Assembly: GCF_008017545.1 (NCBI RefSeq)
Contig: NZ_VRTZ01000002.1
Span: 903,443 to 951,364 of the forward strand
From: Homoserinibacter sp. GY 40078
GTDB taxonomy: Bacteria; Actinomycetota; Actinomycetes; Actinomycetales; Microbacteriaceae
DNA length: 47,922 nucleotides
Direction: 5' to 3'
In this document: in pieces, positions 1 to 47,922 of the stretch
How positions within the stretch are numbered: position 1 is the stretch's first letter
Layout of the letters: each line of letters starts with the position of its first letter
The notes under the pieces: model-generated
Told to the model about the DNA's origin: nothing
Seen by the model: the letters and a program-made list of their open reading frames with translations, nothing else
The model's database searches: none
Program-made: the position numbers and the translations under genes

Positions 1-868
1 AGACGGGCGTCGGCATGAGCTCGTCGACCAGCTGACGCGTGGAGCGGATGTTCGCCCGGCTCGACGCGCCGAACACGATCGACTCCACGCCCTGCTGGGC
101 CGCGACCCACTCGATCGCCTCACGCGGCGGGATCGCCCCCGACGCGAAGACCGACATCGCCACCGCGCGGACCGGCCGCTCGGCGAGTGCACGCTGGTAC
201 GCCTCGATGCCGCCCGACATCCGGAAGCCGATCTTGTTGATGTTCGAGCAGACGATGGGGTTCTCGATGCCGGCCGTGTCGAGCGTGTCGAGGAGCATGG
301 GCAGGTTCATGGTGATGAACCCCGCCTCGGCACCGTAGCGCTCGCGGACATGCCGCTCGAAGATCGAGAAGGCGTCGACGAATCCGAGCCCGAGGAGCAG
401 GTCGACGACCACGTTCTGCAGCCAGATGATCGGAGTCGGCAGGCCGCGGAACATCGCCATCTCGGCGTCGACGAGGAGCGTGATGATGCCCTCGACGTCC
501 TTCGTGGCGAGCGAGCGACCGCCCCGCATGACCGCGTTGACGAGCCCCTCCTCCGGCATGAAGCGCTTGAGGGCGCCGAGCATGCCCGCCTCGGTGACGG
601 CATCCGCATACTTGTGCGCGTACGGCATGCCGGGCGAGAAGGTGAACCCGGGATAGCGATCCGGGTTCTTCCGCACATGTTCCGCGATCTGGGCGATGCG
701 GTCGTGGGTCGTGCACATGAAGGTCGTGATGCCCTCGTCGTAGGCGGCGTCGAGCACCTCGATGATCGCGTCGAGGTGCTGGAAGCGCATCGCCTGCGCA
801 CGGGCCTTCTCCTCCGACATGTGGTTCACGCCGAAGAACTGGTTGTCGCCGAACATCAGCCGGTCCAT
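1..868 (-). CDS. Aldo-keto-reductase-like TIM-barrel protein, 3' end outside window
   Basis: About 289 codons are visible and no stop is reached, so the gene runs off the left edge. The start ATG (866-868) shares its A with the TGA of the upstream Gfo/Idh/MocA gene (TGATG), implying translational coupling. The protein begins MDRLMFGDNQFFGVNHMSEE. Its visible C-terminal part (AMSVFASGAIPP, then SIVFGASSRANI) resembles the end of an aldo-keto reductase barrel, where a similar segment binds the cofactor. I cannot identify a convincing AKR catalytic Tyr/Lys/His set, so the activity is unknown. The context, with a sugar dehydrogenase and a glycosyltransferase in one operon, suggests a role in nucleotide-sugar or sugar-intermediate chemistry for exopolysaccharide. 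The gene itself is certain; the family assignment is moderate. Confidence 0.7.
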   Translation of the reverse strand, partial: MDRLMFGDNQFFGVNHMSEEKARAQAMRFQHLDAIIEVLDAAYDEGITTFMCTTHDRIAQIAEHVRKNPDRYPGFTFSPGMPYAHKYADAVTEAGMLGALKRFMPEEGLVNAVMRGGRSLATKDVEGIITLLVDAEMAMFRGLPTPIIWLQNVVVDLLLGLGFVDAFSIFERHVRERYGAEAGFITMNLPMLLDTLDTAGIENPIVCSNINKIGFRMSGGIEAYQRALAERPVRAVAMSVFASGAIPPREAIEWVAAQQGVESIVFGASSRANIRSTRQLVDELMPTPV

Positions 869-1962
869 CAGCTGCGCCTCCCCCATCGTCCGCGCTTCGC
901 GGCCGCCGCTGGCGGATCCGCCTCGACGGTGTCGGTCGTGACGGGCCCGCGGGCCGCGTCGATCGTGAGCAGTTCGAGCACGCGGTCGGTGACCGCCGCG
1001 CTCGCGAAGTCGTTGCGGGTATCGGATTCGGAGCCCTCGATACGCCGCACGAAGTGGTCGAGCTGGGCGCTGTACTCCTCACCGCGGAGGTAGAACCACA
1101 CGGGATCCGTGAGCTCGGTCGTGTACTTCACGTTCCACCCGCGCTCGTAGCCGGGAAGCTCCGGGGCCTGATCGCGCAGGTACACCCGCACCTCCTGGCG
1201 GTCGGCCTCGATGCGGCCGGCGGTGCCCACCGCGGTGATGCGGGTCGTCATCTTGCGGAACGACTCGTCCGACCAGTTCACCGAGATCTGCGCGTGCATG
1301 CCGCTCTCGTAGAACAGGGTGCCGAAGACCTCGTCCTCGGTGTCCTCCGAGAAGACCGACCCGAGCACGGTGCCGCCGACGGCACGCGGCGCGCCGGCGT
1401 ACCACGACAGCAGATCGAGCGGATGGGCTGCGTAGTCATAGAGGCAGCCACCACCCTCGGAGCGTCGGCTGCGCCACGTGGAGCCCTTCGGCTTGAGTAC
1501 CACGGGACCGTATGCCTCAGCCTGCATATGCGTGACGCGCCCGATGGCGCCCACGTCGAGAAGACGCTTGACCTCCTGGAAGGCACCCACGAAACGGTTG
1601 TGGTACCCGACCTGCGTCACGAGCCCCGCCTCGGAGGCGAGAGCGGCGAGCTCCGCCGACTCCTCGGCACGGAGCGTCAGCGGCTTCTCGCAGAACACGT
1701 GCACGCCGTGGGCGATCGCCGAGCGCACGAGAGGCGCGTGGAAGCGCGTCGGGGTCGCGATGAGCACGGCGTCGACCTCGACCGCGTCGAGCGCCTGATC
1801 GAGGTCGGGGAAGGTCGCGAGACCCGTGTACTTGCCGAGGACATCGAGCACATAGCCGGTCGCATCGACGACGGCATCCACGCGGACATCCGGATGGGCG
1901 CGGATCATCGCGAGGTGGGAGAGCCCCATCTTGCCGAGTCCGACGACGGCGACGCGGATCAT
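868..1962 (-). CDS. Gfo/Idh/MocA-family sugar dehydrogenase
   Basis: A 364-residue NAD(P)-dependent oxidoreductase of the usual family length. The N-terminal Rossmann motif GLGKMG lies at about residues 8-13. The family's EKPL motif (VFCEKPLTLR) lies near residue 92 and supplies the conserved Lys-Pro at the nicotinamide site. The C-terminal half is the alpha/beta dimerisation and substrate domain. Members oxidise or epimerise sugars, often UDP-sugars or inositols, in capsule and exopolysaccharide clusters; the substrate here cannot be read from sequence. The start ATG overlaps the TGA of the upstream glycosyltransferase (ATGA), and the stop overlaps the start of the next gene (TGATG), so the three genes form one tightly coupled minus-strand operon. 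Confidence 0.92.
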   Translation of the reverse strand: MIRVAVVGLGKMGLSHLAMIRAHPDVRVDAVVDATGYVLDVLGKYTGLATFPDLDQALDAVEVDAVLIATPTRFHAPLVRSAIAHGVHVFCEKPLTLRAEESAELAALASEAGLVTQVGYHNRFVGAFQEVKRLLDVGAIGRVTHMQAEAYGPVVLKPKGSTWRSRRSEGGGCLYDYAAHPLDLLSWYAGAPRAVGGTVLGSVFSEDTEDEVFGTLFYESGMHAQISVNWSDESFRKMTTRITAVGTAGRIEADRQEVRVYLRDQAPELPGYERGWNVKYTTELTDPVWFYLRGEEYSAQLDHFVRRIEGSESDTRNDFASAAVTDRVLELLTIDAARGPVTTDTVEADPPAAAAKRGRWGRRS

Positions 1963-3119
1963 GCCCGCACTTCCTTCCTCTGGCCGACTCGCTCGAGGAA
2001 CCCCTCGAGAAGCCGTTCGTACTGACCCGCGACGTGCTCCCAGGTGAACTCCTCGGCATGCCGAGCGCGCGCCGCGCGTCCAAGGCGGGCCCGCAGCTCG
2101 TCGTCACCGAGGAGGGCGTCGAGGCGGTCCGCCGCATCTGCCGCGTCGCCGAAATAGAGAGCCGACTCCCCCGCCACCCACCGGTTGTAGGGGTTGTCGT
2201 GAGCGACGACGGGGTTGCCCGCCGCGAGGGCCTCGACGAGCGACGGGTTGGTGCCGCCGACCGTATGCCCGTGGAGGTATGCGATGCCGTGGGCACGGAG
2301 CGCCGCGACCTGATCCGGCTCGTAGACCGAGCCGAGGAACACGACTTCGTCGCTCGCCGCCTCCACCACCTGGCGGTGATAGTCGTCGGTCTCGGGCGTG
2401 TAGGTGCCGAGCATCGCGAGCTTCACGCCCCGCGGGCGCGACGAGAAGCCCTGCACGAGTTCGAGGATCGAGTTCTCGGGAATCGGACGGCAGATGAGCG
2501 TCAGGTAGCGCCCCGGCTCGAGGCCCCGGTCGATCACCGGACGGGTCGAGGGGTTCACCACCTCGTGCGCGCCGTAGGTGATCGTGGTGATCTTCTCGCG
2601 GCGTGCCTTGCGAGCCAGGTAGGTCTCGATCTCGGGGTGATCCGCGATGAGCGCGTCGCCGATCCAACATCCGATCCGCTCGTTCGCGTACAGGATCGCC
2701 TGCTTCATCGGACCCCACCGCGATCGCGACCACTCGATGCCGTCCATGTTGATGACGTTCGGGATGCGACGGAACCACTGGGCGAGGTTGAAGACGGCCG
2801 TGTTGTAGCCGAAGGTGAGGCACACATCCCGGTGCGCGACGGCGTCACGGATCGAACGGCGGTCGAACTCCGCCGTGCCGAGCCACCCGTCGCGCTCGAC
2901 GGGGATGTTGACGCGCTCGATGCCGCGCCAGGTGTCGCGGTAGATCGGCCCGGTGCCAGGCACCTGGCAGTAGACGACCACCCGCCAGCCGCGCTCCACA
3001 AGGAACAGCGCGACGTTCTCAGCAGCGGTCTCGAAGCCGCCGTAGGCGGCGGGCACGCCGTGGGTGCCCAGGATGCGCACCGTGGGGCGCGAATCGGGTA
3101 CGGGGACAGGGTCGGACAT
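1959..3119 (-). CDS. GT4-family glycosyltransferase with DUF1972 N-terminal domain
   Basis: A 386-residue cytoplasmic glycosyltransferase with a GT-B fold. The N-terminus carries RILGTHGVPAAYGGFE, the hallmark of the DUF1972 subgroup that includes rhamnosyl- and glucosyl-transferases of capsule loci. The C-terminal donor-binding part has NPSLVEALAAGNPVVAHDNP, the GT4 glutamate-containing signature. I place the start at ATG 3117-3119 (MSDPVPVPDS) because the longer reading frame upstream is Arg/Pro-rich and not protein-like; no strong ribosome-binding site was seen. The acceptor and donor sugars are unknown. It is the first gene of the operon and its stop overlaps the next start (ATGA). Confidence 0.92.
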   Translation of the reverse strand: MSDPVPVPDSRPTVRILGTHGVPAAYGGFETAAENVALFLVERGWRVVVYCQVPGTGPIYRDTWRGIERVNIPVERDGWLGTAEFDRRSIRDAVAHRDVCLTFGYNTAVFNLAQWFRRIPNVINMDGIEWSRSRWGPMKQAILYANERIGCWIGDALIADHPEIETYLARKARREKITTITYGAHEVVNPSTRPVIDRGLEPGRYLTLICRPIPENSILELVQGFSSRPRGVKLAMLGTYTPETDDYHRQVVEAASDEVVFLGSVYEPDQVAALRAHGIAYLHGHTVGGTNPSLVEALAAGNPVVAHDNPYNRWVAGESALYFGDAADAADRLDALLGDDELRARLGRAARARHAEEFTWEHVAGQYERLLEGFLERVGQRKEVRA

Positions 3120-3192
3120 GGCGTACCAGCCGTTCGGGAGTGGACCGCGTCGGTTTCGGGTCGACGTAGTCCGTGGGGGGCAGGGGAAGGCC

Positions 3193-3198
3193 AGCATA
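3193..3198 (-). promoter_or_regulatory. Possible -10 element of the glycosyltransferase operon
   Basis: On the minus strand TATGCT follows CTG, in the 182-bp intergenic space between the divergent GT4 operon and the plus-strand anchored-protein gene. The implied transcript would start near 3186 and have a leader of about 67 nt containing a run of six C (3175-3180). No good -35 hexamer at 16-18 bp was seen, so this is tentative. Confidence 0.3.
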
Positions 3199-3264
3199 CA
3201 GTCGAGTCGCATTCGTAATCGAGGCCCCACTTTCGCGGGGCATCGGCCCCGATCCGCCCGGGGG

Positions 3265-3270
3265 TAGAGT
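3265..3270 (+). promoter_or_regulatory. Possible -10 element (TAGAGT)
   Basis: TAGAGT fits the actinobacterial TANNNT -10 pattern and lies 32 nt before the GTG start at 3302. A transcript starting near 3277 would include the C6 run 3286-3291 and the AGGA ribosome-binding site 3292-3295. No clear -35 was identified. Confidence 0.4.
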
Positions 3271-3301
3271 GATCACCCTCCCGAGCCCCCCAGGATCCGA
3301 C

Positions 3302-3952
3302 GTGGACGAACCCGACACCGCCTCACCCGAACCCACCGACCCGGTCGCCGAGACCCAGCGCACGCGCCGCATCGTGCTGATCGCGGTGTCGGCCGCAGCA
3401 GCGATCGCGCTCGTCGCGCTCCTCGTCGCGCGTCCGTGGGAGTCCGGATCCCTCGAGCCCGCCGCCTCACCCTCCGGCACGAACAGCTCGGCGCCCGCCA
3501 GCCCGAGTCCGACCGCCGACGGCACCGAGTCTCCGGACCCCGATGACGAGGAGCCGACACCCGAACCCGTGCCGATCTCCTCACCCGGCGTGATCACCGA
3601 GGGGCTCGATGCGCGCATCGAGGACGTCGAGGCCGTTGAGGGCGAAGCCCAAGGCCCTGGCGAGGTATCGGGACCTTCGATCCGCTTCTCCGTGGTGATC
3701 TCGAACGGCACCGGCGAGACGGTCGACCTGCGCTCTGCCGTCGTGACCGTGGACTACGGCGCGGATCGCACACCCGCCCTCCAGCTCTACAAGCCGGGCG
3801 CCAGCCCGATGCCCACGACCGTGCTCGCAGGCGACGACGCGACCGGCGTCTACGTGTTCTCGATCCCCAAGGACGAGCGCGACATCGTGCACATCACGGT
3901 CGACTACTCGGTCGACGTCCCGCCGCTCGAGTTCGCTGGCCGCGTTCCCTGA
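3302..3952 (+). CDS. Membrane-anchored secreted protein, DUF4352-like C-terminal domain
   Basis: A 216-residue protein. The GTG start at 3302 is preferred because AGGA sits six bases upstream; upstream in-frame codons would add an implausible Pro/Arg-rich extension. About 22 N-terminal residues are cytoplasmic, followed by a single hydrophobic segment (RIVLIAVSAAAAIALVALLV, about residues 22-41). Next come a Pro/Ser/Thr/Asp/Glu-rich linker of about 55 residues and a C-terminal beta-sandwich-like domain (FSVVISNGTGETVDL) resembling the DUF4352 immunoglobulin-like fold. The protein is therefore expected to display this domain outside the membrane. It is transcribed divergently from the glycosyltransferase operon and precedes the giant surface proteins; its job is unknown. 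Confidence 0.8.
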   Translation: MDEPDTASPEPTDPVAETQRTRRIVLIAVSAAAAIALVALLVARPWESGSLEPAASPSGTNSSAPASPSPTADGTESPDPDDEEPTPEPVPISSPGVITEGLDARIEDVEAVEGEAQGPGEVSGPSIRFSVVISNGTGETVDLRSAVVTVDYGADRTPALQLYKPGASPMPTTVLAGDDATGVYVFSIPKDERDIVHITVDYSVDVPPLEFAGRVP

Positions 3953-4058
3953 TCCGCGGGGGCTATCGCCCAGGCCGCCAGAGGCCTACCATTCCGGCAT
4001 CAGGCCGCGCCGCCTCCCCCCTGCACTCCGCGAGCCCGTCAGTCAAGGACGTGCCGTC

Positions 4059-7000
4059 ATGCTCGCGAACCACCACTCCCGCACCCCTGCCCGCGCCACC
4101 GCCGTCGCGATCGTCGGCGTTCTCGCACTGAGCCTGCTCTCGGCCCTGCCTGCACTGCCTGCGCCACCCGCAGCCGCCGACACCGCCCCGCCCGCCGCGG
4201 GCATCCCGACGACCGTCTCGAGCGACTCACTGCCCACACCCCAGATCGACGGAGTCGTGTGGGACCAGGAGATCGTGGGCGACACCGTCTACGTCGGAGG
4301 CAACTTCCGCACCGCTCGGCCGGCTGGCGCGGCTCCCGGCACGAGCACCGTGCCGCGGGCGTTCCTGCTCTCGTATCGGCTCAGCACCGGCGTGCTCACC
4401 TCGTGGGCGCCGGTACTCAACGGACAAGTCGATGCGATCGACGCTTCCCCCGACGGCAGCCGCGTCTACGTCGGAGGCGCGTTCACGACGGTCGACGGTG
4501 TGACCCGCAATCGGATCGTCGCCTTCGACACGGCGACCGGCCAGGCGATCTCGAGCTTCGCGGGGTCGGCGAACGGCGAGGTCTTCGCCATCGACTCGAC
4601 CTCCTCGACCGTGTACTTCGCGGGGAACTTCAGCCAGTCGAACGGCGTCTCGCGACCGGGCCGCGCGGCGGCGGCGAGCGCCGCGACCGGGGCGACGACG
4701 GCCTGGGCACCGGTACTGGCATCCGGCCGCGCCTACGAGCTCCTCGTCTCGCCCGACGGCACCCGCGTGGTGATCGGCGGCAGCTTCACGAGTATCAACG
4801 GATCCGGCCAGCCGGGCTACGGCCTGGGTGCGGTGACGAGCACGACCGGCGCATCGCTGCCGTTCCCAGTGAATGACATCGTGCGCAACGCCGGCACGTA
4901 CGCGGCGATCTACAGCCTCTCGGGCGACGCTGACTCGGTGTACGGAACGGGCTACGTGTTCGGCACCGGGGGCAACCTCGAGGGCACCTTCCGCGCCACC
5001 TGGGATGGGCAGCTCGTCTGGGTGGAGGACTGCCACGGCGACAGCTACGACGTCGTCGCCACGGGGGGAACGGTGTACACCGCCGGGCACGCGCACTACT
5101 GCGGAAATCTCGGCGGCTTCCCGCAGCGCGAGCCCTGGCTGAACACGCGTGCCGTCGCCTTCACGAAGGCGGCGACCGGAACGATGACGCGGGACATCTA
5201 CGGGTATTACAAGTGGACCGGGATCGCGAGTCCGAGCGTCGCGAACTGGTTCCCCGATTTCAACGCCGGCACCTACACGGGCATCTTCCAGGGCCCGTGG
5301 ACGATCACGACCGACGGACGCTACGTGCTGTACGGCGGAGAGTTCACGACCGTGAACGGGAGCGGCCAGCAGGGGCTCTCCCGATTCGCGGTGTCCTCCA
5401 TCGCACCCGACCGCGACGGCCCACGGGTCAGCGGAGGGAACTGGCCGATCAGCGCCGTCGCCCGGGGCGCAGGAACCGTCGCCATCACCTGGCCCGCCAA
5501 CCACGACCGCGACAACGCGGGCCTCACGTACCAGGTGATCCGCAACGGCGACACCGCGCACCCGCTCACGCAGCTGTCCGCCGTGTCCACGTGGTGGGAT
5601 CGGCGCGGCCTCGGCTACGTCGACACGAGCGCTCCCCCGGGCACTACAGCGAGCTACCGCATCCGCGCCGTCGATCCCTTCGGCAACATCGCCGACTCGG
5701 CCACGGTCTCGGTGGCCGTTCCTACGACCGGTGCACTCGGCTCCTACGCGCGAGCCGTGATCGCCGACGGTCCCACCTGGTATTTCCGACTCGGCGAGAC
5801 GGGCACGAGCGCGACCAACTGGGCGGCGCCCGTGGCGAACGTGAACCAGTCCGGTGCGAACGCCGTCGTGCAGGCGGCAGTCGGCTCCGCTGCTGCACGG
5901 GGCCGCCCCGGCGCGATCGTCGGCGACTCGGACAAGTCGACCGGCTTCGGCAGCACCTGGGCTCGCGCATACACGACCGCCAGCACGTGGGTCGATGACT
6001 CGCTCACGGTGGAGGCGTGGTTCCGCACCACGGCATCGAGCGGCAAGATCGTCGGGTTCGGAACGAGTTCGTCGGCCTCGAACTCCAGCACCGCGGATCG
6101 CCACCTGTACCTCGACGGCGGCAGGGTCGCCTGGGGCGTCGACGACGGATCGCGCCGCGTGCTCCTCAGTGGAACCGGATACGCGAACGGCGCGTGGCAT
6201 CACGTGGCCGGCACCCTCTCACCCACCGGCCAGAAGCTCTACGTCGACGGCGTTCTCGTGGCGCAGAGCGCGTCCGTCGTGAAGGGCGGACGCTACTGGG
6301 GCTACTGGCACATCGGCGGTGACACGGCTTGGGCGGGCGCCTCGGATCTCGTCGGCGACATCGACGAGGTGGCCATCTACGGCGACGAGCTCTCGGCGGC
6401 GGCGATCGCTCGGCACCGGCAGCTCGGGGTCGGCGGCGGGGCGAGCAACCAGCCGCCAACCGCGTCGTTCTCGGCCACCGCCTCTGCGCTGCAGGCCAGT
6501 GTCGACGGGCGCGGATCCTCGGACTCCGACGGAACGATCGTCGCCTACGCCTGGAACTTCGGCGACGGGTCCACGGGTTCCGGCGCCACATCGACGCATA
6601 ACTACGCCGCCGCGGGCACCTACACGATCACCCTCACCGTGACCGACGACGACGGCGCCACGGCATCGACCACGCGGCAGCTCACCGTCGCGGGATCGCC
6701 ACCGCCTCCACCCCCGACGAGCACCATCGCCCAGGACGACTTCGCACGCACGGTCACAAGCGGATGGGGGCAAGCCACGGTGGGCGGCACGTGGACCGCG
6801 AACTCCGCCTCCTCGTCGTCGGTGGCGTCAGGGGTCGGGATCTTCTCGCACAACGCGGGAAGCACGCGGCGTGCGGTACTCGCCTCGACCTCGGCGTCAC
6901 GGGTCGACCTGCAGGCGACGGTCGCCCTCGAGACCGCGCCTGCGGGCGGTGCGACCGTCGCCGGGGTGGTCGGGCGACAGGTCGGATCGGCGTTCTACCA

Positions 7001-7340
7001 AGCGCGAGTGAGGTTCCTCGTGGGCGGAGCCATGCGGCTGGAGGTGATGAATGGCGGCGCGACACTGCTCGGCTGGGCAGACCTCGCCGGCACCTACACA
7101 GCCGGGCAGCGGATCGTGGTGCGCGTCGAGGTCACCGGGCAGAGCCCGACCACCATCCGCGCGAAGGCGTGGCCGGAATCCCAGGCTGAACCGTCGCTCT
7201 GGCAGGTCTCGCTCACGGACGCGACCGCCGCGCTCCAGGCGGCGGGCTCCGTCGGGGTCGAGAGCTACGCCTCGGCGTCGGCGACGAATGCGCCCGTGCG
7301 GGTGAGATTCGACGATGTCCGCGCGACGACGGTGCCCTGA
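4059..7340 (+). CDS. Giant secreted surface protein 1: beta-propeller, FN3-like, LamG, PKD and C-terminal module
   Basis: A 1093-residue secreted protein. Residues 1-40 are a Sec signal peptide with the cleavage-like end PPAAADT. Residues 40-450 contain repeated blades with VYVGGNF/VYVGGAF, SPDGSRVYVGG and YVLYGGEFTTVNG motifs, typical of a beta-propeller. Residues 456-557 are FN3-like (TYQVIRNGDTAHPL). Residues 561-789 form a LamG/concanavalin-like jelly roll (WHHVAGTLS, KLYVDGVLV, YWGYWHIGGD). Residues 797-880 are a PKD domain (WNFGDGSTGSGATSTHNY). A proline hinge follows, then a roughly 200-residue C-terminal module (residues 888-1093). There is no C-terminal membrane helix or sorting motif, so the protein is released or bound non-covalently. 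Its place inside the exopolysaccharide locus and its carbohydrate-binding-type domains suggest a matrix or adhesion role. AAGGA lies about ten bases before ATG 4059. Confidence 0.9.
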   Translation: MLANHHSRTPARATAVAIVGVLALSLLSALPALPAPPAAADTAPPAAGIPTTVSSDSLPTPQIDGVVWDQEIVGDTVYVGGNFRTARPAGAAPGTSTVPRAFLLSYRLSTGVLTSWAPVLNGQVDAIDASPDGSRVYVGGAFTTVDGVTRNRIVAFDTATGQAISSFAGSANGEVFAIDSTSSTVYFAGNFSQSNGVSRPGRAAAASAATGATTAWAPVLASGRAYELLVSPDGTRVVIGGSFTSINGSGQPGYGLGAVTSTTGASLPFPVNDIVRNAGTYAAIYSLSGDADSVYGTGYVFGTGGNLEGTFRATWDGQLVWVEDCHGDSYDVVATGGTVYTAGHAHYCGNLGGFPQREPWLNTRAVAFTKAATGTMTRDIYGYYKWTGIASPSVANWFPDFNAGTYTGIFQGPWTITTDGRYVLYGGEFTTVNGSGQQGLSRFAVSSIAPDRDGPRVSGGNWPISAVARGAGTVAITWPANHDRDNAGLTYQVIRNGDTAHPLTQLSAVSTWWDRRGLGYVDTSAPPGTTASYRIRAVDPFGNIADSATVSVAVPTTGALGSYARAVIADGPTWYFRLGETGTSATNWAAPVANVNQSGANAVVQAAVGSAAARGRPGAIVGDSDKSTGFGSTWARAYTTASTWVDDSLTVEAWFRTTASSGKIVGFGTSSSASNSSTADRHLYLDGGRVAWGVDDGSRRVLLSGTGYANGAWHHVAGTLSPTGQKLYVDGVLVAQSASVVKGGRYWGYWHIGGDTAWAGASDLVGDIDEVAIYGDELSAAAIARHRQLGVGGGASNQPPTASFSATASALQASVDGRGSSDSDGTIVAYAWNFGDGSTGSGATSTHNYAAAGTYTITLTVTDDDGATASTTRQLTVAGSPPPPPPTSTIAQDDFARTVTSGWGQATVGGTWTANSASSSSVASGVGIFSHNAGSTRRAVLASTSASRVDLQATVALETAPAGGATVAGVVGRQVGSAFYQARVRFLVGGAMRLEVMNGGATLLGWADLAGTYTAGQRIVVRVEVTGQSPTTIRAKAWPESQAEPSLWQVSLTDATAALQAAGSVGVESYASASATNAPVRVRFDDVRATTVP

Positions 7341-7377
7341 ATCCACCTGCTGAGCGGGAGATTCCACATCGCCACCC

Positions 7378-7403
7378 GAATGTCCCCCCTTTGGGGGACA
7401 TTC
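7378..7403. terminator. Perfect 11-bp hairpin between the two giant surface-protein genes
   Basis: GAATGTCCCCC (7378-7388) and GGGGGACATTC (7393-7403) are perfect inverted repeats around a CTTT loop. It lies 38 bp after the stop of surface protein 1 and is followed by TTCAG rather than a long T tract. A GC-rich terminator is the simplest reading. An operator for the downstream gene is the alternative, because the TGTCCCCC/GGGGGACA core recurs near the third surface-protein gene at 46342-46371. Confidence 0.6.
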
Positions 7404-7484
7404 TTCAGCGGCTCTGTCCCCTAGAGTGGGCCCACTCGGCACACGCCCCCCGAACAGTGCCGCTTACCCCCCTAGAGGTCTACA

Positions 7485-10400
7485 TTGGGTACTCCCGAAC
7501 CCACGAGACGCTCGCGCCCCCGCGCGCTCGCTCTCGTTACCACCGCCGCCCTGTTCCTGTCCGCGCTTATCGCGGTACCGCTCGTGATCGCGGCTCCCGC
7601 AAGCGCCGATCCGCTGCCCGCATCCGAGTCACCGGAGACGGTGTCGTCCGATCCGCTCCCGACTCCGCAGATCAACGGTGTCGTGTGGACCCAGGTGATC
7701 GTCGGCAACACCGTGTACGTCGGCGGCCAGTTCACGACCGCACGACCCGCCGGATCCGCGGCGGGCCAGAACGAGGTCACCCGCACGCACCTGCTCGCCT
7801 ACAACCTGACGACGGGCGCCCTGCTCTCGTGGGCGCCGACGCTCAACGCGCAGGTGCGCAGCATGGCGGCCTCCCCTGACGGCACGCGGCTCTACGTGGG
7901 CGGCGACTTCACGCAGGTGAACGGGTCGACGCGCAACCGCATCGTCGCCTTCAGCACCGCGACCGGCAACGTGATCACGAGCTTCGCCGCGAGCGCCAAC
8001 AACTGGGTCTCGGCGATCGCCGCGACCAACAGCACTGTGTATATCGGCGGCATCTTCGGGCAGATGTCCGGAACGCTCCGGTCGTTCCTCGCCGCCGTGA
8101 ACGCCTCCGACGGACAGACCACGGCCTGGGCCCCGGAGACCGTGGGTGGCCGCCCCTACGCGATCGAGGTGTCGCCCGACCAGAGCAAGGTCGTGGTCGG
8201 CGGCGACTTCACGAGCGCCAACGGCTCGACCAACCCCGGATACGGGCTCGTGATGGTCGACAGCAGCACGGGCGCCTCGCTGCCTCTCGGCACGAACACC
8301 TATGTGCGGAATGCGGGTACCGAGGCGGCGATCTTCAGCCTCGACAGCGACAGCGACTCGTTCTACGGCACCGGCTACGTCTTCGGCTCCGGAGGCAACC
8401 TCGAGAGCACCTTCCGCGCGGATTGGGCGACCGGAGACTTGAAGTGGGTCGCCGACTGCCACGGCGACACCTACTCGGTGGCCGCCGCGGGCGATGTCAT
8501 CTACACCGCTTCGCACACCCATTACTGCGGCAACCTCGAGGGGCGACCGCAGTACGACCCGTGGACGTTCAACCGCGGAGTCGCTTTCACGAAGGAGAGC
8601 ACGCAGACCGCGACGGCCGATCCGTACGGCTACTACAACTGGCAGGGCACGGCAGCTCCGACGTTGCTCAACTGGTTCCCCTCGATCAACGCCGGCACCT
8701 ACACCGGCATCGGTCAGGGCCCCTGGTCGGTCAGCTCCAACGGCGACTACGTGGTCTACGGCGGCGAGTTCACGACCGTCAACAACAAGGCCCAGCAGGG
8801 CCTCGTACGCTTCGCGGTCCGCGACCTCGCGACCAACCTCGACGGGCCTCGCCTCGCGGGCGACCCGATCTCCCCCCGACTCACCTCCCCCGAGCCGGGA
8901 GTCGTGAGTGTGTCGTGGACCGCGGACTGGGATCGCGACGACCCGACGCTCGAGTACCAGCTGATCCGCGACGGCAAGACCGCGTCGCCGATCTACACCA
9001 CGCAGGTGACCTCCAACTTCTGGACCCTGCCGACGATCAACTACCTCGACACAGGGCTCGACCCGGGATCGACGCACACCTACCGCGTGCGAGTCATCGA
9101 CCCGTGGGGCAATAACGCCTGGAGCTCGACGATCAGCGTCAACGTGGCGACGGCGGGCACCCTCAGCTCGTACGCCCGCGGCGTGCTGGCCGACAACCCG
9201 ACCTCGTACTTCCGACTCGGTGATGCGAGCGGGACCTCCGGGCTCACCGACTCCCTCGGGGTCGACAACGGAACGAGCGGGACCGGCGTCAGCTACGGAG
9301 CGAGCGGTGCGATCATCGGAGACACCGACACCTCCGCGAGCTTCAACGGCACGAACAACGGGCGCGCCGCGACCTCGACCCTCCAGTGGCGCGACAACAG
9401 CTTCACCCTCGAGACGTGGGTGAAGACGACGACCACCTCCGGCGGCAAGATCCTCGGATTCGGTTCGTCGGCCACGGGGAACTCCGGCAGCTACGACCGC
9501 CACCTCTATATGTCGAACGACGGTCGCATCAACTTCGGCGTCTACCCGAACGCGTCGCGGATCATCACGAGCGGCAAGGCGTACAACGACGGACAGTGGC
9601 ACCACGTAGTCGCGACTCTCGGCTCCGGCGGCATGGCGCTCTACGTGGACAGCGTCCGGGTCGCACGCAACACCGCGGTGACCTACGGACAGAACTACTG
9701 GGGTTACTGGCGGATCGGCGGCGACAGCACGTGGGCCGGCGGGCAGAACTTCAACGGACAGATCGATGAGGTGGCCGTCTACCCGACCGTGCTGAGTGCG
9801 TCGCAGATCGTCTCGCACTACACCCTCTCGGGCCGCACCTCGACGGTGCCGCCCGCGCCATCCGACGTGTACGGCGCCGCGGTCTACGGCGCCGAGCCCC
9901 TGCTGTACTGGCGGCTCGGCGAGTCGGCCGGCACCACCGCGGCCGACTCCGGCGCTCTCGGCAACCCCGGCACCTACCGCGGATCGCCGACCCTCGGAGC
10001 GAACGGCGTGCTCGACGGCGTCTCGAACACCGCGGTCGGGTTCGGATCGACAAATGCGCTCGTCAGTTCGAACAACTCGTTCGCGAACCCGACGGTCTAC
10101 ACCGAGGAGGCGTGGTTCACCACCACGACGACTTCGGGCGGAAAGATCATGGGCTTCGGCAACCGGCAGACGGGAACGTCCTCCAGCTACGACCGGCACG
10201 TGTACATGCGTAACGACGGCACGCTCGTCTTCGGCGTGTACACCGGGCAGGAGAACGTCATCACGACGCCTCTCGCGTACAACGACGGAAAGTGGCACCA
10301 CGTCGCGGCCAGCCAGGGCGCGGGCGGCATGAAGCTCTACGTCGACGGTGTGCTGGTGGGAACCAACCCGCAGACGAGTGCCGAGAACTACACCGGCTAC

Positions 10401-12857
10401 TGGCGAGTGGGCGGCGACACGACGTGGGCGGGCGCCTCGAGCTCCTGGTTCTCGGGAGTGATCGACGAGTTCGCCGTGTACGACATCGCGCTCCCCGACT
10501 CGACGATCGCGCAGCACTACACGCTCGGCGCTCCCCCGCTGCCCAACCAGGCGCCGACCGCCGCGTTCACGTCTCAGACGACGAGCAAGTTGGCGGAGTT
10601 CGACGCCTCCGGGTCGACCGACTCCGACGGAACCATCGAGTCCTACAGCTGGGACTTCGGCGACGGGACCTCGGGCACGGGTGAGACCGCCTCGCACGTC
10701 TACACCGCATCCGGCACCTACACGGTGACCCTCACGGTGGTGGACGACGACGACGCTCCCGGAGTGGTCAGCCACGACGTGACGATCACGATCGTGATCG
10801 TGCCCCCGACCGCCGCGTTCACGACCGATGTCGACGGACTCGATGTCGACTTCGACGCCACCGGCTCCACCGACGCCGACGGCACCGTCGAGTCGTACGC
10901 GTGGGACTTCGGCGACGGGCACACCGGCACCGGCGCGACGACCAGCCACAGCTACACCGCGACCGGCGACTACACCGTTGAACTGACGGTCACGGATGAC
11001 GACGGCGCGACCGACACCGTCTCGCACACCGTGCACGCGCTCGCACCCAACCAGACGCCTTCGGCATCGTTCACCGCGACCAGCGACGAGCTGGACGTGT
11101 CGGTCGATGCGGGAGCGTCGAGCGATCCGGACGGCACGATCGCGAGCTACTCGTGGAACTGGGGCGACGGATCGCCCGCAGGAAGCGGCGCGACGGCGAG
11201 CCACAGCTACGCCGCCAGCGGCACCTACACGATCACGCTGACCGTCACGGACGACCGTTCGGGCACCGACACCACGACGCGAAGCGTCACGGTGACCGCC
11301 CCCGAGCCCCCGGCCGGACAGACGATCGCGCAGGATCCGTTCACCCGGACCGCCAGCAACGGATGGGGCAGTGCTCCGACCGGCGGCCCGTGGTCGGTCT
11401 CGTCGTCGAGCTACTTCGCGGTGACCGGCACCCAGGCGACCGTGACGCACAACGCGGGCGCGCTGCGTCGGGGCGTCCTCGAGCAGGTGTCGGCCACCGA
11501 CGTCGACGTCAGCGTGAGTTTCAGCGCCGACAAGGCCACGTCGGCCGGGCACATCGTCGCCGGTGTCCTCGCACGTCGCGTGAGCGGCTCCGAGTACTAC
11601 CAGGCACGGGCGCGACTGCTCACGGGTGGTGTCGTCGCACTGCAAATCACGCAGGGCAGCTCCTCGACGGTCCTCGCGAACGCGACGATCGCGGGTCTCA
11701 GCTACTCGCCGGGCGACAAGCTCACGGTGCGCCTCGAGGCCTCCGGAACGAGTCCGACGACGCTCAAGGCGAAGCTGTGGAAGACGGGCACGACTGAGCC
11801 CGGCTGGCAGCTGACCGTGACCGACAGCACCGCCGCGCTCCAGACCGCGGGTGCGGTCGGGCTCGAGAGCTACATCTCGGGGTCTGCGACCAATGCACCG
11901 GTCGTCATCAACTACGACGACTACACCGCATCGACCCTCGGCGCACCCGCTCCGAACCAGGCACCGACGGCGTCGTTCACGACCTCCGTCAGCGACCTGC
12001 AGGTGACGGTCGACGCGGGTGCTTCCTCGGATGCCGACGGCTCGATCGCGAGCTACTCCTGGAACTGGGGCGACGGATCGCCCGCCGGGAGCGGCGCCAC
12101 CGCTGCGCACTCCTACGCGGCGGCCGGGACCTACACGGTCACCCTCACCGTGACCGACGACGACGGCGCCGGCGCGACGACCACGCACTCGGTCACGACC
12201 ACCGACCCCGTGACGCCGCCCGACACCGACGCTCTCGCGAGCGACGACTTCGAGCGTGCCCTCACGGGCGGATGGGGTGACGCGACGGTCGGCGGCACGT
12301 GGGATGTCAGTTCGTCGTCGAACTCCGCGGTCGCGGACGGAGCCGGCGCCCTCACCCACGGTGCGGGAGCCCTGAGGCGCGCGTTCCTCACGAGCGTGTC
12401 GGCGACCGATGTGGACATGACCGTGACGGTCGCTGCGGACAAGCCGACCACGGCAGGCCACATCGTGGCGGGTGCGGTGGCACGACGCGTCAGCTCCGCC
12501 GACTACTACCAGGCGCGGGTGCGTCTGCTGACGGGCGGCGCAGTCGCCCTGCAGATCACCCGCGGCAACACCTCCACCGTTCTCGCCAACGCGACCGTCA
12601 CCGGGATGAGCTACACGCCCGGCGACAAGCTCACCATCCGCTTCGAGGTCTCGGGCACCAGCCCGACGACTCTGCGAGCGAAGGTCTGGGCCGCCGGTGA
12701 GACCGAACCGTCGGCGTGGTTGCTCACCACGACCGACAGCACCTCAGCCCTGCAGACGGCCGGCACGGTCGGAGTCGAGAGCTACGTCTCGGCATCCGCG
12801 ACCAACGCCCCGGTCGTCGTCAGCTACGACGATTTCGTGGTCGTCGAGCTGCCCTGA
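7485..12857 (+). CDS. Giant secreted surface protein 2: propeller, FN3-like, 2 LamG, 4 PKD, 2 C-terminal modules
   Basis: A 1790-residue paralogue of the preceding protein. The start is TTG 7485, supported by AGAGG six bases upstream and an immediate signal peptide ending APASADP. Approximate order by residue: propeller 40-455, FN3-like 460-555, LamG 561-777 and 794-1010, PKD 1022-1103, 1105-1183 and 1192-1272, C-terminal-type module 1279-1485, a fourth PKD 1490-1575, and a second C-terminal-type module 1581-1790. Relative to its neighbour it has gained a second LamG, three PKD domains and a second terminal module. It ends NAPVVVSYDDFVVVELP with no sorting signal or membrane helix. PKD and LamG domains are common in extracellular carbohydrate-binding and adhesive proteins; the actual ligand is unknown. 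A strong hairpin terminator follows directly. Confidence 0.9.
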   Translation: MGTPEPTRRSRPRALALVTTAALFLSALIAVPLVIAAPASADPLPASESPETVSSDPLPTPQINGVVWTQVIVGNTVYVGGQFTTARPAGSAAGQNEVTRTHLLAYNLTTGALLSWAPTLNAQVRSMAASPDGTRLYVGGDFTQVNGSTRNRIVAFSTATGNVITSFAASANNWVSAIAATNSTVYIGGIFGQMSGTLRSFLAAVNASDGQTTAWAPETVGGRPYAIEVSPDQSKVVVGGDFTSANGSTNPGYGLVMVDSSTGASLPLGTNTYVRNAGTEAAIFSLDSDSDSFYGTGYVFGSGGNLESTFRADWATGDLKWVADCHGDTYSVAAAGDVIYTASHTHYCGNLEGRPQYDPWTFNRGVAFTKESTQTATADPYGYYNWQGTAAPTLLNWFPSINAGTYTGIGQGPWSVSSNGDYVVYGGEFTTVNNKAQQGLVRFAVRDLATNLDGPRLAGDPISPRLTSPEPGVVSVSWTADWDRDDPTLEYQLIRDGKTASPIYTTQVTSNFWTLPTINYLDTGLDPGSTHTYRVRVIDPWGNNAWSSTISVNVATAGTLSSYARGVLADNPTSYFRLGDASGTSGLTDSLGVDNGTSGTGVSYGASGAIIGDTDTSASFNGTNNGRAATSTLQWRDNSFTLETWVKTTTTSGGKILGFGSSATGNSGSYDRHLYMSNDGRINFGVYPNASRIITSGKAYNDGQWHHVVATLGSGGMALYVDSVRVARNTAVTYGQNYWGYWRIGGDSTWAGGQNFNGQIDEVAVYPTVLSASQIVSHYTLSGRTSTVPPAPSDVYGAAVYGAEPLLYWRLGESAGTTAADSGALGNPGTYRGSPTLGANGVLDGVSNTAVGFGSTNALVSSNNSFANPTVYTEEAWFTTTTTSGGKIMGFGNRQTGTSSSYDRHVYMRNDGTLVFGVYTGQENVITTPLAYNDGKWHHVAASQGAGGMKLYVDGVLVGTNPQTSAENYTGYWRVGGDTTWAGASSSWFSGVIDEFAVYDIALPDSTIAQHYTLGAPPLPNQAPTAAFTSQTTSKLAEFDASGSTDSDGTIESYSWDFGDGTSGTGETASHVYTASGTYTVTLTVVDDDDAPGVVSHDVTITIVIVPPTAAFTTDVDGLDVDFDATGSTDADGTVESYAWDFGDGHTGTGATTSHSYTATGDYTVELTVTDDDGATDTVSHTVHALAPNQTPSASFTATSDELDVSVDAGASSDPDGTIASYSWNWGDGSPAGSGATASHSYAASGTYTITLTVTDDRSGTDTTTRSVTVTAPEPPAGQTIAQDPFTRTASNGWGSAPTGGPWSVSSSSYFAVTGTQATVTHNAGALRRGVLEQVSATDVDVSVSFSADKATSAGHIVAGVLARRVSGSEYYQARARLLTGGVVALQITQGSSSTVLANATIAGLSYSPGDKLTVRLEASGTSPTTLKAKLWKTGTTEPGWQLTVTDSTAALQTAGAVGLESYISGSATNAPVVINYDDYTASTLGAPAPNQAPTASFTTSVSDLQVTVDAGASSDADGSIASYSWNWGDGSPAGSGATAAHSYAAAGTYTVTLTVTDDDGAGATTTHSVTTTDPVTPPDTDALASDDFERALTGGWGDATVGGTWDVSSSSNSAVADGAGALTHGAGALRRAFLTSVSATDVDMTVTVAADKPTTAGHIVAGAVARRVSSADYYQARVRLLTGGAVALQITRGNTSTVLANATVTGMSYTPGDKLTIRFEVSGTSPTTLRAKVWAAGETEPSAWLLTTTDSTSALQTAGTVGVESYVSASATNAPVVVSYDDFVVVELP

Positions 12858-12861
12858 ACGG

Positions 12862-12897
12862 CGGGGCCGCCCGGTACGGGAGGCAGGGGCGGCCCCG
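12862..12897 (+). terminator. Intrinsic-type terminator after giant surface protein 2
   Basis: An 11-bp perfect GC-rich stem (CGGGGCCGCCC at 12862-12872, GGGCGGCCCCG at 12887-12897) with a 14-nt loop is followed by TCTTC. It starts five bases after the stop codon, separating this transcript from the flippase gene. Confidence 0.8.
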
Positions 12898-12937
12898 TCT
12901 TCAGAACAGACCCTGAAGGGTCGGGAGGAGTGAGCGC

Positions 12938-14176
12938 GTGAGAAGCCGTGCCGCCTTCGCGATCGTCGCACAAGGGGCGCAGGCGGGCATCAGCTTCGCC
13001 CTCCAGGTGCTCGTGGCGCGCACCCTCGGTATCGAGGAGCTCGGCCGGTTCGCAATCCTCTACGGCCTCATCGTCGTCGTGACGGGGGTCGTGACGGGCG
13101 TCGTCGGCGACACACTCGTCGTGCTGGATCGCGGGTCGACCGCGATCCGATCGGCACTGCAGGGCACCACGCTCACGCTCGCGATCGGCGGCGGGCTGAT
13201 CTGTGCGATCGTCGTGGGCCTGCTCGGCGTCGCGGATCCCGCGGAAGCGGTCGTCTTCGCGATCGCGACCGCCGTGTTCGCGGTGGAGGAGGTGCTGCGC
13301 CGCCTGCTGATGGTCGGCTACGCGTTCCTCCGGGTGGTGGTTGCCGACGTCGGAGGCTTCCTCGCGGGGCTCGTACCCATCGTCGCAGTTTCGCTGACGG
13401 TCGGACCGTCGCTCGTCCTCGTGCTCGGCGGAATCGCCCTCGGTCAGGCGGTCGCGATCGTCATCGCGGCTGCACTGCTGCCCCGCGACGAACGACGTCT
13501 GGCCCGGTTCTCCTCCGGAGGGCTCGCCGCGGTGGTCGGATACGGCACCTGGCGGGGCCTGCAACAACTGCTGCGGCCTGGACTCCTCACCGTCGTGCGA
13601 CTGTCCGTGGGAGCGGCGGCGGGGCTCGCCGCCGTCGGACTGCTCGAGGCGGCACGTACCTACGTCGCGCCCGCACTGCTCGCGGTCGGCGGCCTCACGT
13701 CGTTCCTCTTCGTCCGGTACGCCCACGACCGGGGAACGGCGATCCGCGCGACGCTCCGTCGCGCCGACCTCACCGTCGTGGCGCTCGTCGGAGGCACCGT
13801 GCTCCTCGGCGTGATCGCTCTCGCGCTTCTGCCGTGGGCGGGTCCGCTGCTCTTCGCGGTGGAGCCCCCGACGGGCGCGGTGATCGGGTGGCTGGCTTTC
13901 ACAGCTGCCGTCGCCGCCACCACGCCGTACGGGTCCCTCGCGGCGGTACACGGACGCCAACGGCGGGTCTTCCTGCTCCGCCTCACCGACACGGTGATCT
14001 CGGCCATCGCCGTGATCGTGCTCCTCGTGCTCGGCGGCGACCCGGTGCTCGTGCCGGTCGTCCTGGCCGGCGGCGCGTTGCTCGGCGGACTCGGCATCCG
14101 CGTGCTCGTGCTCGCGCCGCTCGCATCGGCGGGACGCGCGGAGGACGAACCAGGCGCCCCCTCCCCGGCCGGCTAG
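12938..14176 (+). CDS. Polysaccharide flippase (Wzx-type, MOP superfamily)
   Basis: A 412-residue polytopic membrane protein with about 12 hydrophobic segments and short loops, starting MRSRAAFAIVAQGAQAGISF and containing ARTLGIEELGRFA, the N-terminal pattern of oligosaccharide flippases. It is expected to move lipid-linked repeat units across the membrane for polymerisation by the Wzy-like protein at 18959-20221. Start GTG 12938 follows GGGAGGAG. Its TAG stop (14174-14176) lies inside the CTAG that is the duplicated target of the IS481-family element. Because the duplication restores the TAG, the reading frame and the stop are unchanged by the insertion. Confidence 0.85.
   Translation: MRSRAAFAIVAQGAQAGISFALQVLVARTLGIEELGRFAILYGLIVVVTGVVTGVVGDTLVVLDRGSTAIRSALQGTTLTLAIGGGLICAIVVGLLGVADPAEAVVFAIATAVFAVEEVLRRLLMVGYAFLRVVVADVGGFLAGLVPIVAVSLTVGPSLVLVLGGIALGQAVAIVIAAALLPRDERRLARFSSGGLAAVVGYGTWRGLQQLLRPGLLTVVRLSVGAAAGLAAVGLLEAARTYVAPALLAVGGLTSFLFVRYAHDRGTAIRATLRRADLTVVALVGGTVLLGVIALALLPWAGPLLFAVEPPTGAVIGWLAFTAAVAATTPYGSLAAVHGRQRRVFLLRLTDTVISAIAVIVLLVLGGDPVLVPVVLAGGALLGGLGIRVLVLAPLASAGRAEDEPGAPSPAG
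14173..14176. repeat. Left target-site copy (CTAG) of the IS481-family element
   Basis: CTAG directly precedes the left inverted repeat and is matched by CTAG at 15258-15261 after the right one. It contains the flippase stop codon. IS481 is known to target NCTAGN; the flanking bases here (GCTAGC left, GCTAGG right) agree except for the last one. The duplication is therefore 4 bp as read, or 6 bp with one change. Confidence 0.85.
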
Positions 14177-14203
14177 CTGTACTCGGCAGTCACGTTGGTG
14201 ACA
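14177..14203 (+). repeat. Left terminal inverted repeat of the IS481-family element
   Basis: Begins CTGTACTCGGCAG. It matches the reverse complement of 15231-15257 at 25 of 27 positions, the two mismatches being consecutive in the middle. The transposase TGA stop (14190-14192) lies inside it. Confidence 0.95.
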
Positions 14204-15161
14204 GTCGGCTGGTCGGTGGTGCTCCGATGGCTGAGTGGTTGCGTCGAGTGTTGTAGTGCTCGATGAAGGGCGCAAGTGCTGCTGCTCGTTCGGTGTTGCT
14301 GGTGAATATCTGCCGGTAGGCCCATTCGGTTTGCAGGGTGCGGTTGAGGCGTTCGACTTTGCCGTTCTGCCAGGGGCAGTGCGGTCGGATCAGGACGTGT
14401 TGGGCGCCGAGTTGGGCGAGAGCTCGGGCCATGTCGTTGGAACGGCGGTAGTTCATGGCGTTGTCGGTCATGACGTGTTCGATTCGGGTAATGCCGTGGT
14501 CGGCGAAGTAGGCGGCGGCGCGCAGCAGGAACGCGGCGCAGGTGGCGCCTTTCTCGTCCGGGTGGATCTCTGAGTAGGCAAATCTCGAGTGGTCATCGAC
14601 GAGCGAGTGGACGAAATCGAACCCGAGCCCGTGCTTGCGGTCGCGGTTGTCGCCAGGGCCGCCGCGGCCGTTGGCGCGCCAGCCGCCGCCGCCCGGGATG
14701 CGGCCGAGTTTCTTGACATCCATATGGACGAGTTCGCCGGGTCGGTCGCGTTCATAGCGGACCGCGGTCTGCTTCGAGGAGCGGATCACCTCACCCGTCA
14801 ACGGGTCGCACTCGGCCAGCCGGGGCACCCGGTTCCGCTGCAGGATCGCCCCGACGGTTCGAGTTGGGACTCCCAACTCTGTTCCCAACCTCGCCGGCCC
14901 AACTCGCAGCTGACGTCTCAACTCCAGCACCCGCACCTCAACATCAGCGGGCGTTCGCCGAGGAGACCGATGGGGCCGCGACGGCCTGTCGACCAACCCG
15001 GCAGCGCCTTCGTCGCGGAACCGCTTCACCCAACGATGAGCGCATTGCCGAGACACGCCCAGCTCCGCCGCGACATGCGACACCGGCCGCTGATCACCGA
15101 CGACGCGCTCGATGAGCAACAACCTCCCGCGGACGTTCAACCGCGCATTAGCGTGAGACAC
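14190..15161 (-). CDS. IS481-family DDE transposase
   Basis: A 323-residue transposase when started at GTG 15159-15161 (VSHANARLNVRGRLLLIERV). That start has AGGAGG four to five bases upstream and matches the usual N-terminus of the family. An N-terminal helix-turn-helix (HVAAELGVSRQCAHRWVKRF) binds the ends. The RNase-H-like core supplies the catalytic triad: Asp in LVHMDVKKLG, Asp in HVMTDNAMNY, and Glu in WQNGKVERLNRTL. The C-terminus has YNTRRNHSAIG, typical of the family. No frameshift or internal stop was found. The ribosome-binding site is the 3' arm of a perfect 13-bp inverted repeat (15162-15213), suggesting repression of translation on read-through transcripts. Confidence 0.95.
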   Translation of the reverse strand: MSHANARLNVRGRLLLIERVVGDQRPVSHVAAELGVSRQCAHRWVKRFRDEGAAGLVDRPSRPHRSPRRTPADVEVRVLELRRQLRVGPARLGTELGVPTRTVGAILQRNRVPRLAECDPLTGEVIRSSKQTAVRYERDRPGELVHMDVKKLGRIPGGGGWRANGRGGPGDNRDRKHGLGFDFVHSLVDDHSRFAYSEIHPDEKGATCAAFLLRAAAYFADHGITRIEHVMTDNAMNYRRSNDMARALAQLGAQHVLIRPHCPWQNGKVERLNRTLQTEWAYRQIFTSNTERAAALAPFIEHYNTRRNHSAIGAPPTSRLSPT

Positions 15162-15213
15162 GAGACCTCCTGGCAGTGAAGAACTAGACAGCTCCACTAA
15201 GCCAGGAGGTCTC
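15162..15213 (-). promoter_or_regulatory. Inverted repeat burying the transposase ribosome-binding site
   Basis: 15162-15174 and 15201-15213 are perfect 13-bp inverted repeats with a 26-nt spacer. In a minus-strand transcript crossing both arms, GAGACCTCCTGGC pairs with GCCAGGAGGTCTC, which contains the AGGAGG just before the transposase GTG. The stem would therefore block translation of transcripts entering from outside the element. A similar logic is established for IS10 and IS50; its use here is inferred. Confidence 0.7.
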
Positions 15214-15230
15214 CTAAATCACAACGGCAG

Positions 15231-15257
15231 TGTCACCAACGTCCCTGCCGAGTACAG
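15231..15257 (-). repeat. Right terminal inverted repeat of the IS481-family element
   Basis: Ends CTGCCGAGTACAG, the reverse complement of the left end, with two consecutive mismatches in 27 positions. Confidence 0.95.
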
Positions 15258-15261
15258 CTAG
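15258..15261. repeat. Right target-site copy (CTAG) of the IS481-family element
   Basis: Identical to 14173-14176. It supplies the TAG stop (minus strand, 15260-15258) of the beta-helix protein gene, so the duplication kept both convergent stops intact. Confidence 0.85.
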
Positions 15262-17138
15262 GGGATGATCGCGCCCGGTCCCGGCTCCGCGTCGGCGGGG
15301 AGCAGCGCCGCGATCTCGGCGGGCGGCGTCGACTGCTCGGGGCTCGCCTCGCGCGCCGCGTCGGTCAGCCGATGGTCGGCGCCGATCGGGGTCTCGTCCA
15401 CCGCTGCGACATCGACGTGGTCGGTGACCGTCCACCAGTCCTCGAGGTCGAAGAACGAGTCCACCGTGGTCGGGGTCGACTGCCAGTAGGCCAGGGGCGC
15501 GTCGGGGTCGTTCTGGTACAGGACGCTCCCGCGCAGCTCGACGCCCATCGCCTCCGCATCGAACTCGCTCGAGTAGTCCTGCACCCAGAGCGGGACGGCC
15601 GCCTGCGACCCCTGGTCACGTTCCGAGCCGGTCAGCTCGCCGATGACGCTGTCGACGATCTCCACCCCCGAGACCACCCACGTCATCCCCGGATCCGGAA
15701 TGGGGCGACGCTCGTCGTGCCCCGGGATGCTCGGGTCGCTCGCCCGCCGGGTGTCCTGCAGGATCGAGACCCCGAGGCCGTTCCCGATGATCGTCGAGCG
15801 CCACACCGCCACGTTGCTCGTGTCGTTGATCTTGAGCCCGATGCGGCCGTTCCCCGCGATCAGCAGATCGACGAGACGGACCTGATCCGAGATCTCGGCG
15901 AAGACGCCGTGCCCCGCGTTGCCGAGCACGTCGGTGCGGGCGATCGTGGTGTCGAACACCGACTGATCGAGCCAGATGCCGGGCCCCTGGTTCTGGAGGA
16001 ACACGCTGTCGAGGATCGTCAGGTGCCGGGACCGGGAGATCTTGAATCCGCCCGAGACTGGAGCCTGGTTGAACAGCTCGGCGTTGTTCTGCTCGAAGAG
16101 CAGCCCCTGGAGCGTCAGATCGTCGGCGAAGTTCGCCGTCGCACCGATGAGGCCGCCCCGCCGCAGAGTCGTGTCACGCACCGTGGACCCGGTCCCGGTG
16201 ACGAACAGGCCCGAGGTCGACGAGTCCTCGATCACGAGACCGTCGACGACATCCCGGTTGCCCTCCAGCACGACGGAACCGAGCAACGCGACGGACGGCG
16301 CGTACCGGCGCACGCCGAAGCCGCGCAGCACCGAGTCGTCCGAACGCACCTGGAACGCCCGCTGCCGCGTGCTCGCGAGCACCTCATGCCCGTCGGGGTC
16401 CTCGCCGATGAGGATGTGCGATCCGTCGGCGGCCAGCGCGAAGGTGCCGGGCTTCACCGCATCCGGCGCCACCTGCTCGAGCGCGACCCCATCGAACCAG
16501 ACCTGCTCGGGGTAGGCGGCGAACGGATGCTCCGGATCGACGAACTGCCAGTTCTCTTCGGTGCTGTCCTCCCCGCCCTGGTAGGTGGGGCTCGACGAGA
16601 ACTCCTTGTCCCAGGCGGCGGACCAGACCTCGCCATCCGCGGACCAGCCGCCCAGAGGATCGGTGCCGTCGAACCAGACCTCCTCACCCGGGTAGGCACG
16701 GATCGTGACCGTCTTGCTGCGTCCGATGAAGACCTCCTCGCGGTACACGCCGGCACGCAGCACGATCTCTCTCGGGCCCGCGTTCACCCGATCGAGCGCC
16801 GCCTTCACGGAGGGCACGGGGCGCGCGATGTTGCCGTCGCCTCCGTCGGGCGCCTCCGGATCCACGTAGATCGCGTCGGGCGCGGGCTCCGACATGTCAC
16901 TGCCGAGCGCGGGCGCGCCCGCCTCGATGCGAGGCACGAGGTCGTCGCGCGGAGGCGACGAGGTCGTCGGCGCGGGAGGCGTCGGGGCGTCCTGACCGCC
17001 GACGAGCACGACCGCGGTCGTGGCGAGGGCGATGACGACCGCCGTAGACAACGCTGCCACAGCGACAACTCGTCGGCGGCGCGGGCTGGGGGCCGCCTGG
17101 GGAGAGGCGGGCAACTCGTCGGGTGTGGAGTCGGGCAC
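15258..17138 (-). CDS. Membrane-anchored right-handed beta-helix (pectate-lyase-like) protein
   Basis: A 626-residue protein from GTG 17136-17138, chosen because GGAG lies about eight bases upstream and the longer frame is encoded by a 13-bp tandem repeat. A short cytoplasmic Arg-rich stretch is followed by one membrane helix (about residues 20-47), then a Pro/Thr linker. Residues about 90-520 show the start-of-helix signature of polysaccharide lyase-like proteins (YVDPEAPDGGDGN, then IVLRAGVYREEVFIG). They continue with many short degenerate turns (LRGFGVRRY, VVDGLVIEDSS, TILDSVFLQNQGPGIWL) typical of parallel beta-helices. The protein may cleave or bind the exopolysaccharide outside the membrane; I cannot assign catalytic residues. 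It is divergent from the Wzz-like gene and convergent with the flippase gene, from which it is now separated by the IS element. Confidence 0.82.
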   Translation of the reverse strand: MPDSTPDELPASPQAAPSPRRRRVVAVAALSTAVVIALATTAVVLVGGQDAPTPPAPTTSSPPRDDLVPRIEAGAPALGSDMSEPAPDAIYVDPEAPDGGDGNIARPVPSVKAALDRVNAGPREIVLRAGVYREEVFIGRSKTVTIRAYPGEEVWFDGTDPLGGWSADGEVWSAAWDKEFSSSPTYQGGEDSTEENWQFVDPEHPFAAYPEQVWFDGVALEQVAPDAVKPGTFALAADGSHILIGEDPDGHEVLASTRQRAFQVRSDDSVLRGFGVRRYAPSVALLGSVVLEGNRDVVDGLVIEDSSTSGLFVTGTGSTVRDTTLRRGGLIGATANFADDLTLQGLLFEQNNAELFNQAPVSGGFKISRSRHLTILDSVFLQNQGPGIWLDQSVFDTTIARTDVLGNAGHGVFAEISDQVRLVDLLIAGNGRIGLKINDTSNVAVWRSTIIGNGLGVSILQDTRRASDPSIPGHDERRPIPDPGMTWVVSGVEIVDSVIGELTGSERDQGSQAAVPLWVQDYSSEFDAEAMGVELRGSVLYQNDPDAPLAYWQSTPTTVDSFFDLEDWWTVTDHVDVAAVDETPIGADHRLTDAAREASPEQSTPPAEIAALLPADAEPGPGAIIP

Positions 17139-17154
17139 GGGGATGCTCCGGTTC

Positions 17155-17197
17155 GGGGGGCTCGGATCGGGGGCTCGGATCGGGGGCTCGGATCGGG
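17155..17197. repeat. 13-bp tandem repeat upstream of the beta-helix gene
   Basis: The unit CTCGGATCGGGGG occurs at 17161-17173 and 17174-17186, with a partial third copy 17187-17197 and a G6 run (17155-17160) before it. It lies in the leader of the beta-helix gene if the GTG at 17138 is used. A change in copy number would shift the frame if translation instead began at the upstream ATG 17223-17225. Confidence 0.8.
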
Positions 17198-17225
17198 TTG
17201 ACCCATTCTGCCCCCATTCGGGCAC

Positions 17226-17254
17226 TTCCGGTGCTGCGATCTCGTGTGGATAAT
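17226..17254 (+). promoter_or_regulatory. Candidate promoter of the Wzz-Wzy-TagD operon
   Basis: TTCCGG (17226-17231) and GATAAT (17249-17254) are 17 bp apart, placing the start of transcription near 17261. The transcript would begin close to TCCCCCCTGCA (17261-17271), an 11-mer also found before surface protein 1 at 4015-4025. The leader ends with GGAGG (17280-17284) before GTG 17292. Confidence 0.5.
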
Positions 17255-17291
17255 GGACACTCCCCCCTGCAATTTCACTGGAGGTCCCCCG

Positions 17292-18962
17292 GTGGAACCC
17301 CCGAACTACCCGAATTCGTTCCGTGAGCGCTGGTATCTCATCGCTCTCGCGAGTGTCATCGGCGTGCTCATCGCCGCCGGAGCCAGCGCCCTGCTGCCCC
17401 GCAGCTATGAGGCGACCGCGACGCTGTTCCTGCGCGTCGACTCTCCCGAGTCGAGCCTCGTCGAGCAGTCGCAGTTCGCACTCGCGCGGATCAAGTCCTA
17501 CCCCGAGCTCGTCACGAGCCCCCAGGTGCTACGACAGACGATCGCCGATCTCGGCACCGACACGACCCCGCAGCAGCTGAGTTCGCGACTCTCGGCGGCC
17601 AACCCGCGCGACACCGTGCTGCTGACCGTGACCGCGACGGCTTCCCGCCCGGACCTCGCCGCCGACACCGCGAACTCCGCCGCTCGTCACCTGTCGCAAC
17701 TCGTCGACTCGCTCGAGTCCGACGTGAGCCTGCGCCTCACCCTGCCCGCAACCGCGCCCGTATCGGCTGCCTCACCGCAGCCCACGATCCTCATGGGACT
17801 CGGGTTCCTGGGTGGCCTCGCCCTCGGCGCGATCCTCGTCGCCGCCCTGGGCCAGCTCGACCCCCGGGTACGCACGGTTGCCGAGGTACGCGCCCTCAGC
17901 GGGCTACCGGTCGTGGGTCAACTGACGCCGGGGATCACCGGTGCCATCCGCCGTGGACGCCTCTCCCGCCGCGCCGATGAGGCGCTGCGCACCACGATCG
18001 TGAATCAGCGCCTGCTGACGGGCGAGCGGCGGCCCCGCGTCATCGCTGTCGTGCCCGCCGGAAGGCGCTCACGGCTCGTCGCCGGCTCGGCAGTCGCCGC
18101 GCTGGCCCGCACGCTCGTGGGCGCGGGCGACCGCACGGTGATCATCGCGTCCGACTCGGCGCCGCGGCGGGGCGTCGCCGCCGCCCTCGACCGCGCCGTC
18201 GACACCGCACTCGGATGGCTCGGGTGGGGCGCCGCCGAACACCCGAATCCGCCGCGGATCACCATCCCGGGCGATGGAGACCCCGCGCGCTCCGCCGCGA
18301 TCCTCGAGAAGGTCGCCGAGGCGATCGCGGATCACGACGTCGTGCTGATCACCGCCGACTCGCCGACCGACATCTTCGCGCTCGCCGACATCGTCGGCCT
18401 CGAGGTGCTCGTGGCCGCCGACAGGCGCCGCACGAGCCGCACGGCGCTCGTGGATGCGACGACCTCGCTCGAGTTCGCGGGCACCCGTCCTGTCGCGGTG
18501 CTCATGACCGAGACGGGTACGCGAGCGCGCGTCGACCTGCCCGCCACGTGGCTCGAGTCCGACCGCGTCGCACTGGCTCCCCTCGCCCTGCCCGCCGCTC
18601 CCCCGAAGCGCCGCCGAACCTCCACGCGCACCCGCCGTCCCGCCGCCAAGCCGGCAGCAGCCAGCTCGGCGGACGACGACCCGCAGGGGGCGGCCGAGGC
18701 GGTCGGTCCGACCGAAGCGGAGACGCCGGAGCATTCGGATTCGGACCCCCATCAGGCGCACGAGTCCGAGATTCTCGACGGACTCGAGATCGACGTCCAC
18801 GATGACTCCGACGACGTCGCAGATCACGACTCCGCCGCCGACGACCTGCCGCACACCGACGAGGGACACGACGACGGCGGCGACGACGACGACGACGACA
18901 CAGTGGAGCCGGAGCAGGTGGACAGCGACGGAGCTCACGAACTCGAGCACGAGCCGGCATGA
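17292..18962 (+). CDS. Wzz-like polysaccharide co-polymerase with degenerate kinase-like domain and acidic tail
   Basis: A 556-residue protein from GTG 17292, which has GGAGG seven bases upstream. Two membrane helices (about residues 14-35 and 166-190) flank an extracytoplasmic domain beginning LPRSYEATATLFLRV, the Wzz/chain-length-determinant layout that sets polymer length with the Wzy protein. After the second helix comes a cytoplasmic region resembling a BY-kinase/ParA fold (VIAVVPAGRRSRLVAGSAVA near residue 248, VVLITADS later). The Walker A GxGKS/T is absent, so ATP-dependent tyrosine kinase activity is unlikely. The last 110 residues or so are Arg/Ala-rich then extremely Asp/Glu/His-rich. 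Its stop overlaps the next start (ATGA). Confidence 0.85.
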   Translation: MEPPNYPNSFRERWYLIALASVIGVLIAAGASALLPRSYEATATLFLRVDSPESSLVEQSQFALARIKSYPELVTSPQVLRQTIADLGTDTTPQQLSSRLSAANPRDTVLLTVTATASRPDLAADTANSAARHLSQLVDSLESDVSLRLTLPATAPVSAASPQPTILMGLGFLGGLALGAILVAALGQLDPRVRTVAEVRALSGLPVVGQLTPGITGAIRRGRLSRRADEALRTTIVNQRLLTGERRPRVIAVVPAGRRSRLVAGSAVAALARTLVGAGDRTVIIASDSAPRRGVAAALDRAVDTALGWLGWGAAEHPNPPRITIPGDGDPARSAAILEKVAEAIADHDVVLITADSPTDIFALADIVGLEVLVAADRRRTSRTALVDATTSLEFAGTRPVAVLMTETGTRARVDLPATWLESDRVALAPLALPAAPPKRRRTSTRTRRPAAKPAAASSADDDPQGAAEAVGPTEAETPEHSDSDPHQAHESEILDGLEIDVHDDSDDVADHDSAADDLPHTDEGHDDGGDDDDDDTVEPEQVDSDGAHELEHEPA

Positions 18963-20221
18963 GCGCCGACGCCGGACCGGGCCTCGCGCACCGCATCGGA
19001 GTCGGCGCGGTCGCGACAGTCGCCGTCGTCAGCGTCGTGTCGTGGCGCTCCGGCGCCATCTTCGACGGATCCGTCGACATCGTCGTGATCGCGAAGGCCG
19101 TGCTCGCCGTCGCGGCGCTCGGCGGCGCCCTCGCGATCCGGATCATGAGCGGCCGCCGGCTGCCCGTCGGCCCGCGCTCCCCGATCCTTCTCGCGCTCGC
19201 CGTCGGGGTGTCGATGCTCGGCGCCCTTGCCTCAGGAGCCACGACCGCCACCGCCATCGTCGGCGTGCGCATCGGGATCCTCGCGGCGATCGTGATCGTG
19301 CTGCTCTCGTGCACCCCGTGGCCGATCGTTCTCGGCTCGCTGCTCGGCGCGATGGGTGCCGTCGCCGTGGTCGCCGCCGCCACCGGCGTTTCGAGCTATG
19401 CGGCGACCGGCCGCCTCGCGGGCGGTATTCCCGAGATCCAGGAGAACGAGCTCGCCGGGCTCGCCGCACTTCCGCTGCTCGCACTCATCGTGCTGCTGTT
19501 CCGCGACGGAATCACGCTGCGGCTCGCGGCCCCGGCCGTGGTGCTCGCGGGGATCCTCTGGGCGACCCAGTCGCGGACCGCGCTCGTCGTGCTCGCGGTG
19601 GCCGTCGTCGTCGCACTGCTCACGACCCCGCGACTGCACTGGACCGCAGCCGTCGCCGTCTTCGCATCCGTGCCCATCGTGTACGCGGTGCTCGCCTTCA
19701 CGTCACTCATCGAGGACGTCCTGGTGCGCGACCAGACGGCCGCCGAGATCGCCTCGCTCAGCTCGCGCACCGACGCCTGGCAGGTCGTGCTCGACTGGAA
19801 CGCGACCAGCTGGGAGCGCTGGATCGGACTCGGGCTCTCGGTCAAGCAGATCGACGTGGATCTCCCCTTCCGCGATACCCAGGTGTTCGACTCGAGCTGG
19901 GTCTCAGTACTCGCTCAGGCGGGCGTCCTGGGGCTCATCGTGGTGCTGATCTGGATCGGCCTCGCGTTCGTGGACGCCGCCCGGCATCCGACCGGCCGCT
20001 TCCTCATGATCCCCCTGCTCGTGCTCCTCGCGGTCCGCGGGCTCACCGAGAACGGGTTGCTCGACGCGAGCACCACGTTCCTCGTGCTCGCGACGATCGC
20101 GATCGCCGCAGACCCCGACTCCCGGCGCTCCCCGGCGCCGGTCACCCCCCGCACCACCTTCGCGCGAACCCCCGCGCGATACGCATCGGTCCACCCGAAC
20201 CCGCAAGGAGCGACCACATGA
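18959..20221 (+). CDS. O-antigen ligase/Wzy-like polysaccharide polymerase
   Basis: A 420-residue polytopic membrane protein with about ten hydrophobic segments and one larger extracytoplasmic loop in the second half (about residues 255-310, containing SSRTDAWQVVLDWNATSWER). That loop is the normal feature of the Wzy_C/O-antigen ligase superfamily. ENELAGLAALPLLAL and TQSRTALVVLAVA precede the loop, as in related actinobacterial polymerases. The role inferred is joining of repeat units exported by the flippase, with length set by the preceding Wzz-like protein. The ATG start overlaps the upstream TGA, and its own TGA overlaps the TagD-like start, so the three genes are co-translated. Confidence 0.85.
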   Translation: MSADAGPGLAHRIGVGAVATVAVVSVVSWRSGAIFDGSVDIVVIAKAVLAVAALGGALAIRIMSGRRLPVGPRSPILLALAVGVSMLGALASGATTATAIVGVRIGILAAIVIVLLSCTPWPIVLGSLLGAMGAVAVVAAATGVSSYAATGRLAGGIPEIQENELAGLAALPLLALIVLLFRDGITLRLAAPAVVLAGILWATQSRTALVVLAVAVVVALLTTPRLHWTAAVAVFASVPIVYAVLAFTSLIEDVLVRDQTAAEIASLSSRTDAWQVVLDWNATSWERWIGLGLSVKQIDVDLPFRDTQVFDSSWVSVLAQAGVLGLIVVLIWIGLAFVDAARHPTGRFLMIPLLVLLAVRGLTENGLLDASTTFLVLATIAIAADPDSRRSPAPVTPRTTFARTPARYASVHPNPQGATT

Positions 20222-20667
20222 CCCGAATCGGCTACGCCGCAGGCGCCTACGACCTGTTCCACATCGGCCACCTCAACATCCTCAAACACGCTAAGAGTGC
20301 GTGCGATCACCTCATCGCGGGCGTCGTGTCCGACGAGATGCTCATCGCGACGAAGGGGCGCGCACCGGTCGTGCCGCTCGCCGAGCGGCTCGAGATCGTG
20401 CAGAGCGTGCGATTCGTGGACGAAGCGGTCGCCGAGGTGGTGCCCGACAAGCTCGACACCTGGAAGAAGCTGCGATTCGACATCTTCTTCAAGGGCGATG
20501 ACTGGCGCGGGACCGAGAAGGGACTGCGTTTGGAGCGCGAGTTCGCGAAGGTCGGAGTGGAGGTCGTCTACTTCCCGTACACGATGACGACCTCGAGCAC
20601 TGCGCTCCGTCGCGCCCTCGATGTACTGACCGGCGCCGCACCCGAGCAGGCCGAACAGCTGCGCTGA
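20218..20667 (+). CDS. tagD: Glycerol-3-phosphate cytidylyltransferase (TagD-type)
   Basis: A 149-residue enzyme of the expected small size for the family. The HxGH nucleotide-binding motif is in GAYDLFHIGHLNILKHA (about residues 8-24). The second conserved motif of the cytidylyltransferase fold appears as TTSSTALRRAL near residue 125. The known reaction makes CDP-glycerol from CTP and sn-glycerol-3-phosphate; related enzymes use ribitol- or other polyol-phosphates, so the substrate is not proven. AAGGAG precedes the ATG, which overlaps the polymerase stop. Its place at the end of the Wzz-Wzy operon suggests that the polymer carries glycerol-phosphate or that a CDP-activated unit is built in. 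Confidence 0.85.
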   Translation: MTRIGYAAGAYDLFHIGHLNILKHAKSACDHLIAGVVSDEMLIATKGRAPVVPLAERLEIVQSVRFVDEAVAEVVPDKLDTWKKLRFDIFFKGDDWRGTEKGLRLEREFAKVGVEVVYFPYTMTTSSTALRRALDVLTGAAPEQAEQLR

Positions 20668-20794
20668 CGCAAGGCGGCGCGTCCTCCCCGGCATACCCCC
20701 AGTTCGGGTGGACTTTGCCGTCCGTTCTTCTCTCTGTGCGAGTCGCGTGCCTATCCTGGAGACGATTCAACCGCACGAGGATTGGGGGCGGACG

Positions 20795-21019
20795 GTGGAT
20801 CGTCGAAAGGCACGACGCGCACGGGGAATCGCGCTGAGGCAGCTCGCGTACCGGTCCTGGTATGTCGACACGTCCAACGGCCCCATCCCGTCGATCTCGA
20901 TTCTGAGCGATGTGCGCCTGCAGGTGCGCGAGCAGGAGCGGGCCATCCGTCGGGCCCAGAACGGCCAGTTCGACGCCGCGCTGCGCTTCCGGGAGCCCGT
21001 GCTCCGCCCCGCCGTCTGA
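20795..21019 (+). CDS. Small basic protein of unknown function
   Basis: A 74-residue product from GTG 20795, preceded by GGGGGCGG. It opens with an Arg/Lys-rich segment (VDRRKARRARGIALRQLAYR) and ends AALRFREPVLRPAV; the middle contains a charged amphipathic stretch (LQVREQERAIRRAQNGQFDA). There is no signal peptide or membrane helix. TATCCT at 20752-20757 could serve as a -10. It follows the exopolysaccharide operon by 127 bp. Family not recognised; an antisense frame over the same region is less convincing because it lacks a start signal. Confidence 0.5.
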   Translation: MDRRKARRARGIALRQLAYRSWYVDTSNGPIPSISILSDVRLQVREQERAIRRAQNGQFDAALRFREPVLRPAV

Positions 21020-21179
21020 ACGCGCGTCACCGCTCCTCCCATTAGCGCGATTTGGTCGCGCAGGTCAAGGGGATTTCTCCATCTTCGTGACCACGGTTGA
21101 CTCTTCTCTCGTCGGAACCCCAATCGGATCCGACATCGACCACCACGTCACACGCGGGGTGGAGAAGGAGAAGTCCACC

Positions 21180-21347
21180 ATGAACATCCTCGGTATCATC
21201 ATCGCCCTCATCGCCCTCATCCTGCTGTTCACCGGCGGATTCGTGCAGTCGCTGAACTTCCTGCTCTGGGTGGGGATCGTGCTGCTCGTGATTGCGGGGA
21301 TCGTGTTCCTCGTGCGCTTCATCGGCTCGGGTGGCCGCCGCACCTGA
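21180..21347 (+). CDS. Small two-helix membrane protein
   Basis: A 55-residue protein starting MNILGIIIALIALILLFTGG with a strong purine-rich ribosome-binding site (GGAGAAGGAGAAG). Two hydrophobic helices (about 3-22 and 27-48) are joined by a short turn, ending in GSGGRRT. Such tiny actinobacterial and firmicute membrane proteins are frequent and mostly uncharacterised. A strong hairpin terminator follows 23 bp after the stop, so it is probably a monocistronic, well-expressed gene. Confidence 0.75.
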   Translation: MNILGIIIALIALILLFTGGFVQSLNFLLWVGIVLLVIAGIVFLVRFIGSGGRRT

Positions 21348-21370
21348 CCCCCGGGCTCACACGCGTTCAG

Positions 21371-21413
21371 CCGGGCGCGGACTCGCCGTCATCACGACGG
21401 AGTCCGCGCCCGG
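21371..21413 (+). terminator. Strong hairpin terminator after the small membrane protein
   Basis: A 14-bp perfect stem, CCGGGCGCGGACTC (21371-21384) against GAGTCCGCGCCCGG (21400-21413), with a 15-nt loop and TCTCGCGTT after it. The stem is long enough to act despite the absence of a U tract. Confidence 0.85.
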
Positions 21414-21422
21414 CTCTCGCGT

Positions 21423-21428
21423 TAACGT
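21423..21428 (+). promoter_or_regulatory. -10 element of an apparently leaderless gene (TAACGT)
   Basis: TAACGT ends six bases before ATG 21435, the spacing expected if transcription starts at the start codon. The intervening bases are GGGGGG, which could alternatively serve as a Shine-Dalgarno tract. Confidence 0.45.
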
Positions 21429-21434
21429 GGGGGG

Positions 21435-21893
21435 ATGTCATGCATCCGCTTCAACACCCCCGCCCAGCGGGCGCAACTGAGCGCCCTCGCGCCGAGCATG
21501 CTGACACCCGAGGAGGTCGCGCGGCTGCATCCGGCCCCCGCGGTCACCGAATCCAAACTCCGTCGGCTGCGGTTGCTCGCCGCCGACGCGAATCCCAAGA
21601 TCCGCGAATCGGTCGCGAGTTCGTACCACGCCCCGACCGACCTCTACGAGACGCTCGCACAGGATCCGGATGAAGGGGTGCGTGCCTGCATCGCTCGCAA
21701 CACAACGGTGTCGTGTGATCTGCTCCGCGAGCTCTCGCACGACGACTCCGCCACGGTCCGCGGGTGGGTCGCCGTCAACTACTTCGTGCCTGCCGACGTG
21801 ATGGACGAACTCGCGGACGACCCCGACCCCACGGTCCGCGGCCTCGTGGCGTGGAAGGCCTCGCTCACCGAGGACGAGGCGGTCACCGCGTAG
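21435..21893 (+). CDS. LRV (leucine-rich repeat variant) protein
   Basis: A 152-residue soluble protein made mostly of about 24-residue helical repeats. They read LAADANPKIRESVASSYHAP, LAQDPDEGVRACIARNTTVS, LSHDDSATVRGWVAVNYFVP and LADDPDPTVRGLVAWKASLT, the pattern of LRV/HEAT-like repeats. These proteins act as protein-binding scaffolds; no partner is evident. The N-terminal 40 residues contain a Cys and a Pro-rich stretch. It stands alone between a terminator and the ABC transporter operon. Confidence 0.8.
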   Translation: MSCIRFNTPAQRAQLSALAPSMLTPEEVARLHPAPAVTESKLRRLRLLAADANPKIRESVASSYHAPTDLYETLAQDPDEGVRACIARNTTVSCDLLRELSHDDSATVRGWVAVNYFVPADVMDELADDPDPTVRGLVAWKASLTEDEAVTA

Positions 21894-21903
21894 CGGATCG
21901 CCT

Positions 21904-21931
21904 TCGTCTCACGCCGGACGACTGATATATT
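21904..21931 (+). promoter_or_regulatory. Extended -10 promoter before the ABC transporter pair
   Basis: TGATATATT gives an extended -10 (TATATT, 21926-21931), 16 bp after TTCGTC (21904-21909). Transcription would start near 21938, leaving a leader of about 140 nt before the preferred GTG 22078. No riboswitch-like fold was recognised in that leader. Confidence 0.55.
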
Positions 21932-22077
21932 CATCCGGAGAGGTCAGTTCCCGGGCCGATCGAGCGCACACGTTCGCAACACGCGACGTTCGATTGATGC
22001 GCGCGCCCGAAGGGAACCGACCTGTTCATCCAACGCCGTGCTCACGCGGGTTCCGGCGCGCTTCCGGTCCGTACGCC

Positions 22078-22698
22078 GTGATCGATTTGCGAGGCGTGAC
22101 CAAGAGGTATCGCACACAGGGCCGCACGGTCGTGGCGCTGCCCCCGACCGACCTCGATGCAGCCGCCGGTGAGGTCGTATGGATCGCGGGGGCGTCCGGC
22201 TCCGGCAAGAGCACCCTCCTCGGCATCGCCGGGCTGCTGGTCGCGCCCGACGGGGGCGAGGTACGGATCGGCGGGGAGCGCGTCGAGGTCGGGTCGCGGC
22301 GTATCCGCATCGGTTTCGCACCCCAGTCGCCGCACCTGCTCGGCGAGCTCAGCGCGGTGCGCAACGTCCGTCTCGCGCATGAACGCACATCCACCGCGAA
22401 AGCGGAGGACGCGCTCTACGCCGTCGGGCTCGCTGACGCCATGCACATCGCGGCGCGGCGCCTGTCGGGCGGTCAGCAGCAGCGCGTGTCGCTCGCGCGG
22501 GCGATCGTGGAGCAGCCCTCCGTCCTCATAGCGGACGAGCCGAGCTCGGGCCTGGACGACGAGAGCGCACTCCGCGTCTTCGCCGTGATCCGCTCCATCG
22601 CCGATCGCGGAAGCGCGGTGTGCGTCGCCTCACACGACGCGCGCGTGCGCCCGTTCTGCGACCGCATGATCGCCCTGACCTCTGCGAGGCCCGAATGA
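22078..22698 (+). CDS. ABC transporter ATP-binding protein (LolD/MacB-type)
   Basis: A 206-residue ATPase if started at GTG 22078 (VIDLRGVTKRY), the usual N-terminus of the family. An in-frame ATG at 21997 would add 27 residues that do not look conserved, and neither has a clear ribosome-binding site. Walker A is GASGSGKSTL, the Q-loop is FAPQSPHLLGEL, the signature is RLSGGQQQRVSLARA, Walker B is VLIADEPSSGLD, and the switch is SHD. It pairs with the following FtsX-type permease through an ATGA overlap. The pair probably exports a lipid, peptide or drug, or acts mechanically on the envelope; substrate unknown. Confidence 0.9.
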   Translation: MIDLRGVTKRYRTQGRTVVALPPTDLDAAAGEVVWIAGASGSGKSTLLGIAGLLVAPDGGEVRIGGERVEVGSRRIRIGFAPQSPHLLGELSAVRNVRLAHERTSTAKAEDALYAVGLADAMHIAARRLSGGQQQRVSLARAIVEQPSVLIADEPSSGLDDESALRVFAVIRSIADRGSAVCVASHDARVRPFCDRMIALTSARPE

Positions 22699-23906
22699 GA
22701 GCTCTGACGCTCGCACGATGGCTGATGCCCGGGCTCCTCTCGCGTTACCGGGTGCCCACGGCGATCGCGATCATCGGCATGGCCGTCTTCGGCACCACGT
22801 CGACCCTGCTGGGCGCGAACGCCAGCCACACGGCGACCGACCGCTACGGTCTCGGATCCGAGGCACTGCGCGCGATCAACGTGACGAGCTACGGGCGCGA
22901 CGACGACCCCTCCCCCGTCACGGCGGGAGCGCTCGACGAGCTCGCCGCACTGACCCACGTCGAGTCCGCCCACGCCTGGGCGAGCACCGAGATCGTGCTG
23001 ACGGTCCCCGACGACGCCATCTCGCTCAGCCTCGTCACGCGCATCTCCGCCGTGCAGCCCGCTCCGACGCGGGGCGCGGAGCCGACCCGGAACGGCATCC
23101 TCCTGCCCGAATCCCTCCGCACCGAGCACGGATTCGACGTGGGCGACACGGTCACGATCGAGTACATCCGCTCCGAGGACGGCAACGGCGGCGTGGGGGT
23201 CGAGACCGAGATCCCCGTGGACGGGTTCTTCGACGACACCACGGTCGGCCTCGACGGTCCGGGGGTCGCCTACGGCGCGCCCGACGCCGTGCTCACGCTG
23301 CTGGGCGCATCCCGCGGGCACTCACTCGACTGGATGCACGACAACTTCGTGTTCACCATGGGCTACCTGGTCGTCGACGACCTCGAGCACATCCAGGACG
23401 TCGCCGACGTGTTGCTCGAACGGGGCTACGGCGCCACCGCCCTCACGACCCTCACCTCGTCGCTGCCGGCAGCCCAGCAGCTCATGGATGCCGTCGCGGT
23501 CGTGCTCTCGATCCTGCTCGGGCTCTTCCTCGTCGTGACCGCGGCGGGCATCGCGAGTTCCGTGGTGAGCGCCCGCGCGGCCGAGGTCGGGGTGCTGCGC
23601 GCGCTCGGATGGCGGCGGCATGAGGTCCTGGTGTGCTTCGTCGCACAGTTCGCGGCGTTCGGAACGCTCATCGGGGCGATCGGGGTCGCCGCCGTCGGGT
23701 CGCTCCTCGCCGTCGTCAGCCTGCTGCCACCGGGGGTGAGAGTGCTCGGCGTCGCCCTCGACCCGCGCCTCGACCTCAACGGATGGCTCACGCTGCTCGT
23801 CCTGACCCTCGCGCCCGTCATCGTCTTCGTGCTCGCCTCCGCGATCCCCGTCCTGCGGCTCGCCCGGATCGCACCCGACGAGGTGCTGCGCGACATCCGC
23901 CGCTGA
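22695..23906 (+). CDS. FtsX/MacB-type ABC transporter permease
   Basis: A 403-residue protein with one N-terminal membrane helix (about residues 22-42), an extracytoplasmic domain of about 200 residues, and three C-terminal helices. The C-terminal core (VVSARAAEVGVLRALGWRRHEVL) is the FtsX signature that couples to the ATPase. With four membrane segments it is a single FtsX unit, so it should work as a homodimer with the ATPase encoded just upstream (ATGA overlap). It ends IAPDEVLRDIRR, the usual end for this family. Confidence 0.9.
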   Translation: MRALTLARWLMPGLLSRYRVPTAIAIIGMAVFGTTSTLLGANASHTATDRYGLGSEALRAINVTSYGRDDDPSPVTAGALDELAALTHVESAHAWASTEIVLTVPDDAISLSLVTRISAVQPAPTRGAEPTRNGILLPESLRTEHGFDVGDTVTIEYIRSEDGNGGVGVETEIPVDGFFDDTTVGLDGPGVAYGAPDAVLTLLGASRGHSLDWMHDNFVFTMGYLVVDDLEHIQDVADVLLERGYGATALTTLTSSLPAAQQLMDAVAVVLSILLGLFLVVTAAGIASSVVSARAAEVGVLRALGWRRHEVLVCFVAQFAAFGTLIGAIGVAAVGSLLAVVSLLPPGVRVLGVALDPRLDLNGWLTLLVLTLAPVIVFVLASAIPVLRLARIAPDEVLRDIRR

Positions 23907-23909
23907 CGG

Positions 23910-24425
23910 TCAGGCCGCGGTCGAGAGCTCGGGATCGAGCTCCGCGAGGCGCACCCGCAGCATCGGCCACGCGTCGGCGAGCCCCGGATGAAGCGACAGC
24001 GTGCCCACCTCGGCGAAGTCGACCCAGCGCAGCTCCAGCGACTCGGCGTCGCCGATCACCGGGACCACCTCCCGCGTCGCGCGTGCAAGCACGGTCGTGT
24101 ACGACCAGAAGCCGAAGTCGAGCACCGAGGTACCGAGCACGCGCACGTGCTCCGCAGGCACACCCGCCTCCTCCTCGGCCTCACGCAGCGCCGCGGCCAC
24201 GGCCGACTCCTGCTCGTCGTGGACGGCGCCACCGGGAATCCCCCACGTGCCGCCGAGATGGCTCCACTCCGCACGCAACTGAAGCAGCACACCGTCACGC
24301 GGATGGGCGAGCAGCAGCCCGGCGGCGCCGAAGCGGCCCCAGAACCGGCCCTCGGGACCCTCGACCCAGGCATCCCCCGGGCCATGCGGTCGGCGAGCTC
24401 GCGGATCGTGCGGAGCCCGGGTCAT
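23910..24425 (-). CDS. Nudix hydrolase
   Basis: A 171-residue protein with a Nudix box, GGAVHDEQESAV then LREAEEEAGV, which binds Mg2+ and hydrolyses nucleoside diphosphates linked to another group. Compared with the canonical G-X5-E-X7-REUXEEXGU spacing, the segment between GG and the first conserved Glu is one residue longer. The REUXEEXGU half is normal. The substrate cannot be predicted. It lies back to back with the FtsX-type gene (3-bp gap) and divergent from the S4-domain gene. Confidence 0.9.
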   Translation of the reverse strand: MTRAPHDPRARRPHGPGDAWVEGPEGRFWGRFGAAGLLLAHPRDGVLLQLRAEWSHLGGTWGIPGGAVHDEQESAVAAALREAEEEAGVPAEHVRVLGTSVLDFGFWSYTTVLARATREVVPVIGDAESLELRWVDFAEVGTLSLHPGLADAWPMLRVRLAELDPELSTAA

Positions 24426-24443
24426 GCCGCCAGCCTAACCGCG

Positions 24444-24449
24444 TAGGCT
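24444..24449 (+). promoter_or_regulatory. -10 element of an apparently leaderless gene (TAGGCT)
   Basis: TAGGCT ends six bases before ATG 24456 and no Shine-Dalgarno sequence lies between, so the transcript probably starts at the start codon. Confidence 0.55.
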
Positions 24450-24455
24450 CCGTGC

Positions 24456-24824
24456 ATGGCTGACGCAGGTGTGCGCATCGACTCCTGGCTGTGGGCCGTA
24501 CGCGTGACGAAGTCGCGATCGGCCGCGACGTCACTGTGCAAGGCCGGCCACGTGAAGGTCGGCGGCGACACCGCCAAGCCCGCGCAGACCGTCCACCCGG
24601 GCACAGAGGTGACGGTCGTCACGCCGCACGGCACGCGGGTGCTCGTCGTGCGGCAGCTGCTCGTGAAGCGCGTCAGTGCGGCGCTCGCCGCCGCCGCATT
24701 CGACGACCTCACCCCCGCCGCGCCGCCGCGCGAGGAGCGCACCGTCTACGCCGTCCGCGACCGTGGAGCCGGGCGCCCGACCAAGCGCGATCGACGCGAG
24801 ATCCAGCGACTCCGCGGCTACTGA
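24456..24824 (+). CDS. S4-domain RNA-binding protein (Hsp15/HslR-like)
   Basis: A 122-residue protein. The S4 RNA-binding fold covers about residues 7-70 (RIDSWLWAVRVTKSRSAATS, then GHVKVGG). The tail after the domain is basic (GRPTKRDRREIQRLRGY), as in Hsp15, which binds stalled 50S subunits carrying nascent chains. Function in ribosome rescue or heat-shock recovery is inferred from the family. The mRNA appears leaderless. Confidence 0.9.
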   Translation: MADAGVRIDSWLWAVRVTKSRSAATSLCKAGHVKVGGDTAKPAQTVHPGTEVTVVTPHGTRVLVVRQLLVKRVSAALAAAAFDDLTPAAPPREERTVYAVRDRGAGRPTKRDRREIQRLRGY

Positions 24825-24840
24825 GCACCAGGAGCGCCGA

Positions 24841-25329
24841 CTACGCCTTCGTGAGCGCGCCCTCGATGGCCGCGATCACCTCGGGGGCGTCCGGCTGCAC
24901 CGACGGGCGGAAGCGCGACACGGTGCCGTCGGGAGCGATGAGGAACTTCTCGAAGTTCCAGGTGACCCGCCCGGCCTTGCCGTCGGCATCCGGGACCTGC
25001 GTGAGACTCGCGTAGAGCGGGTGCTTGTGACGTCCGTTCACCCGCGTCTTCTCCATGAGCGGGAAGCTCACGCCGTAGGTGATCGAGCAGAACTCCTTGA
25101 TCTCCTCGGCCGACCCGGGCTCCTGGCCGAGGAACTGATTGCACGGGAATCCGACCACCGTGAACCCGCGATCGGCGTACTGACGCTGGAGCTCTTCGAG
25201 CTTCTCGTACTGAGGGGTGAGACCGCAGCGGGAGGCCACGTTCACTACCATGATCGCGCCATCGCCGAGGTCGGCGAGGGTTGTGGCGTCGCCGTCGATG
25301 GTCGTCAAGGGAATCTCACGGATGCTCAC
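24841..25329 (-). CDS. Glutathione peroxidase family thiol peroxidase
   Basis: A 162-residue peroxidase. The peroxidatic residue is Cys35 in NVASRCGLTPQY (selenocysteine in some animal homologues). Gln69 in FLGQEPGS and the Trp-Asn of VTWNFEKFLI complete the catalytic tetrad, and a second cysteine lies in GFPCNQF. Actinobacterial members reduce peroxides using thioredoxin or mycothiol systems rather than glutathione, so the name reflects family only. It is convergent with the S4-domain gene. Confidence 0.93.
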   Translation of the reverse strand: MSIREIPLTTIDGDATTLADLGDGAIMVVNVASRCGLTPQYEKLEELQRQYADRGFTVVGFPCNQFLGQEPGSAEEIKEFCSITYGVSFPLMEKTRVNGRHKHPLYASLTQVPDADGKAGRVTWNFEKFLIAPDGTVSRFRPSVQPDAPEVIAAIEGALTKA

Positions 25330-25358
25330 GGGATCAGGCTACGCCGGGTCTCTCGGCG

Positions 25359-25364
25359 TACGCT
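25359..25364 (+). promoter_or_regulatory. -10 element of an apparently leaderless gene (TACGCT)
   Basis: TACGCT ends seven bases before GTG 25372. GAAAGG in the gap is too close to the start to be an ordinary Shine-Dalgarno site. Confidence 0.5.
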
Positions 25365-25371
25365 GAAAGGC

Positions 25372-25653
25372 GTGCCTATCGAGATCAGCCACGAGCCCGA
25401 CGCTCACCGCTACACGCTCCGGCGTGGGGGCGCGATCGTGAGCGTGCTCGAATACCTCGACCACGGTCCGAGCGTCGTCTTCCACCACACGATCACCGTG
25501 CCGAACCAGCGCGGGCACGGTTACGCCGCCCAGCTCGTGGAGTTCGCGGTGAACGACGTCGAGCACAGCGGGCGCTCGATCACCCCGAGCTGCTGGTACG
25601 TGGCCGACTGGTTCGACGCGCATCCGGAGCGCTCCGGCGTCCTGGCGCGCTGA
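25372..25653 (+). CDS. Small GNAT-like N-acetyltransferase (YjdJ type)
   Basis: A 93-residue protein of the short GNAT subgroup. The acetyl-CoA-binding loop is VPNQRGHGYAAQLVEFAV (about residues 44-61), and the C-terminal part SCWYVADWFDAHPE matches the YjdJ/GTLF-type end. These short enzymes lack the N-terminal substrate half of full GNATs, and their substrates are mostly unknown. It is divergent from the glutathione peroxidase gene by 42 bp. Confidence 0.85.
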   Translation: MPIEISHEPDAHRYTLRRGGAIVSVLEYLDHGPSVVFHHTITVPNQRGHGYAAQLVEFAVNDVEHSGRSITPSCWYVADWFDAHPERSGVLAR

Positions 25654-25668
25654 CCCTCTCGCCCCACC

Positions 25669-26154
25669 TCAGCGGGGTGTGAGGCGGAAGATGCGCAGTA
25701 CGCGTCCCGAGCTGCGTTCGTAGCCGCGGTATCCGGGCCACTGCGCCTCAAGAAGCCGCCAGGTCTCCTCCCGCTGGTCGTCCGGCACGAGCTCGGCCCG
25801 AACGGGAATCCGGTCGCCGCGGAAGTCGATCTCGGCGTCAGGGTGGGCGAGCAGGTTCGCGGTCCACGCCGGATGCTCCGGGCGGGCGAAATTGGAGCCG
25901 GTGACGAGGATCGTGCCGTCGGCCAACGGGCAGCACATGAGCGCGGACTCGCGGGGTTGGCCGGAGCGCGCGCCGATGGTGTGGAGGACGAGCGAGGGCA
26001 CGACGGCGCCGCTCAGCGGTCCGCGACGCCCGCGCGTGACGAAGGCGGCCGCCCGCTCGAGCGGGGGCATCATCCGCGGACCGTAGCGGCGGAAGAAGGC
26101 GGTGCGTGAGAACCAGGCGACGACGACGCGGACAGGCCGGAGTGCGAGTGTCAC
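25669..26154 (-). CDS. Deazaflavin-dependent (F420) Ddn-like oxidoreductase
   Basis: A 161-residue member of the nitroreductase/Ddn family. Recognisable features are LVLHTIGARSGQPRESALMC, then ILVTGSNFARPEHPAWTANL and EIDFRGDRIPVRAELV, the split-beta-barrel pattern that binds the deazaflavin cofactor F420. Known members use F420H2 to reduce quinones or nitroimidazoles. The presence of the gene suggests that the host makes F420, consistent with an actinobacterium. It is followed by a PhnB-like gene in the same direction upstream (14-bp gap). Confidence 0.88.
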   Translation of the reverse strand: MTLALRPVRVVVAWFSRTAFFRRYGPRMMPPLERAAAFVTRGRRGPLSGAVVPSLVLHTIGARSGQPRESALMCCPLADGTILVTGSNFARPEHPAWTANLLAHPDAEIDFRGDRIPVRAELVPDDQREETWRLLEAQWPGYRGYERSSGRVLRIFRLTPR

Positions 26155-26167
26155 GAAGTCGGACGGC

Positions 26168-26584
26168 TCACGCCTCGGGGGCGGTGATGTTCACGAGCCA
26201 AGCGACCCCGAACCGGTCGACGAGCATGCCGAACGCGTCACCCCACGGCGCCTGCTCGAGCGGCACGGTGAGCGTGCCGCCCTCGAGGAGGCCGTCCCAG
26301 TACGACCGCAGCGCCTCGCCATCGTCTCCCGAGATCGACACCGAGATGGAGCTGCCCTCCGACAGGGGCATGTGGCTCGGGGTGTCCGCCCCCATGAGCG
26401 TGAAGCCCGCGGGCGTCTCCAGCTGCGCGTGCATCACCAGATGGGCCTCTGCGGGCTCCACCTCCATGCCGCCGTCGGCGAAGGTCGAGACGGTCAGCTC
26501 GCCGCCGAAGATCTCCTGGTAGCGCTCCATCGCCTCCCGCGCGCCGGTTCGCCAGTTGAGGTACGGGTTGAGCGTCATGGACAT
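26168..26584 (-). CDS. PhnB-like VOC (glyoxalase fold) protein
   Basis: A 138-residue protein starting MSMTLNPYLNWRTGAREAME with a good ribosome-binding site (GAGGAG) before the ATG. The paired beta-alpha-beta-beta-beta units of the VOC fold are visible, and the end QAPWGDAFGMLVDRFGVAWL is the PhnB/3-demethylubiquinone-methyltransferase-like signature. Catalytic metal ligands cannot be assigned with confidence, and many PhnB-like proteins have no known substrate. A second, related protein is at 46394-46858. Confidence 0.88.
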   Translation of the reverse strand: MSMTLNPYLNWRTGAREAMERYQEIFGGELTVSTFADGGMEVEPAEAHLVMHAQLETPAGFTLMGADTPSHMPLSEGSSISVSISGDDGEALRSYWDGLLEGGTLTVPLEQAPWGDAFGMLVDRFGVAWLVNITAPEA

Positions 26585-26668
26585 GGTGGTCTCCTCTTCG
26601 CACGGGGATGCTGTGATTCTCCGCCGACCGACGCCCCAGCACCAGAGGCGTATGCGGCGACCGTGCGG

Positions 26669-26674
26669 CACACT
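26669..26674 (+). promoter_or_regulatory. Possible -10 element of a leaderless gene (CACACT)
   Basis: CACACT is a weak TANNNT variant, but it ends exactly six bases before GTG 26681, the same spacing as at other leaderless genes in the window. Confidence 0.35.
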
Positions 26675-26680
26675 GGATCG

Positions 26681-27193
26681 GTGGCCGAACTCCTCGCCGT
26701 TCACGGCGACATCACCCGGCAGCGGGTGGATGCGATCGTCAACGCTGCGAACAACGCCATGCGCGGAGGCGGCGGAGTCGACGGAGCGATCCACCGCGCG
26801 GGAGGTCCGGCGATCCTCGAGGACTGCATCGCCCGATTCCCGCATGGTCTGGCGACCGGTGACGCGGGATGGACGACCGCAGGCGAGCTGCCTGCGCGAT
26901 GGGTCGTGCACACGGTGGGCCCCGACTACGGGTCCGGGCAGCGTGACCGCGAGCTGCTCGTATCCTGCTACCGCCGGTCGATCGAGGTCGCCGCGGGGCT
27001 CGGCGCGACGGGCATCGCCTTCCCGCTCGTGAGCGCGGGTATCTACGCCTGGCCGCTCGACGACGCGATCCGCGCCGCCGTGGACACGATTCGCTTGGCT
27101 CTCGACGACAGAACGTCGTCGCTCGTCGAGGCGCGCATCGTGGCACGCGACGCGGCGACGCATGAGCGCGTGCAGAACGCGATCGCCGGCTGA
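26681..27193 (+). CDS. Macro-domain protein (MacroD/YmdB-type O-acetyl-ADP-ribose deacetylase)
   Basis: A 170-residue single macro domain. ADP-ribose-binding and catalytic features are GDITRQRVDAIVNAANNAM (about residues 9-27), GGGGVDGAIHRAGG and PLVSAGIYAWPLDDA. Family members remove ADP-ribose from proteins or hydrolyse O-acetyl-ADP-ribose. The GTG start at 26681 gives the usual N-terminus (VAELLAVHGDITRQ). It is followed after 2 bp by a conserved unknown gene, probably co-transcribed. Confidence 0.92.
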   Translation: MAELLAVHGDITRQRVDAIVNAANNAMRGGGGVDGAIHRAGGPAILEDCIARFPHGLATGDAGWTTAGELPARWVVHTVGPDYGSGQRDRELLVSCYRRSIEVAAGLGATGIAFPLVSAGIYAWPLDDAIRAAVDTIRLALDDRTSSLVEARIVARDAATHERVQNAIAG

Positions 27194-27195
27194 CC

Positions 27196-27789
27196 ATGAC
27201 GCCCGACGGGACCCGGCGAGGGCCGCGGATCGAGCTGTGGTGGATCCCGGTGGGTGCGGGCGGCCACGTCGTGGTGCACACGAGCCGGTGGTGGGAGCTG
27301 TGGCGCGCCCACCAGGAGCGACGAGCACCGCGACCGCTCTTCCATGCGGCGCTCATCGTCCACGACGGGGAACGGGAACACGACATCGAGATGGCGCCGG
27401 CGTGGGGGCGCGGCTCCCGGTCGCCGGGTGTCGTCGCGACGGGCCCGGTTGGGATGCGGCTCCTCGGCGCATCACGCTTCTTCCGCTACGAGATCCGCTG
27501 CGGGCGCGGCACCCGGATCCCCGATCTCGCGTTCGCGGTCGACTCGCCGCAGGTCTTCCCCGTCACCCCTGCCGCGGCACGGGAGCTGCTGGATCGACCC
27601 GCCCACGCGCCGCTACTCGTCTGGGGTCGGGAGGCGTACGGATCGGGCGACATGTGGAACTCGAACTCGCTCGTCGCGTGGCTGCTCACGGCCGCGGGCA
27701 TCGACGCCGAGAACCTGGCGCCACCGCACGACGGCAGCGCCCCCGGGTGGATCGCGGGTCTCGCGGCGTCGCGTGCCGCCTCGCGCTAG
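27196..27789 (+). CDS. Conserved protein of unknown function, possibly papain/NlpC-like fold
   Basis: A 197-residue soluble protein without signal peptide. It opens RIELWWIPVGAGGHVVVHTS and contains RRAPRPLFHAALIVHDG, then FFRYEIRCGRGTRIPDLA and GSGDMWNSNSLVAWLL. The arrangement of an early His in a beta strand and a late helix start (WNSNSLVAWLL) recalls NlpC/P60-like folds. No cysteine is at the expected nucleophile position, so peptidase activity is not predicted. It starts 2 bp after the macro-domain gene. Its TAG stop overlaps the TAG stop of the convergent GAP-family gene in a CTAG (27786-27789). Confidence 0.75.
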   Translation: MTPDGTRRGPRIELWWIPVGAGGHVVVHTSRWWELWRAHQERRAPRPLFHAALIVHDGEREHDIEMAPAWGRGSRSPGVVATGPVGMRLLGASRFFRYEIRCGRGTRIPDLAFAVDSPQVFPVTPAAARELLDRPAHAPLLVWGREAYGSGDMWNSNSLVAWLLTAAGIDAENLAPPHDGSAPGWIAGLAASRAASR

Positions 27790-28457
27790 AACGCGGCGAT
27801 CCCCTTGCCGATCGAGGAAGCGCCGAGCACGAGCATCAACACGGACATGATGATCGCGTTGTGGTCGACGAGCCACACCCGCACGGAACCGAGCGCCGGG
27901 TGCAGGCGCTCCGCCGCCACGAGGTAGCCGACCACGGGCACGATCACGGTGGCGCCGGCGAGCACAGCGTAGATCGCCACGACGACCGCCGCCTCGCCGA
28001 CCGGGAAGCCACCCGACCCGATCTCCACGCCCGCGCTCGCCGAGAGCAGCAGGTTCTTCGGATTGAGCGCGGCGAGCACGAAACCGAGCCCCAAGCCCGC
28101 GCCGAAGCCCATCCCGTCGACAGCCCGCATCCATCCGGGCAGCGCGGCCTCCTGACCCGTCCGCGGCCTCCGCTGCCACTGGCGCACCGCGAGCCCGATG
28201 AGCACCATTCCCAGCACGATGCGCACGATCGCGAAAATCAGCGGCGGGTCGCTCGCACCGGTCTCGACGAGCGTCGAGACGAGCGCGAAGACACTGGTCA
28301 CGACCACGATGCCCGCGAGCCACCCCAGGAGGAACGCCGGCGCGGTCACGCGAGCGCGTGGCGAGAGCAGCATGAGGATCGCCGCGATGATCGGGATGGG
28401 ACTGATCGCGACACCCACCGCGAGGGGTAGCACTCCCCCGATGACACCCCACATCAC
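27786..28457 (-). CDS. GAP-family (Sap/sulfolipid-1-addressing-like) membrane protein
   Basis: A 223-residue protein with six hydrophobic segments. The N-terminus MMWGVIGGVLPLAVGVAISP and the internal LGLGFVLAALNPKNLLLSAS are characteristic of the GAP/SfLAP family, related to LysE-type exporters. Mycobacterial members help move glycolipids such as sulfolipid-1 or glycopeptidolipids; the cargo here is unknown. Its ATG overlaps the TGA of the SulP gene (ATGA), so the two are translated together. Confidence 0.87.
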   Translation of the reverse strand: MMWGVIGGVLPLAVGVAISPIPIIAAILMLLSPRARVTAPAFLLGWLAGIVVVTSVFALVSTLVETGASDPPLIFAIVRIVLGMVLIGLAVRQWQRRPRTGQEAALPGWMRAVDGMGFGAGLGLGFVLAALNPKNLLLSASAGVEIGSGGFPVGEAAVVVAIYAVLAGATVIVPVVGYLVAAERLHPALGSVRVWLVDHNAIIMSVLMLVLGASSIGKGIAAF

Positions 28458-30184
28458 GAGCCCGCCTTCCGCGCCCGACGGCCCGTGCCCGACGGTCGGC
28501 CGCCGAGCGCGTCGACCGCCGCACGATTGGTGGGGAAGATCGTCGCTTCTCCCCGCAGCCCGAGGGCATCGAGCCGCGCGAGCGTCGCCGGCCGCACCCG
28601 GCTGAACGACAACCGGGTACCTCGCTCCTCGAGCCAGACGCGGAGGCCCACCATCGCCTCGGCGGCGGTGACGTCGATGTCGGTCACGGCCTCCATGTCG
28701 AGCACGAGGTCGTGCACCGTCTCATCGGGCGCACGCACCGCGCGCCTCACCGCGCCGGCGAAGGTCTCGGCGTTGGCGAAGAACAGCGGAGCCGACATCC
28801 GCACCACGACGACGCCCGGGACCGTCGAGCGCCCCACGCCCGCCTCATCCACGAGCGAGCGGCGATCGGACCCGACGACGAGCACGTCGATCGGCGGATG
28901 AGCGGCGCGACGAGCCAGGTTCACGAGAGCGAGTACGAAGGCGACGAGCACGCCCGGGATCGCGCCGACGAGCAGCGTCACCACGAAACAGGTTCCCGCG
29001 ACGGCGAACTCGAACCGGTCGATACGCCACAGTCGGGCGAAGGAACGCGGCGCCAGAAGCGGCAGCACGGCGACGGCGACGACCGCGCCGATCGCCGGAG
29101 ACGGGATGTCGGCGAGCAGTGCGGTGCCGAACACGAGGAGCGCGATCGCTCCCGCGGCGACGACGAGCGACGGCAATTGGGTGCGCGAACCCGCCTGATC
29201 CATCGCCGCCGTCCGGCTCGTCGACGACCCCATCGCGAACGCGCCCTGCGCACCCGCGGCGATGTTCGCGAGGCCGAACGCGAGCAGATCGCGGTTCGGG
29301 TTCACGCGGTAGCGGTTCCGCTCGGCGTAGGCGCGGGAGAGCAGCAGGCCCTCGGCGAGCGTCACGAGCGTGATGGCGATCGCCGACGGGACGAGGGAGA
29401 CCCACGAGAGCACGTCGAGCATCGGCCAGGTGAATCGCGGGGGGCCCGCAGGGACGGGGCCGAGCACGGGCACCCCGCGCTCCGCGAGCCCCGCGACCGA
29501 GACGACGGCCGTCGCGGCCACGAGCACCACGAGCGCCCACGGGACGACCGGGAGGAACCGCCGCCCGAGGAGCATCACGAGGATCGAGGAGACGGCGACC
29601 GCGACCGACCACGGCTCGGCGCGCGGCAGTTCGAGGACGATCCGGCCCACCCGCTCGAAGAACTCGGCACCCGACGGGAGCGAGATCCCGAGCATCTTCG
29701 CGATCTGCCCGACCAGGATGTCGAGCGCCAGGCCGGCGACGAACCCCACGAGGATCGGGGCCGAGAGGAAGCTGGCCAGGAACCCGAGCCGGAACACCGC
29801 GAGCAGCACGAACAGCACGCCGACGATCACGGCCTGAGCGAGCGCGAGTGTCGCGTAATCGTCTCCGGCGATCGCGAGGCCGCCGACCGACGACGCGACG
29901 AGCGCCGCGATCGCGGCATCCGGGGAGGCGACGAGCTGGCGCGACGAGACGAACAGCACGTAGACGATCGTCGGCACGACGAGCGCGTAGAGGCCCGCGG
30001 TCGCGGGGAGCCCTGCGATCTGGGCATACCCGATGTTGAGGGGCACCGCGAGCGCGAGGAGCGTCACACCCGCGAGCAACTCGCGGCCTACCCCACGCAC
30101 CGTCAGGCCCGCCAACGGAGGTCGCAGCCGCGAGGGGGCGGGGCGACCCCCGTCCCGTCGGCGTGCAACGCCCGCGTCGCTCAC
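28454..30184 (-). CDS. SulP-family anion transporter with STAS domain
   Basis: A 576-residue transporter. About residues 25-410 are polytopic, with the family's early segment LAVPLNIGYAQIAGLPATAG and a later GSSTSRTAAMDQAGSRTQL. A C-terminal STAS domain (about residues 440-555; VVVVRMSAPLFFANAETF, LVLDMEAVTDIDVTAAEAM) regulates transport. SulP proteins move sulfate, bicarbonate or similar anions with Na+ or H+; the ion is not predictable here. The start is GTG 30182-30184, divergent from the SARP-type regulator by 87 bp. The downstream GAP-family gene overlaps its stop. Confidence 0.92.
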   Translation of the reverse strand: MSDAGVARRRDGGRPAPSRLRPPLAGLTVRGVGRELLAGVTLLALAVPLNIGYAQIAGLPATAGLYALVVPTIVYVLFVSSRQLVASPDAAIAALVASSVGGLAIAGDDYATLALAQAVIVGVLFVLLAVFRLGFLASFLSAPILVGFVAGLALDILVGQIAKMLGISLPSGAEFFERVGRIVLELPRAEPWSVAVAVSSILVMLLGRRFLPVVPWALVVLVAATAVVSVAGLAERGVPVLGPVPAGPPRFTWPMLDVLSWVSLVPSAIAITLVTLAEGLLLSRAYAERNRYRVNPNRDLLAFGLANIAAGAQGAFAMGSSTSRTAAMDQAGSRTQLPSLVVAAGAIALLVFGTALLADIPSPAIGAVVAVAVLPLLAPRSFARLWRIDRFEFAVAGTCFVVTLLVGAIPGVLVAFVLALVNLARRAAHPPIDVLVVGSDRRSLVDEAGVGRSTVPGVVVVRMSAPLFFANAETFAGAVRRAVRAPDETVHDLVLDMEAVTDIDVTAAEAMVGLRVWLEERGTRLSFSRVRPATLARLDALGLRGEATIFPTNRAAVDALGGRPSGTGRRARKAGS

Positions 30185-30259
30185 GTGACCTTCCTAGTCC
30201 TCGGTCCCGCGGGCCGCAACGGCGAGAACGTCACCGCGTCCGCCGGGGACCTCCCGCTC

Positions 30260-30265
30260 TAGGGT
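30260..30265 (+). promoter_or_regulatory. -10 element of the leaderless SARP-type regulator gene (TAGGGT)
   Basis: TAGGGT ends six bases before GTG 30272. No conventional ribosome-binding site precedes the GTG, so the mRNA is probably leaderless. Confidence 0.55.
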
Positions 30266-30271
30266 GGAGCG

Positions 30272-33115
30272 GTGCGGATCAGAATCCTCGGCGGCTGGGA
30301 GGTCGAGCACGACGGCCGCGCGGTCGAGATCGTGGGCGACCGCCAGCGCGCGCTCCTGTTCCGGCTGGCGCTCGATCCGCACACTCACGTGCCGTACCGG
30401 GCGATCGCCGAGGATCTCTGGCCCGACGATCTGCCCGAGAACCCGCGCGCATCGCTGCAGTCCCTCGTGTCGCGGCTGCGCAGCCAGCTGCCGACCGACG
30501 TCGTCGCCTCGACGCCGGGGGGATACCGACTCGAGCTTCCGCGCGAGGCTGTCGACGCGGTGCGGTTCCAGGATCTGGTCGCGGCGGCGGTGGCATCGAG
30601 CGATGCGGCGGATTCGGCCCGCCTCGCATCCCAGGCGCTCGAGCTCTGGCGCGGTTCCCCCTGGACGCCGGACCCCTGCTACGACTGGTTGGAGCGGGAT
30701 CTCGCTCGCGACCTGGGCGACGCACGCGAGCGAGCGGAGCGACCCCGCACGGCCTCAGCGGTGCCGTCGCCACTGACCGACATCGTGGGCCGCACTTCCG
30801 AGCTCGAGCAGATCGATCAGCAGCTGGGGCTCTCGCGCCTCGTGACGATCCTCGGACCGGGCGGCGCCGGCAAGACGCGCCTCGCTCTCGAAGCCGGACG
30901 GAAGCGTGGCTCCGCGATCGTCGTCGAACTCGCCCCCGCGGGCCCCGACGAGGTGCCCCAAGCTGTGCTCGGCGCCATCGGTCGTGGGCTCCGAGGAACA
31001 CAGCCCGAGAGCCCTTCGGCCAGCACCGCGACCGTCACCGACCGGATCATCGACGCCCTCGGCGGCAGGGAACTGCTGCTCGTGCTCGACAACTGCGAGC
31101 ACGTGATCGACACGGCCGCCGCCCTCGCCCAGGAGCTGCTCGCCGGAGAACCGCGGCTGCGCATCCTCGCCACGAGCCGCGAGCCGCTCGGCATTCCCGG
31201 CGAGGCGTTCGTGCCCCTCGGCCCCCTCGGCGACGCGGATGCGGAGCGTCTCTTCGCCGACCGCGTCCGTGCGGCTCGCGGCCACGCCCCGACGGACGAG
31301 GAGTCCGAGGCGGCGGCGCGCATCCGGAACCGGCTCGACGGACTGCCCCTCGCGCTCGAACTCGCCGCGGCGAAGGCTCGCACTCTCACCCTGGACGAGC
31401 TCGCCGTCGGTCTGGACGACCGCTTCGCCCTGCTGTCCGGTGGCGTGCGCACCGCGCTCCCCCGCCATCAGACGCTGCGCGCGCTCGTCGACTGGAGCTG
31501 GTCGCTCCTGACCGATGCGGAACGCGAGCTGCTGCAGGTGGTGTCGATCTACCCGGCGGGTGTCGCGGTCGGCGACGCGACGGAGGTCGCCGCCGCACAC
31601 GACATCCCCCGGGCGACGTTCGACGGCCTCGTCGACAAATCGCTCCTCTACCGTGCGGACGGCCGCTATCGCACGCTCGAGACGATCCGCGAATACGGTC
31701 TCGAGCGTCTCGGCGAGAGCGGCGAGCTCGGCCGCCGCCGCCGCGAACAGGCCGACTGGCTGGCGGTCGCGGTCACCCGGGCCGATGCCCGCCTCCGTGG
31801 CCCCGAGGTGCAGTCCGCCATCTACTGGCTCGACAGCGAAGACGACAACATCGCCGCGCTGCTGCGGTTCGCGATCGGATCGGGGCTGAACGAGCAGGCC
31901 GTGCGCATCGTCGCCTCGAGCGTCTGGTACTGGATCATCCGTGATCGCAACGAGGACGCGTTGGGATGGATGGCCCTCGTGGGTCCACTCGCCGACGGCG
32001 TCGAGGGCGATGCCGGTCTGATCGTGCGCGCCGCGAGATCGATGTTGCGCGCGTTCGGCGGGACCGGCGAGCCGAGCGCCGCCATCGACGCGAGCAGCAT
32101 CCAGGAGGAGATGGAAGGCATCGCCGCCCTTGCCGCCGTCAGCGGTAACGACGTTCTTCAGGTGCTTCCCCCGCTCATGGCGGCCTTCAGCCAATGGATC
32201 GTCGCCGGCGGTGAGCCCATGAGCATGGTGCTGCCGAAGGACGATGCCGGGCAGCTGCGGCCCTGGCCCCGTGCCATGCTCTCCGCGATGCGCGCCGCTC
32301 TCGCGCACAACGCCGGCGAGCTTGCGGAGCTCGACGCGTCGAGTCGTCTCGCGATCGAGCTCTTCTCCGACATCGGGGATCAGTGGGGACTCGCGCTCGC
32401 CTGGCAGATGCGCTCGCAATGGCTCGCATTCACCGGGAGTCTCGATGAGGCCCTGGACTTCGCGGACCGATCCACCGAAGCGTTGCGCGCGATCACCTCG
32501 AGTCGTGACCTCCAGCAACAGCAGGGCCTCGCGGTCATGCTCCTCTTCTCGCTCGGGCGAGAGGCCGAGGCTCGATCGCGCGCGGCCTCACTCATCGCGG
32601 AAGCCGAAGCCGCCGGATCCTCGACCGCGATGGTCCTCGCGCTCGTGTGCTCGGCTCAGCTGGAGCTCGCGCGCCACAACCGCGAGGCGGCGGCAGGTCA
32701 TCTCGACCGTGCGCTCGCCGCCGCGGGCGACTGGGACACGCCACCGCCGCAGATGACCGCCATCCTCGAAGGCGTCCACGCGCGGGTGGAGTTGGCGTTC
32801 CACCGCGTGGTCGAGGCGCTCGAACCGCTCGCCCGGGCGGCGACCGTCGCGGCGAGCAGCTCCGACAACCCGATCATGGCGTCGATCGCGATCGTCATCG
32901 GCGAGCTGTCGCTTGCGGTGGGAGATCCCGCGGGAGCGCTCGAGAGCCTCGCGCTCGCCCGAGCGCTCCGCGGCGGCGCCGACCTATCCGATCCGTTCGA
33001 ACGCGATCTCGAGGCGGCGATCCAGGCAGCGCCGCCCCGCTCCGAAGAACGGGACGGCGCTGCTGCCCGGGCCGCCGAGGAGGCGGAGCGGATGCGTCAG
33101 ATCTTGCGCCGGTAG
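30272..33115 (+). CDS. AfsR/SARP-type transcriptional regulator with NB-ARC-like ATPase and TPR-rich C-terminus
   Basis: A 947-residue cytoplasmic regulator. Residues 1-95 are an OmpR-type winged helix (MRIRILGGWEVEHDG, then RAIAEDLWPDDLPENPRASL, LQSLVSRLRSQL). The following bacterial transcriptional activation domain is short (to about residue 150), because the ATPase begins near residue 170. The ATPase has Walker A GPGGAGKTRLALEAG, Walker B LLLVLDNCEHV and the sensor region LRILATSREPLGI. Residues about 540-947 are alpha-helical and TPR-like. SARPs activate secondary-metabolite and export genes by binding direct repeats. It converges, with a 19-bp overlap, on a DrrBA-type exporter whose promoter region carries such a repeat. 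Confidence 0.9.
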   Translation: MRIRILGGWEVEHDGRAVEIVGDRQRALLFRLALDPHTHVPYRAIAEDLWPDDLPENPRASLQSLVSRLRSQLPTDVVASTPGGYRLELPREAVDAVRFQDLVAAAVASSDAADSARLASQALELWRGSPWTPDPCYDWLERDLARDLGDARERAERPRTASAVPSPLTDIVGRTSELEQIDQQLGLSRLVTILGPGGAGKTRLALEAGRKRGSAIVVELAPAGPDEVPQAVLGAIGRGLRGTQPESPSASTATVTDRIIDALGGRELLLVLDNCEHVIDTAAALAQELLAGEPRLRILATSREPLGIPGEAFVPLGPLGDADAERLFADRVRAARGHAPTDEESEAAARIRNRLDGLPLALELAAAKARTLTLDELAVGLDDRFALLSGGVRTALPRHQTLRALVDWSWSLLTDAERELLQVVSIYPAGVAVGDATEVAAAHDIPRATFDGLVDKSLLYRADGRYRTLETIREYGLERLGESGELGRRRREQADWLAVAVTRADARLRGPEVQSAIYWLDSEDDNIAALLRFAIGSGLNEQAVRIVASSVWYWIIRDRNEDALGWMALVGPLADGVEGDAGLIVRAARSMLRAFGGTGEPSAAIDASSIQEEMEGIAALAAVSGNDVLQVLPPLMAAFSQWIVAGGEPMSMVLPKDDAGQLRPWPRAMLSAMRAALAHNAGELAELDASSRLAIELFSDIGDQWGLALAWQMRSQWLAFTGSLDEALDFADRSTEALRAITSSRDLQQQQGLAVMLLFSLGREAEARSRAASLIAEAEAAGSSTAMVLALVCSAQLELARHNREAAAGHLDRALAAAGDWDTPPPQMTAILEGVHARVELAFHRVVEALEPLARAATVAASSSDNPIMASIAIVIGELSLAVGDPAGALESLALARALRGGADLSDPFERDLEAAIQAAPPRSEERDGAAARAAEEAERMRQILRR

Positions 33116-33861
33116 GCCCACGTCGCAAGCGGGAAGAACACCGACACCAGCACGACGCAGCTGGCGAGCACCCAGAGGATCTCAGTTCCGAGATCCGAGC
33201 CGGGAGCCATGTAGTCGGCTCCGACGAGGAGTCCGCGCATCGACTCGATCACGTGGGTGACGGGGTTGACCGCGACCCAGCCCTGCAGCCAGTCCGGCAG
33301 CGTGTCTGCGGGGACGAACGTGGACGAGCCGAAGGTCAACGGGAACACTACGAGGAACGAGAGCCCCTGGACCGCACCGGAGCTGCGGGCGAGCATGCCC
33401 ACGAGCACCGAGATCCAGCACAGGCTCACGGCGAACACGATCATCAGGACGACCGCGAACACCACCTCGTACCAGGCCGTGTGGAAGCGGAAACCGATGA
33501 GCACGCCGAACAGCAGGCTGACGCCGACGGCGATCGTGTGGCGCACGATGTCGCCGGTCACGGCGCCGAGTAGCGGCGCCGAGCGCGAGATCGGCAGCGA
33601 CCGGAACCTGTCGAACACTCCGTTCTTGAGGTCGGTGTTGAGGTTCACACCGATCGTCATGGAGGTGAACATGATCGTCTGCACGATGATGCCGGGCAGC
33701 GCGAACTGCAGGTACTGCTCGGTGCCCCCGGCGATCGCGCCGCCGAAGATGAACACGAAGATCACGGTCATGAGAACCGGCTGCAGCGTCACGTCGATGA
33801 ACTGCTCCGGATTGCGCACCATCTTCGTGACGGTGCGGCGGGCGAGGATGAGGGCGTCCAT
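33097..33861 (-). CDS. ABC-2 type permease (DrrB-like)
   Basis: A 254-residue permease with six hydrophobic segments and no large extracytoplasmic domain, the DrrB/NodJ layout. Typical segments are RNPEQFIDVTLQPVLMTVIF near the N-terminus and FLVVFPLTFGSSTFVPADTL before the last helices. With the ATPase encoded upstream it should form a homodimeric exporter of drugs, lipids or antibiotics. Its ATG shares a base with the TGA of the ATPase gene (TGATG). Its 3' end overlaps the SARP-type regulator gene by 19 bp on the opposite strand. Confidence 0.92.
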   Translation of the reverse strand: MDALILARRTVTKMVRNPEQFIDVTLQPVLMTVIFVFIFGGAIAGGTEQYLQFALPGIIVQTIMFTSMTIGVNLNTDLKNGVFDRFRSLPISRSAPLLGAVTGDIVRHTIAVGVSLLFGVLIGFRFHTAWYEVVFAVVLMIVFAVSLCWISVLVGMLARSSGAVQGLSFLVVFPLTFGSSTFVPADTLPDWLQGWVAVNPVTHVIESMRGLLVGADYMAPGSDLGTEILWVLASCVVLVSVFFPLATWAYRRKI

Positions 33862-34832
33862 CAGGCGGTCGCTCCTTCCGATTCGAGAGCCGGGTCGGAT
33901 TCGGCCCGGCCGGTGAGTGCGTAGAAGACCTCGTCGAGGCTCGGCAGCCGCAGCGACAGCTCGGTGACGGCGACACCCTCCTCCGCGAGGCGGGCGACGG
34001 TGCGCACGAGGGCGTCGTCCCCGGCGACCGGCACGGCGACCTGATCCTCGGAGGGGTGCTCCGGCTCGCGCGTGCCGACCTCGGCGAGGAGCCGGGTGAC
34101 GGTCGGCAGGTCGGCGATATCGGTGGGGCGCACGACGAGCGTCTGCCCGCCGAGCTGGCTCTTGAGGCCGAGCGGGGTGTCGTGGGCGATCACGCGCCCG
34201 TGGTCGATGACGGTGATCTCGTGGGCGAGCGCGTCGGCCTCCTCCAGATACTGCGTCGTGAGCAGCACCGTGGTGCCACCTGCGACCAGCTGGCGCACCA
34301 TCGACCAGACATCGTCGCGCTTGGCGGGGTCGAGACCGGTGGTCGGCTCGTCGAGATAGACGACGCTCGGGTGCCCGACGAGACTCGCCGCAAGGTCGAG
34401 CCGGCGGCGCATGCCGCCCGAGTAGGTCTTCGCGAGGCGGCGCCCGGCGTCGGTGAGCTCGAACTGCTCGAGCAGCTCGGCCGCGCGGGCTCGCGCATCG
34501 CGCGCCGAGAGGTGCAACAGTCGGCCGATCATCACGAGGTTCTCGACCCCGGTCAGATCCTCGTCGACGCTCGCATACTGCCCGGTGAGGCCGATCGCTC
34601 GGCGCGCGGCGGCGGGCTCGGTGAGCACATCGTGCCCCGCGACCCGCGCCGTGCCCGAGTCGGGGCGCAGCAGGGTGGCGAGGATCCGCACGGCGGTGGT
34701 CTTACCCGCGCCGTTCGGCCCGAGCACGCCCAGTACCCGCCCCTCGGGCACTTCCAGGTCGATGCCCGCGAGCGCGTGCGTCGACCCGAAGGACTTGGTG
34801 AGGCCGTGGGCCTCGATGGCGAAAGTGGTCAT
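33861..34832 (-). CDS. ABC exporter ATP-binding protein (DrrA-like)
   Basis: A 323-residue ATPase. Walker A is GPNGAGKTTAV, the Q-loop segment is IGLTGQYASVDEDLTGVENL (a DrrA hallmark), the signature is YSGGMRRRLDLAASL, Walker B is VVYLDEPTTGLD, and the switch region is LLTTQYLEEAD. The C-terminal extension (about residues 225-310) is that of the DrrA subgroup. The start ATG 34830-34832 has CATCCT seven bases upstream and no Shine-Dalgarno site, so the transcript may be leaderless. An 11-bp-period direct repeat lies upstream of it. Confidence 0.93.
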   Translation of the reverse strand: MTTFAIEAHGLTKSFGSTHALAGIDLEVPEGRVLGVLGPNGAGKTTAVRILATLLRPDSGTARVAGHDVLTEPAAARRAIGLTGQYASVDEDLTGVENLVMIGRLLHLSARDARARAAELLEQFELTDAGRRLAKTYSGGMRRRLDLAASLVGHPSVVYLDEPTTGLDPAKRDDVWSMVRQLVAGGTTVLLTTQYLEEADALAHEITVIDHGRVIAHDTPLGLKSQLGGQTLVVRPTDIADLPTVTRLLAEVGTREPEHPSEDQVAVPVAGDDALVRTVARLAEEGVAVTELSLRLPSLDEVFYALTGRAESDPALESEGATA

Positions 34833-34854
34833 GCGTCCGAGGATGCCGCGTCGG

Positions 34855-34875
34855 CGCTGTCATGCCGCTGTCATG
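34855..34875 (-). promoter_or_regulatory. Direct repeat with SARP-operator geometry upstream of the DrrAB operon
   Basis: CGCTGTCATG occurs at 34855-34864 and 34866-34875, an 11-bp period. Read on the minus strand this gives GACAGCG-N4-GACAGCG, with nine bases from the proximal copy to the presumed -10 (CATCCT, 34840-34845). SARP regulators are known to bind heptamers spaced by 4 bp just upstream of the -10. The neighbouring SARP-type protein is therefore the obvious candidate ligand. Confidence 0.55.
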
Positions 34876-34921
34876 TCCTGTCGGCCACACTCTTGGCGGA
34901 ACGCCTCCGCGGGTGCACGAT

Positions 34922-36022
34922 ATGAGCGTGACGGGCCTGCATCGGCTGCTGCTCCCCGAGAATCGCGCGAACGACGCCGACGAGGTCGTCGATCAGGTAG
35001 ACCTCGGATCGGGCGACCGCGCCGCCAAACGCAGCGGCTTCGCGATCATGCTGCTGCTGTCGTCGTTGATCGCCACCGCGGGCGTGCTCTCCGACTCGAC
35101 GGCGACCGTGATCGGCGCGATGATCATCGCCCCGCTTGCGACGCCCATCCTCGGTATCGCGATCGGGATCGTCACCGGTCGGGCGGGCCTCGCGGGCCGC
35201 TCAGTGCTGTGGGTGATCGGGGGCGCGGCCGTCGCCGTCACGATCGGTGCGCTCGTGTCGTTGACGGTGTCCGACCCCGGCCTGCTCACCACGAACTCGC
35301 AGGTGACGGGGCGAACCTCCCCCGGGCTCCTCGACCTGCTCGCCGCGTTCGCCACGGGAACTGCGGGCGCGTTCGCCATGGCGAGAAAGGACCTGAGCGC
35401 CGTCCTGCCGGGAGTCGCGATCTCCATCTCGCTCGTGCCGCCGCTCAGCGTCGTCGGTGTCGCTCTCGGCCACGGCGACACCGATGCCGCATTCGGTGCC
35501 TTCACCCTGTTCGGCTCGAACGTCGTCGCGCTGATCGTCGCCGGCAGCCTCGTGTTCACCCTCGCCGGCTACGCTCGGCGCTCGCCCGGCGGAGACGAAC
35601 GTCGCCGGCGACGCTCCTACCTGATCGTCGCGGCACTCACCGTCGGAATGACGCTCCCGCTCGCCGCCAACAGCCTCCTCACGATCATCGCCGAGAGATG
35701 GATCGCGGACGCGACCGCCATCAGCCGCGACTGGCTCGCCGTGAAGCCCGAGGCCCGGGTCACCGGCGTCGAGCTGCAAGGCACGGGGCTCGTCGTCGAG
35801 ATCCGTAGCCCCGACACCGAGCTACCCGATACCGGCGCACTGCGCGACGCGCTGCACGAGGAGATCCCGACGTTCATCCCCGTGTCGATCGAGTTGACGC
35901 TCGGCAGCAGTGTGCCGCTCGATCCGACCACGGCGGGTGTTCAGCCCACCGGGAGTCGCACCCTCGCGGTCGTGCCGGTGCGGCCGTCCGAGGCGAGACC
36001 CACCTCGCCTCCCATGCGCTGA
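34922..36022 (+). CDS. DUF389-family membrane protein
   Basis: A 366-residue protein from ATG 34922 (MSVTGLHRLLLPENR). The conserved DUF389 core is visible: SGFAIMLLLSSLIATAGVLS, then STATVIGAMIIAPLATPILG and GVAISISLVPPLSVVGVALG, within about six to seven membrane segments. A C-terminal soluble domain begins near residue 270. The function of this family is not established. The last 82 bp overlap the 3' end of the histidine kinase gene on the opposite strand, so the final Pro-rich residues are written in antisense to the kinase C-terminus. Confidence 0.88.
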   Translation: MSVTGLHRLLLPENRANDADEVVDQVDLGSGDRAAKRSGFAIMLLLSSLIATAGVLSDSTATVIGAMIIAPLATPILGIAIGIVTGRAGLAGRSVLWVIGGAAVAVTIGALVSLTVSDPGLLTTNSQVTGRTSPGLLDLLAAFATGTAGAFAMARKDLSAVLPGVAISISLVPPLSVVGVALGHGDTDAAFGAFTLFGSNVVALIVAGSLVFTLAGYARRSPGGDERRRRRSYLIVAALTVGMTLPLAANSLLTIIAERWIADATAISRDWLAVKPEARVTGVELQGTGLVVEIRSPDTELPDTGALRDALHEEIPTFIPVSIELTLGSSVPLDPTTAGVQPTGSRTLAVVPVRPSEARPTSPPMR

Positions 36023-37908
36023 ACCAGCTCACGCACGATCGGGAGCCCGAGGCCGGTACCGGGCACGAAGCCGTCCTGATCCGAGGTGACCCGGTAGAAG
36101 CGGTCGAACACCCGCTCGAGGTCCGCGCGCGGAATACCCCGGCCGGTGTCCTCGATCTCGATCACGGCATCGCCGTCCGACTCGGCTGTCCGGATGCGAA
36201 CCTCTCCCCCCGGCGACGTGAACTTGATGGCGTTCGAGATGAGGTTCGTGATCACCCGGCTGAGCCACAGGCGGTCGCCTCGGATGATGAGGGGCGGCTC
36301 GTCGGTGCCGGGCCCCAGGAGCGTCACCTCCGACTGCGTCGCCAAGGACTGGACTTCGCCGATGGTCTCCCGTACCACGGCGTTGAGATCTATATCGCTC
36401 GGAGAATACGTCGGCTGGGTGGTCATGCGAGACAGTGACAAGAGGTCCTCGACGAGTGCGGCCAGTCGTGTCGAGTTGCGCACGATGACCTCGAGGAGGT
36501 CACGCTCCTCATCGTCAAGATCCAGCTCCGCCAATTCCTCCGAGAATCCGAGGATGCTCGTCACGGGAGTGCGGAGCTCATGGCTCACCGACGAGATGAA
36601 CTCGTCCTTCTGATTGTTGAGGTCCGTGAGACGCGCGCTCGCCTCGCGTTCCTGGGCGAGCGCCGACCCGAGCGCGCGTTCCGCCTCGCGCTGCTCGGAC
36701 ACGTCGTTCGCCTGCAGCAGCAGCGAGTCACGGTCGCCCTCCACTCGGGCGATGAGCAGATCGATCTCCCGACCGTCGAGGTCGAGCTCGAGTCGTCGCT
36801 CCCTGCTTCCCGGTTCGGGTCGCATGTCGGCGAGATCACGCGAGCGGACCATCGGACCGTCACCGTCCTTCTCGATCCACGGCGCGAGCAGACGCTCTCC
36901 CGTGGCGTTCGACTCGAGGATCCGCCACGCGCCGTGACTCTCGCGCCTGACGACGAGGAAGCCGGCGTGAGCGCTCACGATGGTCCCGCGGAGGAGCTGC
37001 TCACGAGCGCTCATGCGGCCGATCAGCGCCGTCCGCTCATCCTGCGAGGCCGCCAGGAGGATCATCGACACGCCGAGGCTCAGAGTGAAGATCTGCACCA
37101 GCTCGACGAGCAGCCTCGGATCTTCTGCCCCCACGGCATAGAACGGACCACCGCCGCCGAAGCTCAGCACCGCGACGACGCCGCTCGTGACAAGCACCTC
37201 GATCATCACGATGCCGGTGCTGAACCGGAACGCGGCCCACGCAAGCGCCGGGAACGGCACGAAGGCAAGGGGCAACTGCTGCCCGGGGTAGAAGGCGATC
37301 AGCAGGGTCGCGATGAGCGCGACGACCTGAAGACCGAGCTCGAGGGGCCGCCGAGGCGCAAACGAACTGCGGGGTACGATCGCGAATCCGGCGATGAGGA
37401 GCACGGCGCTCGCGTGCGACGCGGACACTGACACCGCACCCTCGATGAAGACTCCTCCGTTGAGGTACACGACCCCACCCGCGATGAGGCCCGCCGTGAC
37501 CGCACCCGCGGCCGCCGAGATCACGAACCTGCCAATATCCGCCGCGCGGAAGTCCTGCTGGTCGCGACCGGCGCGCCCGAGGACCGTCGCGAACAGCCAT
37601 GCCTCCGCTGCGTTGGCGAGACCAAAGCCCGATGCCACCCACAGCTCCGTGCCGACGCTGAGGTTCGCAGCCCCCGTCACGAGGAAGACGAGCACAGCGA
37701 TCGTCACCGGTCGACCCCGCCACGAGATCGCCGCGAGAACCGAGAAACCTGCGGCGGGCCACCAGGGTGCTGTCGGAGCGCCCGGGAACCGCAGCAGGAC
37801 GAAGATCACACCGCACGCGAAGGCGGCCGCGAGGAGCAGCGCGATCAGGGTGACGTGACGCCACCTGCTCGCGTTGCGGATCTCGACACTGAGACTTTGC
37901 TTGTACAT
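35941..37908 (-). CDS. Membrane sensor histidine kinase with MASE1-like sensor
   Basis: A 655-residue kinase. Residues about 18-300 hold eight or so membrane helices resembling a MASE1 sensor (LLRFPGAPTAPWWPAAGFSV). A divergent PAS-like segment (about 315-410) follows, then a short coiled coil and the HisKA domain with the phosphorylated His443 in SSVSHELRTPVTSILG. The HATPase_c domain has N box NLISNAIKF, G1 box DTGRGIP and G2 box GTGLGLPI. It is divergent from a single-domain receiver gene 91 bp away, its probable partner. The ligand of MASE1 sensors is unknown. A good TTGACT/TACAGT promoter precedes it. Its 3' end overlaps the DUF389 gene by 82 bp. Confidence 0.92.
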   Translation of the reverse strand: MYKQSLSVEIRNASRWRHVTLIALLLAAAFACGVIFVLLRFPGAPTAPWWPAAGFSVLAAISWRGRPVTIAVLVFLVTGAANLSVGTELWVASGFGLANAAEAWLFATVLGRAGRDQQDFRAADIGRFVISAAAGAVTAGLIAGGVVYLNGGVFIEGAVSVSASHASAVLLIAGFAIVPRSSFAPRRPLELGLQVVALIATLLIAFYPGQQLPLAFVPFPALAWAAFRFSTGIVMIEVLVTSGVVAVLSFGGGGPFYAVGAEDPRLLVELVQIFTLSLGVSMILLAASQDERTALIGRMSAREQLLRGTIVSAHAGFLVVRRESHGAWRILESNATGERLLAPWIEKDGDGPMVRSRDLADMRPEPGSRERRLELDLDGREIDLLIARVEGDRDSLLLQANDVSEQREAERALGSALAQEREASARLTDLNNQKDEFISSVSHELRTPVTSILGFSEELAELDLDDEERDLLEVIVRNSTRLAALVEDLLSLSRMTTQPTYSPSDIDLNAVVRETIGEVQSLATQSEVTLLGPGTDEPPLIIRGDRLWLSRVITNLISNAIKFTSPGGEVRIRTAESDGDAVIEIEDTGRGIPRADLERVFDRFYRVTSDQDGFVPGTGLGLPIVRELVQRMGGEVGLASDGRTGTTARVRLPVG

Positions 37909-37925
37909 GCGCTATGCGCCCCCAA

Positions 37926-37960
37926 CTAGGGGACTGTACTCGACGTGAATCGGGAGTCAA
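37926..37960 (-). promoter_or_regulatory. Promoter of the histidine kinase gene with overlapping G/C-rich dyad
   Basis: On the minus strand TTGACT (37955-37960) and TACAGT (37933-37938) are 16 bp apart, a near-consensus vegetative promoter. The sequence just after it reads GTCCCCTAGTTGGGGG, a CCCC-N5-GGGG dyad covering the probable transcription start. GTCCCCTAG also occurs upstream of surface protein 2 (7416-7424). Confidence 0.6.
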
Positions 37961-37981
37961 TATGGAGAAGGGCTCCAAAAC

Positions 37982-37990
37982 GGGGGGGGG
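37982..37990. repeat. G9 homopolymer in the response-regulator leader
   Basis: Nine consecutive G lie ten bases before ATG 38000, next to the ribosome-binding region (ACGGGAA). Slippage here would change the spacing of the leader but not the reading frame. Confidence 0.8.
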
Positions 37991-37999
37991 TTACGGGAA

Positions 38000-38374
38000 A
38001 TGGCACGTGTCGTCATCGTCGACGACGATCAGGACCTGAGACGGCTGCTGGAACGGCGGCTCGTTCGCGAAGGCCACGACGTCGTCACTGCCGCAGACGG
38101 AATCGAAGGTCTCGCACTCATCCGGGAGTACCAGCCGGATCTGGTCGTGCTCGACTGGATGATGCCGCGCATGAACGGCATCGAGGTCACGCAACTGCTG
38201 CGGGACAATCCGGACAGCGGGGGCGAAGGGGTCCGCATTCTCATCCTCACGGCCCGTTCCCAGGAGAGCGACGTGGTGCGGGCGTTGTCCGCGGGGGCCG
38301 ACGACTACCTGGTGAAGCCGTTCAGCTCGACCGAGCTGGCCGCCCGGGTGTCGTCGCTGCTCGCCCGCCGGTGA
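38000..38374 (+). CDS. Single-domain response regulator (receiver only)
   Basis: A 124-residue CheY-like protein with no output domain. The acidic pocket is Asp8-Asp10 in VVIVDDDQDL, the phosphorylated residue is Asp52 in LVVLDWMMPRMNG, and the switch Thr and conserved Lys lie in ILILTARSQ and DDYLVKPFSS. The obvious donor is the divergent histidine kinase. Because it cannot bind DNA, it should act through protein contacts. The next two genes, five and two bases apart in the same operon, encode a HEAT-repeat protein and a membrane glycosyltransferase, which are the natural targets. Confidence 0.93.
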   Translation: MARVVIVDDDQDLRRLLERRLVREGHDVVTAADGIEGLALIREYQPDLVVLDWMMPRMNGIEVTQLLRDNPDSGGEGVRILILTARSQESDVVRALSAGADDYLVKPFSSTELAARVSSLLARR

Positions 38375-38378
38375 CGCC

Positions 38379-39233
38379 GTGACCGACATCTCATCCCTGA
38401 TACTTCAGGGCCTCGCCGCCGTGCTCGTGCTCTCGGTGCTCGGCCTCATCGCGACGGTCGTCGTCACCGCGGTCCGCGACCGGATCCGCACGGCGCGGCG
38501 CGAGCGTCTCTCGGCGGTGCTGCTCGACATCTGTGACGGGGAGGACCTCCCGGCACCGCGGAGCACACGCGACGCCGAGACGATCGCCGACCTCGCTGTC
38601 CGGCTTGCGACGAGTCTCAAGGGCAGCGACCGCGAGGCGCTGTCCGCCTGGCTGCAGCGCTCCGGGTTCCCGGGGCGCGCCCGCGCCTGGATGCGCCGCC
38701 GGAATCCCGCCTCGCGCCTGCGCGGCGTCGCACTCGTCACGACGATCAACGGGCCGCGGTCCGGGCGGGCGCTCGTCGAGATGCTCGCCGACCCGCATCG
38801 GCGGGTGCGGGCGGGAGCCGCACGGGGGCTCGGCATCACCGGCGCGGGCTCGGACATCCCGGCCCTGTTCTCCGCGGTCGCCGCGGGTCGGATTCCGGCA
38901 GGGCTCGCGGCGATGTCGGTGCTGCGCATCTTTCCCACGAGCGGTGGGCAGCTCGAATCCGGATTCTCGAGTCGAGACCCGAGCGTGCGCCGGATCGCGG
39001 CAGAGATCGCCGGGCGTCTGGAGCTCGCCGACGCGCGTCCCCGCCTCGAGAGGCTGCTCGGCGATTCCGATGCCACCGTCGTGTCGGCGGCGCTTGCCGC
39101 GCTCGTCCGCATCGACGACCCCGAGGCGCTGACGGCACTCCGCCGCGAACGGGATCGTCTGGCCGACGACCCGACGCGTCGTGAATTCGAGCGGACCATC
39201 AGTCGGCTCGAGGCACTCGAGCCGGTGGGGTGA
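38379..39233 (+). CDS. Membrane-anchored HEAT-repeat protein
   Basis: A 284-residue protein from GTG 38379, four bases after the receiver stop. One membrane helix (about residues 8-31, LQGLAAVLVLSVLGLIATVV) is followed by a basic stretch and then helical HEAT-type repeats to the end. Clear units are ALVEMLADPHRRVRAGAARG, DPSVRRIAAEIAGRLELADA and LLGDSDATVVSAALAALVRI. Such repeats are protein-binding scaffolds. Lying between a receiver and a GT2 synthase in one operon, it may pass the phosphorylation signal to the synthase; this is inference. No enzymatic motif was found. Confidence 0.87.
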   Translation: MTDISSLILQGLAAVLVLSVLGLIATVVVTAVRDRIRTARRERLSAVLLDICDGEDLPAPRSTRDAETIADLAVRLATSLKGSDREALSAWLQRSGFPGRARAWMRRRNPASRLRGVALVTTINGPRSGRALVEMLADPHRRVRAGAARGLGITGAGSDIPALFSAVAAGRIPAGLAAMSVLRIFPTSGGQLESGFSSRDPSVRRIAAEIAGRLELADARPRLERLLGDSDATVVSAALAALVRIDDPEALTALRRERDRLADDPTRREFERTISRLEALEPVG

Positions 39234-39234
39234 C

Positions 39235-40668
39235 ATGGACGCCACCACCATCGTGATCGTCGCGATCAGCGCACTCACCGTGTACTACGTCGTGTACCAC
39301 CTCGGATACCTCGTGATCATCGGGAGCGCGGCTCACCGCATGGCGGCGGACCTCGCATGGCCGGCCGAGATCGATCACGCCGAGATCTTCGCGAACCCGC
39401 TGACGCCCCGGGTGAGTGTGCTCGTGCCCGCCCACAACGAGGAAGCGGGGATCGTCGACTCCGTGGAGTCGCTGCGGAACCTGAGGTACCCGGATGTGCA
39501 GATCGTCGTCATCGACGACGGATCGACGGATGCGACCTTCCCCCTGCTCGAGCAGCGCTACGCGCTCCGCCCGGTGCAGCTCGACATGGTGTCGCCCGAG
39601 ATCCCCCAAGAGGGCGCGACGCGGGGCACGTACCGCAGCGACGACGGCTCCGTCATCGTGATCCGCAAGGAGAGCACCGGCCGCCGCGCCGATGCCGTCA
39701 ACGCGGGCCTGCGCATCTCCAGCGGCGAGCTCGTGTGCATGATCGACGCGGACTCGGTGCTCGCCCCCGACGCTCTGCTGCGGCTCGCCGCACCCTTCGT
39801 CGACGACCAACGGGTCATCGCGGCGGGCGGATCGGTGCTCCCCTCGAACGGCGTCACCATCGACGGGGGCCAGGTGACCCGCTTCGACCTCCCCCGCACC
39901 TGGATCGAACGCTTCCAGGTCGTCGAGTACCTGCGGGCCTTCCTCATCGGCCGCTCGGGGTGGGCGCAGGTCAACGGCCTCGTCGTCATCTCCGGAGCGT
40001 TCGGCCTCTACCGCCGGGATGCGATCCTGCGTATCGGGGGCCTCGCGACCACCTCCCTCGCCGAGGATGCCGACCTCCTCATGGCGGTGCACGTCGACGC
40101 GGTGAACCGGGGCATCCCCTACCGGGTGATCTTTTCGGCGGAACCGGTGTGCTGGACGGAGGTTCCGCGCCGCGTCCGCGTCCTCGGACGCCAGCGCACG
40201 CGCTGGGCTCATGGCCTCGGCGAGATCCTCGCGGACTACCGCAAGGTCATCGCGCGTCCCCGCTTCGGCGCGCTCGGCATGCTGTCGATGCCCTGGACGA
40301 TGGCGTTCGAATACCTCGCGCCCGTGGTGGCCGTGGTGGGCACGGTGCTGACGGTCGCGGCGCTCGCGCTCGGGCTCATCCCCATCTCGTTCGCGCTGCT
40401 CGTCGCGGCGGCCGGGCTCGGGCTCTCGACACTGGTCACGATCACGGCGCTGGCCGTCGAGGCGGCCTGGTTCCGACGCTATGGAGGCGCCCGGCGTCTG
40501 CTGGTCCTGCTCGCCGCGGCGTTTGCAGAGCCCTTCTTCTACCGTCCGCTCGTCTTCGCGTGGCAGCTGCGGGGCATGTGGCGGGCGCACCGGGGCGCAG
40601 TCGCGGAGTGGGGCGAGATGGAGCACACGGGTTCCGCACCCGCAACGCAGGGGGCCGTCCTCAGCTGA
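39235..40668 (+). CDS. Processive-type membrane GT2 glycosyltransferase (polysaccharide synthase-like)
   Basis: A 477-residue protein from ATG 39235, one base after the HEAT gene stop. An N-terminal membrane helix is followed by a GT2 catalytic domain: VSVLVPAHNEE, VIDDGSTDATF, the DxD motif in CMIDADSVL, the base-containing LAEDADLLM, and an RTRW acceptor motif in GRQRTRWAHG. Three to four C-terminal membrane helices follow (about residues 345-455). This is the layout of NodC, PgaC, hyaluronan and BcsA-like synthases that polymerise and export a glycan through the same protein. The sugar is unknown, and there is no PilZ domain, so control by c-di-GMP is not indicated. Its 3' end overlaps the MmyB-like gene by 8 bp. 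Confidence 0.92.
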   Translation: MDATTIVIVAISALTVYYVVYHLGYLVIIGSAAHRMAADLAWPAEIDHAEIFANPLTPRVSVLVPAHNEEAGIVDSVESLRNLRYPDVQIVVIDDGSTDATFPLLEQRYALRPVQLDMVSPEIPQEGATRGTYRSDDGSVIVIRKESTGRRADAVNAGLRISSGELVCMIDADSVLAPDALLRLAAPFVDDQRVIAAGGSVLPSNGVTIDGGQVTRFDLPRTWIERFQVVEYLRAFLIGRSGWAQVNGLVVISGAFGLYRRDAILRIGGLATTSLAEDADLLMAVHVDAVNRGIPYRVIFSAEPVCWTEVPRRVRVLGRQRTRWAHGLGEILADYRKVIARPRFGALGMLSMPWTMAFEYLAPVVAVVGTVLTVAALALGLIPISFALLVAAAGLGLSTLVTITALAVEAAWFRRYGGARRLLVLLAAAFAEPFFYRPLVFAWQLRGMWRAHRGAVAEWGEMEHTGSAPATQGAVLS

Positions 40669-41503
40669 GCGTCTGCGTCCCGATCACCGACAGCAGCTGC
40701 AGCTTCTCGTGGCTCTCGCTGCCCGGCACGGCGGTGTAGACGAGAAGCGAATGCGACTGCACCGGATCGAGCAGGCTCTGGCAGCTGAGTTCGAGCCGGC
40801 CGAGCTCCGGGTGAATGAAGTTCTTCACCTCATGGGGTCGCACCCCCACCTCGTGTGTCGCCCACGCGCGGCGGAAGATCTCGCTGCGCTGCTCGAGCAG
40901 TGCGGCGAGCTCCGCGGCACGCGAGTGGGGCCCCCGCAAGGTGGCGAGTTCGCGCAGACCGGATGCGAACATGCGCGTCAGGTGCGCGTGGTCCTCCGGG
41001 GCGTACCGCGCGCGGGTATCCGGGTCGGTGAACCAGCGGTAGATGATGCTGCGCGACGGCCCCTGGTACGAGGTCAGGTCGCCGTTCAGCGCGGCGCCGA
41101 GTTCTGTTTGCCGGAGGGTCTCGCCCAGCTCAGTGACGATCTCGGCCGGAGTGTCGCCGAGTCTGTCGAAGATCCGCAGCAGCCCGGGGCTCACGTGCTC
41201 GCCCGTCGCACCGTGCGCGGGCGGGGTGTGGCCGGCGAGCCGGAAGAGGTGGTCGCGCTCGATCAGCGAGAGATGCAGACCCTGTGCGAGCGAAGCGATC
41301 ATCTGCTCCGACGGTTGGGGGCCGCGCTCCTGCTCGATGCGCGAGTAGTAGTCGGTCGACATGTGCGAGAGGGCGGCGACCTCCTCCCGGCGCAGGCCAC
41401 TGGTGCGGCGACGCGATCCGTGCGGGAGGCCCACGTCCTCCGGCTGCAGCGCCTCCCGTCGGGTGCGCAGGAACTGCGCGAGCCCCGGTCGGTCGATCTC
41501 CAT
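40661..41503 (-). CDS. MmyB-like helix-turn-helix transcriptional regulator
   Basis: A 280-residue regulator. The N-terminal XRE-type helix-turn-helix (GLRREEVAALSHMSTDYYSRIEQ read as consecutive motifs RREEVAALSHMS and DYYSRIEQERG) is followed by the MmyB-like ligand-binding domain, a PAS-like fold. Recognisable there are IIYRWFTDPDTRARYAPED and LRGPHSRAAELAALLEQRSE. Members bind fatty acids or similar ligands and usually repress an adjacent divergent gene, here a short-chain dehydrogenase. The palindrome at 41577-41601 in the shared upstream region is a likely operator. Confidence 0.92.
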   Translation of the reverse strand: MEIDRPGLAQFLRTRREALQPEDVGLPHGSRRRTSGLRREEVAALSHMSTDYYSRIEQERGPQPSEQMIASLAQGLHLSLIERDHLFRLAGHTPPAHGATGEHVSPGLLRIFDRLGDTPAEIVTELGETLRQTELGAALNGDLTSYQGPSRSIIYRWFTDPDTRARYAPEDHAHLTRMFASGLRELATLRGPHSRAAELAALLEQRSEIFRRAWATHEVGVRPHEVKNFIHPELGRLELSCQSLLDPVQSHSLLVYTAVPGSESHEKLQLLSVIGTQTLS

Positions 41504-41576
41504 GCGTCCTCCTGTCCACCTCCTTCCTACCCGGTGGCGCGGCCGTGATCCACGGTTCGCCGGTCCTCCCCTGACG

Positions 41577-41601
41577 CCCGATACCCGGATCGCGTATCGG
41601 G
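41577..41601. promoter_or_regulatory. Palindromic operator between MmyB-like regulator and SDR genes
   Basis: CCCGATAC (41577-41584) and GTATCGGG (41594-41601) are perfect 8-bp inverted repeats with a 9-bp centre, roughly two helical turns in all. It lies about 75 bp before both divergent starts. MmyB-like regulators commonly control the adjacent dehydrogenase, so this is the best candidate binding site. Confidence 0.65.
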
Positions 41602-41684
41602 GGATCGAGCGACCCTGAATATCTGCTGGCGGTCACATGAACGTGGAACCCGACGTTTTTTCGATGCACTCTCAGGAGGACCAC

Positions 41685-42626
41685 ATGGCAGGCACGCCGA
41701 TCGACATCACCATCCCCGACCAGACCGGCGTGCGCGCCGTCGTCACCGGGGCAAGCGACGGGATGGGGTTCCACATCGCGGAGCGCCTCGCAGCGGCGGG
41801 TGCCGAGGTGATCATCCCGGTCCGCAATCCGACGAAGGGTGAGGCCGCGATCGCGCGGATCCGCGAAATACACCCCGGTGCCGACGTGACTTTGCGCGCG
41901 CTCGACCTCTCCTCGCTCGAGTCCGTCGCCTCCCTCGGCGAGACGCTCCGCAGCGAGGGGCGGCCGATCCACCTGCTCATCAACAACGCAGGCGTCATGA
42001 CGCCCCCCGACCGGCAGACCACCGCCGATGGATTCGAGCTGCAGTTCGGCACGAACCACCTGGGGCACGTCGCCCTCGTCGCCGAGCTGCTGCCGCTCCT
42101 GCGCGAGGGCAGGGCGCGAGTGACATCGCAGTTGAGCATCGCCGCCAACTCCGGCTCGATCAACTGGGACGACCTCAACTGGGAGCGCACATACAACGGC
42201 GGTCGCGCCTACAGCCAGTCCAAGATCGCGTTCGGTCTCTTCGCTCTGGAACTGCAGCGCCGGAGCGTGGAGGGCGGATGGGGCATCACCAGCAACCTCT
42301 CGCACCCCGGCGTCGCCCCCACGAACCTGCTCGCTGCTCGCCCGGAGCTGGGGCGCGGCGAGGCGGCCCGCGGGCGCCGCACGATCGGCTTCCTCTCCGA
42401 GCGCGGTCTCCTGCTCGGAACCGTCCGGTCTGCGGGGCTGCCAGCCCTGCTCGCCGCCACCTCCCCCGACGCCGGCGGATCCTTCTACGGTCCGAGCGGG
42501 CTCGGGCACCTCGGAGGCGCACCCGCTCAGCAGAAGCTCTACTCGCGGCTGCGCAGCGTCGACGAGGCACGTCGGGTCTGGCAGGTCTCGCAAGAGCTCA
42601 CGGGGGTGCCGTTCCCCCGCGCGTGA
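41685..42626 (+). CDS. Short-chain dehydrogenase/reductase (SDR)
   Basis: A 313-residue enzyme. ATG 41685 is preferred to the upstream ATG 41637 because AGGAGG lies just before it. The cofactor motif is TGASDGMG (TGxxxGxG) in [23 protein letters not shown] is in [11 protein letters not shown], the active-site Ser is in [11 protein letters not shown], and YxxxK is [10 protein letters not shown]. The extended length and [13 protein letters not shown] segment match the retinol-dehydrogenase-like SDRs that often sit next to MmyB-like regulators. Substrate unknown; transcription is probably controlled by the divergent regulator. Confidence 0.93.
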
Positions 42627-42634
42627 GCTGGCGG

Positions 42635-42640
42635 CAGGAT
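42635..42640 (+). promoter_or_regulatory. Possible -10 element of a leaderless gene (CAGGAT)
   Basis: CAGGAT ends six bases before GTG 42647. It is a weak hexamer, listed because the spacing equals that at the better leaderless starts; AGGA could instead act as a ribosome-binding site. Confidence 0.3.
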
Positions 42641-42646
42641 GGTGCC

Positions 42647-43174
42647 GTGGCGAGCGACAGCGGCATCCGGGTCCGGCCGATGGCGGCATCCGACTGGCCT
42701 CGGGTGCGGCGCATCTACGCCGAGGGGATCGCGGGCGGCCACGCGACGTTCGAGGCGCAGCCACCCGAGTGGGATGCGTTCGACGCCGGCAGGCTCCCCG
42801 CGCCCCGGCTCGTGGCCGTCGGCAACGACGACGAGGCTCTGGGGTGGGTCGCCGCCTCGCCCGTCTCAGCGCGAGCCGTGTACTGCGGGGTGGTCGAGCA
42901 CTCGATCTACATCGCCGACGAGGCTCGCGGGCGCGGCATCGGAGCGATCCTGCTCGGGGCGTTCCTGGCGGAGACGGACGCTGCAGGGATCTGGACCGTG
43001 CAGTCGTCGATCTTCCCCGAGAACCTCGCGAGCCTGCGCCTCCACGCACGCCACGGCTTCCGCACGGTCGGCACCCGCGAGCGGATCGCGCTGATGAGCT
43101 ACGGCCCGATGGCGGGTGTCTGGCGCGACACCATCCTCATCGAGCGGCGCGCACCGTCCGGCGGCGAGTCCTGA
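42647..43174 (+). CDS. GNAT acetyltransferase, phosphinothricin/methionine-sulfoximine type
   Basis: A 175-residue GNAT enzyme. IYAEGIAGGHATFEAQPPEW (about residues 25-44) is the hallmark of the Pat/Bar/MddA subgroup, and the acetyl-CoA loop is EARGRGIGAILLGAF (about residues 91-105). ENLASLRLHARHGF is the conserved C-terminal helix. Members N-acetylate phosphinothricin, methionine sulfoximine or other amino-acid analogues; the natural substrate is often unknown. It starts 20 bp after the SDR gene, and its last 38 bp overlap the convergent surface-protein gene. Confidence 0.88.
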   Translation: MASDSGIRVRPMAASDWPRVRRIYAEGIAGGHATFEAQPPEWDAFDAGRLPAPRLVAVGNDDEALGWVAASPVSARAVYCGVVEHSIYIADEARGRGIGAILLGAFLAETDAAGIWTVQSSIFPENLASLRLHARHGFRTVGTRERIALMSYGPMAGVWRDTILIERRAPSGGES

Positions 43175-46100
43175 CGAGCAGCACGCCGAGCAGCAGCACG
43201 GCGAGAGCCAGAGCCGCGGTCGGGATCGCGTTGTCGACGCCCGTGGCACCCAACTCGTCCTCCCCCGCATCCGCGGCGGCGGGCGCAGCGGAGATCGTCA
43301 GCGCGATCGTGGCGCGATCGACGCCGCCTTCGTCCACGAGTACCACGTGGTGCAGGCCTGCGGGGGTGCCCGCCGGGATCGCGAACGTCCGCGAGAAGGC
43401 GCCCGTGGAGTCGGCCGTGACCGTGCCGAGCACGACCGGATCCGAATGAAGCACCACCGTGTAGACGGCGCCCGGCTCGAGGCCGGTCCCCGTCACGAGC
43501 ACCGTCTTGCCGGCCACCGCGCTCGAGAGCGACAGCGTGAGCGTCAGCACGGTCGCCGTGGGCACGGACTCGCCGCTGCCGGTCTCCGAGTCGTAGCCAT
43601 CCAGCTGGGGCGTCACGACGACGGTGATCGTCGCGCCGCTCAGCTCCGACGTCAGATCGAGGCTCGCGCCCGTGGCGCCCTCGATGGGCTCGCCGTCGGC
43701 GTACCACTGGTAGACGTATGCGGTCGGGGCGGGCTCGGCGAAGGAGGTGATCGTGGCGGTGAGTGTCTGCCCGACCTGGGCAACACCGGCGACCTCGACC
43801 TCGACGCCGGCGGTGTAGGCACCCTTCTCGACCGTGGAAGTCGGGTCCGAGGTGGCCGCGCCGCTCGCCGCGTCGTATCCGGCGAGGACCGGGCTGACCG
43901 TGACCGTGATCGCCGTGCCGAGCTGCTCCACCGACGGAGTGAACTCGGAGGAGGTCGCACCATCGATGGCGATGCCGTCGGAGTACCACTGCACCGTGTA
44001 GCCGGTCGGTGTGGGCGACACGCCTCCCGCAACGCTCGCGGTGAGCGTCTGCGCGACGGCGGCGGTTCCCTCGATGCTCACGGCGAGGTCGCCCGTGAAG
44101 CTGCCCGCACCGATCGTGGTCGTCGTGCTGATGCGCGAGGTACCGGTCGTGCCGTCGTAGGCCTCTCGCACCGGTGTGACGGCGACCGAGATCGTGCTCC
44201 CCAGGTGCGTCGCGGTGAGCTCGAGGCTCGAGCCGGTTGCGCCGTCGATCGGCTCGTCGCCGGTGAACCACTGGTAGCTGTACGAGGTCGCCGACGGCGT
44301 CGATCCGCTGGTCACCGCGACGCTCAGGGTCTCTCCCACGGCTCGCGTGCCGTCGATCCGGAGCTCGGGCTTCGCAGAGAAGACGCCCTTCGCGACCTCG
44401 GCCGACGAGACCTCGCCGACCGCATCGCTCGATGTGTAGCCAGCACGCACCGGGGTGACCTCGACGGTCACGACGCCGCCGAGCATCCCCGGGGTGAGGG
44501 CGAGGCTCGTGCTCGTTGCGCCCGTGATCGGCTCGTCGTCCAGCAACCACCGGTACGAGTAGCTCGTGGGGGTCGGTGAGGCGGCCGTCGAGACGACGGC
44601 GGTGAGTGTTCCGCCGACCCGGGCGTTCCCCGTGAGGGTCACGACCGGTGCTCGCGTGAACGCCGCCGTCGCAACCGGACCCACACCAGTCGACTCGACG
44701 GTCGTCGTCTCGTAGCCGGTGGCCTTCCCCGTGACTTTCACGGTGATCGTGGAACCGACGAGTGCTGCCGGGACGGTGAAGGTCGACGAGGTGGCGTTCG
44801 CGATCGGCTCCCCGCCTGCGTACCACGCGTAGCTCAGGGTCGCGGCCGAGTCCCAGGTGCCGGGAACCGCGGTGAGCGTCTGGTCAACCGTGGGCGTGCC
44901 CGTGATCGTCGGAGTGGGGGTCGCCGAGAACTTGTTCGCCTTCACCTCGGAGGTCGGCGAGGATGTGCCCGCTCCGGTCGCGGAGACATACCCGTCGAGC
45001 ACGGGAGTCGCGGTCACCGTGATCTTCTTGCCGATGGCCGACGACGGGACGGTGAAGGTGGACGAGGTCGCCCCGGTCGCGGCGACCTCGCCGACATACC
45101 ACTGGTACGTGTAGGAGGTCGGGGTGGGCTCGGCTTCCTCGTCGATCGTGGCAGTCAGGACCGTGCCGGGTCGGATCACCTCGGCGTCGACGGTGACGAC
45201 CGCAGCGGACTCGAACGCGCGCGGGATTGTCGTCTCCGTGAGAGTCGAGCCGCCCGTGACCACGAGCAGGTGGCGGGAATCGCCCGGATCGACCGAGATT
45301 CCCGTAGCGAACGACACGGGTACCGGCTCGACACCGGCTGACTCGTCGTTCTCGGTATCGAACACTTCGATCTGGCCGCTGCTGCTGTTGCCGATGACGT
45401 AGGCGAGCGAACCGTCGGCCGCGAACGCGATCCTGCTCGTCGAAATGGTGATAGTCATCGACGTATCGGATGTCAGGGCGTTGGTCGTCGTGTCGAGCAC
45501 ACGCAGAGTCGTGCTGGCGGCGACGTACACCTTGTTCTGCGTCGGACTTGCAGCAAGTCTCCGTGCGGTGGTCAACGAGATCAGCGTCTTCGTGTAGGTG
45601 GACGTGGAGATCACGTACACGCCGACGCCATCAGCGGTCGCATACGCGTAGGCGCCGTCGCGACTGAAGGCGAGAGACGTCACCGCGGCGCCGATGTCGA
45701 TGTGCTTCACCACCGTGTTGTTGGCGGTGCTGATGACCGAGATCGAACCCGCGTTGTATTTGTAGTTGCCGACCCAGGCCTGCGTGCCTGCCGGGTTGAG
45801 TTCAACCGTGTACGGCACCTCCTCGCCACGCGAGGTGTCGTTGACCGTCGTCACCACGGCAGCCGTTGCCGTGTTGATCACCGTCGTCCATGGGCGGCTA
45901 CCGTTGTAGTGCGCCACATAGAGACGACTGCCGTCGGCCGAGATAGCTCCCTCTTGGGGCGACGCATTCACCGATACGGAGTTCATGACCTCCTTGGTGG
46001 AGACGTCGACGAAGAGGACCTTGTTCGCTGAGCTATCGATCAGATACGCGGTGTCACCGTCGGGGCTGAACACCACGTCCCTGAGCGAGGTCGTCCCACT

Positions 46101-46202
46101 GAAGTAGAAGCTGGCGGCGTCCGCCGCACGAGGCGTCACGGCAACCCCGGCTGCGGCGAGGACGACGACGAAGAGGGCTGCGACAGCGCGGCGCAGATGC
46201 AT
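43137..46202 (-). CDS. Surface protein with YVTN-type propeller, six Ig-like repeats and sorting-type C-terminus
   Basis: A 1021-residue secreted protein. Start ATG 46200-46202 has GGAGG nine bases upstream. Residues 1-29 are a signal peptide. Residues about 30-335 form a YVTN-like beta-propeller (SPDGDTAYLIDSS, SADGSRLYVAHYN, SRDGAYAYATADG). About residues 335-880 are six repeats of about 90 residues, each with a core like PTPTSYTYQWYVGEVAATGA and TVTATPVLDGY, resembling bacterial Ig-like repeats. A last beta domain precedes a sorting-type tail: LGATG, a hydrophobic helix (ALALAVLLLGVLLV) and RTRRRTVRAAR. LGATG is close to the LAxTG motif of class E sortases, so wall attachment is likely. 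No ligand is known; adhesion is the usual role. Confidence 0.88.
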   Translation of the reverse strand: MHLRRAVAALFVVVLAAAGVAVTPRAADAASFYFSGTTSLRDVVFSPDGDTAYLIDSSANKVLFVDVSTKEVMNSVSVNASPQEGAISADGSRLYVAHYNGSRPWTTVINTATAAVVTTVNDTSRGEEVPYTVELNPAGTQAWVGNYKYNAGSISVISTANNTVVKHIDIGAAVTSLAFSRDGAYAYATADGVGVYVISTSTYTKTLISLTTARRLAASPTQNKVYVAASTTLRVLDTTTNALTSDTSMTITISTSRIAFAADGSLAYVIGNSSSGQIEVFDTENDESAGVEPVPVSFATGISVDPGDSRHLLVVTGGSTLTETTIPRAFESAAVVTVDAEVIRPGTVLTATIDEEAEPTPTSYTYQWYVGEVAATGATSSTFTVPSSAIGKKITVTATPVLDGYVSATGAGTSSPTSEVKANKFSATPTPTITGTPTVDQTLTAVPGTWDSAATLSYAWYAGGEPIANATSSTFTVPAALVGSTITVKVTGKATGYETTTVESTGVGPVATAAFTRAPVVTLTGNARVGGTLTAVVSTAASPTPTSYSYRWLLDDEPITGATSTSLALTPGMLGGVVTVEVTPVRAGYTSSDAVGEVSSAEVAKGVFSAKPELRIDGTRAVGETLSVAVTSGSTPSATSYSYQWFTGDEPIDGATGSSLELTATHLGSTISVAVTPVREAYDGTTGTSRISTTTTIGAGSFTGDLAVSIEGTAAVAQTLTASVAGGVSPTPTGYTVQWYSDGIAIDGATSSEFTPSVEQLGTAITVTVSPVLAGYDAASGAATSDPTSTVEKGAYTAGVEVEVAGVAQVGQTLTATITSFAEPAPTAYVYQWYADGEPIEGATGASLDLTSELSGATITVVVTPQLDGYDSETGSGESVPTATVLTLTLSLSSAVAGKTVLVTGTGLEPGAVYTVVLHSDPVVLGTVTADSTGAFSRTFAIPAGTPAGLHHVVLVDEGGVDRATIALTISAAPAAADAGEDELGATGVDNAIPTAALALAVLLLGVLLVRTRRRTVRAAR

Positions 46203-46341
46203 GAGGAAGGCCTCCGGATGTGCAGGGTGAAGTCACGGATCGGAGACCGCTCGTGATGAAGCTGAGCGTATGGCTCGGCGGAATATCGCCGCGTTCGAGA
46301 TGTCGCCGTTCGGGTGATAATTCCGAGCTGCGGGAGCGCAA

Positions 46342-46371
46342 GTGTCCCCCTCCCCTCCACGAGGGGGACAC
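46342..46371. terminator. 10-bp hairpin between the PhnB-like and surface-protein genes
   Basis: GTGTCCCCCT (46342-46351) and AGGGGGACAC (46362-46371) are perfect inverted repeats with a 10-nt loop. It lies 23 bp after the stop of the PhnB-like gene on the minus strand and 140 bp before the surface-protein start. A terminator is likely; its TGTCCCCC core matches the hairpin at 7378-7403. The rest of the 191-bp gap has no feature I can support. Confidence 0.6.
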
Positions 46372-46393
46372 GCGCTCGGTTGGAGAGGGCGCG

Positions 46394-46858
46394 TCAGGCG
46401 GCGCTCGCCTGCACGTCGAGCAGCCAGGTGACCCCGAAGCGGTCGGTCAGCATCCCGAAGCCGGGGCTCCACGGTGACGCGGCGAGAGGCTCGACGATCT
46501 CGGCATCGACCGCGAGCAGCTGCCAGTAGCCGTCGACCTCGGCGAGGGACTCGCCGCGGACCGACAGGAAGAAGGTGCGATCGGTGATCGTGGCCCCGTT
46601 CGCACGGGTCGTGGTGCCCGCGATCGCGGCCGGATCGGAGTCGTCCTGCCCCGGCACGTCGTAGGCCATGATGTGGAAGCCCTCGTCGCTCCGCAGCTCG
46701 GCGAAGACGATCTTGTCGGCCCCGGGCGCGTCCGCGGGCATGCCGAGGTCGGCGTAGGTCGCGGCGATCAGCTGCCCGCCGAAGACGGACTGGTAGAACT
46801 CGAGCGCCTGCCGCGCGTTGCCGCGGAAGTTGAGGTGGGTCGTGGTCGTGATGCTCAT
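46394..46858 (-). CDS. PhnB-like VOC (glyoxalase fold) protein
   Basis: A 154-residue protein from ATG 46856-46858 (MSITTTTHLNFRGNARQALE). It shares the fold and the terminal signature SPWSPGFGMLTDRFGVTWLL with the protein at 26168-26584 but has a longer middle (YDVPGQDDSDPAAIAGTTTR). Substrate unknown. It is divergent from a WYL-domain regulator; this pairing of PhnB-like proteins with YafY-type regulators is common, so the regulator probably controls it. Confidence 0.9.
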   Translation of the reverse strand: MSITTTTHLNFRGNARQALEFYQSVFGGQLIAATYADLGMPADAPGADKIVFAELRSDEGFHIMAYDVPGQDDSDPAAIAGTTTRANGATITDRTFFLSVRGESLAEVDGYWQLLAVDAEIVEPLAASPWSPGFGMLTDRFGVTWLLDVQASAA

Positions 46859-46919
46859 GGGAGCCCCTTCGTGTTGTGCGCGCGGCGCTTGCCGCACACC
46901 CCACGATTCCGGGCATAGC

Positions 46920-46934
46920 GGACAGATAATGTCC
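46920..46934. promoter_or_regulatory. Small palindrome overlapping a -10-like box before the WYL regulator
   Basis: GGACA (46920-46924) and TGTCC (46930-46934) flank GATAA. GATAAT (46925-46930) inside it resembles a -10, so a protein bound here would block the regulator's own promoter and perhaps the divergent PhnB-like gene. Autoregulation is inferred. Confidence 0.45.
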
Positions 46935-46958
46935 TCTACCTGCACGAGAATGGATTCC

Positions 46959-47909
46959 ATGACAGGAAGCTCTGCACGCATGCTCGAGCTGCTGTCGCTG
47001 CTGCAGAGTCGGCGCGACTGGCCGGGTGCTGTGCTCGCGAATCGGCTCGGCGTGACCTCACGCACGGTGCGACGCGATGTGGACCGCCTGCGCGAGCTCG
47101 GCTACTGCATCGACGCGACCCGGGGTCCGGACGGCGGCTACCGCATGTCGGCAGGTTCCGAGCTCCCGCCGCTTCTCTTCGACGACGAGCAAGCGGTGGC
47201 GATCGCGGTGGCGCTCGGGCAGGCGCCGGCGTCCGGGGTCGACCTCGACGACGCCGCGGCCCGTGCGCTCGCCACCGTGCGCCAGGTGATGCCGTCGCCC
47301 CTGCGCCATCGTGTCGACGGGATCGCGTTCGCACAGAAGGCGGCGAGCGACACTGTCGACCCCGCCGTGCTCGAGACGGTCAGCCGCGCTGCGCGAGAGG
47401 AGCGGACGATCCGCTTCGACTACGGCGACGACGCCGACCCGCCGCCTCGGCATGTGGAGCCGCATGCCGTGGTCGCGAAGGGCGGGCGCTGGTATCTGAT
47501 CGCGTGGGACCTCGAGCGATCCGACTGGCGCATCTTCCGGCTCGATCGGCTGAGACCGCGGAGCGGGGGCGTTCCGTTCGCGCGACGCAGGCTGCCCGCG
47601 CCCGACGCGGTCACGTTCCTCGACGCGCGGATGAAGGGATCCGAATCGGAGGACCGCTGGCCGTGCGTGGGTGAGATCGTTCTCCCGCTCCCCTCTCGGG
47701 AGGTCGCCCCCTGGATCGGCGACGGGTCGCTGGAAGATCTCGAGAACGGCAACACGCGCGTCACGATCGGGGCATGGTCGTGGACGGGCGTGCTCTCGAT
47801 CGCCGCGCGCTTCGACGTGCCGTTCACGATCATCGGGCCGGAACCGCTGCGGAGGGCGGCCGCCACCGTCGGGGCGCGGCTGCTGGCGGCAGGCGACTCG
47901 CGCCGGTGA
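46959..47909 (+). CDS. WYL-domain (YafY-type) transcriptional regulator
   Basis: A 316-residue regulator if started at ATG 46959 (MTGSSARMLELLSLLQSRRD). ATGs at 46929 and 46950 are also in frame, but 46929 lies inside a putative promoter and no start has a clear ribosome-binding site. The N-terminal winged helix (VLANRLGVTSRTVRRDVDRL, then RGPDGGYRM) binds DNA. The WYL domain (about residues 130-205; RTIRFDYGDD, GGRWYLIAWD) and the C-terminal WCX region sense a ligand, in some systems nucleic acid. The stop is at 47907-47909, close to the window end. It probably regulates the divergent PhnB-like gene. Confidence 0.9.
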   Translation: MTGSSARMLELLSLLQSRRDWPGAVLANRLGVTSRTVRRDVDRLRELGYCIDATRGPDGGYRMSAGSELPPLLFDDEQAVAIAVALGQAPASGVDLDDAAARALATVRQVMPSPLRHRVDGIAFAQKAASDTVDPAVLETVSRAAREERTIRFDYGDDADPPPRHVEPHAVVAKGGRWYLIAWDLERSDWRIFRLDRLRPRSGGVPFARRRLPAPDAVTFLDARMKGSESEDRWPCVGEIVLPLPSREVAPWIGDGSLEDLENGNTRVTIGAWSWTGVLSIAARFDVPFTIIGPEPLRRAAATVGARLLAAGDSRR

Positions 47910-47922
47910 ACGACTCGTGTGC

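Follow-up and report, generated by a model that had tools for sequence, protein, structure and literature searches.

The locus described here is best read as one member of an old and widespread module in which a signal controls the production of polysaccharide by a synthase; judged from sequence, the module probably switches the production of a sugar polymer at the membrane through protein contact and not through gene regulation. It lies in a window of 47,922 nucleotides, the whole stretch of DNA analysed. In the available text of earlier papers, cyclic-di-GMP is the main route described for controlling synthase-dependent polysaccharides after translation (PMC8461298, PMC12802240). If our reading is true, cyclic-di-GMP would be joined by a second solution, in which a receiver is phosphorylated and works through its HEAT partner; many lone receivers and HEAT proteins would gain a function, and the four genes would form a unit for studying the control of matrix production by environmental signals in soil and marine bacteria.

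The four genes and their products

The first-pass annotation had described a histidine kinase divergent from a receiver–HEAT–GT2 operon, and this arrangement holds: the four open reading frames lie as given in Table 1 and their Pfam domains agree with it. The receiver and HEAT genes are 4 bp apart and the HEAT and GT2 genes 1 bp. The divergent region contains one sigma-70-like site, on the minus strand (37960-37933) and as a consensus match only, and RNA folding gave no terminator signal downstream of the GT2 stop codon.

Table 1. Features of the locus, in window coordinates
Feature	Position	Strand	Length and basis
Membrane histidine kinase, MASE1 + HisKA + HATPase_c	35941-37908	-	655 aa; Pfam
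Divergent intergenic region, promoters presumed	37909-37999	.	91 bp; kinase start to receiver start
Stand-alone receiver without output domain; Asp52, Thr84, Lys106	38000-38374	+	124 aa; Pfam
HEAT-repeat protein, one N-terminal transmembrane-like segment, GTG start	38379-39233	+	284 aa; Pfam, alignments
Membrane GT2	39235-40668	+	477 aa; Pfam, invariant motifs

The kinase matched MASE1 at 34.9 bits (cut-off 29.8), HisKA at 68.3 and HATPase_c at 102.8 bits. The receiver matched Response_reg at 109 bits, its sole other match being to a sub-threshold receiver-like family; at an E value of 0.001 Response_reg was the only match, as expected of a single-domain protein. With HisKA and HATPase_c in the kinase and the Asp and Lys residues in the receiver, the pair has the sequence features of a putative two-component system. 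The HEAT protein passed the HEAT_2 gathering score of 27.7 with 60.3 bits and has one hydrophobic segment (residues 14-32); the profile of its family also matches alphaRep and PP2A scaffold chains.

Processive synthase-type GT2 enzymes are defined by D, DxD, ED and QxxRW motifs. The window GT2 (Glycos_transf_2, 85.5 bits; Glyco_tranf_2_3, 65.0 bits) has these as D95, D171/D173, E277-D278 and Q320xxR323W324, all invariant in alignments of 45 and 23 rows, and is predicted to belong to the synthase type. It has three hydrophobic segments, and three or four are found in 38 of the 45 family members. Matches to the GT2 profile include cellulose and hyaluronan synthases. The earlier view of a GT2 of NodC/BcsA layout was right about a membrane synthase-type enzyme but not about its nearest curated family, which is PgaC/IcaA (TIGR03937), and the protein is far below every NCBIfam cut-off shown. 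Membership of PgaC/IcaA was rejected at 118.7 bits, far under the cut-off of 422.3 (the GT2 of locus L028 reached 132.7 bits), as were BcsA (TIGR03030; 63.3 bits versus 699.1, and without the C-terminal PilZ) and NodC (TIGR04242; 57.8 bits versus 550).

Conservation of the gene neighbourhood

Five phylum surveys with the GT2 profile, which was built mainly from HEAT-linked members (21 of 23), found the module in several bacterial phyla, and these members rule out an actinobacteria-only module. We took the best-scoring 125 of 179 matches (30/56, 12/12, 23/23, 30/33 and 30/55 per survey), picked by GT2 score alone, with the locus of the window and four seed genomes among them; 122 of the 125 had at least 600 bp upstream (short: L095, L105 and L115). 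Among these best-scoring loci, a HEAT gene lies within 720 bp upstream of the GT2 in 120 of 122, the two exceptions by this rule being a fusion with HEAT further up (L171) and a locus with broken GT2 frames (L176). The gap measures 100 bp or less in 86 of the 122 and more than 300 bp in three, and the best HEAT score is below 35 bits in six. In the reverse direction, a GT2 adjoins 29 of the best 30 HEAT-profile matches in 296 Actinomycetota genomes, the 30th standing at a contig end, and for 22 of the 30 the short flank also contains a receiver.

In three genomes HEAT and GT2 occupy one open reading frame: G293 (L079/L094), where an internal start ahead of the GT2 is possible, G711 (L169) and G816 (L171). 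Four further fusion suspects (L019, L040, L041 and L051) turned out to be long overlapping frames. The natural fusions lend support to the contact between HEAT protein and GT2 that had been predicted. Mirror-tree correlations over 38 loci were 0.94 for HEAT–GT2, 0.92 for HEAT–REC and 0.87 for GT2–REC, with partial values of 0.71, 0.62 and 0.04, respectively; the pattern is chain-like with HEAT in the centre, but as HEAT being merely the best divergence clock would yield the same pattern, we gave it no weight.

Receivers were counted in 81 of 94 wide loci. The other 13 had a short flank (L014, L018, L022, L036, L123 and L138), no HEAT found (L053-L056 and L124) or a HEAT non-adjacent by rule (L240, a fusion, and L253). 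In 76 of the 81, the 2.5 kb upstream of HEAT contain a receiver; in L122, L132, L133, L139 and L238 they do not. The density is 0.548 receivers per kb upstream of HEAT versus 0.010 per kb in flanks beyond 5 kb (three matches in 301 kb), an enrichment of about 55-fold. Where at least 150 bp were visible beyond HEAT, the receiver was adjacent and on the same strand in 70 of 116 loci. For domain scans we took the receiver nearest to HEAT on either strand, giving 106 proteins: the window's and 105 of 121 listed, after removal of L063, which is the window's locus again, and of 15 receivers in short loci. All 106 matched Response_reg and kept the equivalent of Lys106, and 101 kept the phospho-acceptor Asp (Asp52 in the window), which is missing in five. 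The scan found a DNA-binding output family in none of the 106. Matches named after regulators or enzymes (VpsR in three, GlnR_1st in one, PDE8A_N in three) fall on the receiver itself wherever their position was seen, and none was counted as DNA-binding; the VpsR and GlnR_1st models we take to be receiver-like.

Kinase homologues with the same divergent placement occur in L007, L008, L009, L010, L011 and G045, with MASE1 above the cut-off in L009 and L010, as also in L126, and below it in L007 (L008 and L011 were outside the scan). In all 12 further positive genomes of the window's family a kinase lies beside REC–HEAT–GT2, in varying position; two of these loci (L270 and L272) are possibly not independent of L009 and L011. 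Across 90 loci, a single-sequence search that included some short loci found a kinase within 6 kb of the module in 54 and none in 36. The sensor domains vary between modules (MASE1, CHASE3-PAS, GAF, PAS and 7TM-DISM), and a small Hpt-type gene is present in 14 Pseudomonadota loci. The expectation that the gene order would extend outside close relatives held, the order being kept across phyla as well as in those 12 genomes, and with receivers enriched near HEAT and the kinase retained within the family it goes beyond chance. The survey first proposed, of REC–HEAT–GT2 with a MASE1 kinase in Actinomycetota, anticipated the conserved order correctly but was too narrow in scope, because the module extends beyond actinobacteria and its sensors are not always MASE1.

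Of the 53 diderm loci, 36 carry a TPR/YaiO-type gene and 17 lack it, and in many Pseudomonadota loci it sits between receiver and HEAT; the module of L028 has a TPR and a YaiO barrel (TIGR04390, 78.5 bits, cut-off 32). None was found in 41 monoderm loci, the window included, among which L125, L128, L134 and L137 had no GT2 called or neighbours scanned. This apparent restriction to diderms fits polymer export.

Candidate mechanism and its alternatives

We lean towards a path in which a kinase or phosphorelay signals through the receiver to a HEAT–GT2 complex and so would control polymer synthesis post-translationally. The near-universal adjacency and the natural fusions suggest that HEAT protein and GT2 form a standing membrane complex. 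The synthase motifs and the TPR/YaiO-type partner in many diderms suggest that the GT2 would polymerise a sugar at the cytoplasmic side and pass the chain outward. Phosphate would reach Asp52 of the receiver from the kinase, in whose place other lineages would have a longer phosphorelay, and the receiver would then dock on the cytoplasmic HEAT solenoid and alter GT2 activity without a transcription step. By analogy with EpsW (see below), activation is the likelier sign of this control. More tentatively, and with slightly less than even confidence, we propose that these loci represent an unnamed class of polysaccharide secretion, spread over several phyla and predating the monoderm/diderm split, in which a GT2 synthase is bound by a HEAT solenoid at the membrane and an aspartate-phosphorylated receiver docked on this solenoid takes the role of cyclic-di-GMP in cellulose and alginate synthases.

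An alternative that we consider unlikely is that HEAT protein and GT2 form a constitutive synthase, merely co-located or co-expressed with a kinase and receiver that serve another target, be it another regulator, an indirect transcription route or a phosphate sink. Consistent with this are the five loci with no receiver near HEAT, the 36 of 90 with no kinase within 6 kb, and the failure to find a receiver–HEAT fusion beside a module GT2 among the surveyed loci (one frame with HEAT and REC matches, in L060, is distant from a weak GT2 match of 30 bits and was set aside). The claim that no transcription step intervenes draws support from the complete absence of DNA-binding output families from the 106 receivers, which also counts against a constitutive synthase, but one source, in its accessible part, reports that a receiver of this single-domain kind acts on transcription in Myxococcus (PMC9040617). 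Further evidence against mere co-location comes from the strong enrichment of receivers upstream of HEAT, their frequent same-strand adjacency and the kinase that stays beside the module in all 12 same-family genomes despite its shifting position.

The GT2 could also be under cyclic-di-GMP control like BcsA or Alg8–Alg44, with the receiver as an upstream branch setting local cyclic-di-GMP, which we regard as improbable. Seven of the 106 receivers matched GGDEF, one GGDEF_2 and one MshEN, and because of these cyclic-di-GMP may be involved in some lineages; L246 encodes a separate REC-GGDEF gene, and the window's genome has one GGDEF match. Yet at least 98 of the 106 are without GGDEF or GGDEF_2. 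The absence of PilZ noted at first is borne out both in the four proteins, which had no GGDEF or PilZ match in Pfam, and across the window's genome, which had no PilZ match (5 of 14 control genomes had one). More improbable still is a GT2 whose product is a glycolipid or a modified wall polymer, with HEAT as a substrate-handling factor: the GT2 of L237 carries a fused sulfatase-superfamily domain (PF00884), for which L248 and L253 have a gene nearby, and Pfam GT2 names do not tell processive from single-addition enzymes, but the invariant synthase motifs including QxxRW, the affinity to PgaC/IcaA and to cellulose and hyaluronan synthases, and the TPR/YaiO-type gene of most diderm loci all speak for a secreted polysaccharide.

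Comparison with known systems

A literature search did not find a description of this kinase–receiver–HEAT–GT2 module, and its precedents occur only separately. The CheY7–Cpc7 pair of Myxococcus xanthus reportedly goes back to Darnell et al. 2014. In the available text, CheY7 is a single-domain response regulator that interacts with the HEAT-repeat protein Cpc7 (PMC11514114, PMC9040617). The window likewise pairs, by gene adjacency, a single-domain receiver with a HEAT-repeat protein. CheY7–Cpc7, however, is chemosensory and couples aggregation and sporulation, and those texts, as far as available, name no glycosyltransferase (PMC11514114, PMC9040617).

In the same species, phosphorylated EpsW (EpsW~P) acts on EpsZ, according to the available part of the source (PMC12802240), and the window receiver is single-domain like EpsW. 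EpsZ, by contrast, is described there as a large monotopic phosphoglycosyl transferase that initiates a Wzx/Wzy pathway and is governed by a chemosensory kinase, and the words GT2 and glycosyltransferase are absent from that part of the text (PMC12802240). The operon partners in the window are a HEAT protein and a synthase-type GT2, with no large monotopic phosphoglycosyl transferase.

PgaCD is a cyclic-di-GMP-controlled synthase. PgaC/IcaA, the poly-beta-1,6-GlcNAc synthase, has a deacetylase where the window has HEAT and receiver. In Bacteroidota, L053, L054 and L056 belong to a related branch of GT2 enzymes with deacetylase-type neighbours. The YaiO family outer-membrane protein (TIGR04390) of the L028 module belongs to a neighbour cluster without a member in the window or other monoderm loci. 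Among cyclic-di-GMP-controlled synthases, the accessible text lists BcsA with PilZ, Alg8 with Alg44 and Pel with PelD (PMC8461298). Like these, the window encodes a membrane polysaccharide synthase for which a post-translational switch is proposed; their ligand, as described in that text, is cyclic-di-GMP, whereas no PilZ was found in the window's four proteins or its genome, and the candidate ligand is the phosphorylated receiver. Alg8, in the same account, is a GT2 with a non-catalytic partner in the membrane, Alg44, and it is the place of Alg44 that the HEAT protein would fill.

Gene content and the HEAT-GT2 pair

All four ORFs that the first-pass annotation had described were present at its coordinates (see table). 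Pfam identified the kinase as MASE1 + HisKA + HATPase_c, the 124-aa protein as a receiver (REC), the 284-aa protein as HEAT repeats and the last gene of the operon as a GT2. The HEAT protein has one hydrophobic segment, at its N terminus, and such a segment lies inside the first 90 residues in 40 of 41 members of the HEAT family. Since the gene beyond the GT2, an MmyB-like regulator, is on the opposite strand, the operon ends at the GT2. Elsewhere in the window, a 1021-aa predicted surface protein contains segmental repeats and carries, at its C terminus, a hydrophobic anchor and then arginines, its weak beta-propeller and Ig-like matches all falling below curated cut-offs; one segment shows an AT skew of 0.356, strong in comparison with the remaining window.

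Features of the window and of the compared loci (L-numbers)
Feature	Sequence	Positions	Strand	Remark
AT-skewed segment	window	28001-30000		
DUF389 ORF	window	34862-36022	+	other side of locus, convergent with kinase gene
DUF389/kinase overlap	window	35941-36022		82 bp, convergent
Kinase	window	35941-37908	-	
Receiver	window	38000-38374	+	
HEAT protein	window	38379-39233	+	
GT2	window	39235-40668	+	
GT2/MmyB-like overlap	window	40661-40668		8 bp, convergent
MmyB-like regulator	window	40661-41503	-	beyond GT2
Predicted surface protein	window	43137-46202	-	
GT2-sulfatase ORF	L237	8752-12186		
Receiver-GGDEF gene upstream of fused HEAT-GT2	L239	3427-5637		
Receiver-GGDEF gene upstream of fused HEAT-GT2	L240	10167-12191		
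Long protein near GT2	L048	9251-12418		
Long protein near GT2	L246	2480-5587		
Long protein near GT2	L053	6529-9690		

A single search of genome contigs with the window GT2 gave 55 loci, of which L060 and L061 matched weakly and belong to groups outside the phyla listed below. The HEAT model built on these loci matched in 50 of the 55 and adjoined the GT2 in 49; in L060 the match lay far from the GT2, L053, L054 and L056 were without HEAT, and L055 starts within the GT2. The three HEAT-less loci represent a Bacteroidota branch with deacetylase-type neighbours (by Pfam in L053, as homologues in L054 and L056) and no receiver match.

For linkage, we took the 125 best-scoring GT2 loci of 179 matches from five surveys, ignoring neighbours in the choice. 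A HEAT gene preceded the GT2 on the same strand, no more than 720 bp away, in 120 of the 122 loci with at least 600 bp upstream, a count to be read with caution as 21 of the 23 source sequences of the GT2 profile were HEAT-linked. The exceptions were L171, a HEAT-GT2 fusion, and L176, with broken GT2 frames. The gap did not exceed 100 bp in 86 of the 122 and was above 300 bp in 3, and the best HEAT score was below 35 bits in 6. Seen in reverse, 29 of the best 30 HEAT-profile matches in Actinomycetota had an adjoining GT2, the 30th being at a contig end, and 22 had a receiver in the short flank. In the genomes G293, G711 and G816 a single ORF encodes both HEAT and GT2. Of the 30 HEAT-profile matches, seven, all from one family (L071, L074, L075, L077, L081, L083 and L084), pair HEAT with a more diverged GT2 (146-166 bits); no receiver was found in their short flanks, nor within 2.5 kb upstream of HEAT in the two wide views of such pairs (L132, L133).

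Receivers and kinases

A receiver lay within 2.5 kb upstream of HEAT in 76 of 81 loci with at least that much flank. Receiver density was 0.548 per kb upstream of HEAT versus 0.010 per kb beyond 5 kb (3 matches in 301 kb), although these counts are not independent, many of the loci being from sphingomonad relatives. In a Pfam scan, all 106 module receivers matched Response_reg and none a DNA-binding output family; extra domains were GGDEF (7), Hpt (5), GGDEF_2 (1) and MshEN (1), with single matches to ODP/Lactamase_B, DivIVA and OKR_DC_1_N. The phospho-acceptor Asp was kept in 101 and the Lys in all 106. This composition is that of a protein-contact receiver but is no proof of one, because a single-domain receiver of Myxococcus reportedly affects transcription (PMC9040617). 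Two genomes from the phylum of L048 (L239, L240) have fused HEAT-GT2, and the gene upstream encodes receiver + GGDEF + DivIVA or receiver + ODP + GGDEF.

The first-pass annotation had proposed surveying Actinomycetota for a conserved REC-HEAT-GT2 order with a nearby MASE1 kinase, and within the window's family the arrangement is kept in 12 of 12 other positive genomes, each with an adjoining kinase. This is upstream, divergent and matching almost full-length in 4 genomes, and downstream, convergent and matching in the kinase core only in 8. Homologues of the window kinase divergent from the receiver occur in Leucobacter (L007, L010), Salinibacterium (L008, L009, L011) and genome G045; of the four scanned, L009, L010 and G045 exceeded the MASE1 cut-off and L007 did not reach it. 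Outside the family sensor domains vary, and a single-sequence search found a kinase within 6 kb in 54 of 90 loci. Fourteen Pseudomonadota loci have a small gene directly after the GT2 on the opposite strand, which Pfam assigned to Hpt in the single case scanned. Loci of this type also have a kinase and a second receiver at that place, and in them a phosphorelay plausibly ends at the lone receiver.

Distribution and predicted polymer

The GT2 loci come from Actinomycetota, Pseudomonadota, Acidobacteriota, Bacillota, Bacteroidota, Balneolota, Rhodothermota and Chlamydiota. With the GT2 profile and a limit of E 1e-60, 51 of 296 Actinomycetota genomes were positive. Under a stricter limit of 1e-100, seeds counted, positives numbered 12/299 in the phylum of L028 (Erythrobacter), 23/249 in that of L048 (Ureibacillus), 33/149 in that of L025 (Terriglobia) and 50/198 in that of L020 (labelled Bacteroidetes). 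In the window's own family the GT2 is uncommon, occurring in 13 of 299 genomes (6 of 85 genera) with the window's genome included, and the HEAT protein had no match in eight same-genus genomes. The distribution is therefore locally patchy and globally widespread. A tree of 50 GT2s mostly respected phyla, with 8 changes against a minimum possible of 7 and the 11 Actinomycetota-labelled rows together on one side of a branch with support 99, which suggests that the GT2 family is old. The exceptions were Balneolota (3 changes) and Bacteroidota (2), and branches were long; L005, from the window's own order but assigned to none of the groups counted, falls next to chlamydial L049.

Synthase-type GT2s are defined by motif, and in alignments the window GT2 has their invariant residues. 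At 118.7 bits, its best curated match, PgaC/IcaA, falls well short of the cut-off of 422.3 and so does not assign a product; a profile search for solved relatives gave, among others, chondroitin, cellulose and hyaluronan synthases. A TPR/YaiO-type neighbour cluster was present in 36 of 53 diderm versus 0 of 41 monoderm loci (neighbours not scanned in 4 of the latter), a contrast that export across an outer membrane would predict. All four members scanned did match these families (YaiO + TPR in L028 and L025, TPR in L026 and L243), and no such gene was found in four Balneolota, one Rhodothermota and one Chlamydiota loci. In L237 one 1144-aa ORF joins the GT2 to a sulfatase-superfamily domain, and in L248 and L253 such a domain is encoded nearby, suggesting that some lineages modify the polymer. 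L048, L246 and L053 each encode, close to the GT2, a long protein (1035-1055 aa) that had no Pfam match at E 0.001; that of L053 had a weak, deacetylase-type NCBIfam match.

Proposed mechanism and its precedents

We consider a path from kinase (or relay) through receiver and HEAT protein to GT2 the best explanation, and hold it with moderate confidence. The kinase or relay would phosphorylate the receiver, which would then dock on the HEAT protein and switch polymerisation by the GT2, the polymer being subsequently exported. What the sequences themselves show is the parts, their order, their conservation, the HEAT-GT2 fusion and the lack of recognised output domains. Among the loci no receiver-HEAT fusion was seen beside a module GT2, whereas HEAT-GT2 fusions occur, a pattern that fits a standing HEAT-GT2 complex with a diffusible receiver.

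Searches of open-licence papers, most hits being judged by their listing entries, gave no description of a REC-HEAT-GT2 module, and the HEAT-repeat mentions inspected concerned other subjects. Each half of the mechanism has a separate precedent. In EpsW-EpsZ, a phosphorylated single-domain receiver stimulates an initiating phosphoglycosyl transferase (PMC12802240), and in CheY7-Cpc7 of Myxococcus a HEAT-repeat protein is reported to interact with a single-domain receiver (PMC11514114). The latter slightly raised our confidence in the kinase-to-GT2 path and slightly lowered that in two rivals. BcsA, Alg8-Alg44 and Pel are under cyclic-di-GMP control, according to a review (PMC8461298). There is a real chance that the module is a general class of its own. 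Unlike EpsW-EpsZ, with its initiating phosphoglycosyl transferase, the module would act on a synthase-type GT2 and, if the proposed path is true, unite the EpsW-EpsZ and CheY7-Cpc7 precedents on such an enzyme.
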